The notes below the pieces were generated by a model that saw only the letters and a program-made list of their open reading frames with translations, did not search any database and was not told the DNA's origin. From Tyzzerella sp. An114 (GTDB lineage Bacteria; Bacillota; Clostridia; Lachnospirales; Anaerotignaceae): a stretch of 64,000 nucleotides of DNA. Position 1 is the stretch's first letter. The number at the start of each line of letters is the position of its first letter. The DNA is taken from the NCBI RefSeq assembly GCF_002161055.1, contig NZ_NFLT01000007.1, positions 1-64,000 on the forward strand. The letters are read 5' to 3'. Shown one piece after another: positions 1-64,000 of the stretch. Position numbers and translations under genes: made by a program.

Positions 1-68
<68 letters not shown>

Positions 69-146
69 TGGAGATTTGGTTGAAGTGAATTTAACTGTTT
101 AGTTTTGAAGGACCAATTAATTAAATTTAATAGGTTTATAAATATT

Positions 147-265
147 TTCGGTGATGATGCGTTTAGGGGACACACCCGTTCCCATTCCGAACACGACGGT
201 TAAGACCTAAACGGCTGATGATACTTGGTGGGAAGCCGCCTGGGAAAGTAAGTGGTCGCCGGGAT
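147..265 (+). rRNA. rrf: 5S ribosomal RNA, copy 1 (between 16S and 23S)
   Basis: This is a complete 5S-like gene with the hallmark CCCATTCCGAACACG loop at 181-195 and closing ends CGGTGATG and TCGCCGGG. It is almost identical to the copy at 3646-3764, differing at 148, 164 and 209. It lies upstream of tRNA-Ile and 23S, not only after 23S as usual, so this operon carries two 5S genes. Exact ends are approximate. Confidence 0.95.
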
Positions 266-268
266 TAT

Positions 269-342
<74 letters not shown>

Positions 343-370
343 CTTTTAAGAAAATATTATATTATACTAT

Positions 371-443
371 GGGGGTTTAGCTCAGTTGGGAGAGCACCTG
401 CCTTGCAAGCAGGGGGTCACGAGTTCGAATCTCGTAATCTCCA
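371..443 (+). tRNA. tRNA-Ala (TGC)
   Basis: The acceptor GGGGGTT (371-377) pairs with AATCTCC (436-442) with two G-U wobbles. The anticodon TGC is at 404-406 and the T-arm is GAGTTCGAATCTC. It is the second spacer tRNA between 16S and 23S. Confidence 0.97.
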
Positions 444-630
444 CTCAGCATTGAATAACAGAGTTATTTAGTGCACTGTACCTTGAAAACTGAATATTGT
501 AAAAAAAGAGTCAATTAAATCGAGAAAAAACAAATTCTAAAAGATTTAACATGCAGTAAAGATTTATTTAATTAGATAATTCTTACAACAAATATGTAGT
601 ATCGCTACTACATTCAAGCATAGACAAAAT

Positions 631-3526
<2,896 letters not shown>

Positions 3527-3645
3527 ATAAAAAAAGTCAATAAAAAGGTATTGACAAGAAAAGAATTTGATGATAAAATGATTGAGTGACTGAAAAGAAG
3601 CAATATTCAGTTTTGAGGGTATAGCCCTTAAGAAAAAAGAAGATT

Positions 3646-3764
3646 TCCGGTGATGATGCGTTCAGGGGACACACCCGTTCCCATTCCGAACACGACGGTT
3701 AAGACCTGAACGGCTGATGATACTTGGTGGGAAGCCGCCTGGGAAAGTAAGTGGTCGCCGGGAT
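3646..3764 (+). rRNA. rrf: 5S ribosomal RNA, copy 2 (after 23S)
   Basis: This is the canonical downstream 5S gene, with the same CCCATTCCGAACACG loop and CGGTGATG...TCGCCGGG ends as copy 1. Relative to copy 1 it carries C at 3663 and G at 3708 in place of a T-A pair, so the helix is kept. It is followed after a few bases by tRNA-Asn. Confidence 0.96.
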
Positions 3765-3770
3765 TAATAA

Positions 3771-3845
3771 TCCTCGATAGCTCAGCGGTAGAGCACTCGG
3801 CTGTTAACCGATAGGTCGTAGGTTCGAATCCTACTCGGGGAGCCA
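3771..3845 (+). tRNA. tRNA-Asn (GTT)
   Basis: The acceptor TCCTCGA (3771-3777) pairs with TCGGGGA (3835-3841) with a wobble. The anticodon GTT is at 3803-3805, the T-arm is AGGTTCGAATCCT, and CCA is encoded at 3843-3845. It is the first gene of the seven-tRNA tail of the rRNA operon. Confidence 0.97.
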
Positions 3846-3855
3846 ATTTTAATAA

Positions 3856-3927
3856 GGCCCAATGGTCAAGCGGTTAAGACACGGCCCTTTCACGGCTGTA
3901 ACCCGGGTTCGATTCCCGGTTGGGTCA
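3856..3927 (+). tRNA. tRNA-Glu (TTC)
   Basis: The acceptor GGCCCAA (3856-3862) pairs with TTGGGTC (3920-3926). The anticodon loop CTTTCAC places TTC at 3889-3891. The T-arm is GGGTTCGATTCCC. CCA is not encoded. Confidence 0.97.
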
Positions 3928-3941
3928 TTTTAATTTAATAT

Positions 3942-4014
3942 GCCGATGTGGCTCAATTGGCAGAGCAGCTGACTTGTAATCAGCAGGTTAACGGTTCGAG
4001 TCCGTTCATCGGCT
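3942..4014 (+). tRNA. tRNA-Thr (TGT)
   Basis: The acceptor GCCGATG (3942-3948) pairs with CATCGGC (4007-4013). The anticodon TGT is at 3975-3977 and the T-arm is CGGTTCGAGTCCG. CCA is not encoded. Confidence 0.97.
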
Positions 4015-4021
4015 TTAATGT

Positions 4022-4098
4022 GGGTCTTTAGCTCAGTTGGTTAGAGCATCCGGCTCATAACCGGACGGTCCTGGGTTCGAGTCCCCGAAGACCCACCA
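4022..4098 (+). tRNA. tRNA with CAT anticodon (elongator Met or Ile2)
   Basis: The acceptor GGGTCTT (4022-4028) pairs with AAGACCC (4088-4094), and CCA is encoded at 4096-4098. The loop CTCATAA gives anticodon CAT. It is not initiator tRNA: position 1 pairs normally and the three-GC anticodon-stem signature is missing. The body resembles Gram-positive tRNA-Ile2, whose CAT is modified to lysidine, as much as elongator Met, so the identity is left open. Confidence 0.9.
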
Positions 4099-4131
4099 TT
4101 TTTATTAAATTAATTTTTTTAAACTTAATAT

Positions 4132-4208
<77 letters not shown>

Positions 4209-4212
4209 TTAT

Positions 4213-4285
4213 GGGAGTTTAGCTCAGCTGGGAGAGCACCTGCCTTACAAGCAGGGGGTCACAGGTTCGAGCCCTGTAACTCCCA
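4213..4285 (+). tRNA. tRNA-Val (TAC)
   Basis: The acceptor GGGAGTT (4213-4219) pairs with AACTCCC (4278-4284). The anticodon TAC is at 4246-4248 and the T-arm is AGGTTCGAGCCCT. Its D-arm and anticodon stem are almost the same as those of the tRNA-Ala at 371-443. Confidence 0.97.
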
Positions 4286-4300
4286 TTTTTATATATATAT

Positions 4301-4384
4301 GCCCGAGTGGCGGAACTGGCAGACGCACAGGACTTAAAATCCTGCGGGGTAAAACCCGTACCGGTTCGATTCCGGTCTCGGGCA
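4301..4384 (+). tRNA. tRNA-Leu (TAA)
   Basis: This is a class II tRNA with a long variable arm (CGGGGTAAAACCCG). The acceptor GCCCGAG (4301-4307) pairs with CTCGGGC (4377-4383). The anticodon TAA is at 4335-4337. It is the last gene of the rRNA-tRNA unit and is followed immediately by a terminator. Confidence 0.97.
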
Positions 4385-4390
4385 GTTTCT

Positions 4391-4423
4391 AAAGCATTAA
4401 ACTTATGTTTAATGCTTTTTTTA
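4391..4423 (+). terminator. Terminator of the rRNA-tRNA operon
   Basis: The stem AAAGCATTAAAC/GTTTAATGCTTT with a four-base loop is followed by a T tract, seven bases after tRNA-Leu. Confidence 0.9.
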
Positions 4424-4431
4424 TTTTTTAA

Positions 4432-4466
4432 TAAAAATAAAAAAATAACTGGCAAAATTATGCCAG
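4432..4466 (-). terminator. Terminator after the small membrane protein gene
   Basis: On the minus strand the stem CTGGCA/TGCCAG is followed by a T-rich run (plus-strand A tract 4432-4448). It lies just past the stop codon at 4479. Confidence 0.65.
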
Positions 4467-4478
4467 CTATTTTAAATA

Positions 4479-4823
4479 TTATTTGTATTTTATTTTAATA
4501 ATTTTCTTGATTGATAGTATTATAAAAAAAATTCCCAATATATTTATTAATAACATATTGATTGAATAATTGCTTATTTCTTTATCTAAAAATAATACTA
4601 GAGGAAATATTGTTAAAATAAAACCTAAAAATATTAATACTATTGGAATATAATATTTTTTCTGTATTAATATTTGTCTTAATATAATTAAAAAACTTAA
4701 AAATATTCCTATAAAACTTAATCCAGGAGAGTCATCTTCATTTCCCAGTGTAAATAATACTGTTCCAATAATTATACCTAATATAATAAAAATTATGTTT
4801 TTTAGATTATAATGGGTATTCAT
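4479..4823 (-). CDS. Small integral membrane protein, unknown function
   Basis: This 114-residue protein is almost entirely hydrophobic. I see four probable membrane segments separated by short charged turns (the first loop has GNEDDSPG at about residues 28-35, the C-terminus ends KKIIKIKYK). A weak ribosome binding site precedes the ATG. No catalytic motif or family is recognisable. It is transcribed toward the rRNA operon and has its own small terminator, so it looks like a single-gene unit. It is likely real, because the reading frame has a coherent membrane topology and normal codon use, but no function can be proposed. Confidence 0.6.
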   Translation of the reverse strand: MNTHYNLKNIIFIILGIIIGTVLFTLGNEDDSPGLSFIGIFLSFLIILRQILIQKKYYIPIVLIFLGFILTIFPLVLFLDKEISNYSINMLLINILGIFFIILSIKKIIKIKYK

Positions 4824-4858
4824 ATAAATCTCCTTTAATATAATTAATTTTTAAATTT

Positions 4859-5875
4859 TTAATATCTTATCATATCTCTTGTTATATCACTTATTGAGAA
4901 TGCTCCACACATTGCCATTGTGTCTTTAAGCTCTGCTCCTAATTTATCTATATATGTTTTAACTCCTTCTTTATCACCGCCATATACAGCTGTTACGAAT
5001 GGTCTACATATTAAAACACCGTCAGCTCCCATAGCAAGGGCTTTAAATATATCTGTTCCAGAACGTATTCCACCATCAACAAATACTTTCATACTACCGT
5101 TAACAGCGTCAACTATTTCTCCTAAAACCTCAGCTGTTGCAGCACATTGGTCAAGAACTCGTCCGCCGTGGTTTGAAACTACTATGGCATAAGCTCCTGC
5201 TTCTTTTGCCTTTAATGCTCCTTTAACTGTCATTACACCTTTTACTATAAATGGAACTTTTGCTTCTTTTACTATTTCTGAAAGCTCTGATACAGATTTG
5301 CTTCCTGCTGGTGGTGTCATATTTTTGAGAAATGGAAGTCCCGCTGCATCAATATCCATAGCAACAGCAAAAGAATTTGCTTCTTTAACAAGGGTTAATT
5401 TTTCTTTTATTGTATCTATATTCCATGGTTTAACAGTAGGTATTCCGATACCATTATTTTCTTTTATAGCTTTTGTTGCTGCAATCATAACATTTGGGTC
5501 TGTGCCGTCTCCTGTAAATGCTGCTATGCCTTTTTCTGCACAAGCTGATACAAGTACATCATTATATGTAACATCGTTGTATTTATCACTATAATGAAGT
5601 GTTACAGCTCCTACTGGACCAGCAAAAAATGGATATTCAAATTTTTTACCAAATAATTCAACAGATGTATCAACAGTTTTGTTTTTACATATTGTATCCA
5701 TGTTTACACGTATTTCTTGCCATTTTGAATAGTTTCTTATAGCTGTGTCACCAACACCCTTTGCTCCGGGACCAGGTATTTTGTTTTTACAAGCAACACC
5801 ATTACATACAGGGCAAGCTTTGCAGAGTTCTCCTATATTTTTTTTTGCGTTTTCTAATACTTCGTTGTAGTTCAT
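4859..5875 (-). CDS. FMN-dependent alpha-hydroxy-acid oxidizing protein with N-terminal Cys cluster
   Basis: This 338-residue protein belongs to the FMN-binding TIM-barrel family of lactate and glycolate oxidases and dehydrogenases. The family signature VSNHGGR (catalytic His and Arg) lies near residue 230, followed by the phosphate-binding VFVDGGIRSGTDIFKALAMG segment. An FMN hydroxy-acid enzyme typically oxidises an L-2-hydroxy acid to the 2-oxo acid in the cytoplasm. The N-terminus has four cysteines (C18, C21, C24, C29) not found in classical lactate oxidase, which suggests an Fe-S or other metal site and so a dehydrogenase more than an oxygen-using oxidase in this presumed anaerobe. The start is supported by AAAGGGGG before the ATG. 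The substrate is not determined. A type 2 IPP isomerase is the nearest alternative but lacks this signature. Confidence 0.85.
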   Translation of the reverse strand: MNYNEVLENAKKNIGELCKACPVCNGVACKNKIPGPGAKGVGDTAIRNYSKWQEIRVNMDTICKNKTVDTSVELFGKKFEYPFFAGPVGAVTLHYSDKYNDVTYNDVLVSACAEKGIAAFTGDGTDPNVMIAATKAIKENNGIGIPTVKPWNIDTIKEKLTLVKEANSFAVAMDIDAAGLPFLKNMTPPAGSKSVSELSEIVKEAKVPFIVKGVMTVKGALKAKEAGAYAIVVSNHGGRVLDQCAATAEVLGEIVDAVNGSMKVFVDGGIRSGTDIFKALAMGADGVLICRPFVTAVYGGDKEGVKTYIDKLGAELKDTMAMCGAFSISDITRDMIRY

Positions 5876-6094
5876 AAAAGAAATCCCCCTTTAAATATTA
5901 CAATAATACTTTAGTATTTATTATAACACTTTAATTTTGATATTTATTAAGAATTTATTAAAAACCATTTATATATATAGAAAAATTTTGTTTTACATTT
6001 TATAATTTATATAAAATAATGTGGAACAAATAGGTACACATTTTAGTCTAATTTATTAAAAGGAATATTAAAATATTATAAGGAGGGATTTTTT

Positions 6095-7618
6095 ATGAAA
6101 TATAATGTTAAAAAATTTGTGGCTGTTGTTTCTGCTGCTATAATGACATTTGGAGCTTTTTCTGTTAATGCTTTTGCATATACTGAAAATCGTGTTACAA
6201 ATCAGGTTAGAGTTAAATCAGGTACAGAACTTACAGAGAGTAATGCTCCTAAACTTATTATAAATGGAAGCGAAGACCATAAAGAAAACTTTAGTTTTGA
6301 AGTTTATCTTGATAATGCTGAATGGACAGATAAATATTCTGAAAAAGGCGAATTAGAAAATGGTGTTGAGTATGTAAAACTTACATCAACAAGAATGATT
6401 ATAAATGTTGATGTAGCAAAATTTGATGCTGTAAATGATGATATAGAAATACCTCTTTATGTTTCTGTTGAAGGCTCTGGAGATGCATATGTTGGTATAA
6501 ATTCAAAAAGTTCAGCTGTTTCAAGTGGTGAGTATAAATTTGCAACTGCTGGAACAAGTGAAATTAAAATATATAATGAACCTGTTGAAAATATGAAAGA
6601 AAACGGTTCTATAAATGAAATTGTTATTCAGGACGATTTTAATTCAAATATAAAAAGTGGAACAAAATATACTATAAAACTTAAAGGTGGTTTTGCTTTT
6701 GCTGAACTTCCAACAATGGACAATTCAGGAAAATACTCAAACAAAACAAAAGTAGAGTTTGGAAATGATGATAAAACATCTTTAGTTATAACAGTTACAA
6801 GTGGAACTCCTTCTGGAACAGGTAGTATTACTCTTACAGATATAAAACTTGACACAAAAAATGCTTCCTATGGAGATATAAAGGCTGATTTTACAAACAG
6901 TGCTGGAGGAAGTGGAGAGCTTAAATTTGGAACTTTTGGCGATAGCAATTTGACAGCAAGTGAAATAAAATTTGATAGTAGTATAAAATATGAAGATGAC
7001 AAGGCTGTAATAAGTGGTACAGGTACAAAAGGTAAAATATTAGTATTGACTATTGATGATAAAGAAATTGACAGATTAAGAGTTGATGAAAATGGTCAGT
7101 GGCAGTTTAGCGTTGATAAAAATTCTGTAAATGACGGAAAAACTCATACAATACAAGCTGCATACTATAATGGTGATACAAAAGAACTTTATTATATTAC
7201 AAAGCTTGAATACAGTGGAGAAACAAAAAAATCTGTTGTTTATGCAATAGGCGCTAATGGATATTTTTATAATGATAAACAGGTTTATACAGACGGAGTT
7301 CCTTATATTGACCAGTCAGGCAGAACAATGATACCTCTTAGAACATTTTCAAATTCAATGGGAATTTCTGATACAGATATAAATTGGAATGCCCAAACAG
7401 GAGAAATAACAATAAAAACACCAGAAGGAGATATTTATCTCAAAGTAGGAGGAACAACAATATCATCACCAAAGGGCGAAATAAAACTTGAATGTCCTGC
7501 AACTATAAAAGATAATCGCACATACATACCACTTAGAGGAGTACTTAATGCCTATGGAATTTCTGATGATAATATAGAGTGGAGTCCAAGTTCAGAGACA
7601 ATAACTGTATTCTATTAA
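6095..7618 (+). CDS. Secreted surface protein with C-terminal copper-amine-oxidase-like stalk domain
   Basis: This 507-residue protein has a signal peptide (cleavage after the first 29 or so residues, at AFA-YTEN). The middle is Ser/Thr/Gly/Asp-rich beta-type sequence. The C-terminal 130 residues match the copper amine oxidase N-terminal-like stalk domain: paired motifs MIPLRTFS and YIPLRGVL, each followed by a W-N/S-x-x-T/S-x-T-I strand. In Clostridia this module occurs on secreted and cell-wall proteins and has no oxidase activity by itself. The first 90 mature residues are visibly related to the larger surface protein at 25637 (NRVTNQV versus NRISNVV, then FSFEVYLDNAEW versus FSFELVLDGAEW), so the two are paralogues. 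GGAGGG precedes the ATG. It has its own terminator. The role is probably structural or envelope-associated. Confidence 0.8.
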   Translation: MKYNVKKFVAVVSAAIMTFGAFSVNAFAYTENRVTNQVRVKSGTELTESNAPKLIINGSEDHKENFSFEVYLDNAEWTDKYSEKGELENGVEYVKLTSTRMIINVDVAKFDAVNDDIEIPLYVSVEGSGDAYVGINSKSSAVSSGEYKFATAGTSEIKIYNEPVENMKENGSINEIVIQDDFNSNIKSGTKYTIKLKGGFAFAELPTMDNSGKYSNKTKVEFGNDDKTSLVITVTSGTPSGTGSITLTDIKLDTKNASYGDIKADFTNSAGGSGELKFGTFGDSNLTASEIKFDSSIKYEDDKAVISGTGTKGKILVLTIDDKEIDRLRVDENGQWQFSVDKNSVNDGKTHTIQAAYYNGDTKELYYITKLEYSGETKKSVVYAIGANGYFYNDKQVYTDGVPYIDQSGRTMIPLRTFSNSMGISDTDINWNAQTGEITIKTPEGDIYLKVGGTTISSPKGEIKLECPATIKDNRTYIPLRGVLNAYGISDDNIEWSPSSETITVFY

Positions 7619-7646
7619 TATTATTAAAATATTTAAGATATTTATA

Positions 7647-7680
7647 AAAGGGGATACCTTTTGGTATCCCTTTTTGTTTT
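7647..7680 (+). terminator. Terminator after the stalk-domain protein gene
   Basis: AGGGGATACC/GGTATCCCTT with a TTTT loop is followed by a T-rich tail. Confidence 0.92.
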
Positions 7681-7698
7681 ATTATATTTTGGTATATT

Positions 7699-7727
7699 TT
7701 GTTATATATTGATTTATAGTTTATACT
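7699..7727 (+). promoter_or_regulatory. Housekeeping promoter of the CmpB-like gene
   Basis: TTGTTA (7699-7704), 17-base spacer, TATACT (7722-7727). Predicted start near 7734, 30 bases before the ATG at 7764. Confidence 0.65.
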
Positions 7728-7763
7728 TAATAGAGAGGCTTTTATATCAGAAAGGTGGAATAC

Positions 7764-8309
7764 ATGAAAAATAAAATTTCTTTAGCACTTTCAAAAAACT
7801 TTCTCTTTTTCTTATTAGTTTCGATTTTAGGTTGGATTTATGAAGTTTTTCTTGATGTTGTTGTTTATCGCTGGGGATTTTCAAACAGAGGTGTTTTAAA
7901 AGGTCCTTATTTACCTGTATATGGCTGTGGAGCTTTGGCAATGCTTTTTTGTCTAAAAAATTTGATGAAAAAGAAAATAAAAGTTTCTAAAATAAATATA
8001 ACTCCAGCTATTGTTTTTGTTGGTATAATGGCAATAACAACATTTATAGAGCTTATTGCTAGTTATATTATGGAATGGACAAAGGGAGAATGGCTTTGGG
8101 ATTATACAAGATTTAATTTCAATTTTCAAGGAAGAATTGCTTTAAATCCTAGTGTGCGTTTTGGTATAGGTGGAATGGTTATACTTTATTTTATATATCC
8201 GTTTTTTGAAAAATTTGTAAATTATATAGGAATTAAAAAGACAACAATAATTGCATTAATAACAAGTATTATTATGTTTGTAGATTTTATATTCTCTTTT
8301 GCTATATAA
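7764..8309 (+). CDS. Putative ABC-transporter-type membrane protein (CmpB/PF06541 family)
   Basis: The 181-residue protein has about five membrane segments. The segment LGWIYEVFLD... followed by NRGVLKGPYLPVYGCG is typical of the family annotated as putative ABC transporter permease (CmpB). No ATPase partner lies nearby, so transport is unproven and only the family call is firm. I chose the ATG at 7764 because the AAAGGTGG ribosome binding site at 7751-7758 overlaps the upstream in-frame GTG at 7755, which cannot be the start. A good promoter lies at 7699-7727. No clear terminator separates it from asnB. Confidence 0.75.
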   Translation: MKNKISLALSKNFLFFLLVSILGWIYEVFLDVVVYRWGFSNRGVLKGPYLPVYGCGALAMLFCLKNLMKKKIKVSKINITPAIVFVGIMAITTFIELIASYIMEWTKGEWLWDYTRFNFNFQGRIALNPSVRFGIGGMVILYFIYPFFEKFVNYIGIKKTTIIALITSIIMFVDFIFSFAI

Positions 8310-8453
8310 AGTGTATAAAAATTTTGAAAAAACGGATTTTAATTATACAGCCTCTTTGTTGATTTTAAAGTTGAAATGTGATACAGTTTTTTATATTGAA
8401 AATTTTTAGATTTTTTAGATTATAAGGCTTTTTGCCACAGGAGGATATATAAA

Positions 8454-10289
8454 ATGTGCGGTTTTTGCGGTTTTACAGGTAACCTTGTAAAAAGTGAAGA
8501 AATACTCACTGGAATGATGAATAAAATCATTCATAGAGGTCCTGACAGTGAAGGAAAATTTATTAGTGATGATATTGCTATGGGATTTCGTCGTTTAAGT
8601 ATCATTGACCTTGACCACGGTTCTCAGCCTATGTCAAATGAGACAGACAATATTGTTATAACTTTTAATGGTGAGATATACAATCATCAAGAACTTAGAG
8701 AAGACCTTATTGCTAAAGGTCATGTATTTAAAAATAATTCAGATACAGAGGTTCTTATTCACTCTTATGAGGAATATGGCGAAAAAATGCTTGATAACCT
8801 TAGAGGTATGTTTGCTTTTGTTATATGGGACAGCAAAAACAAAACTCTTTTTGGTGCAAGAGACTTTTTTGGAATAAAACCTTTTTATTATGCTGAAATA
8901 GACGGACAACTTGTTTATGGTTCAGAGATAAAAAGTATACTTGAATATCCAGGATATAAAAAAGCTGTAAATAAAGTTGCTCTTGAAAATTATCTTACTT
9001 TCCAGTATTCAGTTCTTGAGGAGACATTCTTTAAAGGTATATACAAACTTATGCCTTCTCATTGTTTTACATTTAAAGATGGTAAAATGGATATAAAACG
9101 TTATTGGGAGCCTGTTTTTGAAGCTGATGAAAGTAAAAATCTTGATGACCTTGTTGATGAGATAGACAACGCTATGCAGGACTCTATCAAAAAACATAAA
9201 ATAAGTGATGTTGAGGTTGGTTCATTCCTTTCAAGTGGTGTTGACTCAAGCTATGTTGCCGCTTGTTTTAAAGGTGATAAAACATTCACAGTAGGCTTTG
9301 ATTATGAAAAATATAATGAAATAGATTATGCAAAAGCTCTTTCAAAGAAAATTGGAATTGATAATTACAGCAAACTTATAACAACTGATGAGTATTGGGA
9401 TACAATATCAAAAGTTCAGTACCATATGGACGAGCCTTTAGCTGACCCTTCTGCTGTTGCTCTCTATTTTGTAAGTCAGACAGCAGCAAAACACGTTAAA
9501 GTTGCTCTCTCTGGAGAGGGTGCTGATGAATTCTTTGGAGGATATAATATATACAGAGAGCCTCATTCACTTGCTCCTATAACAAGACTTCCTATGCCTG
9601 TTAGAAAAGGTCTTGGAAAGGTTGCAAAGGCTATTCCTTTCAAAGTTAAAGGTAAAAATTATCTCATAAGAGGAAGTAAAACTTTACAGGAAAGATTTAT
9701 AGGAAATGCTTTTATGTTTAATGAGGAGGAAAGAGAAAAAATTCTCAAAAATCCTACTGGAAAATATCCTCATACACAGCTTACAAAACCTTTCTATGAT
9801 AAAGTTAAGGATAAAGACGAAGTTACGCAGATGCAATATATAGACATTCATTTCTGGCTTATAGGAGATATTCTCTTAAAGGCTGATAAAATGAGTATGG
9901 CTCATTCTCTTGAGGTTAGAGTTCCTTTCCTTGATAAAGAGGTATTTAATGTTGCAAGAACTGTACCTGTAAAATACAGAGTTACAAAAGAAAATACAAA
10001 ATATGCCATGAGAATGGCTGCTCATAGATATTTACCTGATATGGTTGCAGAGAAAAAGAAATTAGGTTTCCCTGTTCCAATTCGTATATGGCTTAAAGAG
10101 GATAAATACTATAATAAAGTTAAAAAAGCTTTCACAGGCACTGCTGCAAGAGAATTTTTCAATGTTGATGAGATTGTAAAACTTCTTGATGAGCATAAAG
10201 CCGGAAAAGCTGATAACAGCAGAAAAATTTGGACAATATTTGTATTTATACTTTGGCATAAAGAATATTTTGGTAAAAAAGCTGCTTAA
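8454..10289 (+). CDS. asnB: Asparagine synthase, glutamine-hydrolysing
   Basis: The 611-residue enzyme makes asparagine from aspartate, glutamine and ATP in the cytoplasm. The N-terminal class II glutaminase domain starts MCGFCGF, so Cys2 becomes the nucleophile after Met removal, and contains the RGPDSEG, FNGEIYNH and SDTEVL motifs. The C-terminal synthetase domain has the ATP pyrophosphatase loop LSSGVDSSY near residue 257 and the ALSGEGADEFFGGY motif. Length matches the family. AGGAGG lies upstream at a proper distance. It is a monocistronic unit closed by a strong terminator. No T-box or other leader is visible in the 140 bases upstream. Confidence 0.97.
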   Translation: MCGFCGFTGNLVKSEEILTGMMNKIIHRGPDSEGKFISDDIAMGFRRLSIIDLDHGSQPMSNETDNIVITFNGEIYNHQELREDLIAKGHVFKNNSDTEVLIHSYEEYGEKMLDNLRGMFAFVIWDSKNKTLFGARDFFGIKPFYYAEIDGQLVYGSEIKSILEYPGYKKAVNKVALENYLTFQYSVLEETFFKGIYKLMPSHCFTFKDGKMDIKRYWEPVFEADESKNLDDLVDEIDNAMQDSIKKHKISDVEVGSFLSSGVDSSYVAACFKGDKTFTVGFDYEKYNEIDYAKALSKKIGIDNYSKLITTDEYWDTISKVQYHMDEPLADPSAVALYFVSQTAAKHVKVALSGEGADEFFGGYNIYREPHSLAPITRLPMPVRKGLGKVAKAIPFKVKGKNYLIRGSKTLQERFIGNAFMFNEEEREKILKNPTGKYPHTQLTKPFYDKVKDKDEVTQMQYIDIHFWLIGDILLKADKMSMAHSLEVRVPFLDKEVFNVARTVPVKYRVTKENTKYAMRMAAHRYLPDMVAEKKKLGFPVPIRIWLKEDKYYNKVKKAFTGTAAREFFNVDEIVKLLDEHKAGKADNSRKIWTIFVFILWHKEYFGKKAA

Positions 10290-10308
10290 TGAGATTAAAT
10301 GAGATTAA

Positions 10309-10340
10309 ACGGCACAGTTTAACTGTGCCGTATTTTTTTT
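10309..10340 (+). terminator. Terminator of asnB
   Basis: ACGGCACAGTT/AACTGTGCCGT with a one-base loop centre and a T8 tail. A direct repeat of GAGATTAAA sits just before it. Confidence 0.93.
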
Positions 10341-10442
10341 GTGTTAAAATATTTTTAAGTTTTTTTAATGTTCTAAAACCCTTTTAAGGTTTATAATTAG
10401 TTATATAAATATAGTAAGTTAAATATGAAAAGGAGAAATAAT

Positions 10443-11174
10443 ATGAAAAAAATATATAGTTTACTCCTTGTTATTTTAATTCTTTTTTCATTCACAGCCT
10501 GTTCTTCAAATATATCAACATCAGAAGATAGTGTTGAGACAGTTTCAGAATTTAATTTTGAAGGGCAGAAGGCTAATGGTAAAAAAGAAGAAAATTCTGA
10601 CAATGAGGAAAAACGGATAACTACTGATGACGGAGCACCAGTAGCAGGACAAAACATATCAGAGGACTTTTCTATTATGAGAAATCCTGTTGACTCTCTT
10701 ATACGTTGTATGATTGAAAATAATATGGAATATGAGCCTCGTAATCCTGTTTTCTTTTGGAAAGCTATATTTTATTTTGCTAGTGGATATGGTGAGGGAG
10801 AGGAGCTTACAGAGGTTTATGATAATGAAATAAAAATATCAAGACAGAAAGTTCAGGAGTATGCAACAGTTCTTTTCTATGATTATGACGACCTTATGGA
10901 AATACCTGAAGAAGTCTCAAATTTTGTGACATATGATGAAAGTTATGATGCCTATATATTTAAAAGAGGAGATGTTGGTCTTGCATATTCATCAATAGAA
11001 AGTGTTAAAAATACAGATAATGGCTATAATGTTGTAGCTGATTTTTACACTATGGGTGATAAAAATATGGAATTGGATAGTAAATGGAATGTTGAAATGG
11101 TTGATAATCCTTATGTAAGTGGTATAACAGAGCTTAAATATTTATATACAATAAAAAGTATTGAAAAACAGTAA
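10443..11174 (+). CDS. Lipoprotein of unknown function
   Basis: This 243-residue protein starts with a short Lys-rich end, a hydrophobic helix and a lipobox FTAC, so it should be exported and lipid-anchored at that Cys. A low-complexity acidic and Ser-rich linker follows. The C-terminal 150 residues (from about MRNPVDSLI) form a compact globular domain with many Tyr and Asp. I recognise no family with certainty. I chose the ATG at 10443 because AAAGGAG at 10429-10435 fits it, while the upstream in-frame ATG at 10425 would place the site inside the gene. It has its own terminator, shared with murG from the opposite side. Confidence 0.75.
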   Translation: MKKIYSLLLVILILFSFTACSSNISTSEDSVETVSEFNFEGQKANGKKEENSDNEEKRITTDDGAPVAGQNISEDFSIMRNPVDSLIRCMIENNMEYEPRNPVFFWKAIFYFASGYGEGEELTEVYDNEIKISRQKVQEYATVLFYDYDDLMEIPEEVSNFVTYDESYDAYIFKRGDVGLAYSSIESVKNTDNGYNVVADFYTMGDKNMELDSKWNVEMVDNPYVSGITELKYLYTIKSIEKQ

Positions 11175-11185
11175 TTTCATAAAAT

Positions 11186-11212
11186 AAAAAGGGTGCTTTG
11201 CACCCTTTTTAT
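11186..11212. terminator. Bidirectional terminator between the lipoprotein gene and murG
   Basis: AAAGGGTGC/GCACCCTTT with a TTT loop. A and T tracts on both sides serve both convergent genes. murG ends at its edge. Confidence 0.9.
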
Positions 11213-12273
11213 TAGACATATTTATTTATTACTTTCATTACTTCTTTTACACCGTCATTGAGATTACTTTTTGACATGGCTTCAATATAAGTATCTTTTG
11301 TATCATAAAGTTTTCTTATGGCTCTTTCTAAAGAAGCATAAGTCATGTCTTCCTCTTTTAATACCATTGAGAAACCTTGTTTTTCAAAGGAGGAAGCATT
11401 TAATATTTGGTCACCTCTACTGGCATTTGCAGATAATGGAATTAATAAATTAGGTTTCTTTAATGCTAAAAACTCTGATATTGAGTTTGAACCTGCTCTT
11501 GAAACAATTATATCTGCCGCTGCCATAATGTGAGGAAGTTCTGATGATACATACTCAAATTGAGTATAACCCTTTGTTCCATTTAAAGTTTTATCAACAT
11601 TGTTTTTTCCGCATATGTGAACAAGGTCAAAGTCCTTTAAAAGTGTTTTGAGAGCACCTCTAAGCTGTGTATTTATTTTTACAGAGCCAAGACTTCCGCC
11701 CATCATCATTATAACAGGACGACTTCCATCAAAACCACATATTTCAAGACCTTTTTTAGCATCACCCATAAAGAGTTCTTTTCTTATAGGTGTTCCTGTG
11801 TTTATGCCTTTATTTTCAGGTATATATTTAAGTGTTTCTGGAAATGTTGTGCATACACATTTTGCAAAAGGCATTGCAATTTTATTTGCCAAGCCTGGTG
11901 TTATATCAGATTCATGAACAACAACAGGAATTTTATTAAGCTTTGCTCCAAGTACAACAGGTACAGCCACAAAGCCACCTTTTGAAAATACAATATCAGG
12001 TTTAAGTTTTCTTAAAAGGAAGTAGGCTTCTTTAACTCCTTTTACAACTCTAAACATATCTGTGATATTGTCTTTTGAGAGATAGCGTCTTAATTTTCCT
12101 GTTGGAACAGAATAGTAAGGAACTTTTTCTTTTTCTATAAGATTTTTTTCAATGCCATCTTTTGTACCTACATAGCATACTTCAAAGCCTTCATCATAGA
12201 GTGATGGCAAAAGTGCTATATTAGGTGTAACATGACCGGCTGTTCCACCGCCTGTTAAAACTATTTTTTTCAT
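11212..12273 (-). CDS. murG: UDP-GlcNAc:lipid I N-acetylglucosaminyltransferase
   Basis: The 353-residue enzyme adds GlcNAc to lipid I to form lipid II, the last cytoplasmic step of peptidoglycan precursor synthesis, at the inner face of the membrane. The N-terminal G-loop GGGTAGHVTPN (residues 8-18), the second G-loop MGGSLGS, and the EFLALKKPNLLIPL segment with downstream ASRGDQ identify GT family 28 MurG. Length is normal. It stands alone here, outside the usual division and cell-wall cluster, which is seen in several Clostridia. The ATG begins MKKIVLTGGG and is well placed. Confidence 0.96.
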   Translation of the reverse strand: MKKIVLTGGGTAGHVTPNIALLPSLYDEGFEVCYVGTKDGIEKNLIEKEKVPYYSVPTGKLRRYLSKDNITDMFRVVKGVKEAYFLLRKLKPDIVFSKGGFVAVPVVLGAKLNKIPVVVHESDITPGLANKIAMPFAKCVCTTFPETLKYIPENKGINTGTPIRKELFMGDAKKGLEICGFDGSRPVIMMMGGSLGSVKINTQLRGALKTLLKDFDLVHICGKNNVDKTLNGTKGYTQFEYVSSELPHIMAAADIIVSRAGSNSISEFLALKKPNLLIPLSANASRGDQILNASSFEKQGFSMVLKEEDMTYASLERAIRKLYDTKDTYIEAMSKSNLNDGVKEVMKVINKYV

Positions 12274-12431
12274 ATTATATCAACTCCGTATAGTCCTATA
12301 AAATATTTTATATTTTATATTATAATATCAGAGTTTTTAAATTAGTTCTATGAAAAAAATAAAATAATTTTTATAAAGTATTTGTAGAAAGATATGTCAT
12401 TGTCTTTTAGTTTAAATATCAGTACTTTTGT

Positions 12432-12439
12432 GTTATAAT
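12432..12439 (+). promoter_or_regulatory. Extended -10 promoter of the M1-like lipoprotein gene
   Basis: TGT then TATAAT (12434-12439) is an extended -10 element. A weak TTTAAA at 12411-12416 is spaced 17 bases upstream. The predicted start is near 12446, just before the GGGAGG site at 12465-12470. Confidence 0.55.
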
Positions 12440-12462
12440 ACATAAAATATTACCGTTTTCAG

Positions 12463-14052
12463 TTGGGAGGTATTTTTATCAGATACAAAAAATTTTTAAC
12501 TTCAATATTAGCAGTTGGAATGCTTTTTTCCGGCTGTAACATAAAAAAAGATGAACAGCCACCTATTGAGGTGAGCCAAGATGAAACAGAAAATCAGGAA
12601 GATATTCAAAATCAACAGACACAAAAAGAGGAACAATATTATACATCATATAATGCAACTCTTGAGTATGTTCCTGAAACTTCTACAATAAAGGCTATTG
12701 AAAAAATAACTTATAAAAATACAACAGGTAAAAAATTAAGTGAACTTTATATGAATGTATATGCAAATGCTTTCACTGAAGGCAGTGGATATTCACCTTA
12801 TCTTGAAAATGAGGAAGTTTCTGTTTTTCCTAATGGAAAAGAGTATATGAATTTTAATATAACATCACTTACTGTTGGAGGAAAAGAAGTTCCTTACAGT
12901 ATAAATGGAACATCTTTATGTATACAGCTTTCAGAGGCTCTTTATAATGATGCTGAGACAGAAATAACATTACAGTTTGATGTAGTAATTCCTAATATGC
13001 ACCATGAAACAGGAAAGAATGACAATATTTTATGGGCAGGAAATATACTTCCTGTTATGGCTGTTTACGATAACTATGGCTGGAATAAGAGCGTTTATTA
13101 TCCTATTGGCGAAAGTCATTACAATGATGTTGGAAACTATAATATAGTTGTTAAAACACCTGAACAGTATAATGTTGTAGCTACCGGAATAGAAAATTCA
13201 ACAGCTCTTGATGGTATTAGAACAACTGTTATAGAAGCTAAACTTGTAAGAGATTTTGCTTTTGCTATAAGTGACTCTTTAGTTTCAAAGAGTGTTAAAA
13301 CTGATGAGACAGGTGTAAGAATAAATCTTTATTATTATACTTATGATGAAGCAAAAGCTGAAGAAATTATAAACTATGCAAATAGTATAATGGAATACTA
13401 TGTTAAAAATGTTGGAAGCTATCCTTATAATCACATTGATATTGTTGAGGCAAGTTTATATAATAAAGGGGATATGCAATTTTCAGGTGTATCATTTATA
13501 GATGAAAGTTGGTTTTTAGAGGGAAGTTTAATATCAAACTTTGATTTGAATTTAGGATATCAATGGTTTGATTGTGTTGTTGGAACAGACTGTGTAAAAG
13601 AACCTTGGCTTAGAGAGTGTTTTGAGGGATTTTTACAGTATATGATGAATTATACTGAAAGTGAACTTGATACTGTTATGGAGAGTGAATATAATTTACT
13701 CAAAAAAGATATTGAAGGTTTGCAGTATACAGAACTTAGTAATCCATTAATAAAATATACAACAAAATTACAGTTTGACAATATACAAAAAAGAAAATCT
13801 ACAATGATGATGTATGCTCTTTATAAAGAAATGGGAGCAGAAAAATTCTCTGAATTTGTTAAATCTTATGTGACAGAATATTCATTTAAAAATATAACAT
13901 CAAATGAATTTTTCAGAACAGCAGAGAAAATTTATGGAAAGAGTCTTTATGATTTCTTTAATGAATGGGTAAATGGAACAAAGATACCTAAATTGACTTT
14001 TGAGAAAGAAACTACAACAGAAAAAACAGAAACACAAGAAACAGCGAAATAA
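12463..14052 (+). CDS. Lipoprotein with degenerate M1-type (gluzincin) peptidase domain
   Basis: The protein begins with a lipoprotein signal (GMLFSGC), an acidic Gln/Glu-rich linker, then an N-terminal beta domain and a catalytic-like domain laid out as in M1 aminopeptidases. The two defining motifs are altered: the HExxH region reads LNLGYQWF (13546-13569), and the GAMEN-type motif reads GDMQFSG with Gln for Glu. The later EPWLRECFEGF retains the position of the third zinc ligand. By family knowledge this protein should not hydrolyse peptides and may bind peptides or act structurally. Start: the given TTG at 12463 overlaps the GGGAGG site. The best-placed codon is ATC at 12478, seven bases after GGAGG, which would give MRYKKFLTSI. 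It ends at a strong terminator. Confidence 0.75.
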   Translation: MGGIFIRYKKFLTSILAVGMLFSGCNIKKDEQPPIEVSQDETENQEDIQNQQTQKEEQYYTSYNATLEYVPETSTIKAIEKITYKNTTGKKLSELYMNVYANAFTEGSGYSPYLENEEVSVFPNGKEYMNFNITSLTVGGKEVPYSINGTSLCIQLSEALYNDAETEITLQFDVVIPNMHHETGKNDNILWAGNILPVMAVYDNYGWNKSVYYPIGESHYNDVGNYNIVVKTPEQYNVVATGIENSTALDGIRTTVIEAKLVRDFAFAISDSLVSKSVKTDETGVRINLYYYTYDEAKAEEIINYANSIMEYYVKNVGSYPYNHIDIVEASLYNKGDMQFSGVSFIDESWFLEGSLISNFDLNLGYQWFDCVVGTDCVKEPWLRECFEGFLQYMMNYTESELDTVMESEYNLLKKDIEGLQYTELSNPLIKYTTKLQFDNIQKRKSTMMMYALYKEMGAEKFSEFVKSYVTEYSFKNITSNEFFRTAEKIYGKSLYDFFNEWVNGTKIPKLTFEKETTTEKTETQETAK

Positions 14053-14054
14053 TA

Positions 14055-14084
14055 AAAAAAGCCGACTTAGTCGGCTTTTTTTAT
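14055..14084 (+). terminator. Terminator after the M1-like lipoprotein gene
   Basis: AAAAAAGCCGAC/GTCGGCTTTTTT with a TTA loop and T tail. Confidence 0.93.
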
Positions 14085-14184
14085 TATGCTTTTTTCATTT
14101 TATTTTTTATAAAAATCCATGAAATTATTATGTAAGTTTTGAAAAAATACTGCATATACATAAAATAAAAAAGGAGTTTATCCA

Positions 14185-14685
14185 ATGTACCCATATAATA
14201 TCACCTCAAATTATAATAATAAAAATGTAAATATAAATTCAGCTGAAAGAGAAACAAAACTAGAAGCTATGTCTTTTACAGACAAAAGACTTTTAAAACT
14301 TGTTGGACTTATGGCAGAAGAAACAATGACACTTTCAAATTTTTATAAAGACCTTTATAAAAATATTTCTGATAATAATGATAGAGAAACAATAAAAGAT
14401 ATATATCTTGATATGGTGAAATCAAGAAAATATCTTGAGGACATTTATTTCAGGTCTTCTGGTGAAAAGGTTTCATATAACAATGATGTAAATAAAAAAA
14501 TTACAGGCAATAAATCTTCTGATTTTGAAAAGGGATTAATATATCTTTCAGAATATTCAAGAGGAATACGCTCCCTTTATGGTCTTTTTAAAGACAGTGA
14601 AATAAAAGATTATATTATTGAAATACTTTCAGATGTTTTAGGTAATATGTGCCTTATAAATTTCATATATATTAAAAATAAATGA
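14185..14685 (+). CDS. Hypothetical alpha-helical protein, possibly ferritin-like or spore-coat-type
   Basis: This 166-residue cytoplasmic protein lacks a signal peptide or membrane segments. The first 25 residues are Asn/Tyr-rich and probably disordered. The rest is predicted helical, with repeated acidic-helix patterns such as LLKLVGLMAEETMTLSNFYKDLY and a second pair DLGNMCLINF-like at the end, which vaguely recalls four-helix ferritin-like or CotF-type proteins of spore formers. No metal-binding ExxH motif is clear, so I do not assign a family. AAAGGAG precedes the ATG. No terminator is obvious before the HIT gene, which has its own extended -10 element. Confidence 0.6.
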   Translation: MYPYNITSNYNNKNVNINSAERETKLEAMSFTDKRLLKLVGLMAEETMTLSNFYKDLYKNISDNNDRETIKDIYLDMVKSRKYLEDIYFRSSGEKVSYNNDVNKKITGNKSSDFEKGLIYLSEYSRGIRSLYGLFKDSEIKDYIIEILSDVLGNMCLINFIYIKNK

Positions 14686-14779
14686 TTACTGTAAAATATT
14701 ACTATTTATAAAACTTCATTACAACAAAAATCATTGTAAATTTTATTGCATTATTTTGCTTTTTATAATACTTTTACTG

Positions 14780-14788
14780 TGGTATACT
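14780..14788 (+). promoter_or_regulatory. Extended -10 promoter of the HIT protein gene
   Basis: TGG then TATACT (14783-14788), about 38 bases before the ATG. No good -35 element is visible. Confidence 0.45.
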
Positions 14789-14826
14789 GATAAAATAAAT
14801 ATACTAATGAAAGGCAGTGTAAAAAT

Positions 14827-15237
14827 ATGAGCGATTGTATATTCTGTAAAATAATAAAAGGCGAAATTCCTTCAGCAACAATATTTGAAGATGATGAGTT
14901 TAAAGTAATTCTTGACAGATTTCCAAGTGGTGAGGGACACGTTTTAATTATTCCTAAAAATCATGTGGCAAATATTTTTGAGATTGACGAGGAACAGGCA
15001 GGAAGACTTTTTAAACTTGCTGTTAAAGTTTCAAAAGTTATGAAAGATGTTTTAGGCTTTGAAAATATGAATGTTCTCCAGAATAATGGAGAGGTTGCAG
15101 GACAGAGCGTTTTCCATTTCCATATGCACCTTATACCTAGATATGAAAATGATGGTATAAATATAAAATGGAACCCTACTGAGCCAACTGATGAAGATAT
15201 AGAAGCTGTGAGAAAGAAACTTGCAGAGAAATTTTAA
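14827..15237 (+). CDS. HIT family nucleotide-binding hydrolase
   Basis: The 136-residue protein is a Hint-type histidine triad protein that hydrolyses nucleoside phosphoramidates or adenylates in the cytoplasm. The triad HFHMH (residues 97-101, followed by LIPR) holds the nucleophile His99. N-terminal Cys4 and Cys7 (CIFCKI) form the zinc site common in this subgroup. Length is normal. It is a single-gene unit between an extended -10 promoter and a bidirectional terminator. The precise substrate cannot be read from sequence. Confidence 0.95.
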   Translation: MSDCIFCKIIKGEIPSATIFEDDEFKVILDRFPSGEGHVLIIPKNHVANIFEIDEEQAGRLFKLAVKVSKVMKDVLGFENMNVLQNNGEVAGQSVFHFHMHLIPRYENDGINIKWNPTEPTDEDIEAVRKKLAEKF

Positions 15238-15242
15238 TATAA

Positions 15243-15277
15243 AAAGAACTGCTAAAGTGTTTTAGCAGTTCTTTTAT
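15243..15277. terminator. Bidirectional terminator between the HIT gene and a secreted protein gene
   Basis: AAGAACTGCTAAA/TTTAGCAGTTCTT with a GTGT loop. T-rich tails occur on both strands, serving two convergent genes. Confidence 0.9.
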
Positions 15278-15289
15278 TTATATTATTTT

Positions 15290-15745
15290 TTAATTTTGAA
15301 ATTCTGCTTCTCTTGTTGCTTTAGCAAGAGAAAAATATCCGTCTAAATTTCCTTGTGTAGCTGTAACAGTAATATCATAAGAACTTTTAAATATTCCTTT
15401 TTTCCATACTATTGAACCACTTGAATAAGGTTCAACTATTACAGGGTCTTTATCATCAACTATCAATTTTGCACTGTAAGGTGAATTGTTTGCATAAAAA
15501 GCTTTTCCATAAGGTTGACTGCTAGTTAACTCAATTGTTGCTGGAAAATTAGGACGGTCTACTAATCTATAATTAGAATGGTCGTAAGAAACACTGCGAC
15601 TTTCTATACCAGTAGAATTTTCCTCTAAGACAGTCTCACTTGTTATATTAGTTTTTTCTAATGGTTTATCTTGAGCAAATACTGGAACTGAAAAAATAAA
15701 ACAACTTGATATCATAGTACTTAATATTAATTTTTTAAACTTCAT
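15290..15745 (-). CDS. Secreted protein of unknown function
   Basis: This 151-residue protein carries a clear signal peptide ending VPVFA (about residue 24). A roughly 35-residue polar linker follows, then a beta-rich domain of about 90 residues containing Tyr and Ser pairs (SSQPYGKAFYANNSPYSAKLIV, ending with ATQGNLDGYFSLAKA). It has no Cys after the signal, so it is soluble and secreted. I recognise no family. A consensus promoter lies 42 to 70 bases upstream, and AGGAGG precedes the ATG, so it is a well-expressed single gene. Confidence 0.7.
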   Translation of the reverse strand: MKFKKLILSTMISSCFIFSVPVFAQDKPLEKTNITSETVLEENSTGIESRSVSYDHSNYRLVDRPNFPATIELTSSQPYGKAFYANNSPYSAKLIVDDKDPVIVEPYSSGSIVWKKGIFKSSYDITVTATQGNLDGYFSLAKATREAEFQN

Positions 15746-15786
15746 ATTTATCCCTCCTATAATTATTTTACATTATTTGCAATTTT

Positions 15787-15815
15787 ATTATATAAACTTA
15801 CATAAAAGATGTCAA
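15787..15815 (-). promoter_or_regulatory. Consensus promoter of the secreted protein gene
   Basis: On the minus strand TTGACA (15815-15810), 17-base spacer, TATAAT (15792-15787). Confidence 0.85.
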
Positions 15816-15854
15816 TATCTATATTTAACAAAAATTTCCAGATATTTTGTGCTG

Positions 15855-15883
15855 TTGACAAATCTATATTAAAATAATAAAAT
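15855..15883 (+). promoter_or_regulatory. Promoter of the cyclophilin lipoprotein gene
   Basis: TTGACA (15855-15860), 17-base spacer, TAAAAT (15878-15883). The predicted start is about 28 bases before the ATG. Confidence 0.85.
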
Positions 15884-15918
15884 AATTAGATTGAAATACA
15901 GATGAAAGGATTGTTTAT

Positions 15919-16755
15919 ATGATTAAAAAATTATTGTTGGCTGGAATTATGACAGCTATGGTACTTTCAGGCTGTTCATCAAGTGATGACAAAAAAGAAG
16001 AAAACACAAATACAACACAGAATGAAGAAAATACATCTTCTGACCCAGATGCAGAATATGAAGCATTAAAAGAAAAACTTTTGGGAGGAGCTGGAGATAA
16101 ATTCCCACAGCTTGAAGAACCAAAAGAAGGGGAAGAAATAGCTATTGTTAAAACAAATATGGGAGATATAAAAATAAAGTTATGCCCAGAGGAAGCTCCT
16201 AAGGCTGTTGAGAACTTTGTTACCCATGCAAAAGAAGGATACTATGACGGACTTACAATTCATAGAGTTGTAAAAGATTTTGTTATACAGGGTGGAGATC
16301 CTGCCGGAAATGGTACAGGGGGAGAAAGTATCTGGGGTGAACCTTTTGAAGATGAGTTTAGCCAAGATATGTACCACTTTAACGGTGCTGTTGCTATGGC
16401 AAACAGTGGAGCAAATACAAATGGAAGTCAGTTCTATATAGTTGCTCGTCCTACAATGCTTGATGGTTATTTTGAGTATGTTGACAGTGTAACTGAAGAA
16501 AATGGAGACAGTGAGCTTCTTGTAAATCCAAGTACAAATAAAATATTCAGATTTAATTATTCTGAAGAGGCAAGAAATAAATATAATGAACTTGGGGGAA
16601 CTCCAGAACTTGATTATGGATATTCTGTTTTCGGACAGGTTTTTGAAGGTCTTGATATTGTAAATGTTATAAATTCTGTTGAGGTTGATGAAAATGATAA
16701 GCCTGTCACAGATGTTGTTATAGAGACAATTGAAATAGTAAAATACAGTAAATAA
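15919..16755 (+). CDS. Cyclophilin-type peptidyl-prolyl isomerase, lipoprotein
   Basis: The 278-residue protein is exported and lipid-anchored (lipobox LSGC, Cys19), with an acidic linker to about residue 70. The cyclophilin domain shows IKLCPEEAPKAVENFV, the catalytic-region HRVVKDFVIQGGDP, and MANSGANTNGSQFYIV. It should catalyse proline isomerisation and assist folding of exported proteins. A lineage-type insertion of about 50 residues (from MLDGYFEYVDS to LDYGYSV) separates the SQFYIV strand from the VFGQVFEGLDIV end. AAAGGA precedes the ATG. It is monocistronic, with a complex terminator downstream. Confidence 0.92.
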   Translation: MIKKLLLAGIMTAMVLSGCSSSDDKKEENTNTTQNEENTSSDPDAEYEALKEKLLGGAGDKFPQLEEPKEGEEIAIVKTNMGDIKIKLCPEEAPKAVENFVTHAKEGYYDGLTIHRVVKDFVIQGGDPAGNGTGGESIWGEPFEDEFSQDMYHFNGAVAMANSGANTNGSQFYIVARPTMLDGYFEYVDSVTEENGDSELLVNPSTNKIFRFNYSEEARNKYNELGGTPELDYGYSVFGQVFEGLDIVNVINSVEVDENDKPVTDVVIETIEIVKYSK

Positions 16756-16767
16756 TTTTAATATTGG

Positions 16768-16840
16768 TCTGCAAAGGTGCAGAGTTTGAAATTCTGTTTT
16801 TTTAAACAGGGTTTTAAAAGTCACCTTTGCAGATTTTTTT
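16768..16840 (+). terminator. Long compound terminator between the cyclophilin gene and pyrG
   Basis: The outer stem TCTGCAAAGGTG (16768-16779) pairs with CACCTTTGCAGA (16822-16833) and is followed by T7. The 42-base interior can form two small hairpins (CAGA/TCTG and CTGT/ACAG). It is longer than other terminators here. Confidence 0.8.
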
Positions 16841-16944
16841 ATTTAAAAAAATGGGAATAATTATTTTTGAATTTTTCCGCAGAAATAAATGTCAATGCGG
16901 TTAAAATATATTGATATATAGAGGATAAAAACAGAGAGGTGTAA

Positions 16945-18552
<1,608 letters not shown>

Positions 18553-18607
18553 TTAAAATGGTAAAATATGTATTTATTGTATAAAATACATATTTATAAA
18601 TAATATA

Positions 18608-18645
18608 AAAATGCCGTCCTTTTTATGACGGCATTTTTATTTTTA
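18608..18645 (+). terminator. Terminator of pyrG
   Basis: AAATGCCGTC/GACGGCATTT followed by a T-rich tail. Confidence 0.92.
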
Positions 18646-18784
18646 AGGGATTTTATATTTTATTTTAAAAATTTGATTTTATTAATTTATTAAGAAAAAT
18701 TTAATAATATGCACAATGAAAAAAATCTGATTTTATGGTATCTTATAAATAGTGAAAAATTTGATAAGAAGGAGGAGTGAGCTT

Positions 18785-19237
18785 TTGGTTAGAGAGATTG
18801 ATTTGAATTTAGAAAATAACAGCGATGAAAAAATAGAAAAGATACTTGTTTGTATTACAGCTCAAAGTAATTCTGTAAGGCTTATTGATAGAGCTGCCAA
18901 AGTTGCCGATGAAAATAATGGTGAATTACATATACTCCATGTTCTTAGAGGAAACAACGTTTTTAATAATAGTGAGACTTTAGCTCTTTTACAAAGACTT
19001 TTTATGTATGGCGGAGGAAAGGGCGGTATGATACATGCTTTTTGTAACGATGATGTTTGCAAAAGCATATCTGATTTTGTTTTAGAAGAAAATATAACAA
19101 AAGTTGTTCTTGGAGAACCTCCTTCTGAAAATGTTAAAAAAAGTAAGAAACATACAGAAAGCTTTTTTGATAAAATAGTTAAAAGTCTTCCGAAAAGTGC
19201 CCAGATTATAATTGTTGAAAAGGAAGATAAACATTAA
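18785..19237 (+). CDS. UspA-like universal stress protein
   Basis: The 150-residue protein fits the alpha/beta universal stress fold: an opening strand KILVCITAQSNSVRLIDRAAKVADE, a middle ILHVLRGN strand, a long helix, then ITKVVLGEPPSE and a closing SAQIIIV strand. This pattern is close to the UspA domain of KdpD, but it is stand-alone with no kinase next to it. I set the start at TTG 18785 because the GGAGG at 18771-18775 lies nine bases upstream. The longer frame from GTG 18752 would translate the ribosome binding site itself. ATP binding (GxxxG) is not clear. The role is presumably in stress signalling. Confidence 0.75.
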   Translation: MVREIDLNLENNSDEKIEKILVCITAQSNSVRLIDRAAKVADENNGELHILHVLRGNNVFNNSETLALLQRLFMYGGGKGGMIHAFCNDDVCKSISDFVLEENITKVVLGEPPSENVKKSKKHTESFFDKIVKSLPKSAQIIIVEKEDKH

Positions 19238-19381
19238 AATAAAATATAATATGTTGTTATCTATTTACAAATAATTTGTGTAATTTACGGTATTTTTAAA
19301 TTTTTGTTGCAATAAAGGGCAATATATATTATTATTTCAATTATGTGTAAGTTTAAAATAGTTTAAAAGGAGAGAAATAAA

Positions 19382-19876
19382 ATGAGTTTATATGAAAGTT
19401 GGATGAGCAAAGCCTTTACAAAAGAAGGTAGAAGCGTTGATGCTGTTTGGGACCAGTATCTCCCAAGAGAACAGAAAATATATGAATATATTATAGGTGA
19501 AAAAGTTCAGACTATTGAAGGAAAAGTTGCTGAGCTTGCTGCTAGATTTAACATGACAGCTGAAGAAATAGTTGCTTTCGTTGATGGTATCAATGAAGTT
19601 ATTCCTGAAAGCTATGATATAAATTCTCTTGAAGAAAATTCAGATGTAAAACTTTACATTGATTTTGAAAAACTTTTCAAGAAAATGGTTGAATATAAAG
19701 CAGAACATCTCTATACACTTCCACAGTGGGACGGTATATTTGATGCACAGAAAAAACATGAGCTTACAATGGAGCAGAAAAAATCACGTACTATCGTAAA
19801 AGGACTTAAAGTTGGACGTAATGACCCTTGTCCATGCGGTAGCGGTAAAAAATTCAAAAAATGTTGCGGGGCGTAA
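19382..19876 (+). CDS. SEC-C motif protein
   Basis: The 164-residue protein has a helical N-terminal region of about 140 residues and a C-terminal SEC-C zinc motif with Cys150, Cys152, Cys161 and Cys162 ([15 protein letters not shown]), the same module that ends SecA and binds zinc and SecB or ribosomes. The N-terminal part is conserved in Clostridia but has no assigned role, so the partner is unknown. AGGAG precedes the ATG. The stop lies five bases before the tsaC start, so the two are probably cotranscribed. Confidence 0.85.
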
Positions 19877-19881
19877 TTTAG

Positions 19882-20934
19882 ATGGATACAATTTTGGCTA
19901 AAGTTGATTATGATAACCCCGACATGAGCCAGATTAAAAAAGCTGCCGACATTCTCAAAAGGGGAGGGTTGGTAGCTTTTCCTACAGAAACGGTTTATGG
20001 TCTGGGGGGAAACGGTCTTGATGCTTCGGCTTGCCGAAAAATATATGAGGCAAAGGGTAGACCTTCGGACAATCCTCTTATACTTCATATTTCCGACATT
20101 TCCCAGCTTGACCCTATAGTTTCAAAAATACCTGAAAAGGCTAAGGTTATAATGAATAAGTTTTGGCCGGGGCCTTTAACTATTATATTTCCAAAGGCTG
20201 AATGTGTGCCTAAGGAGATAACAGGAGGATTTAACACTGTTGCAGTGAGATTTCCTTCCCATAAAATAGCAAGACTTATAATACAGGAAGCTGGACTTCC
20301 TATTGCCGCACCTAGTGCCAATTCTTCAGGTAAACCAAGCCCAACAAGAGCTTCTCATGTTGAGTTTGACCTTTTTGGAAAAATTGATATGATTGTTGAC
20401 GGTGGAGCTACTGAAGTAGGTCTTGAATCAACAATAATTGATGTTACAAATGAAACTCCTATGCTTCTTAGACCGGGTGCTATTACTCGTGAAATGATTG
20501 AAGAAGTTATAGGACATATTGATGTTGACCCAGCTGTTTTTTCAAAACCGGATAAAAACCTTGTTCCAAAGGCTCCCGGAATGAAATATACACACTATTC
20601 ACCTAAAGCCTCTGTTATTCTTGTTAAAGGTGATATTGAAAAAGTTATTGAGAAAATCAATAATCTTGCTGAAAATGATGAAAAACAGGGTGTAAAGGTT
20701 GGAATAATGGCAACATTACAGACAAAGGATAAATACTCTTTCGGTACAGTTCTTGATGTAGGCGACAGAGAGAACCCTGAAACCATAGGAAGTAACCTTT
20801 TTAAAATGCTTAGAAAATTTGATTTTTTAGGCGTTGATGTGGTTTATTCTGAGGTTTTTGATGAAGCGGGAGAGGGTGCTGCCATAATGAATAGACTTAA
20901 TAAGGCGGCAGGATATAACTATATAAATGTATAA
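19882..20934 (+). CDS. tsaC: L-threonylcarbamoyladenylate synthase (Sua5 type)
   Basis: The 350-residue enzyme forms threonylcarbamoyl-AMP from threonine, bicarbonate and ATP, the first step of the t6A37 modification of ANN-decoding tRNAs. The YrdC domain (1-210) shows the KRGGLVAFPTETVYGLG motif, the KGRPSDNPL motif and the SANSSGKPSPT motif. The extra C-terminal Sua5 domain of about 120 residues (after a KAPGMKYTHYSP linker) makes it the long Sua5 form. It opens the tsaC-rpiB-upp-tagO run, common in Clostridia. Confidence 0.95.
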   Translation: MDTILAKVDYDNPDMSQIKKAADILKRGGLVAFPTETVYGLGGNGLDASACRKIYEAKGRPSDNPLILHISDISQLDPIVSKIPEKAKVIMNKFWPGPLTIIFPKAECVPKEITGGFNTVAVRFPSHKIARLIIQEAGLPIAAPSANSSGKPSPTRASHVEFDLFGKIDMIVDGGATEVGLESTIIDVTNETPMLLRPGAITREMIEEVIGHIDVDPAVFSKPDKNLVPKAPGMKYTHYSPKASVILVKGDIEKVIEKINNLAENDEKQGVKVGIMATLQTKDKYSFGTVLDVGDRENPETIGSNLFKMLRKFDFLGVDVVYSEVFDEAGEGAAIMNRLNKAAGYNYINV

Positions 20935-20955
20935 TTAAAGAAAGGACGTGTTTTT

Positions 20956-21384
20956 ATGATAGCTTTAGGTTGTGACCATGGTGGATTTGCTCTTATGAAA
21001 GAGGTTATTGATTACCTTGAAAAAAATGGATTAGAATATAAAAATTTTGGAACATACTCTGAGGAATCATGTGATTATCCTGTTTATGGAAAAGCTGTTG
21101 CAAATGCTGTTGCATCTGGAGAATGTGAAAAAGGAATTCTTATTTGTGGAACAGGTATAGGTATATCAATTTCTGCAAATAAAGTTAAAGGTGTAAGAGC
21201 TGCTCTTTGTGGAGATTGTTTCTCAGCACAGGCAACAAGAGAACATAACGATGCAAATATACTTGCTATGGGTGCAAGAGTTACAGGAGCTGGACTTGCT
21301 CTTAAAATAGTTGATACATTCCTTAATACACCTTTCTCTAATGATGAAAGACATATAAGAAGAATTAATCAGATAGAGGACTAA
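20956..21384 (+). CDS. rpiB: Ribose-5-phosphate isomerase B
   Basis: The 142-residue enzyme interconverts ribose 5-phosphate and ribulose 5-phosphate in the pentose phosphate pathway. It shows the start IALGCDHGGFALK-like region (Asp-His phosphate site), the catalytic-Cys loop ILICGTGIGISISANK and the REHNDANILAMGAR motif. Length is normal. AAAGGACG precedes the ATG, 21 bases after tsaC. It supplies ribose for PRPP, which the next gene, upp, uses. Confidence 0.96.
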   Translation: MIALGCDHGGFALMKEVIDYLEKNGLEYKNFGTYSEESCDYPVYGKAVANAVASGECEKGILICGTGIGISISANKVKGVRAALCGDCFSAQATREHNDANILAMGARVTGAGLALKIVDTFLNTPFSNDERHIRRINQIED

Positions 21385-21422
21385 TTAATTATATTTAATA
21401 ATTATTGATTGGAGTGTTTTTA

Positions 21423-22052
21423 ATGGGAAAATTATTTGTTTCAGAACATCCACTTATAGCACATAAAATGACAATGCTTAGAGATAAAGACACTTGTGCT
21501 AAGGAATTTAGAGAACTTATATCAGAGGTTGCAACACTCTTATGTTATGAGGCTACAAGGGATGTACCTCTCTGTGATGCTGAGGTTACAACACCTATCA
21601 CAAAAACACCTTGTAAAATTATAGAAACAGGTTTTGCTGTTGTTCCTATACTTAGAGCAGGAATAGGAATGGTTGATGGAATGTTAAGTCTTATGCCTAC
21701 TGCAAAAGTTGGACATATAGGACTTTACAGAGACCCAAACACTTTAGAGCCTGTTGAATATTACTGTAAACTCCCTGTTGATATTGCAGAGAGAAAAGTA
21801 TTTCTTACAGACCCTATGCTTGCCACAGGCGGTACTGCTGAGGCGGCAATCGGATTTTTAAAGGATAAAGGAGTAAAGGATATAACACTTTTATGTGTAC
21901 TTTCTGCACCAGAAGGCGTTGAGAGAATACAAAAGGCTCACCCTGATGTTGATATTTATACAGCAGCCTATGACCCTAATCCTTTAAATGACCATGGATA
22001 TATTGTTCCCGGACTTGGAGATGCCGGTGACAGAATTTTCGGCACAAAATAG
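21423..22052 (+). CDS. upp: Uracil phosphoribosyltransferase
   Basis: The 209-residue enzyme converts uracil and PRPP to UMP (pyrimidine salvage). The PRPP loop is [14 protein letters not shown]. The C-terminal uracil-binding [12 protein letters not shown] ending is typical. Start: ATG 21423 with GGAGTG ten bases upstream. The in-frame TTG at 21405 lies before that site and is rejected. It is cotranscribed with rpiB and followed closely by tagO. Confidence 0.96.
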
Positions 22053-22077
22053 TAGTGCCGTAAGGAGAGGATTTTAA

Positions 22078-23118
22078 TTGGTGCATAACTGGGTTTTATA
22101 TATTGCAGCTTTTGCCAGTGCTTTTGCAATAACACTTGTTACAACACCTCTGGCAAAAAAGATTTCAATAAAATTAAAGGCAATCGACTACCCAAAGGAC
22201 AGAGGTATGCATAAAAAACCTATGCCACGTATGGGTGGTATAGCCATTGTTCTTGGTTTTATGATTTCTGTTCTTGTGCTTATGCAGTATATACCTGATA
22301 TTGAGACAAGACAACTTGCCGGATTTATGGTTGGTGCCGGAATAATAGTTGTACTTGGCATTTTTGATGATATATATGCTTTGAGAGCAAGACTTAAACT
22401 TTGTGTTCAGATTATAGCAGCTTTAGTTGTTGTATGTACAGGCACAAGAATAAATGTTGTATTATGGCCTTTTACAGCATATCTTCAAACATTAAGCGGA
22501 CCTATAACTTTGATGTGGATTATAGGTGTTACAAATGCTGTAAACCTTATTGATGGACTTGATGGACTTGCTGCTGGAGTTTCTTCAATAGCTTCACTTT
22601 GTCTTATGGTTCTCTGTATACTTACAGGAAGTGAGTCTGCCGTAGTTTTAACAGCGGCTCTTGCAGGAGCTTGTCTTGGATTTTTACCAAGAAACTTTAA
22701 TCCTGCTGAAATATTTATGGGAGATACAGGAGCAACATTTTTAGGCTTTGTACTTGCAGTAACTAGTATTATGGGAGTATTTAAAGGATATGCAATACTT
22801 GCTCTTATAGTCAGTATGCTTTCACTGGGGCTTCCTGTATTTGACACACTTTTTGCTATGGGAAGACGAGCTATACATCACAAACCTATTATGGAGGCTG
22901 ACAGAGGTCATCTTCATCATAGACTTATAGACAGAGGATTTTCACAGAAACAAGCAGTTATAATACTTTATGGTATAAGTTTCTGTTGTGGTATGGTTGC
23001 CATATTTATATCTTTAAGAGACATAAGAACACTTCTTATAGTTATTGCCTCTGTTGTTATTTTAAGTTTTGTAATATATTATTTTAACTCATACATAAAT
23101 AATAAAAAAGACGAATAA
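22078..23118 (+). CDS. tagO: UDP-GlcNAc/MurNAc-type undecaprenyl-phosphate sugar-1-phosphate transferase
   Basis: The 346-residue membrane protein with about 10-11 helices belongs to the MraY/WecA/TagO family. It transfers a sugar-1-phosphate (GlcNAc-1-P by analogy) to undecaprenyl phosphate to start wall teichoic acid or surface glycan synthesis. Family motifs are visible: the MPRMGG loop, IDGLDGLAAG, MGDTGATFLGF and DRGHLHHRLID. The start is TTG 22078 (AAGGAG ten bases upstream) or the adjacent GTG 22081. Placement after upp is typical for Clostridia. The symbol reflects family placement, and the acceptor polymer is unknown. Confidence 0.88.
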   Translation: MVHNWVLYIAAFASAFAITLVTTPLAKKISIKLKAIDYPKDRGMHKKPMPRMGGIAIVLGFMISVLVLMQYIPDIETRQLAGFMVGAGIIVVLGIFDDIYALRARLKLCVQIIAALVVVCTGTRINVVLWPFTAYLQTLSGPITLMWIIGVTNAVNLIDGLDGLAAGVSSIASLCLMVLCILTGSESAVVLTAALAGACLGFLPRNFNPAEIFMGDTGATFLGFVLAVTSIMGVFKGYAILALIVSMLSLGLPVFDTLFAMGRRAIHHKPIMEADRGHLHHRLIDRGFSQKQAVIILYGISFCCGMVAIFISLRDIRTLLIVIASVVILSFVIYYFNSYINNKKDE

Positions 23119-23147
23119 AAAAAGGTGCCTTGTGGCACCTTTTTTTA
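23116..23147. terminator. Bidirectional terminator between tagO and dnaI
   Basis: AAAAAAGGTGCC/GGCACCTTTTTT with a TTGT loop. It serves both convergent units. Confidence 0.93.
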
Positions 23148-24149
23148 TTTCATCATATCAAACTTTTTAATCATTCTTATATCATCGCCGAAGAATTCTA
23201 AAGAAGTATAACTTCCAACAATTCTTGAAACAATTCTATCGCTGTATTGATTTATAATATCTTCCATAGAAAGATTTGTTGATATTACAACAGGTTTTCT
23301 GTTAATAAGTCGTGTATTTATAATATTAAAAAGCTCTGCACTTGAAAGTATAGTTGAAAACTCTGTTCCAAGGTCGTCTATTATAAAAAGGTCAACAGAA
23401 AGTATATCATCCATATAGTGGGAAGGTATATCCTCATCACCTATACGGTTAAATCTGTCTTCTTCTATAAGTTTGAAAAGTTGAGAGGCTGTAACATACA
23501 TAACAGTTTTTCCACTATCAAGAAGTTCTTTTGCCATACAATTACAGAGAAAAGTTTTTCCTAATCCTGTTTTACCATATAAAAGAAGATTTTGAAATTT
23601 TTTATCAAAATCCTGAGTAAATTTTATACATACAGCCAATATATCCTGTATGTTTTCTCTTGGTGAAATATTTCTTTCAGGGTCTTTTTCTGTTGAGTAA
23701 TATCTAATATCAAAGAAATCAAAATTTTCATTTTTTATAATATCTTTTAAGTTTGATTGGTCATAAGCCTTATCAACAAGTTTTTGTTTAAAGCAAGTAC
23801 ACTCTTTACCATCAATAAAACCTGTATCATGGCATTTTGTACAGTTGTATGAAAGTTCAAGAAAATTTTCAGGTATTCTGTTTGACCTTAAAATTTCTAG
23901 TTTTTCAGTTTTAAGCTCTGCTGTATGTTTTCTTAATCTTTCTGCCTTTTGTATATAGTCAACAGGTTGTTCAAGTATAAGACGGGCAAGACGTACTCCT
24001 GTTATGTTCATTTCTCTTTCTATATCAGCAAGACGAGGAAATTTTTTATATAGTTGTGTTTGTTTTTCTCTAAGCTCTGCGGACTTTTGACTTCTTAGTC
24101 TTTCGTAATCTCTTAGAACTTCTTTATATATTTCTGTTTTTCCTGACAT
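23145..24149 (-). CDS. dnaI: DnaI/DnaC-type helicase loader ATPase
   Basis: The 334-residue AAA+ protein has Walker A LLYGKTGLGKTFLC (near residue 190), Walker B LFIIDDLG and a late Arg-rich finger region. The N-terminal half has a zinc-type Cys cluster (CTKCHDTGF...CTC) as in Bacillus DnaI. It should load the replicative helicase at oriC and restart forks. It lies six bases after the dnaD-type gene, with which it forms an operon on the minus strand. The GTPase-like DnaC/IstB class is excluded by the zinc motif and the dnaD partner. Confidence 0.88.
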   Translation of the reverse strand: MSGKTEIYKEVLRDYERLRSQKSAELREKQTQLYKKFPRLADIEREMNITGVRLARLILEQPVDYIQKAERLRKHTAELKTEKLEILRSNRIPENFLELSYNCTKCHDTGFIDGKECTCFKQKLVDKAYDQSNLKDIIKNENFDFFDIRYYSTEKDPERNISPRENIQDILAVCIKFTQDFDKKFQNLLLYGKTGLGKTFLCNCMAKELLDSGKTVMYVTASQLFKLIEEDRFNRIGDEDIPSHYMDDILSVDLFIIDDLGTEFSTILSSAELFNIINTRLINRKPVVISTNLSMEDIINQYSDRIVSRIVGSYTSLEFFGDDIRMIKKFDMMK

Positions 24150-24155
24150 TCAAAG

Positions 24156-25193
24156 TCACTTCCCTTCATCATCATTTTGGAGTTGTTTTTTAATATGTTG
24201 TCTCTCAAGAGAGCGTAATTTTTCAAAATCCCATTTCCTCTGCTCATAGTTTACAAAGCGATTTTTCTTTTGTATAGGTTGAGATGAAACAACAGGGGCT
24301 TTAGTTTTATTTTCTTTTTTTGAATGTAAAAATGAACGGTCTATTTTTTCAACATCTTCTTTAGTTTTAACATTTTTATTATGCCAGTCTGTAATTATTG
24401 TATCAGCATAGGGAAAACCGGCTTTTCCTGTGGCAAGTACAGTTCTTTCACAGGCAAGACATATTATATCCATATTCATATTATAATCAAAAAGCCACCT
24501 TTGCATAAACTTTTCCTCGGCGGTTGTAGGTATTCTGTTTGTAATACCCATTGATTTCATTATTGTTCTGTATTCTTTATTGTGAAGTCTTATATATTCA
24601 ATAGCTTTTTTAGGAGTATTTATTTCTTTTTCGGCCCAGTCAAGGGCAACAGCTTCAATATATCTTAAAGAATAATGATTGTTTTTTGTACAGTAGGCAA
24701 AAAGTATTTCTATAACATCAAGGGGCAGACGGAGCCAGTCATAAAGTCCCAATATAATAGAAAGGTCATTGTGAGTTAACATTTTTCCTAAATGGGATTG
24801 AGCTGTACTGAAAAGATTTTTAATATTTTCGTTGTTTCTTGAAAATATATCAATTTCAGCAGGAGAATATTCTGGGCGTTTTTCTGTTATAACTTTTTTC
24901 TGTTCTTTTTTTGATGATAGTATAAAAAATTCATCTTTTAATGAAACAGAAAAAGGATTTTCAGTATATGTCACAATACCCTCAGCAGAAAAATATTTCC
25001 AAGCATTTATGACATCTGATATAGGAAGGCGAAGGGTGTTAGCAATAGCCTCGTTTGTTATTTTTTCACCTTCGCTGAGTATACGACAGGCATATATATA
25101 AACCATACAATATATATAAGGTGCTTTTTTAAAATAAGTATCTATAAATTTATTGGATATTGAAGTTTTACTATATTGAAGTTTTAAAGACAT
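24156..25193 (-). CDS. DnaD-domain replication protein
   Basis: The 345-residue protein has an N-terminal winged-helix domain (residues about 1-100, with EGEKITNEAIANTLRLPISDVINAWKYF) and a C-terminal DnaD-like domain (about 200-300, ending with a W-rich YNMNMDIICLACERTVLATGKAGFPYADTIITDWHN). It is expected to act in primosome assembly with DnaI, taking the place of Bacillus DnaD or DnaB. Family assignment is firm, and DnaD versus DnaB is not resolved, so no symbol is given. A promoter lies 36 to 64 bases upstream. Confidence 0.85.
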   Translation of the reverse strand: MSLKLQYSKTSISNKFIDTYFKKAPYIYCMVYIYACRILSEGEKITNEAIANTLRLPISDVINAWKYFSAEGIVTYTENPFSVSLKDEFFILSSKKEQKKVITEKRPEYSPAEIDIFSRNNENIKNLFSTAQSHLGKMLTHNDLSIILGLYDWLRLPLDVIEILFAYCTKNNHYSLRYIEAVALDWAEKEINTPKKAIEYIRLHNKEYRTIMKSMGITNRIPTTAEEKFMQRWLFDYNMNMDIICLACERTVLATGKAGFPYADTIITDWHNKNVKTKEDVEKIDRSFLHSKKENKTKAPVVSSQPIQKKNRFVNYEQRKWDFEKLRSLERQHIKKQLQNDDEGK

Positions 25194-25228
25194 AATAAAT
25201 CCCCTTTTATTAATGTAGTTATTTTATA

Positions 25229-25257
25229 ATTGTAAATATATAATTTGATTTTATCAA
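25229..25257 (-). promoter_or_regulatory. Promoter of the dnaD-dnaI operon
   Basis: On the minus strand TTGATA (25257-25252), 17-base spacer, TACAAT (25234-25229). The rest of the 440-base gap to the next gene holds the surface-protein promoter and its upstream repeat, and I see no other gene in it. Confidence 0.7.
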
Positions 25258-25459
25258 GATAAATATTAGGCAATAAAATCAATAAAAAAATATCAATAAT
25301 ATATATAGATATTGTCTGTAAAGTGTTTAAATGTAGAGTTTTATTGACTTATTTTGAAATTTTACAAAAATGTTACAAGATGATATAAACACTTGCAATT
25401 ATGATTTATAGCGGTTATAATAATTTCAGCATAAAGAACTGTGTAGGTTAACTTTATAG

Positions 25460-25493
25460 CTGTAATATTTCAGTAATATTTCAAATATTACAG
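25460..25493 (+). repeat. Inverted repeat upstream of the surface-protein promoter
   Basis: CTGTAATATTT (25460-25470) and AAATATTACAG (25483-25493) are perfect inverted copies with a 12-base spacer. The spacer repeats GTAATATTTC, so direct copies lie inside. It ends 25 bases before the -35 element, which fits a regulator site or an upstream activating element. Confidence 0.7.
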
Positions 25494-25518
25494 TAATGTT
25501 ACACTTCATAAAAAGTAG

Positions 25519-25547
25519 TTGACCGAAGGGGGTTCGGGTGCTATAAT
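25519..25547 (+). promoter_or_regulatory. Strong promoter of the S-layer-like protein gene
   Basis: TTGACC (25519-25524), 17-base spacer, TATAAT (25542-25547). The predicted start near 25554 leaves a leader of about 80 bases ending in AAAAGGAGGAG. Confidence 0.88.
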
Positions 25548-25636
25548 GCAGTTTGTAAGTGAGTCTGTTTGCCGGAAACATGCTCATACAAAATAATTAA
25601 TTATGGTTTTTTTAATTTAAAAGGAGGAGAAAGAAG

Positions 25637-27889
25637 ATGAAGAAATTTATTTCTTTAGCTTTAGCGGCAGCTATGACACTTAGCTTAGTGCCAGTTTCAG
25701 CTTTCGCTTCAACAGACAACAGAATTTCAAATGTTGTTACAGTAGAAAAAGATGACGTTCTTACAGATGCACCACAGGTTGTTATCATGAACGACAAAGG
25801 TGATATTAAAGCAGAAAAATTCAGCTTTGAACTCGTACTTGACGGTGCTGAGTGGGATGATGTAGACGAAGTAGAAATATATGAAGCTGATTCATCTAAT
25901 AAAATTACAAATGTTACTGATGCTTCAAAGGATTTAACAACAGCAGAAGGAGACAGTAAAGCAACAGTTGAAAAATTATCTTCAACAAGAGCTTTAGTTA
26001 CTATTGATGCGGCTGGTGGTGCTGCTGCTAAAGATGGTGGTTTTAAAATCACTCTTAACGGAGCTAAAATTACAGGAGAAAAAGCTACTGTAACAATCGA
26101 CCCAAGACAGTCAACAGTATCTGCTGATACATTTACATTTGCTAAATCAGTAGATGGTGGTACAGTTGCTACTATTGATGATACAACAGATTTCACAGGT
26201 ATAACAGAAATCAAACCTATTCTTCTTGAAGAAGTTACAGCTGGAACAATTGATGATAATGATGAAATTACATTAAAACTTAACAGCGGATTCAAATTTA
26301 CAAACGCTGGTACAGTATCAGTTATTTCAGGTGATTTAGATCTTGGATCAAAAACATATGAGATAGTTTCAGATGATAATAGAACAATTAAACTTAAATT
26401 AGGTTCAGATGTTACTGAATCAAAGAAAGCTTCTATCCTTAAATTCGAAGGAATTAAAATCGATGAAGATGGAGCTTCTGAAGGTAAAGTAGCTGAAATC
26501 ACAGTAAACGGAACAAACGTAGACAAAACAACTCTTGAAGTTGGTACTTATGTAGATTACAATGTAAGCGTTTCAGCTGAAGATAAAGACCTTCCAACAA
26601 TCTACTCAGGTGTTGCTGTTGATGATGACAACAATGAAACACTTAAATTAACAGTTAAAGAAGGCGTTTCTGACTCATGGTTCCTTGATAGCAGAAAAAC
26701 AACATTCACATTCCCAGAGGGTGTAAAAGTTGCTGCTGTTAACGTAGATAGCGATACAGAGAAAATTGCTGATGAAAGTTCATTAGAAGGTAAATTTACA
26801 ATTGATGGAAATGAAGTAACATTCTCAGGTGCTAAAAAGACAGCTTCAACAGATAAAGCTAAATTAGTAGTAAGCTTTGATGTAATCGTTGCTCCAGACT
26901 TCACAGGTGACATCAAATGTACAGTAGGTGGAGCTGCAGTTGCTGAAGATACAGAAGTTACACTTGCTAAAGCAGTTGCTCCTGTAACAGTAGAAGCTGA
27001 AAAAACATCAGTTGCTATCGACTACAGAAATGTACCAGTTGGCGACATCACAGTTAAAGAAGCTGAAGCTGGACTTTGGGGTAAAGGACAGACAATTACT
27101 CTTAATGTAGAGTCTATGGCCTTTGAAAAAGGTATGACAGCTGAAGTTGTTGAAGGTGACGGAGAAATCAAAAAACTTGATGTAAGTGGTGGAACAATCA
27201 AAATCACAGTTGACTCTGAAAGTTCAAAAACACCTATGGCAATCAAACTTTCAAATGCTTCACTTTACTTAGGAAGAAGCTTACCAGCTGGTGACTATGC
27301 TCTTAACTTAGTTTATGATAAAGATTCAGTTATGTTTGAAACATACAATGAAAAAGACGGAAATAAACCATCAGTAACAGGTGAGTTTGGATTTGACGTT
27401 GATGAAGTAGAAGTTCTTAAAGATTACGTAACAGTTGCAACAGCTGGACGTGACCAGGGAACAACATTCACAACAAACGTAGTTGTAACAATCGACTCTA
27501 CAACAATGTTAGTAGATGGTAAAGAAGTAACACTTGATGTACCTGCTTACCTTTCAGCTGAAGGTTGGACAATGCTCCCAGTAAGAGCCGTAACAGAGTC
27601 TCTTGCATCAGCTTCAAACAGCGAGCCAGTTGATTGGATTGCTGGTAACCCAGGAACAATCATGATCTACTACGGAGACAAAACAGTTTCTATGACACTT
27701 GGTTCAACAACAATGTACATCAATGGTACACCAGTTCCAATGTCAACAGCTCCAGTTATCGTTAACGATAGAGCATTCCTTCCAATGAGAGACCTTGGAC
27801 GTGCTCTTGGACTTAGCGACAGCCAGATTGCTTGGGATGCAACAGCTAGAACAGCTACATTCAACCCAACTACAACAGCTGCTGAATAA
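25637..27889 (+). CDS. Major secreted surface (S-layer-like) protein with copper-amine-oxidase-like stalk domain
   Basis: The 750-residue protein has a signal peptide (cleavage after SAFA, residue 24). It is acidic, rich in Thr, Val, Ala, Asp and Lys, with very few Trp and no Cys, as in S-layer proteins. Much of its length is repeated beta domains. The C-terminal 140 residues form the stalk domain (MLPVRAVTE, then FLPMRDLGRALG and IAWDATARTATF). Unlike its neighbours, it favours C-ending codons (AAC, GAC, ATC, TTC) typical of very highly expressed genes. A consensus promoter, a full AAAAGGAGG site and a strong terminator agree. I infer a major wall or S-layer component. How it attaches is unknown, since no SLH domain or sortase motif is present. 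Confidence 0.85.
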   Translation: MKKFISLALAAAMTLSLVPVSAFASTDNRISNVVTVEKDDVLTDAPQVVIMNDKGDIKAEKFSFELVLDGAEWDDVDEVEIYEADSSNKITNVTDASKDLTTAEGDSKATVEKLSSTRALVTIDAAGGAAAKDGGFKITLNGAKITGEKATVTIDPRQSTVSADTFTFAKSVDGGTVATIDDTTDFTGITEIKPILLEEVTAGTIDDNDEITLKLNSGFKFTNAGTVSVISGDLDLGSKTYEIVSDDNRTIKLKLGSDVTESKKASILKFEGIKIDEDGASEGKVAEITVNGTNVDKTTLEVGTYVDYNVSVSAEDKDLPTIYSGVAVDDDNNETLKLTVKEGVSDSWFLDSRKTTFTFPEGVKVAAVNVDSDTEKIADESSLEGKFTIDGNEVTFSGAKKTASTDKAKLVVSFDVIVAPDFTGDIKCTVGGAAVAEDTEVTLAKAVAPVTVEAEKTSVAIDYRNVPVGDITVKEAEAGLWGKGQTITLNVESMAFEKGMTAEVVEGDGEIKKLDVSGGTIKITVDSESSKTPMAIKLSNASLYLGRSLPAGDYALNLVYDKDSVMFETYNEKDGNKPSVTGEFGFDVDEVEVLKDYVTVATAGRDQGTTFTTNVVVTIDSTTMLVDGKEVTLDVPAYLSAEGWTMLPVRAVTESLASASNSEPVDWIAGNPGTIMIYYGDKTVSMTLGSTTMYINGTPVPMSTAPVIVNDRAFLPMRDLGRALGLSDSQIAWDATARTATFNPTTTAAE

Positions 27890-27954
27890 TTAAAACTTAA
27901 AAATAACAACTGATATTCACATTCCGGCAGAAACACACGAATATTAGAGTTTGT

Positions 27955-27990
27955 CAGGGAGGCCCCTTTTGGGGCTTCCTTTTTATTTTT
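27955..27990 (+). terminator. Terminator of the S-layer-like gene
   Basis: GGGAGGCCCC/GGGGCTTCCT with a TTTT loop (two wobble pairs), then a T-rich tail. Confidence 0.88.
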
Positions 27991-28135
27991 CTAAAAATCT
28001 AAAATCCTTACAAAAACATTACAATATATTATAATGCCTTAAAACAGGCATATTTTTATTGTATAATTAATACAGATACAAAAAAATATGAAGATTTTTA
28101 TGCTTTGTTTCGTATAATTTTAAGGAGGAATTATT

Positions 28136-28849
28136 ATGAAAATAAAATCAGCTGTTTTTGGATTTATAGCAGGTGCTTTGTGTACTGCTACAATAGGTAC
28201 TGCGATAGGTGCTGATACTGTTGTTGTTGGTACTTTAAAACCTGACATTGGTTTTAAAATTGACGGAGAAGTTTCTTATGCTCCAAAAAGTATGTCACCT
28301 ATAAACTATAACGGATATACTTATGTTCCTGTAAGATATATTGGTGAGATGCTTGGCTGTAATGTTGAGTGGAATGCTTATGGCAATATGGTTATTGTAG
28401 ATTATCCTGAGGATAAAATTAAAGAAGTTGTAAGAGAAGTTGAAAAAATTGTTTATGTTGACAAAGGTGACAGTGTTGACGGAACAGTATACTCTGAACT
28501 TCCTGTAACAAAAAGAACTTCTGACTTTGAAGTTACTCTTACAGGCTTTATAAGAAGTAAAGACGCTAATAAATCAACTCTCTATTTGACAATAGAAAAT
28601 AAACAGAGTGAAAATATTCAGCTTGACCAAGATGAGTGTGTTCTCACTGTTGATGGTGAAAAATATGAAATCACAAGTAGAAACTCTTTACTTGATGCAA
28701 AATGGTACAACAACATAAAGAAAGATGACAAAGTTGAAGGATATCTCACATTTGAGCTTGTTCCTGAGGATTATAAAGAAATGTCTATTGACCTTGTAAC
28801 TGTAAAAGCTGGAGAAAAGACTACTACAACAATTAATTTTACAAAATAA
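28136..28849 (+). CDS. Secreted stalk-domain protein with C-terminal DUF4352-like domain
   Basis: The 237-residue protein has a signal-like hydrophobic start with cleavage near AIGA. A single copper-amine-oxidase-like stalk unit follows (GYTYVPVRYIGEMLGCNVEWNAYGNMVIVDY), then a short coiled segment EVVREVEKIVYVDKGD, and a beta domain of about 110 residues similar to the DUF4352-type telokinin-like fold. It probably sits at the outer face. AAGGAGG precedes the ATG. It stands 15 bases upstream of the TolC-like gene, so the two probably form one operon. Confidence 0.78.
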   Translation: MKIKSAVFGFIAGALCTATIGTAIGADTVVVGTLKPDIGFKIDGEVSYAPKSMSPINYNGYTYVPVRYIGEMLGCNVEWNAYGNMVIVDYPEDKIKEVVREVEKIVYVDKGDSVDGTVYSELPVTKRTSDFEVTLTGFIRSKDANKSTLYLTIENKQSENIQLDQDECVLTVDGEKYEITSRNSLLDAKWYNNIKKDDKVEGYLTFELVPEDYKEMSIDLVTVKAGEKTTTTINFTK

Positions 28850-28864
28850 TATTAAAAGAAAGAG

Positions 28865-30049
28865 ATGAAATGCCAGATGAAACGAAGTATTAAAAATTTT
28901 AGAGCTATTCTGTCATGTGTGCTTGTATCTGCACTTATGACAGCAAATGTTTTTGCCGGTGAAAAAGTCGAAAGTACTGAAAACATTGAAAATGATAATG
29001 GTGTTAGAGTTATAACTTATGAAGAGGCAATAGAACTTGCAACTAAAGAAAACTCAAGCCTTAAACAGATTTCAGATACTCTTGACTATATAAATGATAC
29101 TAAATCTCTTATGTTTGCCGGTTCAAATTATCCTATGTTACCTGATGACGGAAGCAATTATCTTGTTACTGCTGCTAGATTTCAACAGCTTTCTGCTGTA
29201 AATAGTCTTAATACACAACAAAAAAGTCTTAGACTTACACAAGAGCTCACTGACCTTTCAATTGAAGCCGGTGTAAAAGGTGAAATGACAACAATTTCTG
29301 TTCTCGAACAGAATTATGAACTTGCTAAGGAAAGTTTAGAGCTTGCAAAAGAACAGCTTTCTCAAACAAGTACAATGTATCGCCTTGGGATGGTAAGCTG
29401 GAATGACTATGAAAAATCTATGAAAGAAGTTGCTAATCAGGAACAGCAGATTAAACAGCTTGAAATGTCTATGGAACAGGAATATAATTCTTTCGCAAAA
29501 CTTCTTGGTATTGATGAAAATGAAGAATTTAAGATAGAATACAATGTTGAGTATGAACCTGTTGAAAAAATTACAGATATGGACGCTTTTGTAAATACTA
29601 AAATTAAAACTGATTTAGCTTTACAGATGGAAAAACAAAACGTTGATTCAGCTTCTTTCGGTCTTAATCTTTTTATTGATACAGGAAACGGAACTGACTA
29701 TGATAAACAGAAACTTGATGTTAAAACTGCAGAGAGAAATTATGCTGATAGTGTAAAAGCTAAAGAAAACAGTATTAAAAATGCTTATATAGGCTTACAG
29801 AATACTGAGTCTGAAAGAAAAGTTCTTGAAAATAAACTTGCTCAGGCTAAAGCTGATTATGAAACTGCCAAAGTTAATTATCAGGTAGGTAATATTACAA
29901 AATTACAGCTTGACAGTGCAGAACTTGCTATTACTCAGGCTGAAATTGCTCTTGAACAAAACACTCTTACACATGATGTAAATAAATTTATGCTTGATAA
30001 CACTTGTCTTCTTTCAGGTGCTTCATCAGCTTCTTCAACTCAGAACTAA
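28865..30049 (+). CDS. TolC-family-like coiled-coil exported protein
   Basis: The protein has a signal peptide (cleavage near VFAG, about residue 35) and long alternating helices rich in Gln, Glu and Ala. Its two repeats have the TolC/OEP pattern, ITYEEAIELATKENSSLK at the start and YQVGNITKLQLDSAELAITQAEIALEQ at the end. In Gram-negative bacteria such proteins form outer-membrane channels. In a Gram-positive spore former the same family occurs without an outer membrane, and its role is not known. The start could be ATG 28865 or the in-frame ATG 28877, since no strong ribosome binding site favours either. It ends at a hairpin shared with the next gene. Confidence 0.75.
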   Translation: MKCQMKRSIKNFRAILSCVLVSALMTANVFAGEKVESTENIENDNGVRVITYEEAIELATKENSSLKQISDTLDYINDTKSLMFAGSNYPMLPDDGSNYLVTAARFQQLSAVNSLNTQQKSLRLTQELTDLSIEAGVKGEMTTISVLEQNYELAKESLELAKEQLSQTSTMYRLGMVSWNDYEKSMKEVANQEQQIKQLEMSMEQEYNSFAKLLGIDENEEFKIEYNVEYEPVEKITDMDAFVNTKIKTDLALQMEKQNVDSASFGLNLFIDTGNGTDYDKQKLDVKTAERNYADSVKAKENSIKNAYIGLQNTESERKVLENKLAQAKADYETAKVNYQVGNITKLQLDSAELAITQAEIALEQNTLTHDVNKFMLDNTCLLSGASSASSTQN

Positions 30050-30059
30050 AATTTGAATA

Positions 30060-30105
30060 AAATCACTCTTTTGGAAAACAATATTTTCAAAGGAGTGATT
30101 TTTTT
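30060..30105 (+). terminator. Terminator hairpin that contains the gerAA ribosome binding site
   Basis: An 18-base-pair stem is formed by 30060-30077 and 30084-30101 with a six-base loop (only two G-U pairs), followed by a T run up to 30105. The AAAGGAG site for the next gene lies at 30089-30095, inside the 3' arm, ten bases before its ATG at 30106. Confidence 0.85.
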
Positions 30106-31587
30106 ATGGATAAAAAACTTTCTAATAGCCTTAAATATAATATTGACTATATTAAATATATTTTCTCTGATTGTGGAGATATTGTTTATAGAGATTTCTT
30201 TGCAGGTTGTAATATGTGTCTTGTGTATGTTGATAATATTATAAATAATGTTGCTGTTGAGGAGTCTATACTTACAAATCTTATGAATAGGTCTGATATG
30301 AGGGGGGAGGGGGATAGTTTTATTGAAAAAAGCCTTCTTGAGGTTGTATCTGTTAAAGATGTCACTAAAATATATACTTTTGATGATATTGTAACCGCTG
30401 TATTGTCAGGAGATACTGTTATATTATGTGATGGTGCAAACTCTGCCATTCAGGCCTCTACAAAAGGCTTTCCTACTAGAGGTGTTGGAACTGTCCAAAC
30501 TGAAATTTCAGTTTTAGGTCCTAAAGATGCTTTTAATGAGGCTATGGCTATAAATATTGTACTTATCAGAAGAAGGATAAAAGACTCCCGTCTTAAACTT
30601 AAAAGAATGAAAGTGGGAAGGAAAACAAAAACAGATATGGCTCTTATGTATATGGAGGGTATTGTAAATAAAGAAATACTTAAAAGCATTGAAAAGTCCA
30701 TTGAGAATGTTGATATTGATGGGGTTTATGATAGCGGATACATGGAACAGCTTATTGAAAAAAATTATAAAAGTCCCTTTCCTCAAATTCAAATTACTGA
30801 AAGACCAGATAAAACAGCTTCATCACTTCTTTCAGGTAGAGTTGCCCTTGTTGTGGATAATTCACCCTATGTAATACTTTTACCTGCTCCCCTAAATGAG
30901 TTTTTTCAGTCAGCTGATGATTATTACGAGCGTTGGGAGATAATGAGTTTTATAAGATTTATGAGATATATTGGGGCTTTTATAGCTGTTTCATTGCCGG
31001 GGCTTTTTATTGCCCTTGCTGTTTATAATCCCTCTATGTTGCCTGTGTCTTTGGCTTTAAAAATTGCCGGAAGTCGGCAAAATGTGCCTTTTCCCACAGC
31101 GGCAGAAATACTTGTAATGGAGATTGCCTTTGAACTTCTTGTGGAGGCTGGTGTGAGACTTCCTTCACCCGTAAGCTCTACAATAGGTATTGCTGGAGGC
31201 ATAATAATAGGTCAAGCAGCTGTTGAAGCTGGTATTGTAAGCCCTGTAATAATAATTGTATCTGCTTTGACTGCCATATGTACTTATATTGTGCCTAATA
31301 CATCATTTACAGCCGGTATAAGGATATTTAAGTATATAGTTATATTTTTATCATCCTTCTTTGGACTTTTCGGTTTTTGGGCAGGAATACTCATTTTAAT
31401 AATACATTTATCATCTATGGAGAGCTTTGGTATACCTTATTTATATCCTTTCTGCTCATCATCTGAAAATGATTACAGTGATTTGAAAGACAGTATTTTT
31501 AGATTGCCTTTGTTTATGCTTAAAAAACGTCCTGTCTATGCAAAGAGAGATAATAGAGTTAGACAAAGTGGAAAGGAGGAAAAATAA
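30106..31587 (+). CDS. gerAA: Spore germination protein, GerA family A subunit
   Basis: The 493-residue protein is the A subunit of a Ger nutrient receptor in the spore inner membrane. It has a cytoplasmic N-terminal domain (about 280 residues, with VRRRIKDSRLK-like and TDMALMYMEGIVN segments), then about five membrane helices starting FIRFMRYIGAFIAVSLPGLFIA, with the conserved LPSPVSSTIGIAGGIIIGQAAVEAGIVSP loop. It is first in a three-gene operon with subunits B and C. Its start overlaps the upstream terminator. The symbol denotes the family position only, and the germinant is unknown. Confidence 0.93.
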   Translation: MDKKLSNSLKYNIDYIKYIFSDCGDIVYRDFFAGCNMCLVYVDNIINNVAVEESILTNLMNRSDMRGEGDSFIEKSLLEVVSVKDVTKIYTFDDIVTAVLSGDTVILCDGANSAIQASTKGFPTRGVGTVQTEISVLGPKDAFNEAMAINIVLIRRRIKDSRLKLKRMKVGRKTKTDMALMYMEGIVNKEILKSIEKSIENVDIDGVYDSGYMEQLIEKNYKSPFPQIQITERPDKTASSLLSGRVALVVDNSPYVILLPAPLNEFFQSADDYYERWEIMSFIRFMRYIGAFIAVSLPGLFIALAVYNPSMLPVSLALKIAGSRQNVPFPTAAEILVMEIAFELLVEAGVRLPSPVSSTIGIAGGIIIGQAAVEAGIVSPVIIIVSALTAICTYIVPNTSFTAGIRIFKYIVIFLSSFFGLFGFWAGILILIIHLSSMESFGIPYLYPFCSSSENDYSDLKDSIFRLPLFMLKKRPVYAKRDNRVRQSGKEEK

Positions 31588-32658
31588 ATGTTTTCTTCCA
31601 ATAATAAAATATCAGTGCGACAAATACAGGTACTTATATTTATAAGTGGTTTTGCTTCATGTTTTACAGTTTTACCAAGATTTCTTGCTAATACTGGGGG
31701 AAATAGTGGTTTTATTATTATTGCTTTGACTTCTATTATTGTATCTTTGTTTGTTGCCTTTTGTCTTAATGCCTTTGAAAAGTCTAAAAAAGGAAATTTT
31801 AAAAATATAGTTGAGTCTCTCTTTGGAAAATATTTTGGAAATATAATTTATTTTTTAATGACTATTAAAATATTGGTTTCTGGTGGTCTTATGCTTAGAA
31901 TACTTTGTGAGGTTATAAGAGAAACTACCCTTTTTAAAACCCATATAAGCCTTACAGGGGGCATTATAATAATTTTGTGTTTATATTCCCTTAAAGGTGG
32001 AATTGAAGGTTTTGGACGACTTGGAGAGATTATTTTTATAACTGCTTTTATACCTATTTTAATTATATTTGCTCCTGCCGTAACTGACACAGACTATACA
32101 AATATATTGCCTATTATTGATATTAAAAATCAAAATATAGTACAAGGTTTTATTGTCAGTCTATGTATTTTTTTTGGAATAGAGAATATTTTTATGGAGT
32201 ATTCTTTTGTAAATAAAATTAAAAATGTTAGAAGTATTGTTATTTCTATATTATTTTTGGGAATATGTACCAGTGTAGTATATTTCTTTACAATAACCAG
32301 ATTTGGAGCTGAAACGGCTTCATCAAAACTTTTTCCTGTAATAATAATGCTTGATACTGTTGAAATACCTGGGGCATTTATAGAGAGACAGTTTATATTT
32401 GTCATTTGGGCTGTTATAGCATCAGCTTTTGTTTTTATAAACTCATCTTTTATATTTGGAATCACATTCAACAAAAACAAATTTTTTAAAATAATTTATT
32501 CTATAATTATTTTTACTTTCTGTTTTATTCCTTCAAATATAACAAAAACTCTTGAGTGGTTTTACAGTGTAAATATATTTGGTGGCATTGTTTTTGGAGT
32601 TTTACTGCCTTTTATTCTTGCCATATATTGCATTATTGATAGGAGGAAAAAACATTGA
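31588..32658 (+). CDS. gerAB: Spore germination protein, GerA family B subunit (permease-like)
   Basis: The 356-residue, roughly ten-helix membrane protein is related to amino acid permeases (endospore germination permease family). It forms the ligand-binding membrane subunit of the receptor. AGGAGG lies in the end of gerAA, whose stop precedes this ATG with no gap. The stop overlaps the next gene's start by four bases. The gene order gerAA-gerAB-gerAC is standard. Confidence 0.92.
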   Translation: MFSSNNKISVRQIQVLIFISGFASCFTVLPRFLANTGGNSGFIIIALTSIIVSLFVAFCLNAFEKSKKGNFKNIVESLFGKYFGNIIYFLMTIKILVSGGLMLRILCEVIRETTLFKTHISLTGGIIIILCLYSLKGGIEGFGRLGEIIFITAFIPILIIFAPAVTDTDYTNILPIIDIKNQNIVQGFIVSLCIFFGIENIFMEYSFVNKIKNVRSIVISILFLGICTSVVYFFTITRFGAETASSKLFPVIIMLDTVEIPGAFIERQFIFVIWAVIASAFVFINSSFIFGITFNKNKFFKIIYSIIIFTFCFIPSNITKTLEWFYSVNIFGGIVFGVLLPFILAIYCIIDRRKKH

Positions 32659-33728
32659 GAAAGTTTATTGTTTTGCTGTTTTGTGTTTTGATATATTCTT
32701 TTACTCTCTGTGGTTGTATGGATAAAATTGAGGCAGAAGACAGAGGATATGTTATAACAATGGGTGTTGATAAGGGCGTTGAAAATAAATATGAGTTTTC
32801 TTTTGTAACAGCAAGCCTTTCAGATAAAGGTGCAGGAACATCGGGAGGAGATATTATAAAAGTTTCTGGGGATAGCATTTTAGAGGCTATAAATAAAGGT
32901 GATAGCTACACAAATAAACTTTTGTATTTAGGTCAACTTAAAAATGTGGTTTTTAGTAAAAGTATAGTTGAGGATTACCAGCTGTTTTTTAATGTTTTAA
33001 GCCAGTTGGAAAGTAACAGAGATGTGAGTGTAAAAACGGTTATACTTGGGACAGAAAGTAAATCTCAAGATTTGATTTCTATTATAAGTGAAAATGAATT
33101 ATCATCAGGAGTATATATATATGATTTTTATAAAAATTCTGCTGAGAAAACATCTTTTACAGAAAAAACAGAGCTTGAAAGTCTTATGATAGATTTAAGA
33201 CAGAATAAAAGTGTTGTACTGCCTTTAATATCATTTGATGATAATGATTTAAAAATCGGAGGAGGTCTTTTGACAGGGGAAAAAGGCTTTAAGGGAGTTA
33301 TTTCAGAAGACTATATAATGAGTGGTATTTGGCTTAAAAATAAGGCTGAGGGGGCTGTTATTGTAAATAGTAATGGAGATACTTTAAGCGTTATTGATAA
33401 CTATTGTAAGTATGATTTTAATGAAAAAAATGGTTATATAACTTGTAATATAGATATAGAGGCAAGGGGAAGTATTGACGGACTTTATAGTAGTGAAGAA
33501 ATAGAAAGCATGGAAAAAGATTTTGAAAATATGATTGAGGACAATATATTAAAATATATAGATTTCCTTAAATATGAATGTATGGAAGACCCTCTTGGAT
33601 TTTCAAATAGATTAAAGAAACACAATAAAGATTTGTATTATAAATATGGTGAAGAAAAATCTTTTTATAGTATGAATTTTAATATAGATTGTGATTTGAA
33701 AATAAAAAGTACAGGAATGGGCGGTTGA
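32655..33728 (+). CDS. gerAC: Spore germination protein, Ger(x)C family lipoprotein
   Basis: The 357-residue protein starts at TTG 32655, overlapping gerAB by four bases, with AGGAGG twelve bases upstream. A lipobox LCGC puts it on the outer face of the spore inner membrane. The N-terminal region has the family's KIEAEDRGYVITMGVDKG segment. The following domain has VKTVILGTESKSQDLIS and ends with the typical RLKKHNKDLYYKYG region. It is the C subunit of the receptor. Confidence 0.9.
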   Translation: MRKFIVLLFCVLIYSFTLCGCMDKIEAEDRGYVITMGVDKGVENKYEFSFVTASLSDKGAGTSGGDIIKVSGDSILEAINKGDSYTNKLLYLGQLKNVVFSKSIVEDYQLFFNVLSQLESNRDVSVKTVILGTESKSQDLISIISENELSSGVYIYDFYKNSAEKTSFTEKTELESLMIDLRQNKSVVLPLISFDDNDLKIGGGLLTGEKGFKGVISEDYIMSGIWLKNKAEGAVIVNSNGDTLSVIDNYCKYDFNEKNGYITCNIDIEARGSIDGLYSSEEIESMEKDFENMIEDNILKYIDFLKYECMEDPLGFSNRLKKHNKDLYYKYGEEKSFYSMNFNIDCDLKIKSTGMGG

Positions 33729-33778
33729 TGTATAAAATATCATCAAATATGTTAATACTCATATTGAGGTGATATTTA

Positions 33779-34492
33779 ATGAAAAAATTGTATTTTTATT
33801 TTTTATATACTGTTGAAATATTAAAAAGAGAAAAAGAAAGATTGATACTTTCAATTTTGGCAGGATTTATTGTAGCTTTTATGTTTTCGTTGTATTCAAC
33901 ATATACATACAGCGAAAATATTCAAAAAAATATTGCTGAAAAAGTTGTAAGATTTCATGTTTTGGCTAACAGTAATTCAAGTGAAGATATAGAGCTTAAA
34001 TATAAAGTTAGAGATGCACTTTTAAAATATACAGAAAATTTTGATTGTAATACAAGAGATGAATTTATTGATGTTTTAAACAGTAATATGGAGGGAATAG
34101 ATGAGATAGTAAAAAACACACTTATTGAAAATAATAGTGATTATACTTCAAAAGTATTTTTGAGTAGAGATATTTTTCCCTATAAGGAATATGGTGATGT
34201 TGTTTTTCCTGCGGGAGAGTATTTGGGACTTAGAGTTGAGATTGGAGAGGCAAAAGGGAATAATTGGTGGTGTGTGATGTTTCCTTCAATGTGTTTTAAT
34301 GATGATAGTTGTAAAAGCACAGGAAGTCAGGGAATGATTAACCTTAAAAATGCACTTGATAATGAGGAATATAATATTGTAACAGCTAAAAAAAGTAACA
34401 GTATTGTGCCTAAAATAAAGTTTAAAATAGTTGAATTATGGCAAGAGAGCAAGTATAACAAAAATGATTTTGTGACAAACAGCGATAAATAA
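33779..34492 (+). CDS. spoIIR: Stage II sporulation protein R
   Basis: The 237-residue protein has one N-terminal membrane helix (residues about 22-42), then the conserved domain starting VRFHVLANSNSSEDIELKYKVRD and the hallmark NNWWCVMFPSMCF motif near residue 160. In Bacillus it is made in the forespore under sigma F, is secreted to the intermembrane space and activates SpoIIGA, which processes pro-sigma E. It lies just downstream of the ger operon. I could not find a sure forespore promoter in the 50 bases upstream. Confidence 0.95.
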   Translation: MKKLYFYFLYTVEILKREKERLILSILAGFIVAFMFSLYSTYTYSENIQKNIAEKVVRFHVLANSNSSEDIELKYKVRDALLKYTENFDCNTRDEFIDVLNSNMEGIDEIVKNTLIENNSDYTSKVFLSRDIFPYKEYGDVVFPAGEYLGLRVEIGEAKGNNWWCVMFPSMCFNDDSCKSTGSQGMINLKNALDNEEYNIVTAKKSNSIVPKIKFKIVELWQESKYNKNDFVTNSDK

Positions 34493-34521
34493 ATATAAGG
34501 TCACATTTTTAACTAATTCTG

Positions 34522-34550
34522 TTGTCAAGAGATACCCAAGTGAATATAAT
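34522..34550 (+). promoter_or_regulatory. Promoter of ddl-murI
   Basis: TTGTCA (34522-34527), 17-base spacer, TATAAT (34545-34550). Predicted start near 34557, about 60 bases before ddl. Confidence 0.85.
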
Positions 34551-34619
34551 TAAAATAATGGTTTAGATTTTCCATTTGATAATTATACTTTTTTAATATA
34601 GAGAAAAGAGGGGATTCTT

Positions 34620-35696
34620 TTGAATAAAAAGACAGTAGCAGTACTTTTTGGAGGACAGTCTTCTGAACATTCTGTATCCTTAGTATCTGCAACAACAATT
34701 ATTTCAAATATGGACAGTGAAAAATATTTTATAATTCCTGTTGGTATAACAAAAGAAGGTAAATGGCTTATATATAATGGGCCTGTTGAAAATATAAAAA
34801 ATGGTGATTGGGAGAAATACGGCACACCTGCTGTTTTAAGTCCTGATGCTGGAATGAAAGGTATTATAAAAATTGTGGGAGACAAAGCAAAAATAATACC
34901 TGTTGATGTTGTTTTCCCTGTACTTCATGGTGCTTGGGGAGAAGACGGAACTATACAGGGACTTTTAGAGCTTGCAAAAATTCCTTATGTAGGTTGTGGA
35001 GTTTTAGCTTCATCTGTAAGTATGGATAAAGTTTATACAAAAATAATCTGTAAAGACGCAGGTATTCCACAGGCTAATTACACATGGGTGTTTGCTTCTG
35101 ATATTGAAAAAGAAGATACACTTAAAAGAATTGAAAAAGAAATAGGCTATCCTTTATTCATAAAACCTTCAAATGCTGGTTCATCTGTTGGTATTTCAAA
35201 GGCTACAAACAGAGATGAACTTTTAAAGGGCTTAAAAGAAGCTGCTAGATATGATAGAAAAATAGTTATAGAGGAATTTGTAAACGGTAGAGAACTTGAG
35301 TGTGCTGTTCTTGGTAATGAAGATATAAAAGTTACAAGAGTAGGTGAAATTCTCTCTGCTGCTGACGCTGAATTCTATGATTTTGATGCTAAATATAATA
35401 ATCCAGACTCAAAAACTGTTATACCTGCTCCAATACCAGCTGAAAAAGAGGAAGAAATAAGAAGTCTTGCAAAAAAAGTGTTTAAAGCTGTTGATGGTTC
35501 AGGAATATCAAGAATAGATTTCTTTATGGATAGAGAAAGCGAAAAAATAATATTTAATGAGCTTAATACACTTCCGGGATTTACTTCAATAAGTATGTAT
35601 CCTATGCTTTGGGAGGAAGCTGGACTTCCTAAAAAAGAACTTATTGATGAGCTTATAGAGTTAGCTCTCAGTAGAGATAACGGTATAAGAGGATAA
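34620..35696 (+). CDS. ddl: D-alanine--D-alanine ligase
   Basis: The 358-residue ATP-grasp enzyme joins two D-Ala for peptidoglycan precursors. It shows KKTVAVLFGGQSSEHSVSL at the start, HGAWGEDGTIQGLLE, KPSNAGSSVGISKA (ATP binding) and the Mg site FNELNTLPGFTSISMYP. The omega-loop region EFYDFDAKY contains Tyr, as in D-Ala-specific ligases rather than D-lactate-forming VanA types. Start is TTG 34620 after GAGGGG. It is 20 bases upstream of murI, so the two D-amino acid genes are cotranscribed. Confidence 0.96.
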   Translation: MNKKTVAVLFGGQSSEHSVSLVSATTIISNMDSEKYFIIPVGITKEGKWLIYNGPVENIKNGDWEKYGTPAVLSPDAGMKGIIKIVGDKAKIIPVDVVFPVLHGAWGEDGTIQGLLELAKIPYVGCGVLASSVSMDKVYTKIICKDAGIPQANYTWVFASDIEKEDTLKRIEKEIGYPLFIKPSNAGSSVGISKATNRDELLKGLKEAARYDRKIVIEEFVNGRELECAVLGNEDIKVTRVGEILSAADAEFYDFDAKYNNPDSKTVIPAPIPAEKEEEIRSLAKKVFKAVDGSGISRIDFFMDRESEKIIFNELNTLPGFTSISMYPMLWEEAGLPKKELIDELIELALSRDNGIRG

Positions 35697-35715
35697 TAAT
35701 ACTGGAGGTATAGAA

Positions 35716-36519
35716 ATGGATAACAGACCGATAGGTATTTTTGATTCCGGAGTTGGTGGTCTTACTGTTGCAAAACAGGTTATAAAGGTTCTTGGTAACG
35801 AAAATATAGTTTATTTTGGAGATACAGCAAGACTTCCCTATGGAAGCAAATCAAAGGAGACTGTTACAAGATTTTCAAAACAGATAGTAAGATTTTTAAA
35901 GACAAAAGATGTTAAAGCTGTAATTATTGCTTGTAATACTGCCAGCTCTAATAGTCTTGAGGAGCTTAAAGAGACATTTGACCTTCCTATTTTTGGCGTT
36001 GTTGTTCCGGGAGCTTCTGAAGCTGTGAAAGCAACAAAAAATAAAAAAGTGGGCATAATAGGTACTGTGGGAACTGTAAGAACTAATGCATATAAAAAAC
36101 TTATATGTGAAGCTGACAGCTCCATAGAGGTTTTTTCAAAGGCTTGTCCTTTATTTGTTCCTCTTGTTGAGGAGGATTGGACTAATAATGAGATTACAAA
36201 GCTTACTGCTGAAAAATATCTCTCTGAGCTTTTAAAAGAGGGCATTGACTCTCTTGTTCTTGGTTGTACTCATTATCCTCTTTTAAAAAAATGTATAGGC
36301 GATGTTGTAGGTGATAATGTTAAACTTGTTGACCCTGCAAAGGCTACTGCTCTTACTGTTAAAAATTTTCTTACTGAAAATAATATGCTTAATGATGGTA
36401 CAGAGGAAAATCACCACATTTTTTATGTAAGTGACTATACAGAACAGTTTGATGTTTTATGTAGAAAGGCTTTAAAGAAAGTTTATAAACCTCATATAAT
36501 AGATATAGAAAGTTATTAA
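35716..36519 (+). CDS. murI: Glutamate racemase
   Basis: The 267-residue cofactor-independent racemase supplies D-glutamate to MurD. Catalytic cysteines are Cys73 (IIACNTASS) and Cys184 (LGCTHYPLL). The start IGIFDSGVGGLTV and the FGDTARLPYGSKS segment are typical. Length is normal. Ribosome binding site GGAGG. The stop lies in a palindrome that precedes the trxA promoter. Confidence 0.96.
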   Translation: MDNRPIGIFDSGVGGLTVAKQVIKVLGNENIVYFGDTARLPYGSKSKETVTRFSKQIVRFLKTKDVKAVIIACNTASSNSLEELKETFDLPIFGVVVPGASEAVKATKNKKVGIIGTVGTVRTNAYKKLICEADSSIEVFSKACPLFVPLVEEDWTNNEITKLTAEKYLSELLKEGIDSLVLGCTHYPLLKKCIGDVVGDNVKLVDPAKATALTVKNFLTENNMLNDGTEENHHIFYVSDYTEQFDVLCRKALKKVYKPHIIDIESY

Positions 36520-36543
36520 ATAATAATCATTATTATTAAATAA
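36513..36543 (+). promoter_or_regulatory. Palindrome resembling a PerR/Fur box upstream of trxA
   Basis: The 31-base near-perfect palindrome has the core TAATAATCATTATTA (36521-36535). This matches 12 of 14 defined positions of the PerR box TTATAATNATTATAA. It ends four bases before the trxA -35 element. AT-richness raises the chance of a false match. Confidence 0.5.
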
Positions 36544-36546
36544 CTA

Positions 36547-36575
36547 TTGTAATTCGATAATGTATGTGATATAAT
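36547..36575 (+). promoter_or_regulatory. Promoter of trxA
   Basis: TTGTAA (36547-36552), 17-base spacer, TATAAT (36570-36575) with TGA just before it, giving an extended -10 element. Confidence 0.85.
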
Positions 36576-36627
36576 ACAGTCATAGAAAAGAAATATTATA
36601 TATATTTAGTTAGAGGGAGGAATTACA

Positions 36628-36942
36628 ATGATTAATATAACATCTGCTGAATTTGAAAATGAAGTTTTAAAAAGTGATAAATTAGTTATGATAGATTTCT
36701 TTGCTGTATGGTGTGGTCCTTGTAAAATGGTAGGGCCTATCGTTGAAAGTGTTGCTGAGGAGTGCAAAGACAGCTGTAAAGTGTTAAAAGTTAATATTGA
36801 TGAGTCTCCTGAGCTTGCACAGCAGTATAAAGTAATGGCAGTGCCTACAATAATGTTCTTCAAAAATGGTCAGGTTGTTGACACTACTGTTGGAGCAGTT
36901 CCAAAATCAGAACTTATTGCAAAAATTGAAAAACTTAAATAA
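36628..36942 (+). CDS. trxA: Thioredoxin
   Basis: The 104-residue protein has the redox motif WCGPCK (Cys29 and Cys32), preceded by VMIDFFAV. The cis-Pro VPTIMFF loop follows near residue 75. It reduces cytoplasmic disulfides. GGGAGG precedes the ATG. It has its own promoter as well as possible read-through from ddl-murI. No thioredoxin reductase gene lies beside it. Confidence 0.96.
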   Translation: MINITSAEFENEVLKSDKLVMIDFFAVWCGPCKMVGPIVESVAEECKDSCKVLKVNIDESPELAQQYKVMAVPTIMFFKNGQVVDTTVGAVPKSELIAKIEKLK

Positions 36943-36947
36943 ATATA

Positions 36948-36983
36948 AAAATACGGTACAGAAATCTGTACCGTATTTTTTTT
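36948..36983. terminator. Bidirectional terminator after trxA
   Basis: AAAATACGGTACAG/CTGTACCGTATTTT with an AAAT loop and T8. The complement also serves the convergent gene ending at 37025. Confidence 0.92.
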
Positions 36984-37024
36984 CAATCAATTTTAATGGG
37001 GATTTAAAATTATATTAAATACTT

Positions 37025-38002
37025 TTATTTATACATTCTAAGAGTATCACCAATATAGTTTACATATACTTTGTTTGATACATCTGTTGAAAATTCTTTT
37101 GCTTCTATATATGAAACACCATTAACAAGTTCTACGCTTTTTATTGGTGTTCCGTCAACTGTTGCACCTGTTTCAGGAGCCCAGCCTATTTCTACTCCAA
37201 TAGAGTCACATACTGCTCTTAAAGGTATAAGTGTTTCTCCGTCTTTATTTATTATCTGTGATGATATTTCTGATGTTTCACCATTAAGTCTTACTGTTCC
37301 AAGTTTCTCGCCTTTTGCAAGGTTTTCAGCAACTTCAGGTTTTAATATATCTTTTACATCATTAAGGGCTATTCTAAACTCTGGAATTCCTGCTGCATAA
37401 GGAGCTATTTCATAAGGTGAGAAGTATATTACTATATCACTTCCGTCAATATAATAATCAAATGTTTCTTTTGCATTTACAGTGTCTTTTGCTGTTTCAA
37501 AATAAATTCCTTCTGTATTAGCTGTTATCTGGCTGTTTATTTTTTCTTTTAATACAGAAATAGAGTTTCTGTCATCTTTAAAGAGTTTATCAATTGTGAG
37601 AGGTTCTGTGCTATCTTTAAAACCAGTATATGATTTTAATACAGTTATTCCGTGAGCTCCTCCACTATAAACATAGTTTGTTGTAACAACGGATATAATA
37701 TCTCCTGCTGTGTGTACATCATAGAATGAAATGTACTCTGCACTCAATGCAGAGTTTTCAATTTTTGAAAGTTCTGCACCAGTTTCTTTTGTTGAGGCAA
37801 TTCCTGTGTTTATATTTTTTTCAATTTCTGTATTGAGATATTTTGCAAATTCAAATCCTTCAAAATTAGGTTTAGCGGCGTTTATTGTATATTTTGTTCC
37901 TGTTTCATTTAAAACTGTTCCTTTTACTTCTGCCATAGCTGGAACACACATAAAAGATGCTACAAGTAATGTTGCTATTATAGTTTTTATAGTCTTTTTC
38001 AT
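37025..38002 (-). CDS. Secreted DUF3298 protein with stalk domain
   Basis: The 325-residue protein has a signal peptide (cleavage after CVPAMA, about residue 24). The DUF4163/DUF3298 region (about 30-220) holds YVYSGGAHGIT and IVIYFSPYEIAPYAAGIPEFRI, as in RsiV-type anti-sigma factor ectodomains and lysozyme-binding proteins. The C-terminal 90 residues form a copper-amine-oxidase-like stalk unit (LIPLRAVCDSIGVEIGWAPETG). It lacks the cytoplasmic and membrane parts of RsiV, so it is a soluble or wall-associated relative. GGTGG precedes the ATG. Confidence 0.82.
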   Translation of the reverse strand: MKKTIKTIIATLLVASFMCVPAMAEVKGTVLNETGTKYTINAAKPNFEGFEFAKYLNTEIEKNINTGIASTKETGAELSKIENSALSAEYISFYDVHTAGDIISVVTTNYVYSGGAHGITVLKSYTGFKDSTEPLTIDKLFKDDRNSISVLKEKINSQITANTEGIYFETAKDTVNAKETFDYYIDGSDIVIYFSPYEIAPYAAGIPEFRIALNDVKDILKPEVAENLAKGEKLGTVRLNGETSEISSQIINKDGETLIPLRAVCDSIGVEIGWAPETGATVDGTPIKSVELVNGVSYIEAKEFSTDVSNKVYVNYIGDTLRMYK

Positions 38003-38112
38003 AATTAGCCACCTCTTTTAAATTTTTTAGATATATTATTTTGTTTTTATAACTATTAGACATAGAGAGTATTTAAAAAGTTTCATAGTTAATAAAAAAT
38101 TTTTCTATTCAA

Positions 38113-38170
38113 AAAAATAAAGTCTTACAATGTATAATTTTTAATATATTATACAATGTAAGACTTTATA
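38113..38170 (-). terminator. Long hairpin terminator of abrB
   Basis: A 21-base stem (38118-38138 with 38148-38168) with a single mismatch and a nine-base loop. On the minus strand it is followed by TTATTTTTTT, so it can stop transcription of the AbrB gene. Confidence 0.82.
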
Positions 38171-38187
38171 TTAGCTTTTAAGACATA

Positions 38188-38448
38188 TTATTTAATGTCA
38201 AGACCAGCTATTTTCGCCATTTCTATTATGGAAGCTTTGGAAACTTTTTTACCTTTATAATCTATAAGGTCGTCCATGCTACCAGTGAAAATGTCGGCAG
38301 GCTCATACTTTTTGAGTATTACTTTTTCATCGTCAACAAAAATTTCAAGGGCATCCTTTTCATTTATGTTGAGATTTCTTCGGAGTTCGATTGGTAAAAC
38401 AACTCTGCCAAGTTCGTCTACCTTTCTTACAATCCCAGTTGATTTCAT
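38188..38448 (-). CDS. AbrB/SpoVT-type transition-state regulator
   Basis: The 86-residue DNA-binding protein starts MKSTGIVRKVDELGRVVLPIELRR, the swapped-hairpin AbrB fold, then a short C-terminal dimerisation region. AbrB-type proteins repress stationary-phase and sporulation genes and are tuned by Spo0A. I chose the ATG at 38448 because AGGAGGTTT lies eight bases upstream. The longer frame begins with a hydrophobic stretch absent in the family. Promoter at 38494-38522, long hairpin terminator behind. AbrB versus Abh cannot be told apart. Confidence 0.92.
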   Translation of the reverse strand: MKSTGIVRKVDELGRVVLPIELRRNLNINEKDALEIFVDDEKVILKKYEPADIFTGSMDDLIDYKGKKVSKASIIEMAKIAGLDIK

Positions 38449-38493
38449 AAAAAACCTCCTAAAAAATTTACCTAAAACCAATTAAACGCTTTA

Positions 38494-38522
38494 AACATAA
38501 CATAATTCTATTTAAAAGTCAA
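38494..38522 (-). promoter_or_regulatory. Promoter of the abrB-type gene
   Basis: On the minus strand TTGACT (38522-38517), 17-base spacer, TATGTT (38499-38494). Confidence 0.65.
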
Positions 38523-38621
38523 TATTTCGGAAAAAATGTCAAAAAAATTTTAATAAAAAAAGTATAAAGATATGATAAGTTGCATAAATTTTAATGTATT
38601 ATATATAGGAGTGATAAAAAT

Positions 38622-39212
38622 ATGCTAAATTTTATCTGGGGTAGCTTTATAATATGTGGTATAGTTTTTTCGGTAATAAATGGAAAAAGTCACCTTATTA
38701 CTGATGCACTTCTTAATGGAGGTAAAGATGCAGTATCTCTTTGTATTACAATGGTAGGTGTTATTTCTATATGGACAGGCATAATGGAAATAGCTGAAAA
38801 AAGTGGAATGATAAAAGGAATATCAAAAAAACTTGGAGGAATACTTACATATCTTTTCCCTAAAATACCTCAAAATAGCGTTGCTAGAGAGTATATAGCT
38901 GCGAACTTTACAGCTAATTTTTTTGGTTTGGGTTGGGCTGCTACACCGGCTGGACTTCTTGCTATGGAGGAACTTTCAAAAATGAATAAAAAAAGTGATG
39001 TTGCCAGTGATGAAATGTGTATGTTTATGATAGTGAACACTTCTTCTTTGCAACTTGTGACAATGAACATTGTAGCATACAGAAGTCAGTATATGTCACA
39101 AAATCCTTCGGAAATTATATTTGCAGGAATAATAGCTACTGTTGTTTCTACAATGGCTGGAGTTATATTTGCAAAAATTATGGGGGGAAAGAATAAATCA
39201 TGGAAAAACTAA
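38622..39212 (+). CDS. spmA: Spore maturation protein A
   Basis: The 196-residue membrane protein of the nucleoside-recognition/Gate family has about five helices, with conserved GLGWAATPAGLLAMEEL and FMIVNTSSLQLVTMN segments. In Bacillus, SpmA and SpmB are needed for full spore-core dehydration and heat resistance. The gene overlaps spmB by 13 bases, so the pair is translationally coupled. AGGAGTG precedes the ATG. Confidence 0.93.
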   Translation: MLNFIWGSFIICGIVFSVINGKSHLITDALLNGGKDAVSLCITMVGVISIWTGIMEIAEKSGMIKGISKKLGGILTYLFPKIPQNSVAREYIAANFTANFFGLGWAATPAGLLAMEELSKMNKKSDVASDEMCMFMIVNTSSLQLVTMNIVAYRSQYMSQNPSEIIFAGIIATVVSTMAGVIFAKIMGGKNKSWKN

Positions 39213-39727
39213 TTATAATTTCAAACTTAATTATACCAATAATAGTTTTTTCAACAGTTCTTTTTGGTGCATCAAAAGGTATATCTATATATGAAACATT
39301 TATTGATGGTGCTAAAAAAGGAATATCAACAGTTTTTGATATTGCACCTACACTCATAGCTCTTATGACATCTGTTTATGTTCTTAGGGTTTCAGGTCTT
39401 CTTGATATAATTGCAAATTGTTTTAAACCTATAACAGAATTTACAGGTTTTCCATCGGAGCTTATACCTTTATGTCTTATGAGACTTGTATCATCATCAG
39501 CGGCAACAGGTCTTTTGACTGACATTTTTGGTACATATGGCCCTGATTCTTTTATGGGACGTCTTGCTTCTGTTATGATGAGTTGTACGGAGACTGTTTT
39601 TTATACTATGTCCCTTTATTTTTTACATGTTAATATAAGAAAAACAAGATATACTCTTGCAGGAGCTTTGATATCAAATCTTTTTGGCATTATAGCCGCT
39701 TTTTATGCTACAAAACTTCTTTTTTGA
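39200..39727 (+). CDS. spmB: Spore maturation protein B
   Basis: The 175-residue partner of SpmA has the same Gate-type fold. Helix pairs surround GAKKGISTVFDIAPTLIALM and the SELIPLCLMRLVSSSAATGLLTDIFGTYGPDSFMGRLASVMMSCTETVFY region. The start is ATG 39200 inside spmA, with GGGGGAAAG upstream. No terminator is obvious before the next gene, which has its own -10 element. Confidence 0.93.
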   Translation: MEKLIIISNLIIPIIVFSTVLFGASKGISIYETFIDGAKKGISTVFDIAPTLIALMTSVYVLRVSGLLDIIANCFKPITEFTGFPSELIPLCLMRLVSSSAATGLLTDIFGTYGPDSFMGRLASVMMSCTETVFYTMSLYFLHVNIRKTRYTLAGALISNLFGIIAAFYATKLLF

Positions 39728-39754
39728 AATTTAGAAAGCACACTTTTATTTTTT

Positions 39755-39763
39755 ATGCTATAA
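39755..39763 (+). promoter_or_regulatory. Extended -10 promoter of the FG-GAP-like lipoprotein gene
   Basis: TGC then TATAAT (39758-39763). No strong -35 element is visible. Predicted start about 36 bases before the ATG. Confidence 0.55.
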
Positions 39764-39805
39764 TCAGTATATAAATTTTACTCTATTTAGGGGTGCTGAT
39801 TATTT

Positions 39806-41152
39806 ATGCTAATGAAAAAACTACTTATTATATTGACTGCTGTATTTATGTTGACAGGATGTAATATAGGAGGAAATTCTGATGATGATACTTTTACTAT
39901 AAGTTTTGATGATAAAGAAAAGTATAAAGAACAGATATATAATCTTATGTATGATTACTACTGGAGATATGATGATACAACAGTAGAGTTCTTTTCATCT
40001 TCTGTGCCTGAAAATACAGATGAAAATATACCTGCTTTTGAGGCCTCTGATGATATAGGACTTAATCTTAAACGGTATGCAGGAGAAAGCTGTGTTGTTG
40101 CAACTTTAAACTTACAGCATTTTAATGGAGATTATGCCGGTAGAGGATATTACTATTTTAACAGTGGAAAACTTTCCGGTGCATACTATACATCATCTAA
40201 TGGTGATGATATTTACAGTTTTAACACAAGAAATGTATTTGTAAATTCACCAGCTTTTGAAGGTTATGAAAGCGATGAAAAAATGGCTGATTTTAAAGAA
40301 TATAGGTCTTTTGTAGAGTCCACAGGATTTTCCGATACTTCCCATAGTTCTGACGGAAAATTTATTGCACTTTCTGTAAATGGAAATTATATGCATATAT
40401 ATAAATATGCAAATGATAGACTTATAAAATACAAATCTGTGTATCTCACATCAGAAGGACTTGTTCCTCTTTCAGCAACATTTTTGGAAAATAACGGAGT
40501 TGTTTCTGGTGCTGCTGTAATTATGGGAGAGAGAATTGATGCTTCTGATGATGAAAGTGAAAATACATACACTGTATCAAAGAAAGTTGTATTTTTAAAT
40601 GACTCTTTTGGAAAAACCGGCGAGGAAATGCTTCTTGAAAACAGTAGTTGCAATTATATTTTTGAAGATGAAGGAAATCTTGCTATATTTGCTGGTGAAA
40701 ACATTGAATACTATCAAAAAAGTGAAACTGGCTGGGTGAAATTTGAACAGTATAGATTAGGTCACACTGCTAACCATGTTCATATTACAGACCTTGACGG
40801 CGATGGTACAAAAGAATATATTATGACAGATGGTTTTGACCTTTATATGTACAGAAAAAGCCTTATGGGATATATAAATATATGGCGCACTCATATAACA
40901 GTTGAAAACTATACTGGATACATATATTCAGGAGACCTTAATAATGATGGTATAAAAGAAATATATGTAAGTGATACTACTGGTACAGCTGTAAGGTATA
41001 TACTTTCAAAAACAGGACTTGTTACAAGTAATGAAGATATTGAATATGGAAATAATCTTTATCCAGCAGATTTTGACGGAGATGGAAAAGACGACTATAT
41101 AAAAATATTCTTTGGTGAAAATGTAAAACAATCTATGTGTATACAGCAGTGA
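39806..41152 (+). CDS. Lipoprotein with FG-GAP/VCBS-like calcium-motif repeats
   Basis: The 448-residue protein has a lipobox LTGC near residue 19. The C-terminal third carries three spaced Asp-rich motifs, DLDGDGTKEYIM, DLNNDGIKEIYV and DFDGDGKDDYIK, as in FG-GAP or VCBS beta-propeller blades, which bind calcium. The N-terminal part is a beta-rich domain with many Tyr. It is anchored outside the membrane, with unknown ligand. It is 21 bases upstream of tadA, but cotranscription is unproven. The start is ATG 39806 after AGGGGTG. Confidence 0.78.
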   Translation: MLMKKLLIILTAVFMLTGCNIGGNSDDDTFTISFDDKEKYKEQIYNLMYDYYWRYDDTTVEFFSSSVPENTDENIPAFEASDDIGLNLKRYAGESCVVATLNLQHFNGDYAGRGYYYFNSGKLSGAYYTSSNGDDIYSFNTRNVFVNSPAFEGYESDEKMADFKEYRSFVESTGFSDTSHSSDGKFIALSVNGNYMHIYKYANDRLIKYKSVYLTSEGLVPLSATFLENNGVVSGAAVIMGERIDASDDESENTYTVSKKVVFLNDSFGKTGEEMLLENSSCNYIFEDEGNLAIFAGENIEYYQKSETGWVKFEQYRLGHTANHVHITDLDGDGTKEYIMTDGFDLYMYRKSLMGYINIWRTHITVENYTGYIYSGDLNNDGIKEIYVSDTTGTAVRYILSKTGLVTSNEDIEYGNNLYPADFDGDGKDDYIKIFFGENVKQSMCIQQ

Positions 41153-41173
41153 TTTTGAGGTGTAATATAAATT

Positions 41174-41674
41174 ATGAATGATGAATACTATATGAGAGAG
41201 GCTCTTTTGGAGGCGGAAAAAGCCTTTCAGATAGATGAAGTGCCAATAGGGGCTGTTATGGTCAGAAATGGGGAAATAATAGCTAGAGGCTATAATAAAA
41301 GAAATACAATGAAAAATCCTCTTTGTCATGCTGAAATTGAGATTATAAATAAGTCTTCTGAAATTGTTGGAGACTGGAGACTTGAGGATTGTACTTTATA
41401 TGTCACTGTTGAGCCTTGTCCTATGTGTGCTGGTGCTATTGTTCAAGCTAGAATTCCTAGAGTTGTTTTTGGCACAAGAAATAAAAAAGCCGGCTGTGCT
41501 GGTTCTGTATTAGATGTGTTAAATGAGCCTATGCTTAATCATCAAGTTGATGTTACAGAGGGAGTTCTTTTGGAAGAATGTAGCAGTATTATGAGTACAT
41601 TTTTTAGAGAATTCAGAAAAAGAATGAAAGAAAAGAAAGAGAAGAAAGAAGATGAGAAATGTGGCTGTGTTTAA
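41174..41674 (+). CDS. tadA: tRNA-specific adenosine deaminase
   Basis: The 166-residue enzyme deaminates A34 to inosine in tRNA-Arg(ACG). It has the zinc and catalytic motif HAE (residues 52-54) and PCPMC (Cys82 and Cys85). The body ends like other TadA proteins near residue 150. A Lys/Glu-rich tail (KRMKEKKEKKEDEKCGCV) extends into the next gene, which starts 23 bases before the stop. The tRNA-Arg it would modify is not in the window. Confidence 0.96.
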   Translation: MNDEYYMREALLEAEKAFQIDEVPIGAVMVRNGEIIARGYNKRNTMKNPLCHAEIEIINKSSEIVGDWRLEDCTLYVTVEPCPMCAGAIVQARIPRVVFGTRNKKAGCAGSVLDVLNEPMLNHQVDVTEGVLLEECSSIMSTFFREFRKRMKEKKEKKEDEKCGCV

Positions 41675-42323
41675 TAGTATAGACTTTGAAAATTGGGAAA
41701 GAAAAGATTATTATAACTATTATATCAATTTCCTTAAATGTAGATACAGTATGACTGTAAATATTGATGTCACAGAGCTTCTTTCTGTATGTAAAGATAG
41801 AAATGTAAAGTTTTTTAATGCTTTTATGTATGCTATTTTAAAAACTGTAAATAGCCATAAAGAATTTAGAATGGCCAAAGACAAAGATGGTAATTTGGGA
41901 TATTGGGATTATGTTGTTCCAACATACACTATATTTCACAAAGATACAGAGACTTTCTCTGACATATGGAGTGAGTACAGTGATGATTTTTCTGTATTTT
42001 ATGATGAAACTTTGAAAGATATGGAAAAATATAAAGATGTCCATAAAATAAAGGCCAGAGAGGATTTTCCTCCTAATACTTGCCCTATATCATGTGTTCC
42101 ATGGATAACATTTTCAGGGTATAGTATAGATGCTCCTGTTGATGCTCCTATGCTTATTCCTGTTTTTACATTTGGAAAGTATTTTAATGAGAGTGAAAAA
42201 ATAAAAGTTCCTCTTGCTATGTATATTCATCATGCTGTTGCTGACGGTTTTCACACATCAAGGCTTTTTAATGATATACAATTATTGTGTGACAATAGCA
42301 GAGATTGGATATATAAAAGATAA
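41652..42323 (+). CDS. Chloramphenicol acetyltransferase-like acyltransferase
   Basis: The 223-residue protein matches the type A CAT family: FNSIDFENWERKDYYNYY near the start, an ISCVPWITFSGYS segment, and the active-site motif HHAVADGFH beginning at His193. Family members transfer acetyl from acetyl-CoA to a hydroxyl. The chromosomal setting, overlapping tadA by 23 bases, and the absence of mobile-element signs suggest a native acyltransferase. Resistance cannot be inferred from sequence. Start ATG 41652 is preceded by AAAGAAGA only, so translation is probably coupled to tadA. Confidence 0.85.
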   Translation: MRNVAVFNSIDFENWERKDYYNYYINFLKCRYSMTVNIDVTELLSVCKDRNVKFFNAFMYAILKTVNSHKEFRMAKDKDGNLGYWDYVVPTYTIFHKDTETFSDIWSEYSDDFSVFYDETLKDMEKYKDVHKIKAREDFPPNTCPISCVPWITFSGYSIDAPVDAPMLIPVFTFGKYFNESEKIKVPLAMYIHHAVADGFHTSRLFNDIQLLCDNSRDWIYKR

Positions 42324-42359
42324 TAATTCAATTTGTCAAAGACTGTAACATTAATTATG

Positions 42360-42388
42360 TTGACAGAAGGACTTAAAACAGTTATACT
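42360..42388 (+). promoter_or_regulatory. Promoter of the SRP RNA gene
   Basis: TTGACA (42360-42365), 17-base spacer, TATACT (42383-42388). The predicted start near 42395 lies just before the mature RNA. Confidence 0.9.
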
Positions 42389-42415
42389 TATTAGCGTTAC
42401 TAAAGTTTATAAAAT

Positions 42416-42681
42416 TTCTGTGCTAGCTGGGGAGGTAGCGGTGCCCTGTACTCTCAATCCGCTATAGAGAGGGTGATGCCTGCTCTAGGCTTTTTCAGGT
42501 GAGGGTCTGCCCTTTCAAGGTGGTGTTGAGGGCTGAGTCTTGTGCAACAGCAACCTGTGAACCGTGTCAGGTCCGGAAGGAAGCAGCACTAAGCAGCCCC
42601 TGTTGTGTGCCGCAAGGTCGCTTAGTCTGAGTCGCTGAGATTGGTTACGCCTGGTCTGAACTGTCAAAAGCAGGTGCACAG
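42416..42681 (+). ncRNA. ffs: Large-type signal recognition particle RNA (scRNA)
   Basis: The RNA of about 265 bases has the Bacillus-type form with Alu and S domains. The 5' part GGAGGTAGCGGTGCCCTGTA (42430-42449) is the Alu domain. The SRP54-binding hairpin GTCAGGTCCGGAAGGAAGCA lies around 42567-42586, and the 3' end CAGGTGCACA closes the long helix. With Ffh it targets nascent membrane and secreted proteins. The exact ends are approximate. A terminator follows at 42704. Confidence 0.95.
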
Positions 42682-42703
42682 ATTTTAAATATAAAAATTA
42701 TGT

Positions 42704-42742
42704 TGCCATACGTTTATGAGTTCATAGATGTATGGCATTTTT
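42704..42742 (+). terminator. Terminator after the SRP RNA gene
   Basis: TGCCATAC (42704-42711) pairs with GTATGGCA (42730-42737), the inner part pairs partly, and TTTTT follows. Confidence 0.85.
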
Positions 42743-42766
42743 CAAATTTAAAAGGAGGGTGTTTTT

Positions 42767-43612
42767 TTGGAGATTATAGAATTTATAAAGGCAATAATTC
42801 TTGGTATTGTTGAAGGTATAACAGAATGGCTTCCTATAAGTAGTACAGGTCATATGATACTTGTTGATGAATTCCTTGTACTTAACACAACAGATGCCTT
42901 TAAAGATATGTTTTTTGTTGTAATACAGCTGGGTGCTATTTTGGCTGTTGTTGTTATGTATTGGGGAAGGCTTATTCCTTTTTCATTTAAAGATGGTTTC
43001 CATTGGGATATGGATAAAATATCAATGTGGCTTAAAATACTTGTTGCCTCAATACCTGCGGGAGTTATAGGTATACTTTTTGATGATGTGTTTACAGCCC
43101 TTTTCTATAACTATGTTACTGTTGCAATTATGCTTATTATATTTGGTGTGCTTTTTATAGTTATTGAAAATAACAATAAAAATCAAAGACCAAGAGTTAG
43201 AAGTATAGAAAAGATAAATTATAAACTTGCTTTTGTTATAGGTGTTTTTCAGCTTATAGCGGCAGTATTTCCGGGAACATCTCGTTCCGGTGCAACAATA
43301 GTTGGTGCTCTTATGCTTGGAGTTTCAAGAACTGTTGCTGCTGAATTTACATTTTTCCTTGCAATACCTGCCATGTTTGGCGCTAGTGCTTTAAAAATGG
43401 TTAAATTTTTTATGGACGGTCAAGTTATGACAGGAAATGAAATAGGAATACTTTTGACAGGTATGGTTGTTGCTTTTATTGTTTCTATAATTGCAATACG
43501 TTTCCTTATGAGCTACATAAAGAAAAACGACTTTAAGGTTTTTGGTTGGTATAGAATTATACTTGGTATTATTGTACTTTTATATTTTGCATTTACAAAT
43601 TTTATGGCTTAA
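42767..43612 (+). CDS. uppP: Undecaprenyl-diphosphatase (BacA type)
   Basis: The 281-residue, roughly eight-helix membrane enzyme removes a phosphate from undecaprenyl diphosphate to recycle the carrier lipid. It has the signature EGITEWLPISSTGH (residues about 16-29) and the second motif FPGTSRSGATIVG. Bacitracin target protection is a family trait. The start is TTG 42767 with AAAGGAGGG upstream. It supports murG and tagO functions elsewhere in the window. It is monocistronic. Confidence 0.96.
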   Translation: MEIIEFIKAIILGIVEGITEWLPISSTGHMILVDEFLVLNTTDAFKDMFFVVIQLGAILAVVVMYWGRLIPFSFKDGFHWDMDKISMWLKILVASIPAGVIGILFDDVFTALFYNYVTVAIMLIIFGVLFIVIENNNKNQRPRVRSIEKINYKLAFVIGVFQLIAAVFPGTSRSGATIVGALMLGVSRTVAAEFTFFLAIPAMFGASALKMVKFFMDGQVMTGNEIGILLTGMVVAFIVSIIAIRFLMSYIKKNDFKVFGWYRIILGIIVLLYFAFTNFMA

Positions 43613-43645
43613 AAAAGTGCTGACTATTGTCAGCACTTTTTATTT
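43611..43645. terminator. Bidirectional terminator between uppP and the DUF362 gene
   Basis: AAAAAGTGCTGAC/GTCAGCACTTTTT with a TATT loop. Both strands carry T-rich tails. Confidence 0.92.
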
Positions 43646-43647
43646 TA

Positions 43648-44754
43648 TCATATTTTAATAAGTTCATATTCCTGAGTACCAAGACCAAGTTTTTCGGCAT
43701 GACTAAGCTGTGTTTTCCAGTTAGTTTCTGGGTGACTGTCACAGAAATGGTCACCATGAATATGTTCTGAAATATCAAGACGACTTCCTGGTGTTACAGG
43801 CTGATTATTTACAGCATCGGCACAAGCTCTATCTAAAGCTACTGGGTCGAAGGAAGCAAACATTCCAACATCAGGAACAATAGGTGTATCATTTTCAGCA
43901 TGACAATCGCAATAAGGAGAAACGTCTATAACAAGACTTATATGGAAGTTTGGACGATTTCTTATTACTGCCGCTGTGTATTCTGCCATTTTGCAGTTTA
44001 AAATGTCGTTTGACTCATCGTTTAATGTTTTTATTGCATCAACTGGACAGACACCTACACAACGTCCACAACCAAGACATTTATCTGTATTTATGGAGGC
44101 TTTTTTATCTGTTATTGTTATAGCACTGTGAGCACAATTTCTTATACATGAACCACAACCAATACATTTGCTTTCTTTTACGTAAGGTTTTCCGGCGTTA
44201 TGCATTTCCATTTTTCCTGCTCTTGAGCCACAGCCCATACCAAGATTTTTTATAGCTCCACCAAAACCTGTTGCTTCATGACCTTTAAAGTGATTTAAAG
44301 ATATAACAATATCTGCGTCCATTATTGCACGACCGATTTTTGCCTCTTTTACATATTCCCCGTCTGGAACTGGAACATAAGCTTCATCAGTTCCTTTAAG
44401 ACCGTCTGCAATTATAACATGACAGCCTGTTGAGAAAGGTGAATATCCGTTTTCGTAAGCTGCATCAATATGGTCAAGGGCGTTTTTACGTCTTCCAACA
44501 TAGAGAGTGTTACAATCTGTGAGGAAAGGTCTTCCTCCAAGGCTCTTTATAACATCAGCAACAGCCTTCGCATAGTTTGGACGAAGATATGCAAGATTTC
44601 CCGGTTCGCCAAAATGAATTTTTATTGCCACATACTTTTTGTCAAAATCTATTGTTTCTATTCCGGCGGACTTCATAAGTCTTTGGATTTTCTGGAGAAG
44701 ATTTTCTCTGAAAGTTGTGTGCATGTCAGTATAATAAACTTTTGCTTTTTCCAT
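43648..44754 (-). CDS. DUF362 protein with two 4Fe-4S ferredoxin motifs
   Basis: The 368-residue protein has a DUF362 domain (about 1-180, with KIHFGEPGNLAYLRP and ISLNHFKGHEATGFGGAIKNLGMG). Two clusters follow, CIGCGSCIRNCAHS and CLGCGRCVGVCPVD, each with the CxxCxxCxxxC pattern for a 4Fe-4S center. The C-terminal domain resumes DUF362. Family members are cytoplasmic and probably redox enzymes, but no reaction is established. I chose the ATG at 44754 because GGAGGG lies eight bases upstream and an upstream in-frame TTG would include it. A consensus promoter lies just upstream. Confidence 0.85.
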   Translation of the reverse strand: MEKAKVYYTDMHTTFRENLLQKIQRLMKSAGIETIDFDKKYVAIKIHFGEPGNLAYLRPNYAKAVADVIKSLGGRPFLTDCNTLYVGRRKNALDHIDAAYENGYSPFSTGCHVIIADGLKGTDEAYVPVPDGEYVKEAKIGRAIMDADIVISLNHFKGHEATGFGGAIKNLGMGCGSRAGKMEMHNAGKPYVKESKCIGCGSCIRNCAHSAITITDKKASINTDKCLGCGRCVGVCPVDAIKTLNDESNDILNCKMAEYTAAVIRNRPNFHISLVIDVSPYCDCHAENDTPIVPDVGMFASFDPVALDRACADAVNNQPVTPGSRLDISEHIHGDHFCDSHPETNWKTQLSHAEKLGLGTQEYELIKI

Positions 44755-44791
44755 TTTTATTCCCTCCAATTTTTTATTATGTTATTATATA

Positions 44792-44820
44792 ATTATAAAA
44801 TATTTAATATTCTTGGTCAA
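44792..44820 (-). promoter_or_regulatory. Promoter of the DUF362 gene
   Basis: On the minus strand TTGACC (44820-44815), 17-base spacer, TATAAT (44797-44792). It ends 17 bases before the divergent MBL gene's start codon at 44838. Confidence 0.85.
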
Positions 44821-44837
44821 TGAAAGAGGGGTTAAAA

Positions 44838-45656
44838 TTGAGAATTAGAGTTCTTACTGATAATTATGTACCATACAGTACACCTTTTTGTGGTGAGCAT
44901 GGTGCTTCATATTTTGTAGAGGATAATGACGGTACAAAAATACTTATGGATATGGGAAAAACTGATGTTTTTATAAAAAATGCAGAGAAAATGGGTATTG
45001 ATGTTACTACTGCAAATAAAATAGTTTTTTCTCATGGTCATTATGACCACACTTGGGGACTTCAGCATTTTATAGATAAAATTAAAGATACAAAAAATAT
45101 GCCTGAAATGGTTGTACATCCCCTTTTATTTGATGAAAAAAATGAAGATGGAAGGGATATAGGTATAAATACAACTGTTGACGAGGTTAAAAAATATTTT
45201 AAACTCACAATGACAAGAGAACCTTATAAACTTAGCGAGAACATAACATATTTGGGAGAAATAAAGAGAAGATTTGATTTTGAAAATAAAAAACCTCTTG
45301 GTGAGACTGTTCATAATGGTGTAAAACATGATGACTTTATATATGATGACTCTGCTATGGTTTATAAAAATAGTGAGGGCATATATATAATAACAGGTTG
45401 TTCTCACAGCGGTATATGTAATATCGTTGAACAGGCTAAGGAGGTTTCAGATGAGGAAAATGTAATAGGTATAATTGGAGGTTTTCATCTTATACCTAAA
45501 AATGAACAGCTTTACAAAACAATAGAGTATCTTAAATCTTGTAATATAAAAGAATTTTATCCGGGACATTGTACTTCATATGATGCTAGATTTGAGATGA
45601 GTAAAAGCCTTGATGTTAGAGTTTTATCTGTTGGGTTGGATATTTCTTGTAATTAA
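44838..45656 (+). CDS. MBL-fold metallo-hydrolase
   Basis: The 272-residue protein belongs to the beta-lactamase-fold superfamily. It has the metal motif SHGHYDHTWG (near residue 60), then TGCSHSGICN (likely His ligand), GGFHLI and a final YPGHCTS. The pattern resembles the methyltransferase-linked group (7,8-dihydropterin-6-methyl ... synthase family in archaea). It is cytoplasmic and the substrate is unknown. Start: TTG 44838 with GAGGGG seven bases upstream. The in-frame ATG at 44820 lies before the site. It is divergent to the DUF362 gene, and the two may be functionally linked. Confidence 0.85.
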   Translation: MRIRVLTDNYVPYSTPFCGEHGASYFVEDNDGTKILMDMGKTDVFIKNAEKMGIDVTTANKIVFSHGHYDHTWGLQHFIDKIKDTKNMPEMVVHPLLFDEKNEDGRDIGINTTVDEVKKYFKLTMTREPYKLSENITYLGEIKRRFDFENKKPLGETVHNGVKHDDFIYDDSAMVYKNSEGIYIITGCSHSGICNIVEQAKEVSDEENVIGIIGGFHLIPKNEQLYKTIEYLKSCNIKEFYPGHCTSYDARFEMSKSLDVRVLSVGLDISCN

Positions 45657-45660
45657 ATGA

Positions 45661-45689
45661 TTGACAAATGTCCACCAGGTGTGTATAAT
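45661..45689 (+). promoter_or_regulatory. Consensus promoter of the T-box/trpB unit
   Basis: TTGACA (45661-45666), 17-base spacer, TATAAT (45684-45689), both perfect matches. Transcription should start near 45696. Confidence 0.93.
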
Positions 45690-45696
45690 AAAACAA

Positions 45697-45972
45697 ACCG
45701 ATGATTGAGAGTAGTAGATTTATCAAGCTGTCAAAGAGAGCCGATGATGATGGAAATTCGGTACAGTAGGATACTTTGAATGGACTTATGAGGGCAAGGG
45801 CGAAATTTTTTAAAGTAGTCTTTGACGGGAACTTCACCCGTTATAAAGGAAGTGCATTTTTTATAAAAAGATGTAGAGTGAGAGGATTTTTTTAAGAAAT
45901 CAAAAAGAGTGGTACCGCAGAGTTTTAGCCTTTGTCTCTTTAAATTTTAGAGACATGGGCTTTTTTTATTAC
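45697..45972 (+). promoter_or_regulatory. T-box riboswitch, tryptophan specifier (TGG)
   Basis: Stem I includes AGAGAGCC and the specifier loop GAATGGACT with codon TGG at 45781-45783. The T-box sequence GTGGTACCGCAG (45909-45920) can pair with the tRNA acceptor end. A terminator hairpin TGTCTCT/AGAGACA inside AGCC/GGCT ends in T7 (45960-45967). Uncharged tRNA-Trp should stabilise the antiterminator and allow trpB expression. Confidence 0.93.
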
Positions 45973-46019
45973 TGTGATATTTTTAGAAAAGTAAGTATAA
46001 GATGAGAGGAGAATTTATT

Positions 46020-47387
46020 ATGGCTAAAATTCCACATAGACTTTATTTATCAGAGGAGCAAATTCCTAAACAATGGTATAATCTTAGAGCAGATATGAAA
46101 GAACAACCAGACCCTCTTTTAAATCCTGCTACATTGAAACCTGTAACAATAGATGACCTTAAGCCTGTATTCTGCGAGGAGTTAGCAAAACAGGAGCTTG
46201 ATGGAACAACAAGATATATAGATATTCCAGAAGAAGTTCAGGAGATGTATAAAGTTTATCGTCCATCACCTCTTATAAGAGCATACAACCTTGAAAAAGC
46301 ATTGGATACACCGGCTAAAATATATTATAAATTTGAAGGAAATAACACATCAGGAAGTCACAAACTTAACTCTGCCATTGCACAGGCTTACTATGCAAAA
46401 AAAGAGGGGCTTACATCTGTGACAACTGAGACAGGTGCAGGACAGTGGGGAACAGCTCTCTCAGAGGCTTGTTCATACTTTGGTCTTGACCTTACTGTAT
46501 ATATGGTAAAGGGTTCATACATTCAGAAACCTTTCAGAAAAGCTGTTATACAGACATTTGGTGGAAATGTAATTGCCAGCCCTAGTGATACAACAGTTGC
46601 AGGAAGAAAAATTCTTGCAGAAAATCCAAATACAACAGGTAGCCTTGGCTGTGCTATTTCAGAGGCTGTTGAAACTGCAACAACAACACCTAATTGTCGT
46701 TATGTCTTAGGTTCTGTATTAAATCAGGTACTTTTACATCAATCTATAATTGGACTTGAAACAAAAATTGCTATGGAAATGCTTGGAGAGTATCCAGATG
46801 TTGTAATTGGTTGTGCTGGAGGCGGTTCAAACCTTGGTGGCCTTATAGGACCATTTATGCAGGATAAACTTACAGGAAAAGCAAATCCTAGAATTGTGGC
46901 TGTTGAGCCAGCTTCTTGTCCATCACTTACAAGGGGGAAATATGCTTATGACTTCTGTGACACAGGAAAAATGACACCTATGGCTAGAATGTATACTTTA
47001 GGTTCTGGATTTATACCTTCAGCAAACCATGCAGGTGGTCTCCGTTATCATGGTATGTCTCCTATACTTTCAAAACTTTATCATGACGGATATATGGAGG
47101 CTGTTTCATATGAGCAGACTAAAGTTTTTGAGGCTGCAACTCTCTTTGCTAAGAAAGAAACTATACTTCCAGCTCCAGAGTCTGCCCATGCCATAAAAGG
47201 TGCTATTGATGAAGCTCTTAAATGTAAAGAGACAGGTGAGGCTAAAACTATACTCTTTGGTCTCACAGGAACAGGATATTTTGATATGACAGCTTATGAA
47301 AGTTTTATGAATAAAACTATGACAGACTATATTCCAACTGATGAAGACCTTGAAAAAGGCTTTGCAAGTCTTCCAAAAATTGACTGA
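46020..47387 (+). CDS. trpB2: TrpB2-type tryptophan synthase beta-like enzyme
   Basis: The 455-residue PLP enzyme is of the long TrpB2 group: N-terminal KIPHRLYLSEEQIPKQWYNL, the PLP lysine in EGNNTSGSHKLNSA, ETGAGQWGTALS, and the glycine-rich GCAGGGSNLGGLIGP phosphate-binding loop. TrpB makes tryptophan from indole and serine. No trpA is adjacent, so it may salvage free indole. I set the ATG at 46020, with GAGAGGAG upstream, in preference to the upstream in-frame ATG at 46002. A Trp T-box controls it, so tRNA-Trp charging sets expression, which supports a role in tryptophan supply. Confidence 0.92.
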   Translation: MAKIPHRLYLSEEQIPKQWYNLRADMKEQPDPLLNPATLKPVTIDDLKPVFCEELAKQELDGTTRYIDIPEEVQEMYKVYRPSPLIRAYNLEKALDTPAKIYYKFEGNNTSGSHKLNSAIAQAYYAKKEGLTSVTTETGAGQWGTALSEACSYFGLDLTVYMVKGSYIQKPFRKAVIQTFGGNVIASPSDTTVAGRKILAENPNTTGSLGCAISEAVETATTTPNCRYVLGSVLNQVLLHQSIIGLETKIAMEMLGEYPDVVIGCAGGGSNLGGLIGPFMQDKLTGKANPRIVAVEPASCPSLTRGKYAYDFCDTGKMTPMARMYTLGSGFIPSANHAGGLRYHGMSPILSKLYHDGYMEAVSYEQTKVFEAATLFAKKETILPAPESAHAIKGAIDEALKCKETGEAKTILFGLTGTGYFDMTAYESFMNKTMTDYIPTDEDLEKGFASLPKID

Positions 47388-47390
47388 TAA

Positions 47391-47426
47391 TAAAAAGCGG
47401 TATTTTATACCGCTTTTATTTTTTTG
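47391..47426 (+). terminator. Terminator of trpB2
   Basis: AAAAAGCGGTA/TACCGCTTTT with a TTTTA loop, then T7 after one interruption. Confidence 0.9.
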
Positions 47427-47561
47427 TTTTTTTAGCATTTTTTTAACAAAGATAGAGTTTTTCGTTTGTAAAATATACAAAATTAACAGCAAAAAATTTG
47501 TTATAGTTTAAAAGTGCTAAAAATCTACATAGTATTTTTCGTAACTAATGTTTAAAAACTA

Positions 47562-47590
47562 TTGACAAATTATATACAATGTTGTATAAA
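47562..47590 (+). promoter_or_regulatory. Promoter of the decarboxylase operon
   Basis: TTGACA (47562-47567), 17-base spacer, TATAAA (47585-47590). Start near 47597, leaving a leader of about 85 bases. The rest of the gap between 47427 and 47681 is AT-rich without other visible features. Confidence 0.87.
47573..47588 (+). promoter_or_regulatory. Operator-like palindrome over the promoter spacer and -10
   Basis: TATACAA (47573-47579), TG, TTGTATA (47582-47588) is a perfect 16-base dyad. Its position between the -35 and -10 elements suggests repression. The half-sites resemble GntR-family operators, and a GntR regulator lies at 54776. Confidence 0.55.
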
Positions 47591-47681
47591 ATATTTATTA
47601 TGTATTGTTTTAAAAATAAACATTCATTAATTTTAAAAAATTGATTGTTAAAGATTTAGACAATGAAAAGGAGATGAGCTT

Positions 47682-49175
47682 GTGGGCGAAAACTTAGACA
47701 AATTAAATGAGCTTTTTAACCGCAGAAGCACTGTTGAAGCTGGTGGAGGAGAAGAACTTAAGAAAAAACTCCACAGCGAAGGAAAGTTTGACGCAAGAGA
47801 GAGAATTGCAAAACTTCTTGATGACAACACATTTGTTGAATTTGGAGCTTTTGTAAATCAGAGAGCTACTGACTTTAATGCAGTAGAAAAATATACTCCT
47901 TCTGATGGAGTTATTACTGGTTACGGAAGTATATTCGGCAGACTTGTGTTTGTGTATTCTCAAGATAGTACTGTTATGGGTGGCTCTGTGGGTGAAATGC
48001 ACGCTAAGAAGATATGTGGAATTTATGAAAAAGCCATGAAAATGGGTACCCCTGTTGTTGGATTTATAGACTCATCAGGTATGAGAGTTCAAGAGAGTGT
48101 TGATGCTCTTTCAGCCTACGGAGATATTTTTAAAGCTATGACAGCGGCTTCAGGTGTTGTTCCTCAGATTACAGCTATTATGGGAGGTTGTATGGGAACA
48201 AGTTCATTTATACCGGCTCTTTCAGATTTTACTTTTGCAGTTTCTAAAAATGCAAAGCTCTTTATGGTAAGCCCTAATACACTTTCTGGAGAAGAAGGAA
48301 AAAAAGGCGACCTTTCATTGAAAGAGGAAAACGGTCTTATTCAGTTTGTATGTGAAGATGAAGAAAGTTGTATTTCTGAAATGAGAAAACTCATTGACAT
48401 AGTACCTTCAAACAATATGGAAGATGCTCCTTTCTTCGGAACTGGTGATGATATAAACAGAACAGAAGAATTTTTAAATACAATAGTTCCTGAAAATTAT
48501 GATGAAGCTGTTGATATGGGAGCTGTTATAAAAGCTGTTGCTGATAATGGTGAATTCATAGAAGTTCAGAAAAATTTCGCTAAAGAGATAAAAGAAGGAT
48601 TTATACGTGTTAATGGTTATACAGCAGGAATTATTTCAAATAACAGCTATGAACTTACATACCATGGAACAGATAAAGCATTAAAATTCCTCTCATTCTG
48701 TGACGCTTTTAATATTCCTGTAATAACTTTAACAGATGTTGGAGGATATAAAGCTCAAGTTTCACAGACAGCTTTAATAAAGAGTACAGCCAAACTTATG
48801 GCAGGATTTGCTGCTGCAACTTGTCCTAAGATAAATGTTATTATTAGAAAAGGTTTTGGAAATCCATATCTTGTTATGAATTCAAAGCATATTGGTGCTG
48901 ATGTTGTTTTTGCATGGCCTACTGCTGAAGTTTCTGTTATGGACCCTGTTGCTGCTGTAAATGTTATGTATGGCAGTGATAGTGCCCAAAGAGAAGAGGC
49001 TATTGAAAAATATAGAGAGAATAACTCAAGTCCTTATTTTGCTGCAAAGAGAGGTTATATAGATGATATTATAGAGCCTTCTGCAACAAGAAAACGTATT
49101 GGCGCTGTTTTGGAAATGCTTGCAACAAAGCGAGAAGGAAAACCAGCTAAAAAACATTCAAGTTTCACAATATAA
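47682..49175 (+). CDS. Acyl-CoA carboxyltransferase alpha subunit (12S/MmdA-type)
   Basis: The 497-residue protein has two crotonase-fold carboxyltransferase halves. The N-half has ARERIAKLLDDNTFVEFGAFV and DSSGMRVQESVDAL. The C-half has the KFLSFCDAFNIPVITLTDVGGY, GFGNPYLVM and FAWPTAEVSVM region. This is the family of methylmalonyl-CoA decarboxylase alpha, glutaconyl-CoA decarboxylase alpha and the 12S subunit of transcarboxylase. It moves a carboxyl group between an acyl-CoA and biotin. GTG 47682 follows AAAGGAGA. It opens a five-gene operon, and the acyl-CoA is unproven (methylmalonyl-CoA is most likely by analogy). Confidence 0.88.
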   Translation: MGENLDKLNELFNRRSTVEAGGGEELKKKLHSEGKFDARERIAKLLDDNTFVEFGAFVNQRATDFNAVEKYTPSDGVITGYGSIFGRLVFVYSQDSTVMGGSVGEMHAKKICGIYEKAMKMGTPVVGFIDSSGMRVQESVDALSAYGDIFKAMTAASGVVPQITAIMGGCMGTSSFIPALSDFTFAVSKNAKLFMVSPNTLSGEEGKKGDLSLKEENGLIQFVCEDEESCISEMRKLIDIVPSNNMEDAPFFGTGDDINRTEEFLNTIVPENYDEAVDMGAVIKAVADNGEFIEVQKNFAKEIKEGFIRVNGYTAGIISNNSYELTYHGTDKALKFLSFCDAFNIPVITLTDVGGYKAQVSQTALIKSTAKLMAGFAAATCPKINVIIRKGFGNPYLVMNSKHIGADVVFAWPTAEVSVMDPVAAVNVMYGSDSAQREEAIEKYRENNSSPYFAAKRGYIDDIIEPSATRKRIGAVLEMLATKREGKPAKKHSSFTI

Positions 49176-49190
49176 GCGGGGTGAAATCTG

Positions 49191-49550
49191 ATGGAATTAA
49201 AATTGTCAACAGTTATGTTTGAAGGCTTGGGAACAACTATAATAGGTATGGCGATAGTTTTTGCAACTCTTGCTCTTATAGCTTTTGTAATAAGCCTTCT
49301 CAAATACATAGGAAAAGAAAAACCAAAAAAACAAGAAAAAGCAGTTGAACCTCCAAAGCCAGTTGAAGAGCCAATTTTGGAGACTGAAACAGTTGAAGAT
49401 GACCTTGCTCTCATCGCTGTTATAACTGCATCAATAGCAGCAAGTCTTGGAACTTCTGCTGATAAACTTCGTGTTGTTTCTATAAGAAAAGAAAAGAGTT
49501 CTTCATGGATAAATGCTTCAAGGAGAGAACAACAGAGACATATATATTAA
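49191..49550 (+). CDS. Sodium-pump decarboxylase gamma/delta-type small subunit (OadG)
   Basis: The 119-residue protein has one membrane helix (residues about 12-38, GLGTTIIGMAIVFATLALIAFVISLLKY), a Pro/Lys/Glu-rich linker, and a short C-terminal alpha-helical domain (DLALIAVITASIAASLG) ending in SSWINASRREQQRH. It should tether the soluble subunits to the membrane subunit. It lies 15 bases after the carboxyltransferase gene. Confidence 0.88.
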   Translation: MELKLSTVMFEGLGTTIIGMAIVFATLALIAFVISLLKYIGKEKPKKQEKAVEPPKPVEEPILETETVEDDLALIAVITASIAASLGTSADKLRVVSIRKEKSSSWINASRREQQRHIY

Positions 49551-49588
49551 TATTTATTTGATAATAGTATTTTTTGGAGGTTTTATAT

Positions 49589-49954
49589 ATGAGAATTTTT
49601 AGAGTTACTGTAAATGGAGTTACTTATGATGTTGCTGTTGAAGAAGTTGCAGGAGATGGAAGTGCCCCAATGGCTTCTGCTCCAGTTTCTGCACCAGCAC
49701 CAGTTGCTGCAAAAGCTCCAGCACCAAAGGCTTCTGCAAATGCTTTCAAACTTCTTGCTCCTATGGCAGGAACAATTGCTGATATAAAAGTTAAAGTTGG
49801 AGACACAGTTGAAAAAGACCAGCTTGGAATTATGCTTGAGGCAATGAAAATGGAAAATGAAATATTTATACCTGTTGCCGGAAAAGTAACTTCAATCTGT
49901 GTTACAAAAGGTGCTTCTGTAAATGCAGATGATGTTCTTCTTACTATTGAATAA
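49589..49954 (+). CDS. Biotin carboxyl carrier protein (1.3S/MmdC-type)
   Basis: The 121-residue protein has an N-terminal short beta domain, a Pro/Ala linker (about 25-50) and a biotinyl domain with the EAMKMEN motif, Lys87 being the biotinylation site. It carries the carboxyl group between active sites. The start is ATG 49589 with GGAGG at 49576-49580. The in-frame TTG at 49574 precedes that site and is rejected. It is third in the operon. Confidence 0.94.
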   Translation: MRIFRVTVNGVTYDVAVEEVAGDGSAPMASAPVSAPAPVAAKAPAPKASANAFKLLAPMAGTIADIKVKVGDTVEKDQLGIMLEAMKMENEIFIPVAGKVTSICVTKGASVNADDVLLTIE

Positions 49955-49993
49955 TTATAGTAACTAAAATATTGAAAATGGAGGTTACTAGCT

Positions 49994-51151
49994 ATGGAAT
50001 TTTTTAATATGCTTTCAGAGGCATTGGCGGGCTTTGTGGAAAGCTCAGGTTTTATTGCACTGGGGTATAAGGACATAATAATGATTGCTGTTGCTCTCGT
50101 ATTTATGTACCTTGCCATAGTTAAAAACTATGAGCCACTGCTTCTTTTACCAATTTCATTTGGTATGCTTATTGTAAACCTTCCTTTAAACGGACTTATG
50201 GAGGAAGGCGGACTTTTGAGATATCTTTATATGGGTGACGAACTTGGTATATTCCCTCCACTTATATTCATGGGTGTAGGTGCTATGACTGACTTCGGTC
50301 CTCTTATTGCAAATCCTAAAAGTATACTTTTAGGTGGTGCTGCCCAGTTTGGTATATTCGTTGCCTTTCTTGGTGCTTTACTTCTTAACTTTATTCCTGG
50401 TGGATTTTTTGAATTTAATTTCCAGCAGGCAGCTTCAATAGGTATTATAGGTGGTGCTGACGGCCCTACTGCTATATATCTTGCAACAGCTCTTGCTCCT
50501 GAATTATTAGGACCTATTGCCGTTGCTGCATATTCTTATATGTCACTTGTACCTATTATACAGCCTCCTATTATGAGAGCTTTGACAACAAAAGAGGAAA
50601 GAGCCATAAAAATGGAACAGCTTCGTCCTGTTTCAAAAACAGAAAAAATACTTTTTCCTATTGTTGTTACAGTACTTGTAGTTCTTATAATACCAAGCTC
50701 TGCTTCTCTTATAGGTATGCTTATGCTTGGAAATCTCTTTAAAGAGTCAGGAGTTACAAATAAACTTGCTGAGATTGCATCAAATGCTCTTATGTACATA
50801 GTTACTATATTTATAGGTGTAACAGTAGGTGCAACAACAAGTGCTGATGCTTTCCTTAATGCAAGAACTCTCGGAATACTTTTCCTTGGACTTGTCGCAT
50901 TTGCATTCGGTACAGCTGCAGGTGTTGTTATGGGTAAAGTCATGTGCAAACTTTCAGGAGGAAAAATTAATCCTCTTATCGGTGCTGCTGGTGTTTCTGC
51001 TGTTCCTATGGCTGCTCGTGTTGCCCAGAAGGTTGGACAGGAAGAAAACCCTTCAAACTTCCTTCTCATGCATGCTATGGGCCCTAACGTAGCCGGTGTT
51101 ATAGGTTCTGCAATAGCTGCCGGTGTATTCTTAAAACTTTACGGAATGTAA
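49994..51151 (+). CDS. Sodium-translocating decarboxylase beta subunit (OadB/MmdB)
   Basis: The 385-residue integral membrane protein of about 9-11 helices contains the family signature region [21 protein letters not shown] and the closing [21 protein letters not shown]. It decarboxylates carboxybiotin and pumps sodium ions outward, coupling the free energy of decarboxylation to a sodium gradient. GGAGG precedes the ATG. It is fourth in the operon. Confidence 0.93.
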
Positions 51152-51179
51152 TTTTTTGATAAAGACAAGGAGGTTAATT

Positions 51180-52583
51180 ATGGATAAAAAACCCGTTAAA
51201 ATAATGGATACAACATTGCGTGACGGACAACAGTCCCTTATCGCTACAAGAATGAAAACAGAGGAAATTCTTCCTATATTGGATAAAATGGATAAAGTAG
51301 GATTTTATTCTATGGAAGTTTGGGGAGGAGCTACTTTTGACTCTTGTCTCCGTTTCTTGAAAGAAGACCCATGGGAGAGACTTAGAAAAGTAAGAGAGGC
51401 TGCTCCTAATACAAAACTTCAAATGCTTTTTAGAGGTCAGAATATTTTAGGATACAAACAGTATCCAGATGACCTTGTAGAAGCTTTTGTAAAGAAAACA
51501 TTGTCAAATGGTATTGATGTAATGCGTGTTTTTGATGCTTTAAATGACCCTAGAAATTTTCAGGCCTCAGTAAAAGCCATTAAAAAATATAAAGGTGAAG
51601 CACAGCTTGCTATATCTTATACACTCAGTGAAGTTCACACTCTTGAATATTATGTTAAACTTGCTAAAGAGCTTGAGGCTATGGGTGCTGACTCTATATG
51701 TATAAAAGATATGGCGGGACTTCTTCTTCCACAAGCAACATATGACCTTGTGACAGCTATAAAGAGAGAGACAAGTGTACCTCTCCAAATTCACAGCCAT
51801 TGTACAAGTGGTGTTGCTCCTATTGTATATATGAAAGCTGTTGAAGCTGGTGCAGATATAATTGATACTGCCATGTCTCCTTTTGCTATGGGTACAAGTC
51901 AGCCTCCAACAGAGGTTATGAACGCAGCTTTTGCTGGAACACCTTACGACCCAGGTCTTGACCAAGAGTTATTAAGTGAAATATGTGATTACTTTAAACC
52001 TCTTAGAGAGAAAGCTATTGAAAGCGGTCTTTTAAGTACAAAAGTTCTTGGTGTTGATATTGCTACACTTAGATATCAGGTTCCAGGTGGTATGTTATCA
52101 AACCTTGTTTCACAGCTTAAAGGACAGAAAGCAGAAGATAAATATGAGGCTGTTTTAAAAGAAATACCTAATGTAAGACGTGATTTAGGATACCCTCCAC
52201 TTGTAACTCCTACAAGCCAGATTGTAGGTACACAGGCTGTTATGAATGTGCTTATGGGTGAGAGATATAAAGTTGTAACAAAAGAGACAAAAGACCTTGC
52301 AAGAGGTATGTATGGAAAAACTCCTGTAAAAATTTCTGATGAAATGGTTAAGAAATTAGCTGGAAATGAGGAAGTTATAACTTGTCGTCCTGCTGACCTT
52401 GTTCCTGATGGTATTCCAGAGGCTGAAAAAGCTGTTGCTAAATACAAAGAGCAGGAAGAGGATGTTTTATCTTATGCTCTTTTCCCACAGGTTGCAGAGG
52501 AATTTTTCAAATATAGACAGGCACAGAAATATAAAGCTGACCCAGTTTTGGCAGACACAGAAAATAAAGTTTATCCAGTTTAA
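51180..52583 (+). CDS. Pyruvate/oxaloacetate carboxyltransferase (5S/OadA-type), no biotin domain
   Basis: The 467-residue TIM-barrel protein starts KIMDTTLRDGQQSLIATRM (metal and substrate site), has the KDMAG lysine region and IHSHCTSG metal His pair, then a C-terminal PYC_OADA-type domain. It transfers carboxyl between oxaloacetate or pyruvate and biotin. It lacks the C-terminal biotin domain found in full OadA, so it must use the biotin carrier encoded two genes upstream. Start: ATG 51180 with AAGGAGG at 51168-51174. It closes the operon with a strong terminator. Confidence 0.92.
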   Translation: MDKKPVKIMDTTLRDGQQSLIATRMKTEEILPILDKMDKVGFYSMEVWGGATFDSCLRFLKEDPWERLRKVREAAPNTKLQMLFRGQNILGYKQYPDDLVEAFVKKTLSNGIDVMRVFDALNDPRNFQASVKAIKKYKGEAQLAISYTLSEVHTLEYYVKLAKELEAMGADSICIKDMAGLLLPQATYDLVTAIKRETSVPLQIHSHCTSGVAPIVYMKAVEAGADIIDTAMSPFAMGTSQPPTEVMNAAFAGTPYDPGLDQELLSEICDYFKPLREKAIESGLLSTKVLGVDIATLRYQVPGGMLSNLVSQLKGQKAEDKYEAVLKEIPNVRRDLGYPPLVTPTSQIVGTQAVMNVLMGERYKVVTKETKDLARGMYGKTPVKISDEMVKKLAGNEEVITCRPADLVPDGIPEAEKAVAKYKEQEEDVLSYALFPQVAEEFFKYRQAQKYKADPVLADTENKVYPV

Positions 52584-52587
52584 TATA

Positions 52588-52622
52588 AAAAAAGACACCT
52601 TTTTAGGTGTCTTTTTTATTTT
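52588..52622. terminator. Bidirectional terminator between the decarboxylase operon and ytvI
   Basis: AAAAAGACACC/GGTGTCTTTTT with a short loop and T tails on both strands. The stop codon and last codons of the ytvI-like gene lie in its 3' arm (from 52603). Confidence 0.9.
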
Positions 52623-53676
52623 CGTAAACTTCCGAAGCCTCAATAAATGCTTTTATAACAACAGCCAAAATAGGCCCTATAATCATTCCTAAAACTCCAA
52701 CGATTTTTAATCCTATATACATTGATATTAATGCTATAAGAGGGTGAACACCTATTTGTGTTCCTAATATTTTAGGCTGCATTATTTGACGCATAAGGTT
52801 TATTATAAGGTATATTATTATATATCCCGCTGCAAGAAAATATTCTCCCGACATAAGATATATTACTGTTCCCGGCCAAAGTATAAATCCACTTCCGAAA
52901 AAAGGAAGGGCATCTATTACACTTATGACAACACTTAAAAGAAGGGCGTAGGGTGAACCTATTATTAAAAGTCCTATAATACATATTGTAAATGTATAGC
53001 ACATAAGTATAAGCTGTGTTTTAAAATATCCTCCTAGTGAATTCATAAGATTTTCTTTTACAAGCATAATATGATTATCTTTAGGCATTGGAATGTGTTT
53101 TTTTAAAAATTTTCTTATATCATATTTATCTTTTGAAAAGAAATATGATGATATAAGAGCCATTATAGTTACCATAAAAAATCCTGGTATTGCTTTTACA
53201 ACTATAAATCCTCCTGTTCCTCCTGTTTTTATAAGAGGTGTTATTATATCAGAAAAATTCATGTTTCCAATGTCAATGTTTATGAAACCTCCAAAGGGTA
53301 GATTATCTATAAATTTTTCTGCTTCTGTTATTATAGTTTCTATTATTGATTTTACAAGCTCTATATATTCAGGAGTTTTTGCTATAAAAAGCTCTGCTTC
53401 TGATACTAATTTTGCAACTATTCCTGCAACCACAGATGAGAAAAACCCTATAAGAACAAGTATTGATATTAAAGCTCCTAGCCAACGTTTTATATGAAAT
53501 TTTTTCTCAAGAAGATTTACAAGAGGATTGTATATAAGACTTAGTATCCAACCTATTACAAAGGGTGCTATATACTCAAAAAGATAGTTGAAAAATATGT
53601 AACAGAAAATTATTACACATAATACGATTGATATATTAACCAAAGATTTTCTGTTATTTTTTATAAAGTTTTCCAC
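52603..53676 (-). CDS. ytvI: Sporulation-type AI-2E family permease (YtvI-like)
   Basis: The 357-residue membrane protein has about seven to eight helices and matches the YtvI/AI-2E exporter family: an early ISLIYNPLVNLLEKKFHIKRWLGALIS-like segment, FFSKDKYDIRKFLKKHIP, DALPFFGSGFILWPGTVIYL and LVRQ-like NLMRQIMQPKILGTQIGVHPLI. YtvI is a mother-cell membrane protein in spore formers with unknown transport substrate. The start is GTG 53676 with GGAGG upstream. Its end overlaps the shared terminator. Confidence 0.85.
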   Translation of the reverse strand: MENFIKNNRKSLVNISIVLCVIIFCYIFFNYLFEYIAPFVIGWILSLIYNPLVNLLEKKFHIKRWLGALISILVLIGFFSSVVAGIVAKLVSEAELFIAKTPEYIELVKSIIETIITEAEKFIDNLPFGGFINIDIGNMNFSDIITPLIKTGGTGGFIVVKAIPGFFMVTIMALISSYFFSKDKYDIRKFLKKHIPMPKDNHIMLVKENLMNSLGGYFKTQLILMCYTFTICIIGLLIIGSPYALLLSVVISVIDALPFFGSGFILWPGTVIYLMSGEYFLAAGYIIIYLIINLMRQIMQPKILGTQIGVHPLIALISMYIGLKIVGVLGMIIGPILAVVIKAFIEASEVYENKKDT

Positions 53677-53890
53677 TTATATTCCTCCTTCCACCTATTT
53701 TATAAATCTCATTTTTATATTATAATTGTGACATAATGTTATACGTTTTTAAAATATATTTTACTATCTATATATTAACATATTTAAAAAATATATTGTT
53801 ACTTTTTAAAATTTATAGTAGAATATAATAAGTATACAGTATGTAAAAAACATTGAATTTTATGGTTTTGTGATTTTTTGGAGGCTTATT

Positions 53891-54775
53891 TTGAAAGAGA
53901 TAAAATTAAAAGCTAGAGCTAAAATTAATTTAACACTTGATGTCACAGGAAGACGTGAAAACGGTTATCATGACCTTAGAATGATAATGCAGAGTATAAG
54001 CCTTTATGACAATGTTTTTATCAAAAAAACAGATAAAAACTATATAAAATTGAAAAGTAATATTGATTGGTTGCCTTCTGATGAAAGAAACATAGCTTAT
54101 AAAGCGGCTATGATTATGAAAGAGAAATTTAATATAAAAGAAGGTATATTTATAAGTCTTGATAAAAAAATACCTGTGGCTGCTGGTCTTGCTGGTGGAA
54201 GCACTGACTGTGCTGCTGTACTTGTAGGTATAAATAAACTTTTTAAGTTAGGTCTTAGCAAAAAAGAGCTTATGGATATAGGTGTAACTTTGGGGGCTGA
54301 TGTACCTTACTGTATCATGAGAGGAACTGTATTGGCGGAAGGTATAGGAGAAATTTTAACACCTCTCCCACCATGTCCAGATATGCACGTTATACTCTTA
54401 AAGCCTTCTGTTAGTGTATCAACTGCTACTGTTTATAAAAGTCTTGATTTACCTTCTATTACAGAGCACCCTGACACTGAAGGTGTTATTGAATGTATAA
54501 AAAATAAAGATAAAGACGGAATTGCCAATGGACTTTCAAATGTTTTGGAGACTGTCACATTAGAACTTCATCCTCAACTTAAAGAATATAAAGAGCGACT
54601 TATTAAAAAAGGTGCTGCCTCGTCTCTTATGAGTGGAAGCGGACCAACTGTTTTTGGACTTTTTTATGATAAAGAAACTGCTCTTAAAGCCTATAAAGAG
54701 TTTAAGGCTGAGGGAGATATAAAACATGTTATATTGACAAAAATATATAATACGGTTAGAAAGGGTGGTAAATAA
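53891..54775 (+). CDS. ispE: 4-diphosphocytidyl-2-C-methyl-D-erythritol kinase
   Basis: The 294-residue GHMP kinase phosphorylates CDP-methylerythritol in the MEP isoprenoid pathway. It starts KLKARAKINLTLDVTGRRENGYHDLRM, with the ATP loop PVAAGLAGGSTDCAAVL near residue 100 and MSGSGPTVFGLF near the end. I use TTG 53891, seven bases after the GGAGG. The upstream in-frame GTG at 53870 precedes that site. The gntR gene starts directly after its stop. Isoprenoids from this pathway feed undecaprenyl phosphate used by murG, uppP and tagO. Confidence 0.95.
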   Translation: MKEIKLKARAKINLTLDVTGRRENGYHDLRMIMQSISLYDNVFIKKTDKNYIKLKSNIDWLPSDERNIAYKAAMIMKEKFNIKEGIFISLDKKIPVAAGLAGGSTDCAAVLVGINKLFKLGLSKKELMDIGVTLGADVPYCIMRGTVLAEGIGEILTPLPPCPDMHVILLKPSVSVSTATVYKSLDLPSITEHPDTEGVIECIKNKDKDGIANGLSNVLETVTLELHPQLKEYKERLIKKGAASSLMSGSGPTVFGLFYDKETALKAYKEFKAEGDIKHVILTKIYNTVRKGGK

Positions 54776-55453
54776 ATGGTTGATTATAAATTCAGCATAA
54801 ACACAAATGAATATTTGCCTTTAAGAGATGTTGTTTTTAATACTCTTAGAGACGCAATACTTACAGGAAAATTACAGCCTGGTGAAAGACTTATGGAAAA
54901 TCAGCTTGCTGAAAAATTGGGAGTAAGCCGTACACCTATAAGAGAAGCTTTGAGAATGCTTGAACTTGAAAATCTTGTGGAACTTGTTCCAAGAAAGGGA
55001 GCACAAGTTCTTGATATGAGTGAGAAAGACATTATAAATGTCCTTGAACTTAGAGGAGCTTTGGAGGCTTTAGGAGTTAAACTTGCTTGTACACATATGA
55101 GCGATGAAGAAATTGAAGTTCTCAAAAAAGCACAGCTTGAAGTTGAGGAAGCTCTTGATGGAGATGATGCTGAAAAAATGGCAGAGGCTGATGAAAAATT
55201 CCATGATATAATTTTTGAAGCTTCAGGAAATGATAAACTTATACAGATTATAGGAAATTTAAGAATACAGCTTTATCGTTACAGATTAGCTCATCTTAAA
55301 GCTAAAGACCAGAAAACTATTATAACAGAGCAGCATTATAAAATAATAAATGCCATAGAAAATAGACTTCCTGAGGAAGGTTCTAATGTTGCATTAAACC
55401 ATGTTAAATATCACACAGAATATATACTTAATTCTCTTAATAAAGATTATTAA
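54776..55453 (+). CDS. GntR-family regulator, FCD (FadR) subfamily
   Basis: The 225-residue protein has a winged-helix N-terminus (residues about 15-80) with GERLMENQLAEKLGVSRTPIREALRMLELENLV, then an all-helical FCD effector domain with metal-type His positions (D...H at EADEKFHDIIFEAS, HYKIINAI, HVKYHTEYI). It would bind DNA as a dimer and sense an organic acid or similar ligand. It is cotranscribed with ispE with no gap. Possible target: the palindrome at 47573, which is inference. Confidence 0.92.
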   Translation: MVDYKFSINTNEYLPLRDVVFNTLRDAILTGKLQPGERLMENQLAEKLGVSRTPIREALRMLELENLVELVPRKGAQVLDMSEKDIINVLELRGALEALGVKLACTHMSDEEIEVLKKAQLEVEEALDGDDAEKMAEADEKFHDIIFEASGNDKLIQIIGNLRIQLYRYRLAHLKAKDQKTIITEQHYKIINAIENRLPEEGSNVALNHVKYHTEYILNSLNKDY

Positions 55454-55489
55454 AAAAAAGCATATCCTTTTGGATATGCTTTTTATTTT
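55453..55489. terminator. Bidirectional terminator between gntR and the following gene
   Basis: AAAAAGCATATCC/GGATATGCTTTTT with a TTTT loop and T tail. It serves both convergent genes. Confidence 0.92.
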
Positions 55490-55959
55490 CATTTCTTTGT
55501 TTCTTTTTCTTTCTTTTCTCCTCTTGCTGCAAGAGTAAGTTTTTCACGTATTGTTTTCTTTTTCTTGTCTGCAAGATTTACACCTTTCATTCCTACAATA
55601 TATATTCCTGCAAGCTCTACTTTTACGTTTTTCTTTACAGGAAGAATATCATATACAGGTTTGTCGCACATAAGAGTTGTTATCTGAGGACCTACTTTAG
55701 CCTTTACTATTGCCATCTTTCTAATCTTAGAAGATTTAGGAAGTTTCTCGTATATATTTTTTGGAAGGTTCTTTTCTGTCGGTCTTTCATACTTTTTATC
55801 AATAACAAAGATTTGAACCGTCATTTTATTTGCGGCTATAAAATCCTGTGATTCAATGACTTTTTTGTAATTTTTCCTGTTAAAATAATAAAGTCCTGCC
55901 AAAACAGCGGCGATGATAACGACAATGATGATAAAATAGTCACTTGCTTGTAACTGCAC
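55489..55959 (-). CDS. Membrane-anchored protein, unknown function
   Basis: The 156-residue protein has one N-terminal membrane helix (residues about 8-26), then a basic, mostly beta domain of about 110 residues (VQIFVIDKKYERPTEKNLP, MAIVKAKVGPQITTLMCD, KNVKVELAGIYIVGMKGV), and a charged tail ending KKEKETKK. It is conserved-looking with clean sequence, but I assign no family. The start is GTG 55959 with GGAGG nine bases upstream. It is a single-gene unit. Confidence 0.72.
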   Translation of the reverse strand: MQLQASDYFIIIVVIIAAVLAGLYYFNRKNYKKVIESQDFIAANKMTVQIFVIDKKYERPTEKNLPKNIYEKLPKSSKIRKMAIVKAKVGPQITTLMCDKPVYDILPVKKNVKVELAGIYIVGMKGVNLADKKKKTIREKLTLAARGEKKEKETKK

Positions 55960-56109
55960 TTTTGTGTTCCTCCTTTTTTAATGAAATATGTTCAATATTT
56001 CATTGCATATATTCAATATATATTCTATCATTTATTTAACATTTAGTAAATAATATATATATTCAAATTTTGAACAAAGGATTATTGACTTGAAAGGAGA
56101 TGATTTTTA

Positions 56110-57579
56110 TTGGGAGATACTTTGAAAATAGTATTTGTGCTTATAGCAATTGCTCTTATAGTAAATGTAATACTTGCAGTTTTTGTAGTGTTTTCCGAGC
56201 GAAGAAAGCCTTCTAGTACATGGGCATGGTTACTTGTTTTATTCTTTATACCTGTATTTGGATTTATAATATACATGGTTTTTGGAAGAGACAGTAGGAG
56301 AGAGAAACTTTTTGCTGATAAGGACAAGTTTGATACAAAGGTTTATTTTGATTATATTTTGAGTAATGAAAGATATATGAAGAAACTTATGTGGCAAAAA
56401 AAAGCTATTGAAAATAAACAAGACATAACACAGTTTAAATATTTGAACGATTTGTTGTATCTCAATATAAATACGGGAAATTGGATGACTGAAAATAATA
56501 GAGTTAGAAGATTTGTTGACGGAAATGAAAAATTTGAAACTCTTATAAATGATATAAGACGAGCTAAAGATTTTATTCATATTGAGTACTATATAATAAG
56601 AAATGATAAGTTAGGTAGAAAACTTGTAAGTGAACTTGCGGCAAAGGCTTTGGAAGGTGTTGAAGTAAGAATATTGTATGACGGTATGGGTTGTATAGAA
56701 CTTCCAAAACACTTTTTTGATGAACTTATAAAAGCGGGAGGTCATGCTGTGGCATTTCTTCCACGACTTATGATAAGAATAAATTACAGAAACCACAGAA
56801 AAATATGTGTCATTGATGGAAAGGTTGGATATATAGGAGGATTTAATATAGGTGATGAATATCTTGGAATAGTTAAAAGATATGGAAAATGGCGTGATAC
56901 TCATATAAGAATTGAGGGAAATGCTGTTGACCAACTTCATATGCGTTTTATAATGGATTGGAATTTTACATCAAAAAGTTTTCCTGTACCTATTGATGAT
57001 AGATATTTTCCACCTAAAAATGAATTTTCAGGTGTTAAAATGCAAATAGTTTCCAGTGGACCTGATACTGTTTGGAAAAACATAAGAAATTCATATTTTA
57101 AAATGATAAATGAGGCTGAAGACCATATTTATATAACTACTCCTTACTTTGTGCCTGATGACAGTATTTTTGGAGCTTTAAAAGTTGCTGCTCTTTCTGG
57201 TATAGATGTTAGAATAATATTTCCGGGAAACCCTGACCATATGTTTGTTTATTGGGCAAGTATGTCATATTTAGGAGAGCTTTTAAAAGCTGGTGTTAGA
57301 TGTTATCAGTATGAGAAAGGTTTTATACATTCAAAATTTATGTCTATTGACGGCATAGTTTCAAGTGTTGGCACTGCTAATATGGACGTTAGAAGTTTTG
57401 CTGTGAACTTTGAGACAAATGCTTTTATGTTTGATGAGGATATAACAAAGAAACTTGAAGATGACTTTTTAAATGACCTTGAAAGTTGTCTTGAGATTAC
57501 TTCTTTATGGTATGAAAATAGAAAATGGTGGTTTAGGCTTAAAGAGTCTGTTGCTAGACTTATATCACCTATACTTTGA
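56110..57579 (+). CDS. cls: Cardiolipin synthase
   Basis: The 489-residue protein has two N-terminal membrane helices (up to about residue 60) and two phospholipase D motifs: HRKICVIDGKVGYIGGFN near residue 230 and HSKFMSIDGIVSSVGTAN near residue 410. It makes cardiolipin from two phosphatidylglycerols in the membrane. The start is TTG 56110 after AAGGAGATG, with a C-terminal SPIL ending as in the family. It overlaps nothing, and the thioesterase gene begins 21 bases later. Confidence 0.95.
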   Translation: MGDTLKIVFVLIAIALIVNVILAVFVVFSERRKPSSTWAWLLVLFFIPVFGFIIYMVFGRDSRREKLFADKDKFDTKVYFDYILSNERYMKKLMWQKKAIENKQDITQFKYLNDLLYLNINTGNWMTENNRVRRFVDGNEKFETLINDIRRAKDFIHIEYYIIRNDKLGRKLVSELAAKALEGVEVRILYDGMGCIELPKHFFDELIKAGGHAVAFLPRLMIRINYRNHRKICVIDGKVGYIGGFNIGDEYLGIVKRYGKWRDTHIRIEGNAVDQLHMRFIMDWNFTSKSFPVPIDDRYFPPKNEFSGVKMQIVSSGPDTVWKNIRNSYFKMINEAEDHIYITTPYFVPDDSIFGALKVAALSGIDVRIIFPGNPDHMFVYWASMSYLGELLKAGVRCYQYEKGFIHSKFMSIDGIVSSVGTANMDVRSFAVNFETNAFMFDEDITKKLEDDFLNDLESCLEITSLWYENRKWWFRLKESVARLISPIL

Positions 57580-57599
57580 AAAGAGAGGTACTTTATATT

Positions 57600-58361
57600 A
57601 TGAAAAAAGGTTTTGAGGTTAGTTATACTATTGGATATTTTGAGGTTGATGGTGATTTGTTTTTAACTCCTTCATCTCTTGCAGTTTATTTGCAGGACGC
57701 AGCTATACTTCATTCTGATTCAATAGGTTATACAATAGATTATTTTAATAACGAGAAAAAGGGCTGGGTTATAATAAATTGGCATATTGATATAATTCGT
57801 ATGCCACAAAAAGGCGAGACAATAAGGGTTTGTACATGGTCTGATGAATGTAAAAGAATGCAAGCTGAGAGAAGTTTTGTTGTGTATGATGAAAATGAAA
57901 TACCTGTTGCTAAAGCTATGAGTAAATGGATATTTATGGATTTGGAAAGACGCCGTCCTGTTAAAATTAATGAAGACATGGCAGAAAGATATAGTTCATT
58001 AAATGTTAAGGCAATAGAAAATGAAAATTATAAAATGATTGAAAAAGATGAAAACGATATAATTTCACAAAGGGTTTTTACTGTGACAAGAAGAGATACA
58101 GACTCAAATGGTCATACAAACAATACAAAATATATAGAATGGGCAATTGATGATGTGCCTGATGATATATATTATAATTATAAAGTTTCTGATATTAGAG
58201 TTGTATATAGAAAAGAATGTTATAAAAATTCCTGTGTAAAAGGTAAATGCTATCTTGTAAATTTAGATGATGATAAAAAATGTGTTGTATCCACATTTAC
58301 AGATAATAACAATGATAAAGAAGTTTTTGCTGAAATCTCCACAATATGGGAAAAATGTTAA
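57600..58361 (+). CDS. Acyl-ACP thioesterase (FatA/FatB-like)
   Basis: The 253-residue protein has two hot-dog domains: an N-half with YFEVDGDLFLTPSSLAVYLQDAAILHSDSIG and GWVIINWHIDIIRMPQKGETI, and a C-half with RRDTDSNGHTNNTKYIEWA, where Asn and His form the catalytic pair (NGHTNNTKY). It releases fatty acids from ACP and is often next to lipid genes. I chose ATG 57600, AGAGAGG being 10 bases upstream, over the in-frame TTG at 57576. It is probably cotranscribed with cls. Confidence 0.9.
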   Translation: MKKGFEVSYTIGYFEVDGDLFLTPSSLAVYLQDAAILHSDSIGYTIDYFNNEKKGWVIINWHIDIIRMPQKGETIRVCTWSDECKRMQAERSFVVYDENEIPVAKAMSKWIFMDLERRRPVKINEDMAERYSSLNVKAIENENYKMIEKDENDIISQRVFTVTRRDTDSNGHTNNTKYIEWAIDDVPDDIYYNYKVSDIRVVYRKECYKNSCVKGKCYLVNLDDDKKCVVSTFTDNNNDKEVFAEISTIWEKC

Positions 58362-58389
58362 CGGTTATTTTAAATATTGGTTACAATTG

Positions 58390-58418
58390 TTGCAAAAAAT
58401 GAGTTAATGAAATAAAAT
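58390..58418 (+). promoter_or_regulatory. Promoter of the LysM-G5 gene
   Basis: TTGCAA (58390-58395), 17-base spacer, TAAAAT (58413-58418). Predicted start about 50 bases before the ATG at 58476. Confidence 0.7.
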
Positions 58419-58475
58419 ATACCGTGTGTGTTTAATTATGTAAATTTTTAAAAGTTTATGATAGGGGGGGTTGAT

Positions 58476-59570
58476 ATGGCTGATTTTGGAAATAGAAATA
58501 GTGATAAAATTAGGCGTAGAACAAGAAGTACTGCTAATTTAAGAGATGTCAGTAAAAATAATTATACGCCGCCTGTTGAAAAAGAAAAAAGAGAAAATCC
58601 ACGTAAAAAGCGTAAAAGAAGAAGTATAAAATTAAAAAACAGAAGATTGGCTGTTTTAGTAATTTTTATTTTTGTAATTATACTTCTGGCACTTTTTAGT
58701 ATATTCAGTAAAAATGCATATGATATCACTGTTGATGGTGAGAGTGTTGGAGTTATAAAAAAGACAAATATAGAGGTTTCTGATATTAACAATACGGTTA
58801 TAGCTGGAATTGAACAGCAATTAGGTTCAAAAATACAAATAAATGAAGAAATAGGAATGAAAGCTGTAAGAGCTTCTAAAAAAGATATGGTGACAATAGA
58901 TTATGTTATTTCAAAAATAAAAGAGAATGTCACATATAAAGTTGAAGCGGCTGTTATAACTGTTGATGGAATTGAGGCGGCTGTTCTTTCTAATACTGCT
59001 GAGGCTGATAAACTTTTAAATGAAATAAAATCAGAATATATACCGGAGGATAAAAAAGATAAAATGGAGGCATCTTTTGTTGAAGATGTTCAAGTTGTAT
59101 CTAAATATGTTAATTCTGATGATATAATAACAGCTGATGTGGCAAAAAGCAAATTCCAACAGACTACAAAAGTTTCAAAAACATATACTGTTCAATCTGG
59201 AGATACACTTTCTAAAATCGCTGATGCAGCAGTTATGACAATGGACGAACTTTATGCAGAAAATCCTGGTATAACAACTACCCTTAAATTAGGTCAGGTT
59301 GTTAATATACTTGTGGACAAGCCGGCTTTGTCTGTAAAAACTATTGAGACAAATGTTTTTACAGAGATTGCTAAAAAACAAGTTAAGTATCAGACTGATT
59401 CTTCAAAACCAGCTTCATATCAAAAAGTTATACAACAGGGTAGCGATGGACAGAAAGAAATCACTGTACAAACTATTCGTATAAACGGCTTTGAGGAGGA
59501 ACAGGCTGTTGTTTCTGAAAATATAACACAAGAACCTGTTGATGAAATTATAGAAGTAGGGGCAAAATAA
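58476..59570 (+). CDS. LysM and G5 domain protein, single-pass membrane, lacking an M23 domain
   Basis: The 364-residue protein has a basic cytoplasmic N-terminus, one membrane helix (residues about 60-83), a coiled region, a LysM domain (KTYTVQSGDTLSKIADAAVMTMDELYAENPG, near 220) and a G5 domain at the end. In Clostridia this arrangement normally continues into an M23 endopeptidase, but here the frame stops after VGAK, immediately before a terminator. No M23 motif is visible in any downstream frame. It should bind peptidoglycan. I chose ATG 58476, with a G-rich site before it, over ATG 58458. Confidence 0.85.
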   Translation: MADFGNRNSDKIRRRTRSTANLRDVSKNNYTPPVEKEKRENPRKKRKRRSIKLKNRRLAVLVIFIFVIILLALFSIFSKNAYDITVDGESVGVIKKTNIEVSDINNTVIAGIEQQLGSKIQINEEIGMKAVRASKKDMVTIDYVISKIKENVTYKVEAAVITVDGIEAAVLSNTAEADKLLNEIKSEYIPEDKKDKMEASFVEDVQVVSKYVNSDDIITADVAKSKFQQTTKVSKTYTVQSGDTLSKIADAAVMTMDELYAENPGITTTLKLGQVVNILVDKPALSVKTIETNVFTEIAKKQVKYQTDSSKPASYQKVIQQGSDGQKEITVQTIRINGFEEEQAVVSENITQEPVDEIIEVGAK

Positions 59571-59579
59571 AGCCTATTT

Positions 59580-59613
59580 TGAGAAGTATCTTTTTTGAGA
59601 TACTTCTCTTTTT
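59580..59613 (+). terminator. Terminator after the LysM-G5 gene
   Basis: GAGAAGTATC/GATACTTCTC with a T-rich loop, then TTTTT. Confidence 0.9.
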
Positions 59614-59630
59614 ATGTTTAAATTTTGACA

Positions 59631-59659
59631 TTGACAACTTTCATTTTGTGTAATATCAT
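59631..59659 (+). promoter_or_regulatory. Promoter of tRNA-Leu(CAG)
   Basis: A tandem TTGACATTGACA ends in TTGACA (59631-59636), then a 17-base spacer and TATCAT (59654-59659). Start near 59666, before the tRNA at 59683. Confidence 0.75.
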
Positions 59660-59682
59660 TATGTTTAGTTAAAATTTAATAT

Positions 59683-59765
59683 GCGGATATGGCGGAATGG
59701 CAGACGCGCAAGATTCAGATTCTTGTCCCTTTATGGTGGTGCAGGTTCAAGTCCTGTTATCCGCA
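59683..59765 (+). tRNA. tRNA-Leu (CAG)
   Basis: A class II tRNA. The acceptor GCGGATA (59683-59689) pairs with TATCCGC (59758-59764), anticodon CAG is at 59716-59718, and the variable arm is long (TGTCCCTTTATGGTGGTGC region). It is a single-gene unit with its own promoter and terminator, unlike the rRNA-linked tRNAs. Confidence 0.96.
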
Positions 59766-59778
59766 CTCATTTATTTTT

Positions 59779-59817
59779 AAAAACCGTAATTTTTTATTAC
59801 GGTTTTTATTTTTTTAT
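59779..59817 (+). terminator. Terminator of tRNA-Leu(CAG)
   Basis: AAAAACCGTAAT/ATTACGGTTTTT with a T-rich loop, then a long T-rich tail. Confidence 0.9.
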
Positions 59818-59868
59818 GTAATAAAATCTTAACATTGATACTCTAATATATTATAAGGGGGGAAAATT

Positions 59869-60687
59869 ATGGAAAGAAAACTTTTTTGTGAAATATCGCC
59901 TTTAACTTATAATATATCTGTTAAAAAATGTATAATTCAAAGAAATATAAAAGATTTTTTAAAACACACAAATTTTTCTCTTGAAAAAGGTGAAATTCTT
60001 CCTGTTGTATTATATCGTCACAGCTCTCTTATAAGAAGAAAATTAGGTAATGTAGATATGGAGCTTCAGGAGAATAAAGCTATAAATCTTAATATTGCCG
60101 CACCTCTTGTAAATGAAATTATTATAAAACCGGGGGAAACTTTTTCATTTTGGAAACTTGTTGGAAATACAACAGCTAAAAAAGGATATAAAGAAGGTGT
60201 AACTATAAGTAATGAAAAAGTTAAAAGTGGAATTGGTGGTGGAATGTGTCAGTTTACAAATCTTATCCATTGGCTTGTTTTACATACTCCTCTTGATATT
60301 GTTGAGCATCATCACCATGATAGATTTGACCTTTTTCCAGATTATAATAGACAAGTTCCCTTTGGTACAGGGACTTCAATAGCTTATAATTATATTGATT
60401 ATCGTTTTGAGAATAATACAGGTATGGACTTTCAGCTTATTACATATACAACAGATACTCATTTATGTGGTGAAATACGTGCTGAAAAAAATCTTGATTT
60501 TAAATATCATATATTTACTGAAAATGAAAAATTTATAAAAAAGAATGGAGAAGTTTATAGGACAGGAAATGTTTATAGAAAATGTGTTGATGTGAGAACA
60601 GGTAATACTATTTCAAAAGAACTTATAAGAGAAAACTATGCAAAAGTTCTGTATGATACATCAAATCTTGATGTGGAGGAAGTTTAA
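59869..60687 (+). CDS. VanW family protein
   Basis: The 272-residue protein contains the VanW core: IIKPGETFSFWKLVGNTTAKKGYKEGVTISN, then GIGGGMCQFTNLIHWLVLHTPLDIVEHHHH and FGTGTSIAYNYIDYRFENNT. VanW occurs in VanB-type clusters but is more widespread. Its biochemical role is unknown. No vanA/B, vanH or vanX lies nearby, and ddl is of the ordinary type, so I infer no resistance. No signal peptide is present. GGGGGG precedes the ATG. Confidence 0.9.
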   Translation: MERKLFCEISPLTYNISVKKCIIQRNIKDFLKHTNFSLEKGEILPVVLYRHSSLIRRKLGNVDMELQENKAINLNIAAPLVNEIIIKPGETFSFWKLVGNTTAKKGYKEGVTISNEKVKSGIGGGMCQFTNLIHWLVLHTPLDIVEHHHHDRFDLFPDYNRQVPFGTGTSIAYNYIDYRFENNTGMDFQLITYTTDTHLCGEIRAEKNLDFKYHIFTENEKFIKKNGEVYRTGNVYRKCVDVRTGNTISKELIRENYAKVLYDTSNLDVEEV

Positions 60688-60737
60688 TTGTTTTTGTTTT
60701 CGTATATATAAATATATTAACTTAGGAGGTTTTTAAT

Positions 60738-61190
60738 ATGGGATTTATGGATAAATTAGGTGGCAATATTGCAAATGGTTTAATGGGAAATCTTAGCCAG
60801 ATTGATAATGATGAACTTATGAAAGATTATGGCGAATATATAATGAATGGAGAGACTATACAAATTGGTTTTAAAATGATACGTGACATTATGATAATAA
60901 CAGATAAGAGAATTATAGAGATTGATAAACAGGGTGCTACTGGTCAGAAAATGCGTATTAATTCTATAAATCTTGACTCTGTTATACATGTTACTGCTGA
61001 AACATCTGGTTTTGGTGCTGATGATAGCGAAATAACAATAACATACATAACTTCACCTTATTTTAAAGTTTCCGGCGGTGTTTCTTTGGCTGAAAAGACT
61101 TTTGAGTTTCCAAAAAGTTTTGATATAAAATATCTTTATAGACTTTTACAGGAAACAGCTTATGAAAACCATGAAAGAATTAATAGGTGA
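60738..61190 (+). CDS. PH-domain-like protein (bPH_1)
   Basis: The 150-residue protein is mostly a bacterial PH-like domain: ETIQIGFKMIRDIMIITDKRIIEIDKQGATGQKMRINSINLDSVIHVTAETSG, then strands and a C-terminal helix. The family is widespread in Firmicutes and its function is unclear. AGGAGG precedes the ATG. Its stop lies four bases before the start of the DUF1963 gene, so the two are cotranslated. Confidence 0.85.
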   Translation: MGFMDKLGGNIANGLMGNLSQIDNDELMKDYGEYIMNGETIQIGFKMIRDIMIITDKRIIEIDKQGATGQKMRINSINLDSVIHVTAETSGFGADDSEITITYITSPYFKVSGGVSLAEKTFEFPKSFDIKYLYRLLQETAYENHERINR

Positions 61191-61194
61191 GTAT

Positions 61195-62457
61195 ATGGAC
61201 AAAGATTATATTTTAGATATACTTAGGAAAGAAATGGATAAAGGTACTATTGGATTTAGAGGTTCGAGTAAAAAGCCTACTATTTTTGACAGTCAAATTT
61301 ATGGTATACCTTATATACCTAAAGATGGTATTTGGGTTAAAGATAAAAATGGTAAATGTATGAATTTTATGGGACAGATTAATCTTAAAGATATGTATGT
61401 ACCTGAAGAACTACCTAAAAAAGGCATATTGCAGCTTTTTACAGATTATAATGATATATCGAAAATTGATTTTAATGACATAGCCGACAATGAACATTTT
61501 GAATTTATATATTATGAAGATATAGATGAAAGTGTTGGAGTTTCAGATGTTTTAAATAAATTTGACGAGGGAGAGTATAATTTTTATCCTTCTAATACTT
61601 GTAAAATTGAATTTAATGAACCTTGTAACTTTAAAAATGTTGATAAAGATAAAGTTGTTGAAGTTTTTAAAGAGATAAAAAGAAATACTGAAAAAGATGT
61701 TATAAGATTTACTCTTGAAGATGAAAAAGTAAATTTGTTTGATAGTTTTGTTTATGGTGTTCCATATATACCTTTAGATGGCTTTTGGCCAAAAGATGAA
61801 AATGGTCAGTGTTTAAATCTTTTAGCTCAGATAAACTGCGAAGATTTGAAAGGACTTGAACATTTTCCTAAAAAGGGTATACTTCAATTTTTTATAGCTT
61901 GTGATGATTGTTTAGGACTTGATTTTGATAATAATGAAAACAAAAATTTTAAAGTTGTGTATTATGAAAATATAGATAAAAACATAACTGTTGAAGATGT
62001 TATTGAAAAAGGAAATAATAATACTGATGATGATGTGTATTTTCCTGTATTAAATACATATAAAATTGTTTTTAAGGATATAGAAAAAGAAGGTATTACA
62101 ACATCAGACTATAAATTTGATAAAATATTTACAAATTTATATAATAAAAAATTTAAATGTAAAATAGAAAAATGGTGGGATGTTGGAGCTGAGTTTGCAG
62201 ACGATTTATGTAATTGTGAAAGCAATTATTCAAATCATAAATGTGGAGGGTATCCTTTCTTTACACAAAGCGACCCAAGAGTATATAAAAATTGTGAGGA
62301 CTATGATGTTCTTTTATTCCAGTTGGACAGTGATTTTTGCGAAAATGACGAAAAGGTCATGTGGGGAGATGTTGGGGTTGGAAACTTCTTTATAAAAAAA
62401 GAAGACCTTGAAAATCTTAATTTTGATAATGTGCTTTATAACTGGGATTGTTGTTAA
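61195..62457 (+). CDS. Tandem YwqG/DUF1963 protein
   Basis: The 420-residue cytoplasmic protein contains two DUF1963 copies. The first covers about residues 27-155 (IYGIPYIPKDGIWVKDKNGKCMNFMGQIN and LPKKGILQLF). The second starts near residue 178 (VYGVPYIPLDGFWPKDENGQCLNLLAQIN and FPKKGILQFF), and only it carries the C-terminal half ending in WGDVGVGNFFI and NWDCC. YwqG has no assigned activity. I chose ATG 61195, four bases after the preceding stop. Upstream ATGs at 61162 and 61171 lie in the previous gene. Confidence 0.88.
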   Translation: MDKDYILDILRKEMDKGTIGFRGSSKKPTIFDSQIYGIPYIPKDGIWVKDKNGKCMNFMGQINLKDMYVPEELPKKGILQLFTDYNDISKIDFNDIADNEHFEFIYYEDIDESVGVSDVLNKFDEGEYNFYPSNTCKIEFNEPCNFKNVDKDKVVEVFKEIKRNTEKDVIRFTLEDEKVNLFDSFVYGVPYIPLDGFWPKDENGQCLNLLAQINCEDLKGLEHFPKKGILQFFIACDDCLGLDFDNNENKNFKVVYYENIDKNITVEDVIEKGNNNTDDDVYFPVLNTYKIVFKDIEKEGITTSDYKFDKIFTNLYNKKFKCKIEKWWDVGAEFADDLCNCESNYSNHKCGGYPFFTQSDPRVYKNCEDYDVLLFQLDSDFCENDEKVMWGDVGVGNFFIKKEDLENLNFDNVLYNWDCC

Positions 62458-62461
62458 AAAC

Positions 62462-62497
62462 AAAAAAGGCTGTCTTTTAGACAGCTTTTTTATTTTG
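62462..62497 (+). terminator. Terminator after the DUF1963 gene
   Basis: AAAAAGGCTGTCT/AGACAGCTTTTT with a short T loop and T tail. Confidence 0.92.
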
Positions 62498-62532
62498 TTT
62501 ATTAAAAGTTATTCCTAAAATCAATAATAATA

Positions 62533-62541
62533 TGATATACT
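62533..62541 (+). promoter_or_regulatory. Extended -10 promoter of lepA
   Basis: TGA then TATACT (62536-62541), 36 bases before the ATG. The -35 region is weak. Confidence 0.5.
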
Positions 62542-62576
62542 ATACATTAGTTTTAAATTTATGAGGAGGAAAAAAG

Positions 62577-64000
62577 ATGTCTTTAAACAGACAGGATAAA
62601 ATAAGAAATTTTTGTATTGTTGCACATATAGACCATGGCAAATCAACTCTTGCCGATAGACTTATACAGAAAACAGGACTTTTGACAGAAAGAGAAATGC
62701 AGGAACAAGTCCTTGATAATATGGAACTTGAGAGAGAAAGAGGAATTACAATAAAGGCACAGGCTGTCCGTCTTGTATATAAAGCTTCAGACGGTGAGGA
62801 GTATGTTTTTAACCTTATAGATACACCGGGACACGTTGACTTTAACTATGAGGTTTCAAGAAGTCTTGCTGCCTGCGAGGGTGCTATACTTATTGTTGAC
62901 GCTGCTCAAGGTGTTGAGGCTCAAACTCTTGCAAATGTATATCTTGCAATAGATAACAATCTTGAAATACTTCCTGTTATAAATAAGATTGACCTTCCAA
63001 GTGCTAACCCTGAAATGGCTAAAAATGAGATTGAAGATATTATAGGAATACCTGCTGAGGATGCTCCTATGATTTCAGCTAAAAACGGTATAAACATTGA
63101 GGAAGTTCTTAAAAGAATAGTCACTGATATACCAGCTCCAAGTGGTGATGAAAATGCACCTTTGAAAGCTCTTGTTTTTGACTCTGTTTATGACCCTTAT
63201 AAAGGTGTTATAGTTATTATGAGAGTTTTTGATGGAAGTATTAGAAAAGGTACTAAAGTTAAAATGATGGCAACTAAAAAAGAATTTGAAGTTGTTGAAA
63301 CTGGTTTCTTTGGTCCTGGAAGATTTATACCTTGTGATGAGCTTAAAGCTGGCGATGTAGGATATTTTACTGCAAGTATTAAAAATGTTGCTGACACTCG
63401 TGTAGGTGATACTGTCACTGAAGTTGAAAATCCTACTTCTGAACCTCTTGCTGGATATAAAAAAGTAAATCCTATGGTTTACTGTGGTATTTTCCCAGCT
63501 GATGGTTCAAAGTATCCTGACCTTAGAGATGCTCTTGAAAAACTTCAGCTTAATGATGCTTCTCTTTTCTTTGAGCCTGAAACTTCTGTGGCTTTAGGTT
63601 TCGGTTTTAGATGTGGTTTCTTAGGACTTTTACATCTTGAAATTGTTCAAGAGAGACTTGAAAGAGAGTATAACTTTGATGTTGTTACAACTGCACCAAG
63701 TGTTATATATAAAGTTCATCTTACAGACGGTACAAGCATGGATATATCAAATCCAAGCAATATGCCAGACCCTGCAAGAATACTTTCTATGGAAGAACCT
63801 ATTGTACGTGCTGAAATTATGCTTCCTAAAGATTATATTGGAACAATTATGGAACTTTGTCAGCAGAGACGAGGAGAATATATAAGTATGGAGTATCTTG
63901 ATGATATAAGAGCTAGACTTATATATGAAATTCCTCTTAATGAAATTATATATGACTTCTTTGATGTTTTAAAATCAAGAAGTAGAGGCTATGCTTCATT
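62577..64000 (+). CDS. lepA: Elongation factor 4 (LepA), 3' end outside the window
   Basis: The reading frame is open from ATG 62577 to the window end (about 474 codons of a usual 600). The G domain shows [14 protein letters not shown] (G1), RGITIKAQ (G2), DTPGHVDF (G3), NKIDLP (G4) and SAK (G5). Domain II and the start of the EF-G-like domains follow. It is a ribosomal GTPase thought to back-translocate or rescue stalled ribosomes. AGGAGG precedes the ATG with a nine-base gap. A single terminator upstream and an extended -10 element suggest its own transcript. Confidence 0.97.

Follow-up and report, generated by a model that had tools for sequence, protein, structure and literature searches.

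A predicted sodium-pump oxaloacetate decarboxylase operon of Tyzzerella sp. An114 led by a carboxyltransferase-fold protein with altered active-site motifs

In Tyzzerella sp. An114 (Clostridia), genes for two types of carboxyltransferase stand in one operon with a single biotin carrier and the genes of a sodium pump. What does the 12S-type protein do there? The operon occupies positions 47682-52583 of the window, that is, the 64,000-nucleotide stretch of DNA that we analysed, and consists of five co-directional open reading frames (Table 1). The original prediction gave their order as 12S/MmdA, OadG, biotin carrier, OadB, and biotinless OadA, and this was confirmed by the positions of the frames and by the Pfam matches (Carboxyl_trans, 402.6 bits; OAD_gamma, 69.6; Biotin_lipoyl, 67.2; OAD_beta, 533.2; PYC_OADA, 181.7; and HMGL-like, 72.8). 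The single carrier also stands, as the three Biotin_lipoyl matches in the An114 genome at E ≤ 0.001 are the operon carrier, an accB-like frame of 167 aa, and a pyruvate carboxylase of 1154 aa. Separate complexes with a second carboxyltransferase or carrier were considered and rejected; only an accD/accA-like pair, the accB-like frame, and the pyruvate carboxylase were found in the genome.

Table 1. Positions of the features of the An114 locus in the window
Feature	Position	Strand	Remark
sigma70-like promoter TTGACA, 17-base spacer, TATAAA	47562..47590	+	read by eye, without promoter scan
ribosome binding site AAAAGGAG of the 12S-like gene	47666..47673	+	also present in the orphan loci L108 and L107
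12S/MmdA-type carboxyltransferase-fold protein, 497 aa, GTG start, altered active-site motifs	47682..49175	+	
presumed N-domain oxyanion motif, residues 170-179, CMGTSSFIPA (canonical CAGGAVYSPA)	48189..48218	+	
residues 196-222, equivalent of the canonical TGP...SGVAHF segment	48267..48347	+	residues 202-212 with pLDDT <50
presumed C-domain oxyanion motif, residues 391-396, GFGNPY (canonical AYGGAY)	48852..48869	+	Pro in place of the second hole residue
OadG, gamma subunit	49191..49550	+	TIGR01195
biotin carrier protein, EAMKM at residues 84-88 (Lys87)	49589..49954	+	PF00364
OadB, predicted Na+-pumping carboxybiotin decarboxylase	49994..51151	+	TIGR01109
OadA, biotinless 5S-type carboxyltransferase, 467 aa	51180..52583	+	NF008985
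intrinsic terminator-like hairpin and T run	52590..52617	+	read by eye

OadA exceeded the curated cut-off of NF008985 (754.4 versus 718 bits) and fell below those of the longer model TIGR01108 (687.2 versus 756.5 bits; the match covers positions 1-442 of 582) and of the transcarboxylase 5S model NF008984 (549.6 versus 827 bits). No biotinyl domain was found in its 467 residues, and Asp15, Lys176, His205, and His207, which we take to serve the metal site, sit in the expected motifs. OadB and OadG exceeded the cut-offs of their families (521.5 versus 190.6 bits and 42.9 versus 36.05 bits, respectively), and the operon proteins missed those of MmdC and MmdD. In the alignment of OadB to 6iva, E40, D203, Y229, N311, N373, G377, S382, and N412 (6iva numbering) were kept, and R304 was replaced by Lys; the Na+-site residues of oxaloacetate decarboxylase, including the roles of D203, S382, and N412, are described in PMC7274780. 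These results support the assignment of OadA, OadB, OadG, and the free-standing carrier to a sodium-pump oxaloacetate decarboxylase of predicted activity.

The protein encoded by the first gene scored 544.8 bits against its best model, MmdA (TIGR01117), below the cut-off of 998.8 bits; the original prediction could not have seen this shortfall or the divergence of the protein. Residues 170-179 and 391-396, which we assume to form the oxyanion holes of the N- and C-domains, differ from the canonical motifs, and so does the segment to which we ascribe an acyl-CoA role, the equivalent of TGP...SGVAHF. The oxyanion pairs are GA/GA or GA/GS in all eight Mmd loci and TS/NP in An114. In 174 alignment columns, 32 canonical proteins show an invariance of 95% or more. 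Of the 69 such residues that lie in six active-site segments, the An114 protein has lost 40 and keeps 29, and it keeps 81 of the 105 elsewhere; all 88 altered sequences show a difference of this direction. This contrast is partly circular, because the segments were picked after viewing the alignment and "altered" means without the GGAR or TGP strings. The altered set of these counts excludes L054, L055, L192, L193, and L202-L204 (altered or divergent proteins of other families), and L164, L165, L172, L175, and L176 are excluded from the counts as well as from the tree. The AlphaFold model of the An114 protein (pLDDT 86.1) has PccB/12S structures as its top PDB folds, with TM scores of about 0.92-0.93 by query length, and aligns with 8pn8_A over 480 residues (Z 47.7, rmsd 1.8); it thus has the acyl-CoA carboxyltransferase fold. 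The acyl-CoA segment forms three helices in the model of a canonical protein and none in that of An114.

We classed 132 12S loci, and 100 of them, An114 counted in, were hybrids with OadB and OadA matches within 7 kb on the same strand (carrier and OadG not being required); as the loci were hand-picked from match lists, these type counts are no frequencies, and contig ends may hide genes in the fetched 7-kb surroundings on which the types rest. The gene order of An114 is therefore not a product of chance. An acc and pyruvate carboxylase locus (L046) and eight loci without 12S (L178-L185) were left unclassed. On the tree of 127 proteins, the canonical/altered label requires two changes. All 84 Lachnospirales hybrids in the tree have altered motifs, and the seven hybrid loci with canonical motifs belong to other Clostridia. 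In a genome of the same family as An114 (G439), OadB and OadA are 76-77% identical to those of An114, but the 12S-like protein is only 38% identical.

Both other genomes of the genus (G448 and G473, one of them Candidatus Fimicola merdigallinarum) carry the 12S-like gene alone in the same place, OadG, carrier, OadB, and OadA (the four pump genes) being absent there. OadB was found in neither genome (drafts of 88 and 90% completeness), and in G448 the only Biotin_lipoyl matches were in accB-like and pyruvate-carboxylase-sized frames. The orphan genes have promoters, TTGACA-17-TATAAA in L107 and TTGACA-17-TATATT in L108, and in both loci a terminator-like hairpin resembling that of An114 lies directly 3' of the gene. 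A single flanking gene points to two losses of the pump, and the 12S tree groups both orphans. The orphan frames are open, with NG86 dN/dS values of 0.22-0.32, and a codon model gave an omega of 0.05, the fit being 216 log units worse with omega fixed at 1 and kappa at 2; all of these values average over periods with and without the pump (the An114 branch is part of the codon model), and synonymous sites are near saturation. In a neutral simulation, 5.5% of the frames were stop-free at 0.05 substitutions per site, whereas none of 400 were at 0.2. The orphan branches on the 12S tree are longer (0.28 and 0.58 versus 0.11), as they would also be under relaxed selection, and the orphan genes contain deletions. 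The 12S-like gene has been under purifying selection over its recent history, and its retention in the orphans suggests that the protein now serves another function.

Three other explanations were weighed. In the original prediction, the 12S protein and OadA share the carrier and either move a carboxyl group between methylmalonyl-CoA and pyruvate or vent it through the Na+ pump, an idea that agrees with the gene order, the single carrier, and the seven canonical-motif loci. However, the genome search for methylmalonyl-CoA mutase proposed along with it gave no match to PF01642 in the An114 genome (98.75% complete) at E ≤ 0.01, and no propionate route via this enzyme was found there. At E ≤ 1e-30, PF01642 had no match in 194 of the 196 Lachnospirales genomes and was matched in two; 29 of 293 genomes bear it, and none of these is one of the seven with canonical-motif hybrids. 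The altered active site, the missed MmdA and 5S cut-offs, and the survival of the 12S gene without carrier and pump in two congeneric genomes likewise speak against the proposed switch, which is unsupported and highly improbable for An114. In the seven Clostridia loci with canonical 12S motifs, a hybrid transcarboxylase/pump may still occur.

Alternatively, the 12S-like protein may be a re-specialised carboxyltransferase that takes the carboxyl group from oxaloacetate and acts on a different substrate, such as acetyl-CoA/malonyl-CoA or an acid without CoA. The intact fold is consistent with this, as are Q94, D95, G101, E105, A108-I111, and the C-terminal K490, K491, and H492, which are invariant in 33 aligned proteins, one orphan among them, and the altered proteins of families f90, f82, and f78, in which roughly half of the active-site invariants persist. 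Outside the An114 genus, the protein may act on another acyl-CoA, because the second C-hole position is still Ala in most altered relatives (for example, pairs GA/SA in 20, GL/SA in 14, and GA/TA in 8 of the 100 hybrids). Yet just four positions combine a conservation of at least 80% in the altered set with one of at most 10% in canonical proteins. Together with the Pro at the C-hole and the unformed acyl-CoA segment in An114, the lack of the operon carrier in the orphans, and the An114 genome's own accD/accA-like pair and accB-like carrier, this makes such a re-specialisation rather unlikely. Still less likely is a decaying relic left after the loss of a substrate pathway. Motif erosion, the deletions and longer branches of the orphans, a 12S copy broken by a frame change (L172), and in-frame stops in nine of the 12S matches listed would fit it, but 127 of the 132 classed loci have a stop-free frame of at least 430 aa, and in the three of the nine stop-bearing matches that we inspected (L130, L164, and L165) the 12S frame is whole and the stop lies at its end. 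Decay also conflicts with the low dN/dS of the orphans, the neutral simulation, and the kept promoter and terminator. A split 12S gene in one Lachnospiraceae genus was rejected, as read-through of the stops in L164 and L165 enters the next gene.

Known systems resemble the operon in part. The Na+-translocating oxaloacetate decarboxylase OadABG of Klebsiella, Salmonella, and Vibrio has counterparts in An114 for OadA, OadB, and OadG and for the Na+-site residues described in PMC7274780; An114 differs in carrying the biotin domain on a protein of its own and in having a 12S-type gene at the head of the operon. The methylmalonyl-CoA decarboxylase MmdABCD of the Veillonella type shares with An114 a 12S-type alpha, an OadG-like subunit, a carrier, and a beta subunit, the set also seen in the Mmd loci L186-L191. 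In An114, however, the alpha protein falls below the curated cut-off and lacks the canonical motifs, the operon contains a biotinless OadA in addition, and the mutase was not matched. In the propionibacterial transcarboxylase (12S, 5S, and 1.3S), both carboxyltransferase types and a small carrier are clustered as in An114, which differs in having OadB/OadG, a 5S score below the cut-off, and altered 12S active-site motifs. In the Clostridia strain BL-4, a 12S-like gene, with 33% identity to the 12S of P. freudenreichii, is clustered with carrier and OadA-like genes; the authors found no mutase and read the cluster as a possible methylmalonyl-CoA transcarboxylase, and, unlike in An114, no OadB is mentioned in the available part of their article (PMC7764203). 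Among the open-licence PubMed Central papers listed by our searches, we recognised no description of a dead 12S protein or of a 12S/OadA/pump hybrid.

The explanation that we prefer, with a probability of about 0.6, is that a working oxaloacetate decarboxylase would stand beside a re-purposed and most likely non-catalytic carboxyltransferase-fold protein. OadA would transfer the carboxyl group of oxaloacetate to the biotin of the carrier, OadB would decarboxylate the carboxybiotin and export Na+, and OadG would anchor the complex. The 12S-like protein probably descends from a genuine acyl-CoA carboxyltransferase that belonged to this complex. In Lachnospirales, it would have lost many acyl-CoA-facing and biotin-facing residues and been retained for a different role, in most hosts together with the pump and in two relatives of An114 without it. 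As guesses, it may be a scaffold of the complex or a ligand-binding protein. We suggest more tentatively a Lachnospirales family of catalytically dead 12S-fold proteins, which would have begun as the acyl-CoA carboxyltransferase of a hybrid transcarboxylase/sodium pump, become a non-catalytic partner of the decarboxylase, and in the An114 genus gained a function independent of the pump; for this reason, the pump's four genes would have been lost, perhaps in two separate events, with the 12S-like gene kept under its own promoter.

Naming by similarity, with MmdA as the best model though below its cut-off, would suggest methylmalonyl-CoA/propionate metabolism in an order in which a mutase was matched in just 2 of the 196 genomes searched. 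Should the 12S-like protein prove to be a conserved subunit that is non-catalytic and leads an independent life, it would represent a pseudoenzyme family among the biotin enzymes.

The five-ORF cluster bears out the gene order of the original prediction, as well as its single biotin carrier; the only other Biotin_lipoyl matches in the genome are an accB-like frame (167 aa) and pyruvate carboxylase (1154 aa). OadA passed the NCBIfam model NF008985 for the oxaloacetate decarboxylase alpha subunit (754.4; cut-off, 718), was under the cut-off of the longer TIGR01108 (687.2; 756.5), and missed that of the transcarboxylase 5S model (549.6; 827). OadB and OadG both passed their NCBIfam family cut-offs. 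The Asp, Lys, and two His residues that we take to be the metal site of OadA are all found in the window protein. In an alignment with Salmonella OadB (6iva), E40, D203, Y229, N311, N373, G377, S382, and N412 are kept in the window OadB, and R304 is replaced with lysine; the weight given to the residues E40 to N412 is drawn from passages of PMC7274780. Judging from the sequences, the four pump genes likely encode a Na+-pumping oxaloacetate decarboxylase, and this reading of the operon is well supported.

Features of the operon and its surroundings in the window
Feature	Position	Strand	Basis
TrpB-like gene	46002-47387, upstream of operon		by eye
Promoter TTGACA-17-TATAAA	5' of operon	+	by eye
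Ribosome site	5' of operon	+	by eye
Tight cluster of five ORFs: 12S/MmdA-type, OadG, biotin carrier, OadB, biotinless OadA	47682-52583	+	
Hairpin and T run	3' of OadA	+	by eye

The product of the leading gene (the 12S-like protein) scored 544.8 bits against the MmdA model, the cut-off of which is 998.8. It is the only full-length Carboxyl_trans protein in the genome, which also has an accD/accA-like pair. The complex had been proposed to switch between transcarboxylation with methylmalonyl-CoA and sodium-exporting decarboxylation, with a search for methylmalonyl-CoA mutase as a check; no mutase match was found in this genome at E<=0.01, and the transcarboxylase switch is not supported here. 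At E<=1e-30, the mutase was found in two of the 196 genomes of the order and in 29 of the 293 genomes of the class. In both mutase-bearing genomes of the order, it lies within a few kb of a 12S gene with canonical motifs (L117, L121), and the loci fetched from six of the 29 genomes (L186-L191) have an Mmd cluster, with no OadA on the stretch. A related cluster with no mutase is interpreted as a possible transcarboxylase in PMC7764203.

Canonical 12S proteins mostly contain DSGGAR, CAGGAVYSPA, TGP, PGYLPG or PGFLPG, and AYGGAY, the counterparts of which in the window protein are DSSGMR, CMGTSSFIPA, VSPN, GGYKAQ, and GFGNPY. Two residue pairs, which we take, following PccB/12S work, to be the oxyanion holes, are GA/GA in six and GA/GS in two of the eight Mmd loci; the putative pairs are TS/NP in the window, and SS/NP and AS/TP in the two other genomes of the genus, G473 and G448, respectively. 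Proline, here at the second position of the C-hole, offers no backbone NH. The window is an extreme case, because other pairs are commoner among the 100 hybrids (12S loci with OadB and OadA within 7 kb on the same strand): GA/SA in 20, GL/SA in 14, GA/TA in 8, and the canonical GA/GA in 7.

We then considered 174 columns, each with an invariance of 95% or more across 32 canonical proteins, and six segments picked after inspection of the alignment. On average, the 88 altered proteins retained 28% of these columns both in the acyl-CoA segment and in the PGYLPG..RHGAK segment; retention was 45-56% in the remaining four and 70% outside all six. The share kept was lower inside than outside in all 88 sequences (from 0.51 vs 0.82 in family f90 to 0.28 vs 0.63 in f1, for its three rows other than the window), a contrast that is partly circular given this choice of segments and the definition of altered proteins by the lack of the GGAR or TGP string. 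Positions with conservation of 80% or more in the altered set and of 10% or less in canonical proteins numbered only four, which speaks against a single new active site common to the set. At a locus of the window's family in another genome (L173, G439), OadB and OadA are 76-77% identical to those of the window and the 12S protein only 38%; its active-site retention (22%) is the lowest among the rows listed singly.

AlphaFold gave a pLDDT of 86.1 and a pTM of 0.87 for the 12S-like protein, and 90.6 and 0.90 for a hybrid protein with canonical motifs (L219). In the latter, the acyl-CoA segment contains three helices (between residues 194 and 220); the window model forms no helix there, and its residues 202-212 have pLDDT <50. 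The window model matched 8pn7, 1vrg, and 1on3 with TM (query length) of 0.92-0.93, and 8pn8 with a Z of 47.7 over 480 residues. The predicted overall fold is that of PccB/12S.

Relatives of the protein P0001 were found at E<=1e-30 in 111 of the 196 genomes of the order and 186 of the 293 of the class; OadB (PF03977) is in 124 of the same 196. The 132 12S loci classed, including the window, comprised 100 hybrids, 14 without OadB, 8 without OadA, 2 with the carrier only, and 8 alone. In the tree, the 84 hybrids from the order, the window among them, are all altered. Thirteen of the 100 hybrids come from outside the order; seven of these have canonical motifs, and none of these seven genomes is among the 29 of 293 with the mutase. 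The canonical-motif operons, in other families of Clostridia (L047-L050, L194, L196, L197; no mutase match at E<=1e-30), may use malonyl-CoA as the acyl-CoA partner, which is a guess. Transcarboxylase-like 12S-carrier-OadA clusters without OadB nearby were observed at L051-L053, L193, L195, L198, L200, and L201; these genomes, too, are absent from the 29 that have a mutase match. Eight loci (L178-L185; L182 stops at a contig edge) have OadA, the carrier, and OadB with no 12S match. At L164 and L165 (one genus, family f2), OadG-like proteins 3' of the 12S frame have, by eye, a long N-terminal region resembling a lipoprotein.

The canonical/altered label requires two changes on the tree of 127 proteins. 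The window protein groups with its two congeners (support, 100), and this trio is nested in a 23-row set (support, 97) that includes another family of the order. A simple history would be that the intact hybrid came first and that the 12S protein was eroded later within Lachnospirales.

Three genomes represent the genus in the collection. G448 is Candidatus Fimicola merdigallinarum, the locus being identical to JADIMX010000078.1 across the 11,500 bases compared; NCBI taxonomy places Candidatus Fimicola within Lachnospirales. In G473, as in the window, DUF362, metallo-hydrolase-like, and TrpB-like genes precede the 12S-like gene; in G448, it directly follows the DUF362 gene, with no TrpB-like gene between them. 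In both, an AI-2E-like gene lies just downstream, and no OadG, carrier, OadB, or OadA was found between the two genes. The promoter and ribosome site are retained 5' of these orphan genes, and the stop is directly followed by a hairpin resembling that after the window OadA. OadB was found in neither genome, an absence that is not certain because completeness is 90% and 88%. Biotin_lipoyl matches in G448 are accB-like and 1148-aa frames only; G473 has two additional matches, in frames 458 and 573 aa long.

Both orphans have an open frame (447 aa in G473; 431 aa in G448, from an ATG behind the ribosome site), with four and six gaps relative to the window, respectively; these include losses of 24 and 21 residues behind the WP motif of the C-domain. 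NG86 dN/dS was 0.22, 0.26, and 0.32 for the three 12S-like pairs and 0.05-0.28 for flanking genes; a codon model gave an omega of 0.05 for the 12S-like gene with near-saturated synonymous change, and fixing omega at 1 and kappa at 2 was 216 log units worse; both estimates average over the window branch as well. In neutral simulation, 5.5% of frames were stop-free at 0.05 substitutions per site and 0/400 at 0.2; thus, neutral evolution would hold up only if the two losses were both recent. The DUF362 tree with family outgroups joined the window and G473 with G448 outside (100/97), a topology that would require the pump to have been lost on two separate occasions. In the 12S tree, by contrast, the two orphans pair (95), possibly from fast evolution of both. 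Under either tree, the 12S-like gene stayed on pump loss.

No description of such a 12S-like protein was recognised in the searchable literature. The leading gene is best regarded as belonging to an eroded 12S clade, and its product is probably non-catalytic here. In the window genus, the 12S-like protein is best seen as having some pump-independent function; as guesses, it may be a complex scaffold or a ligand-binding protein.
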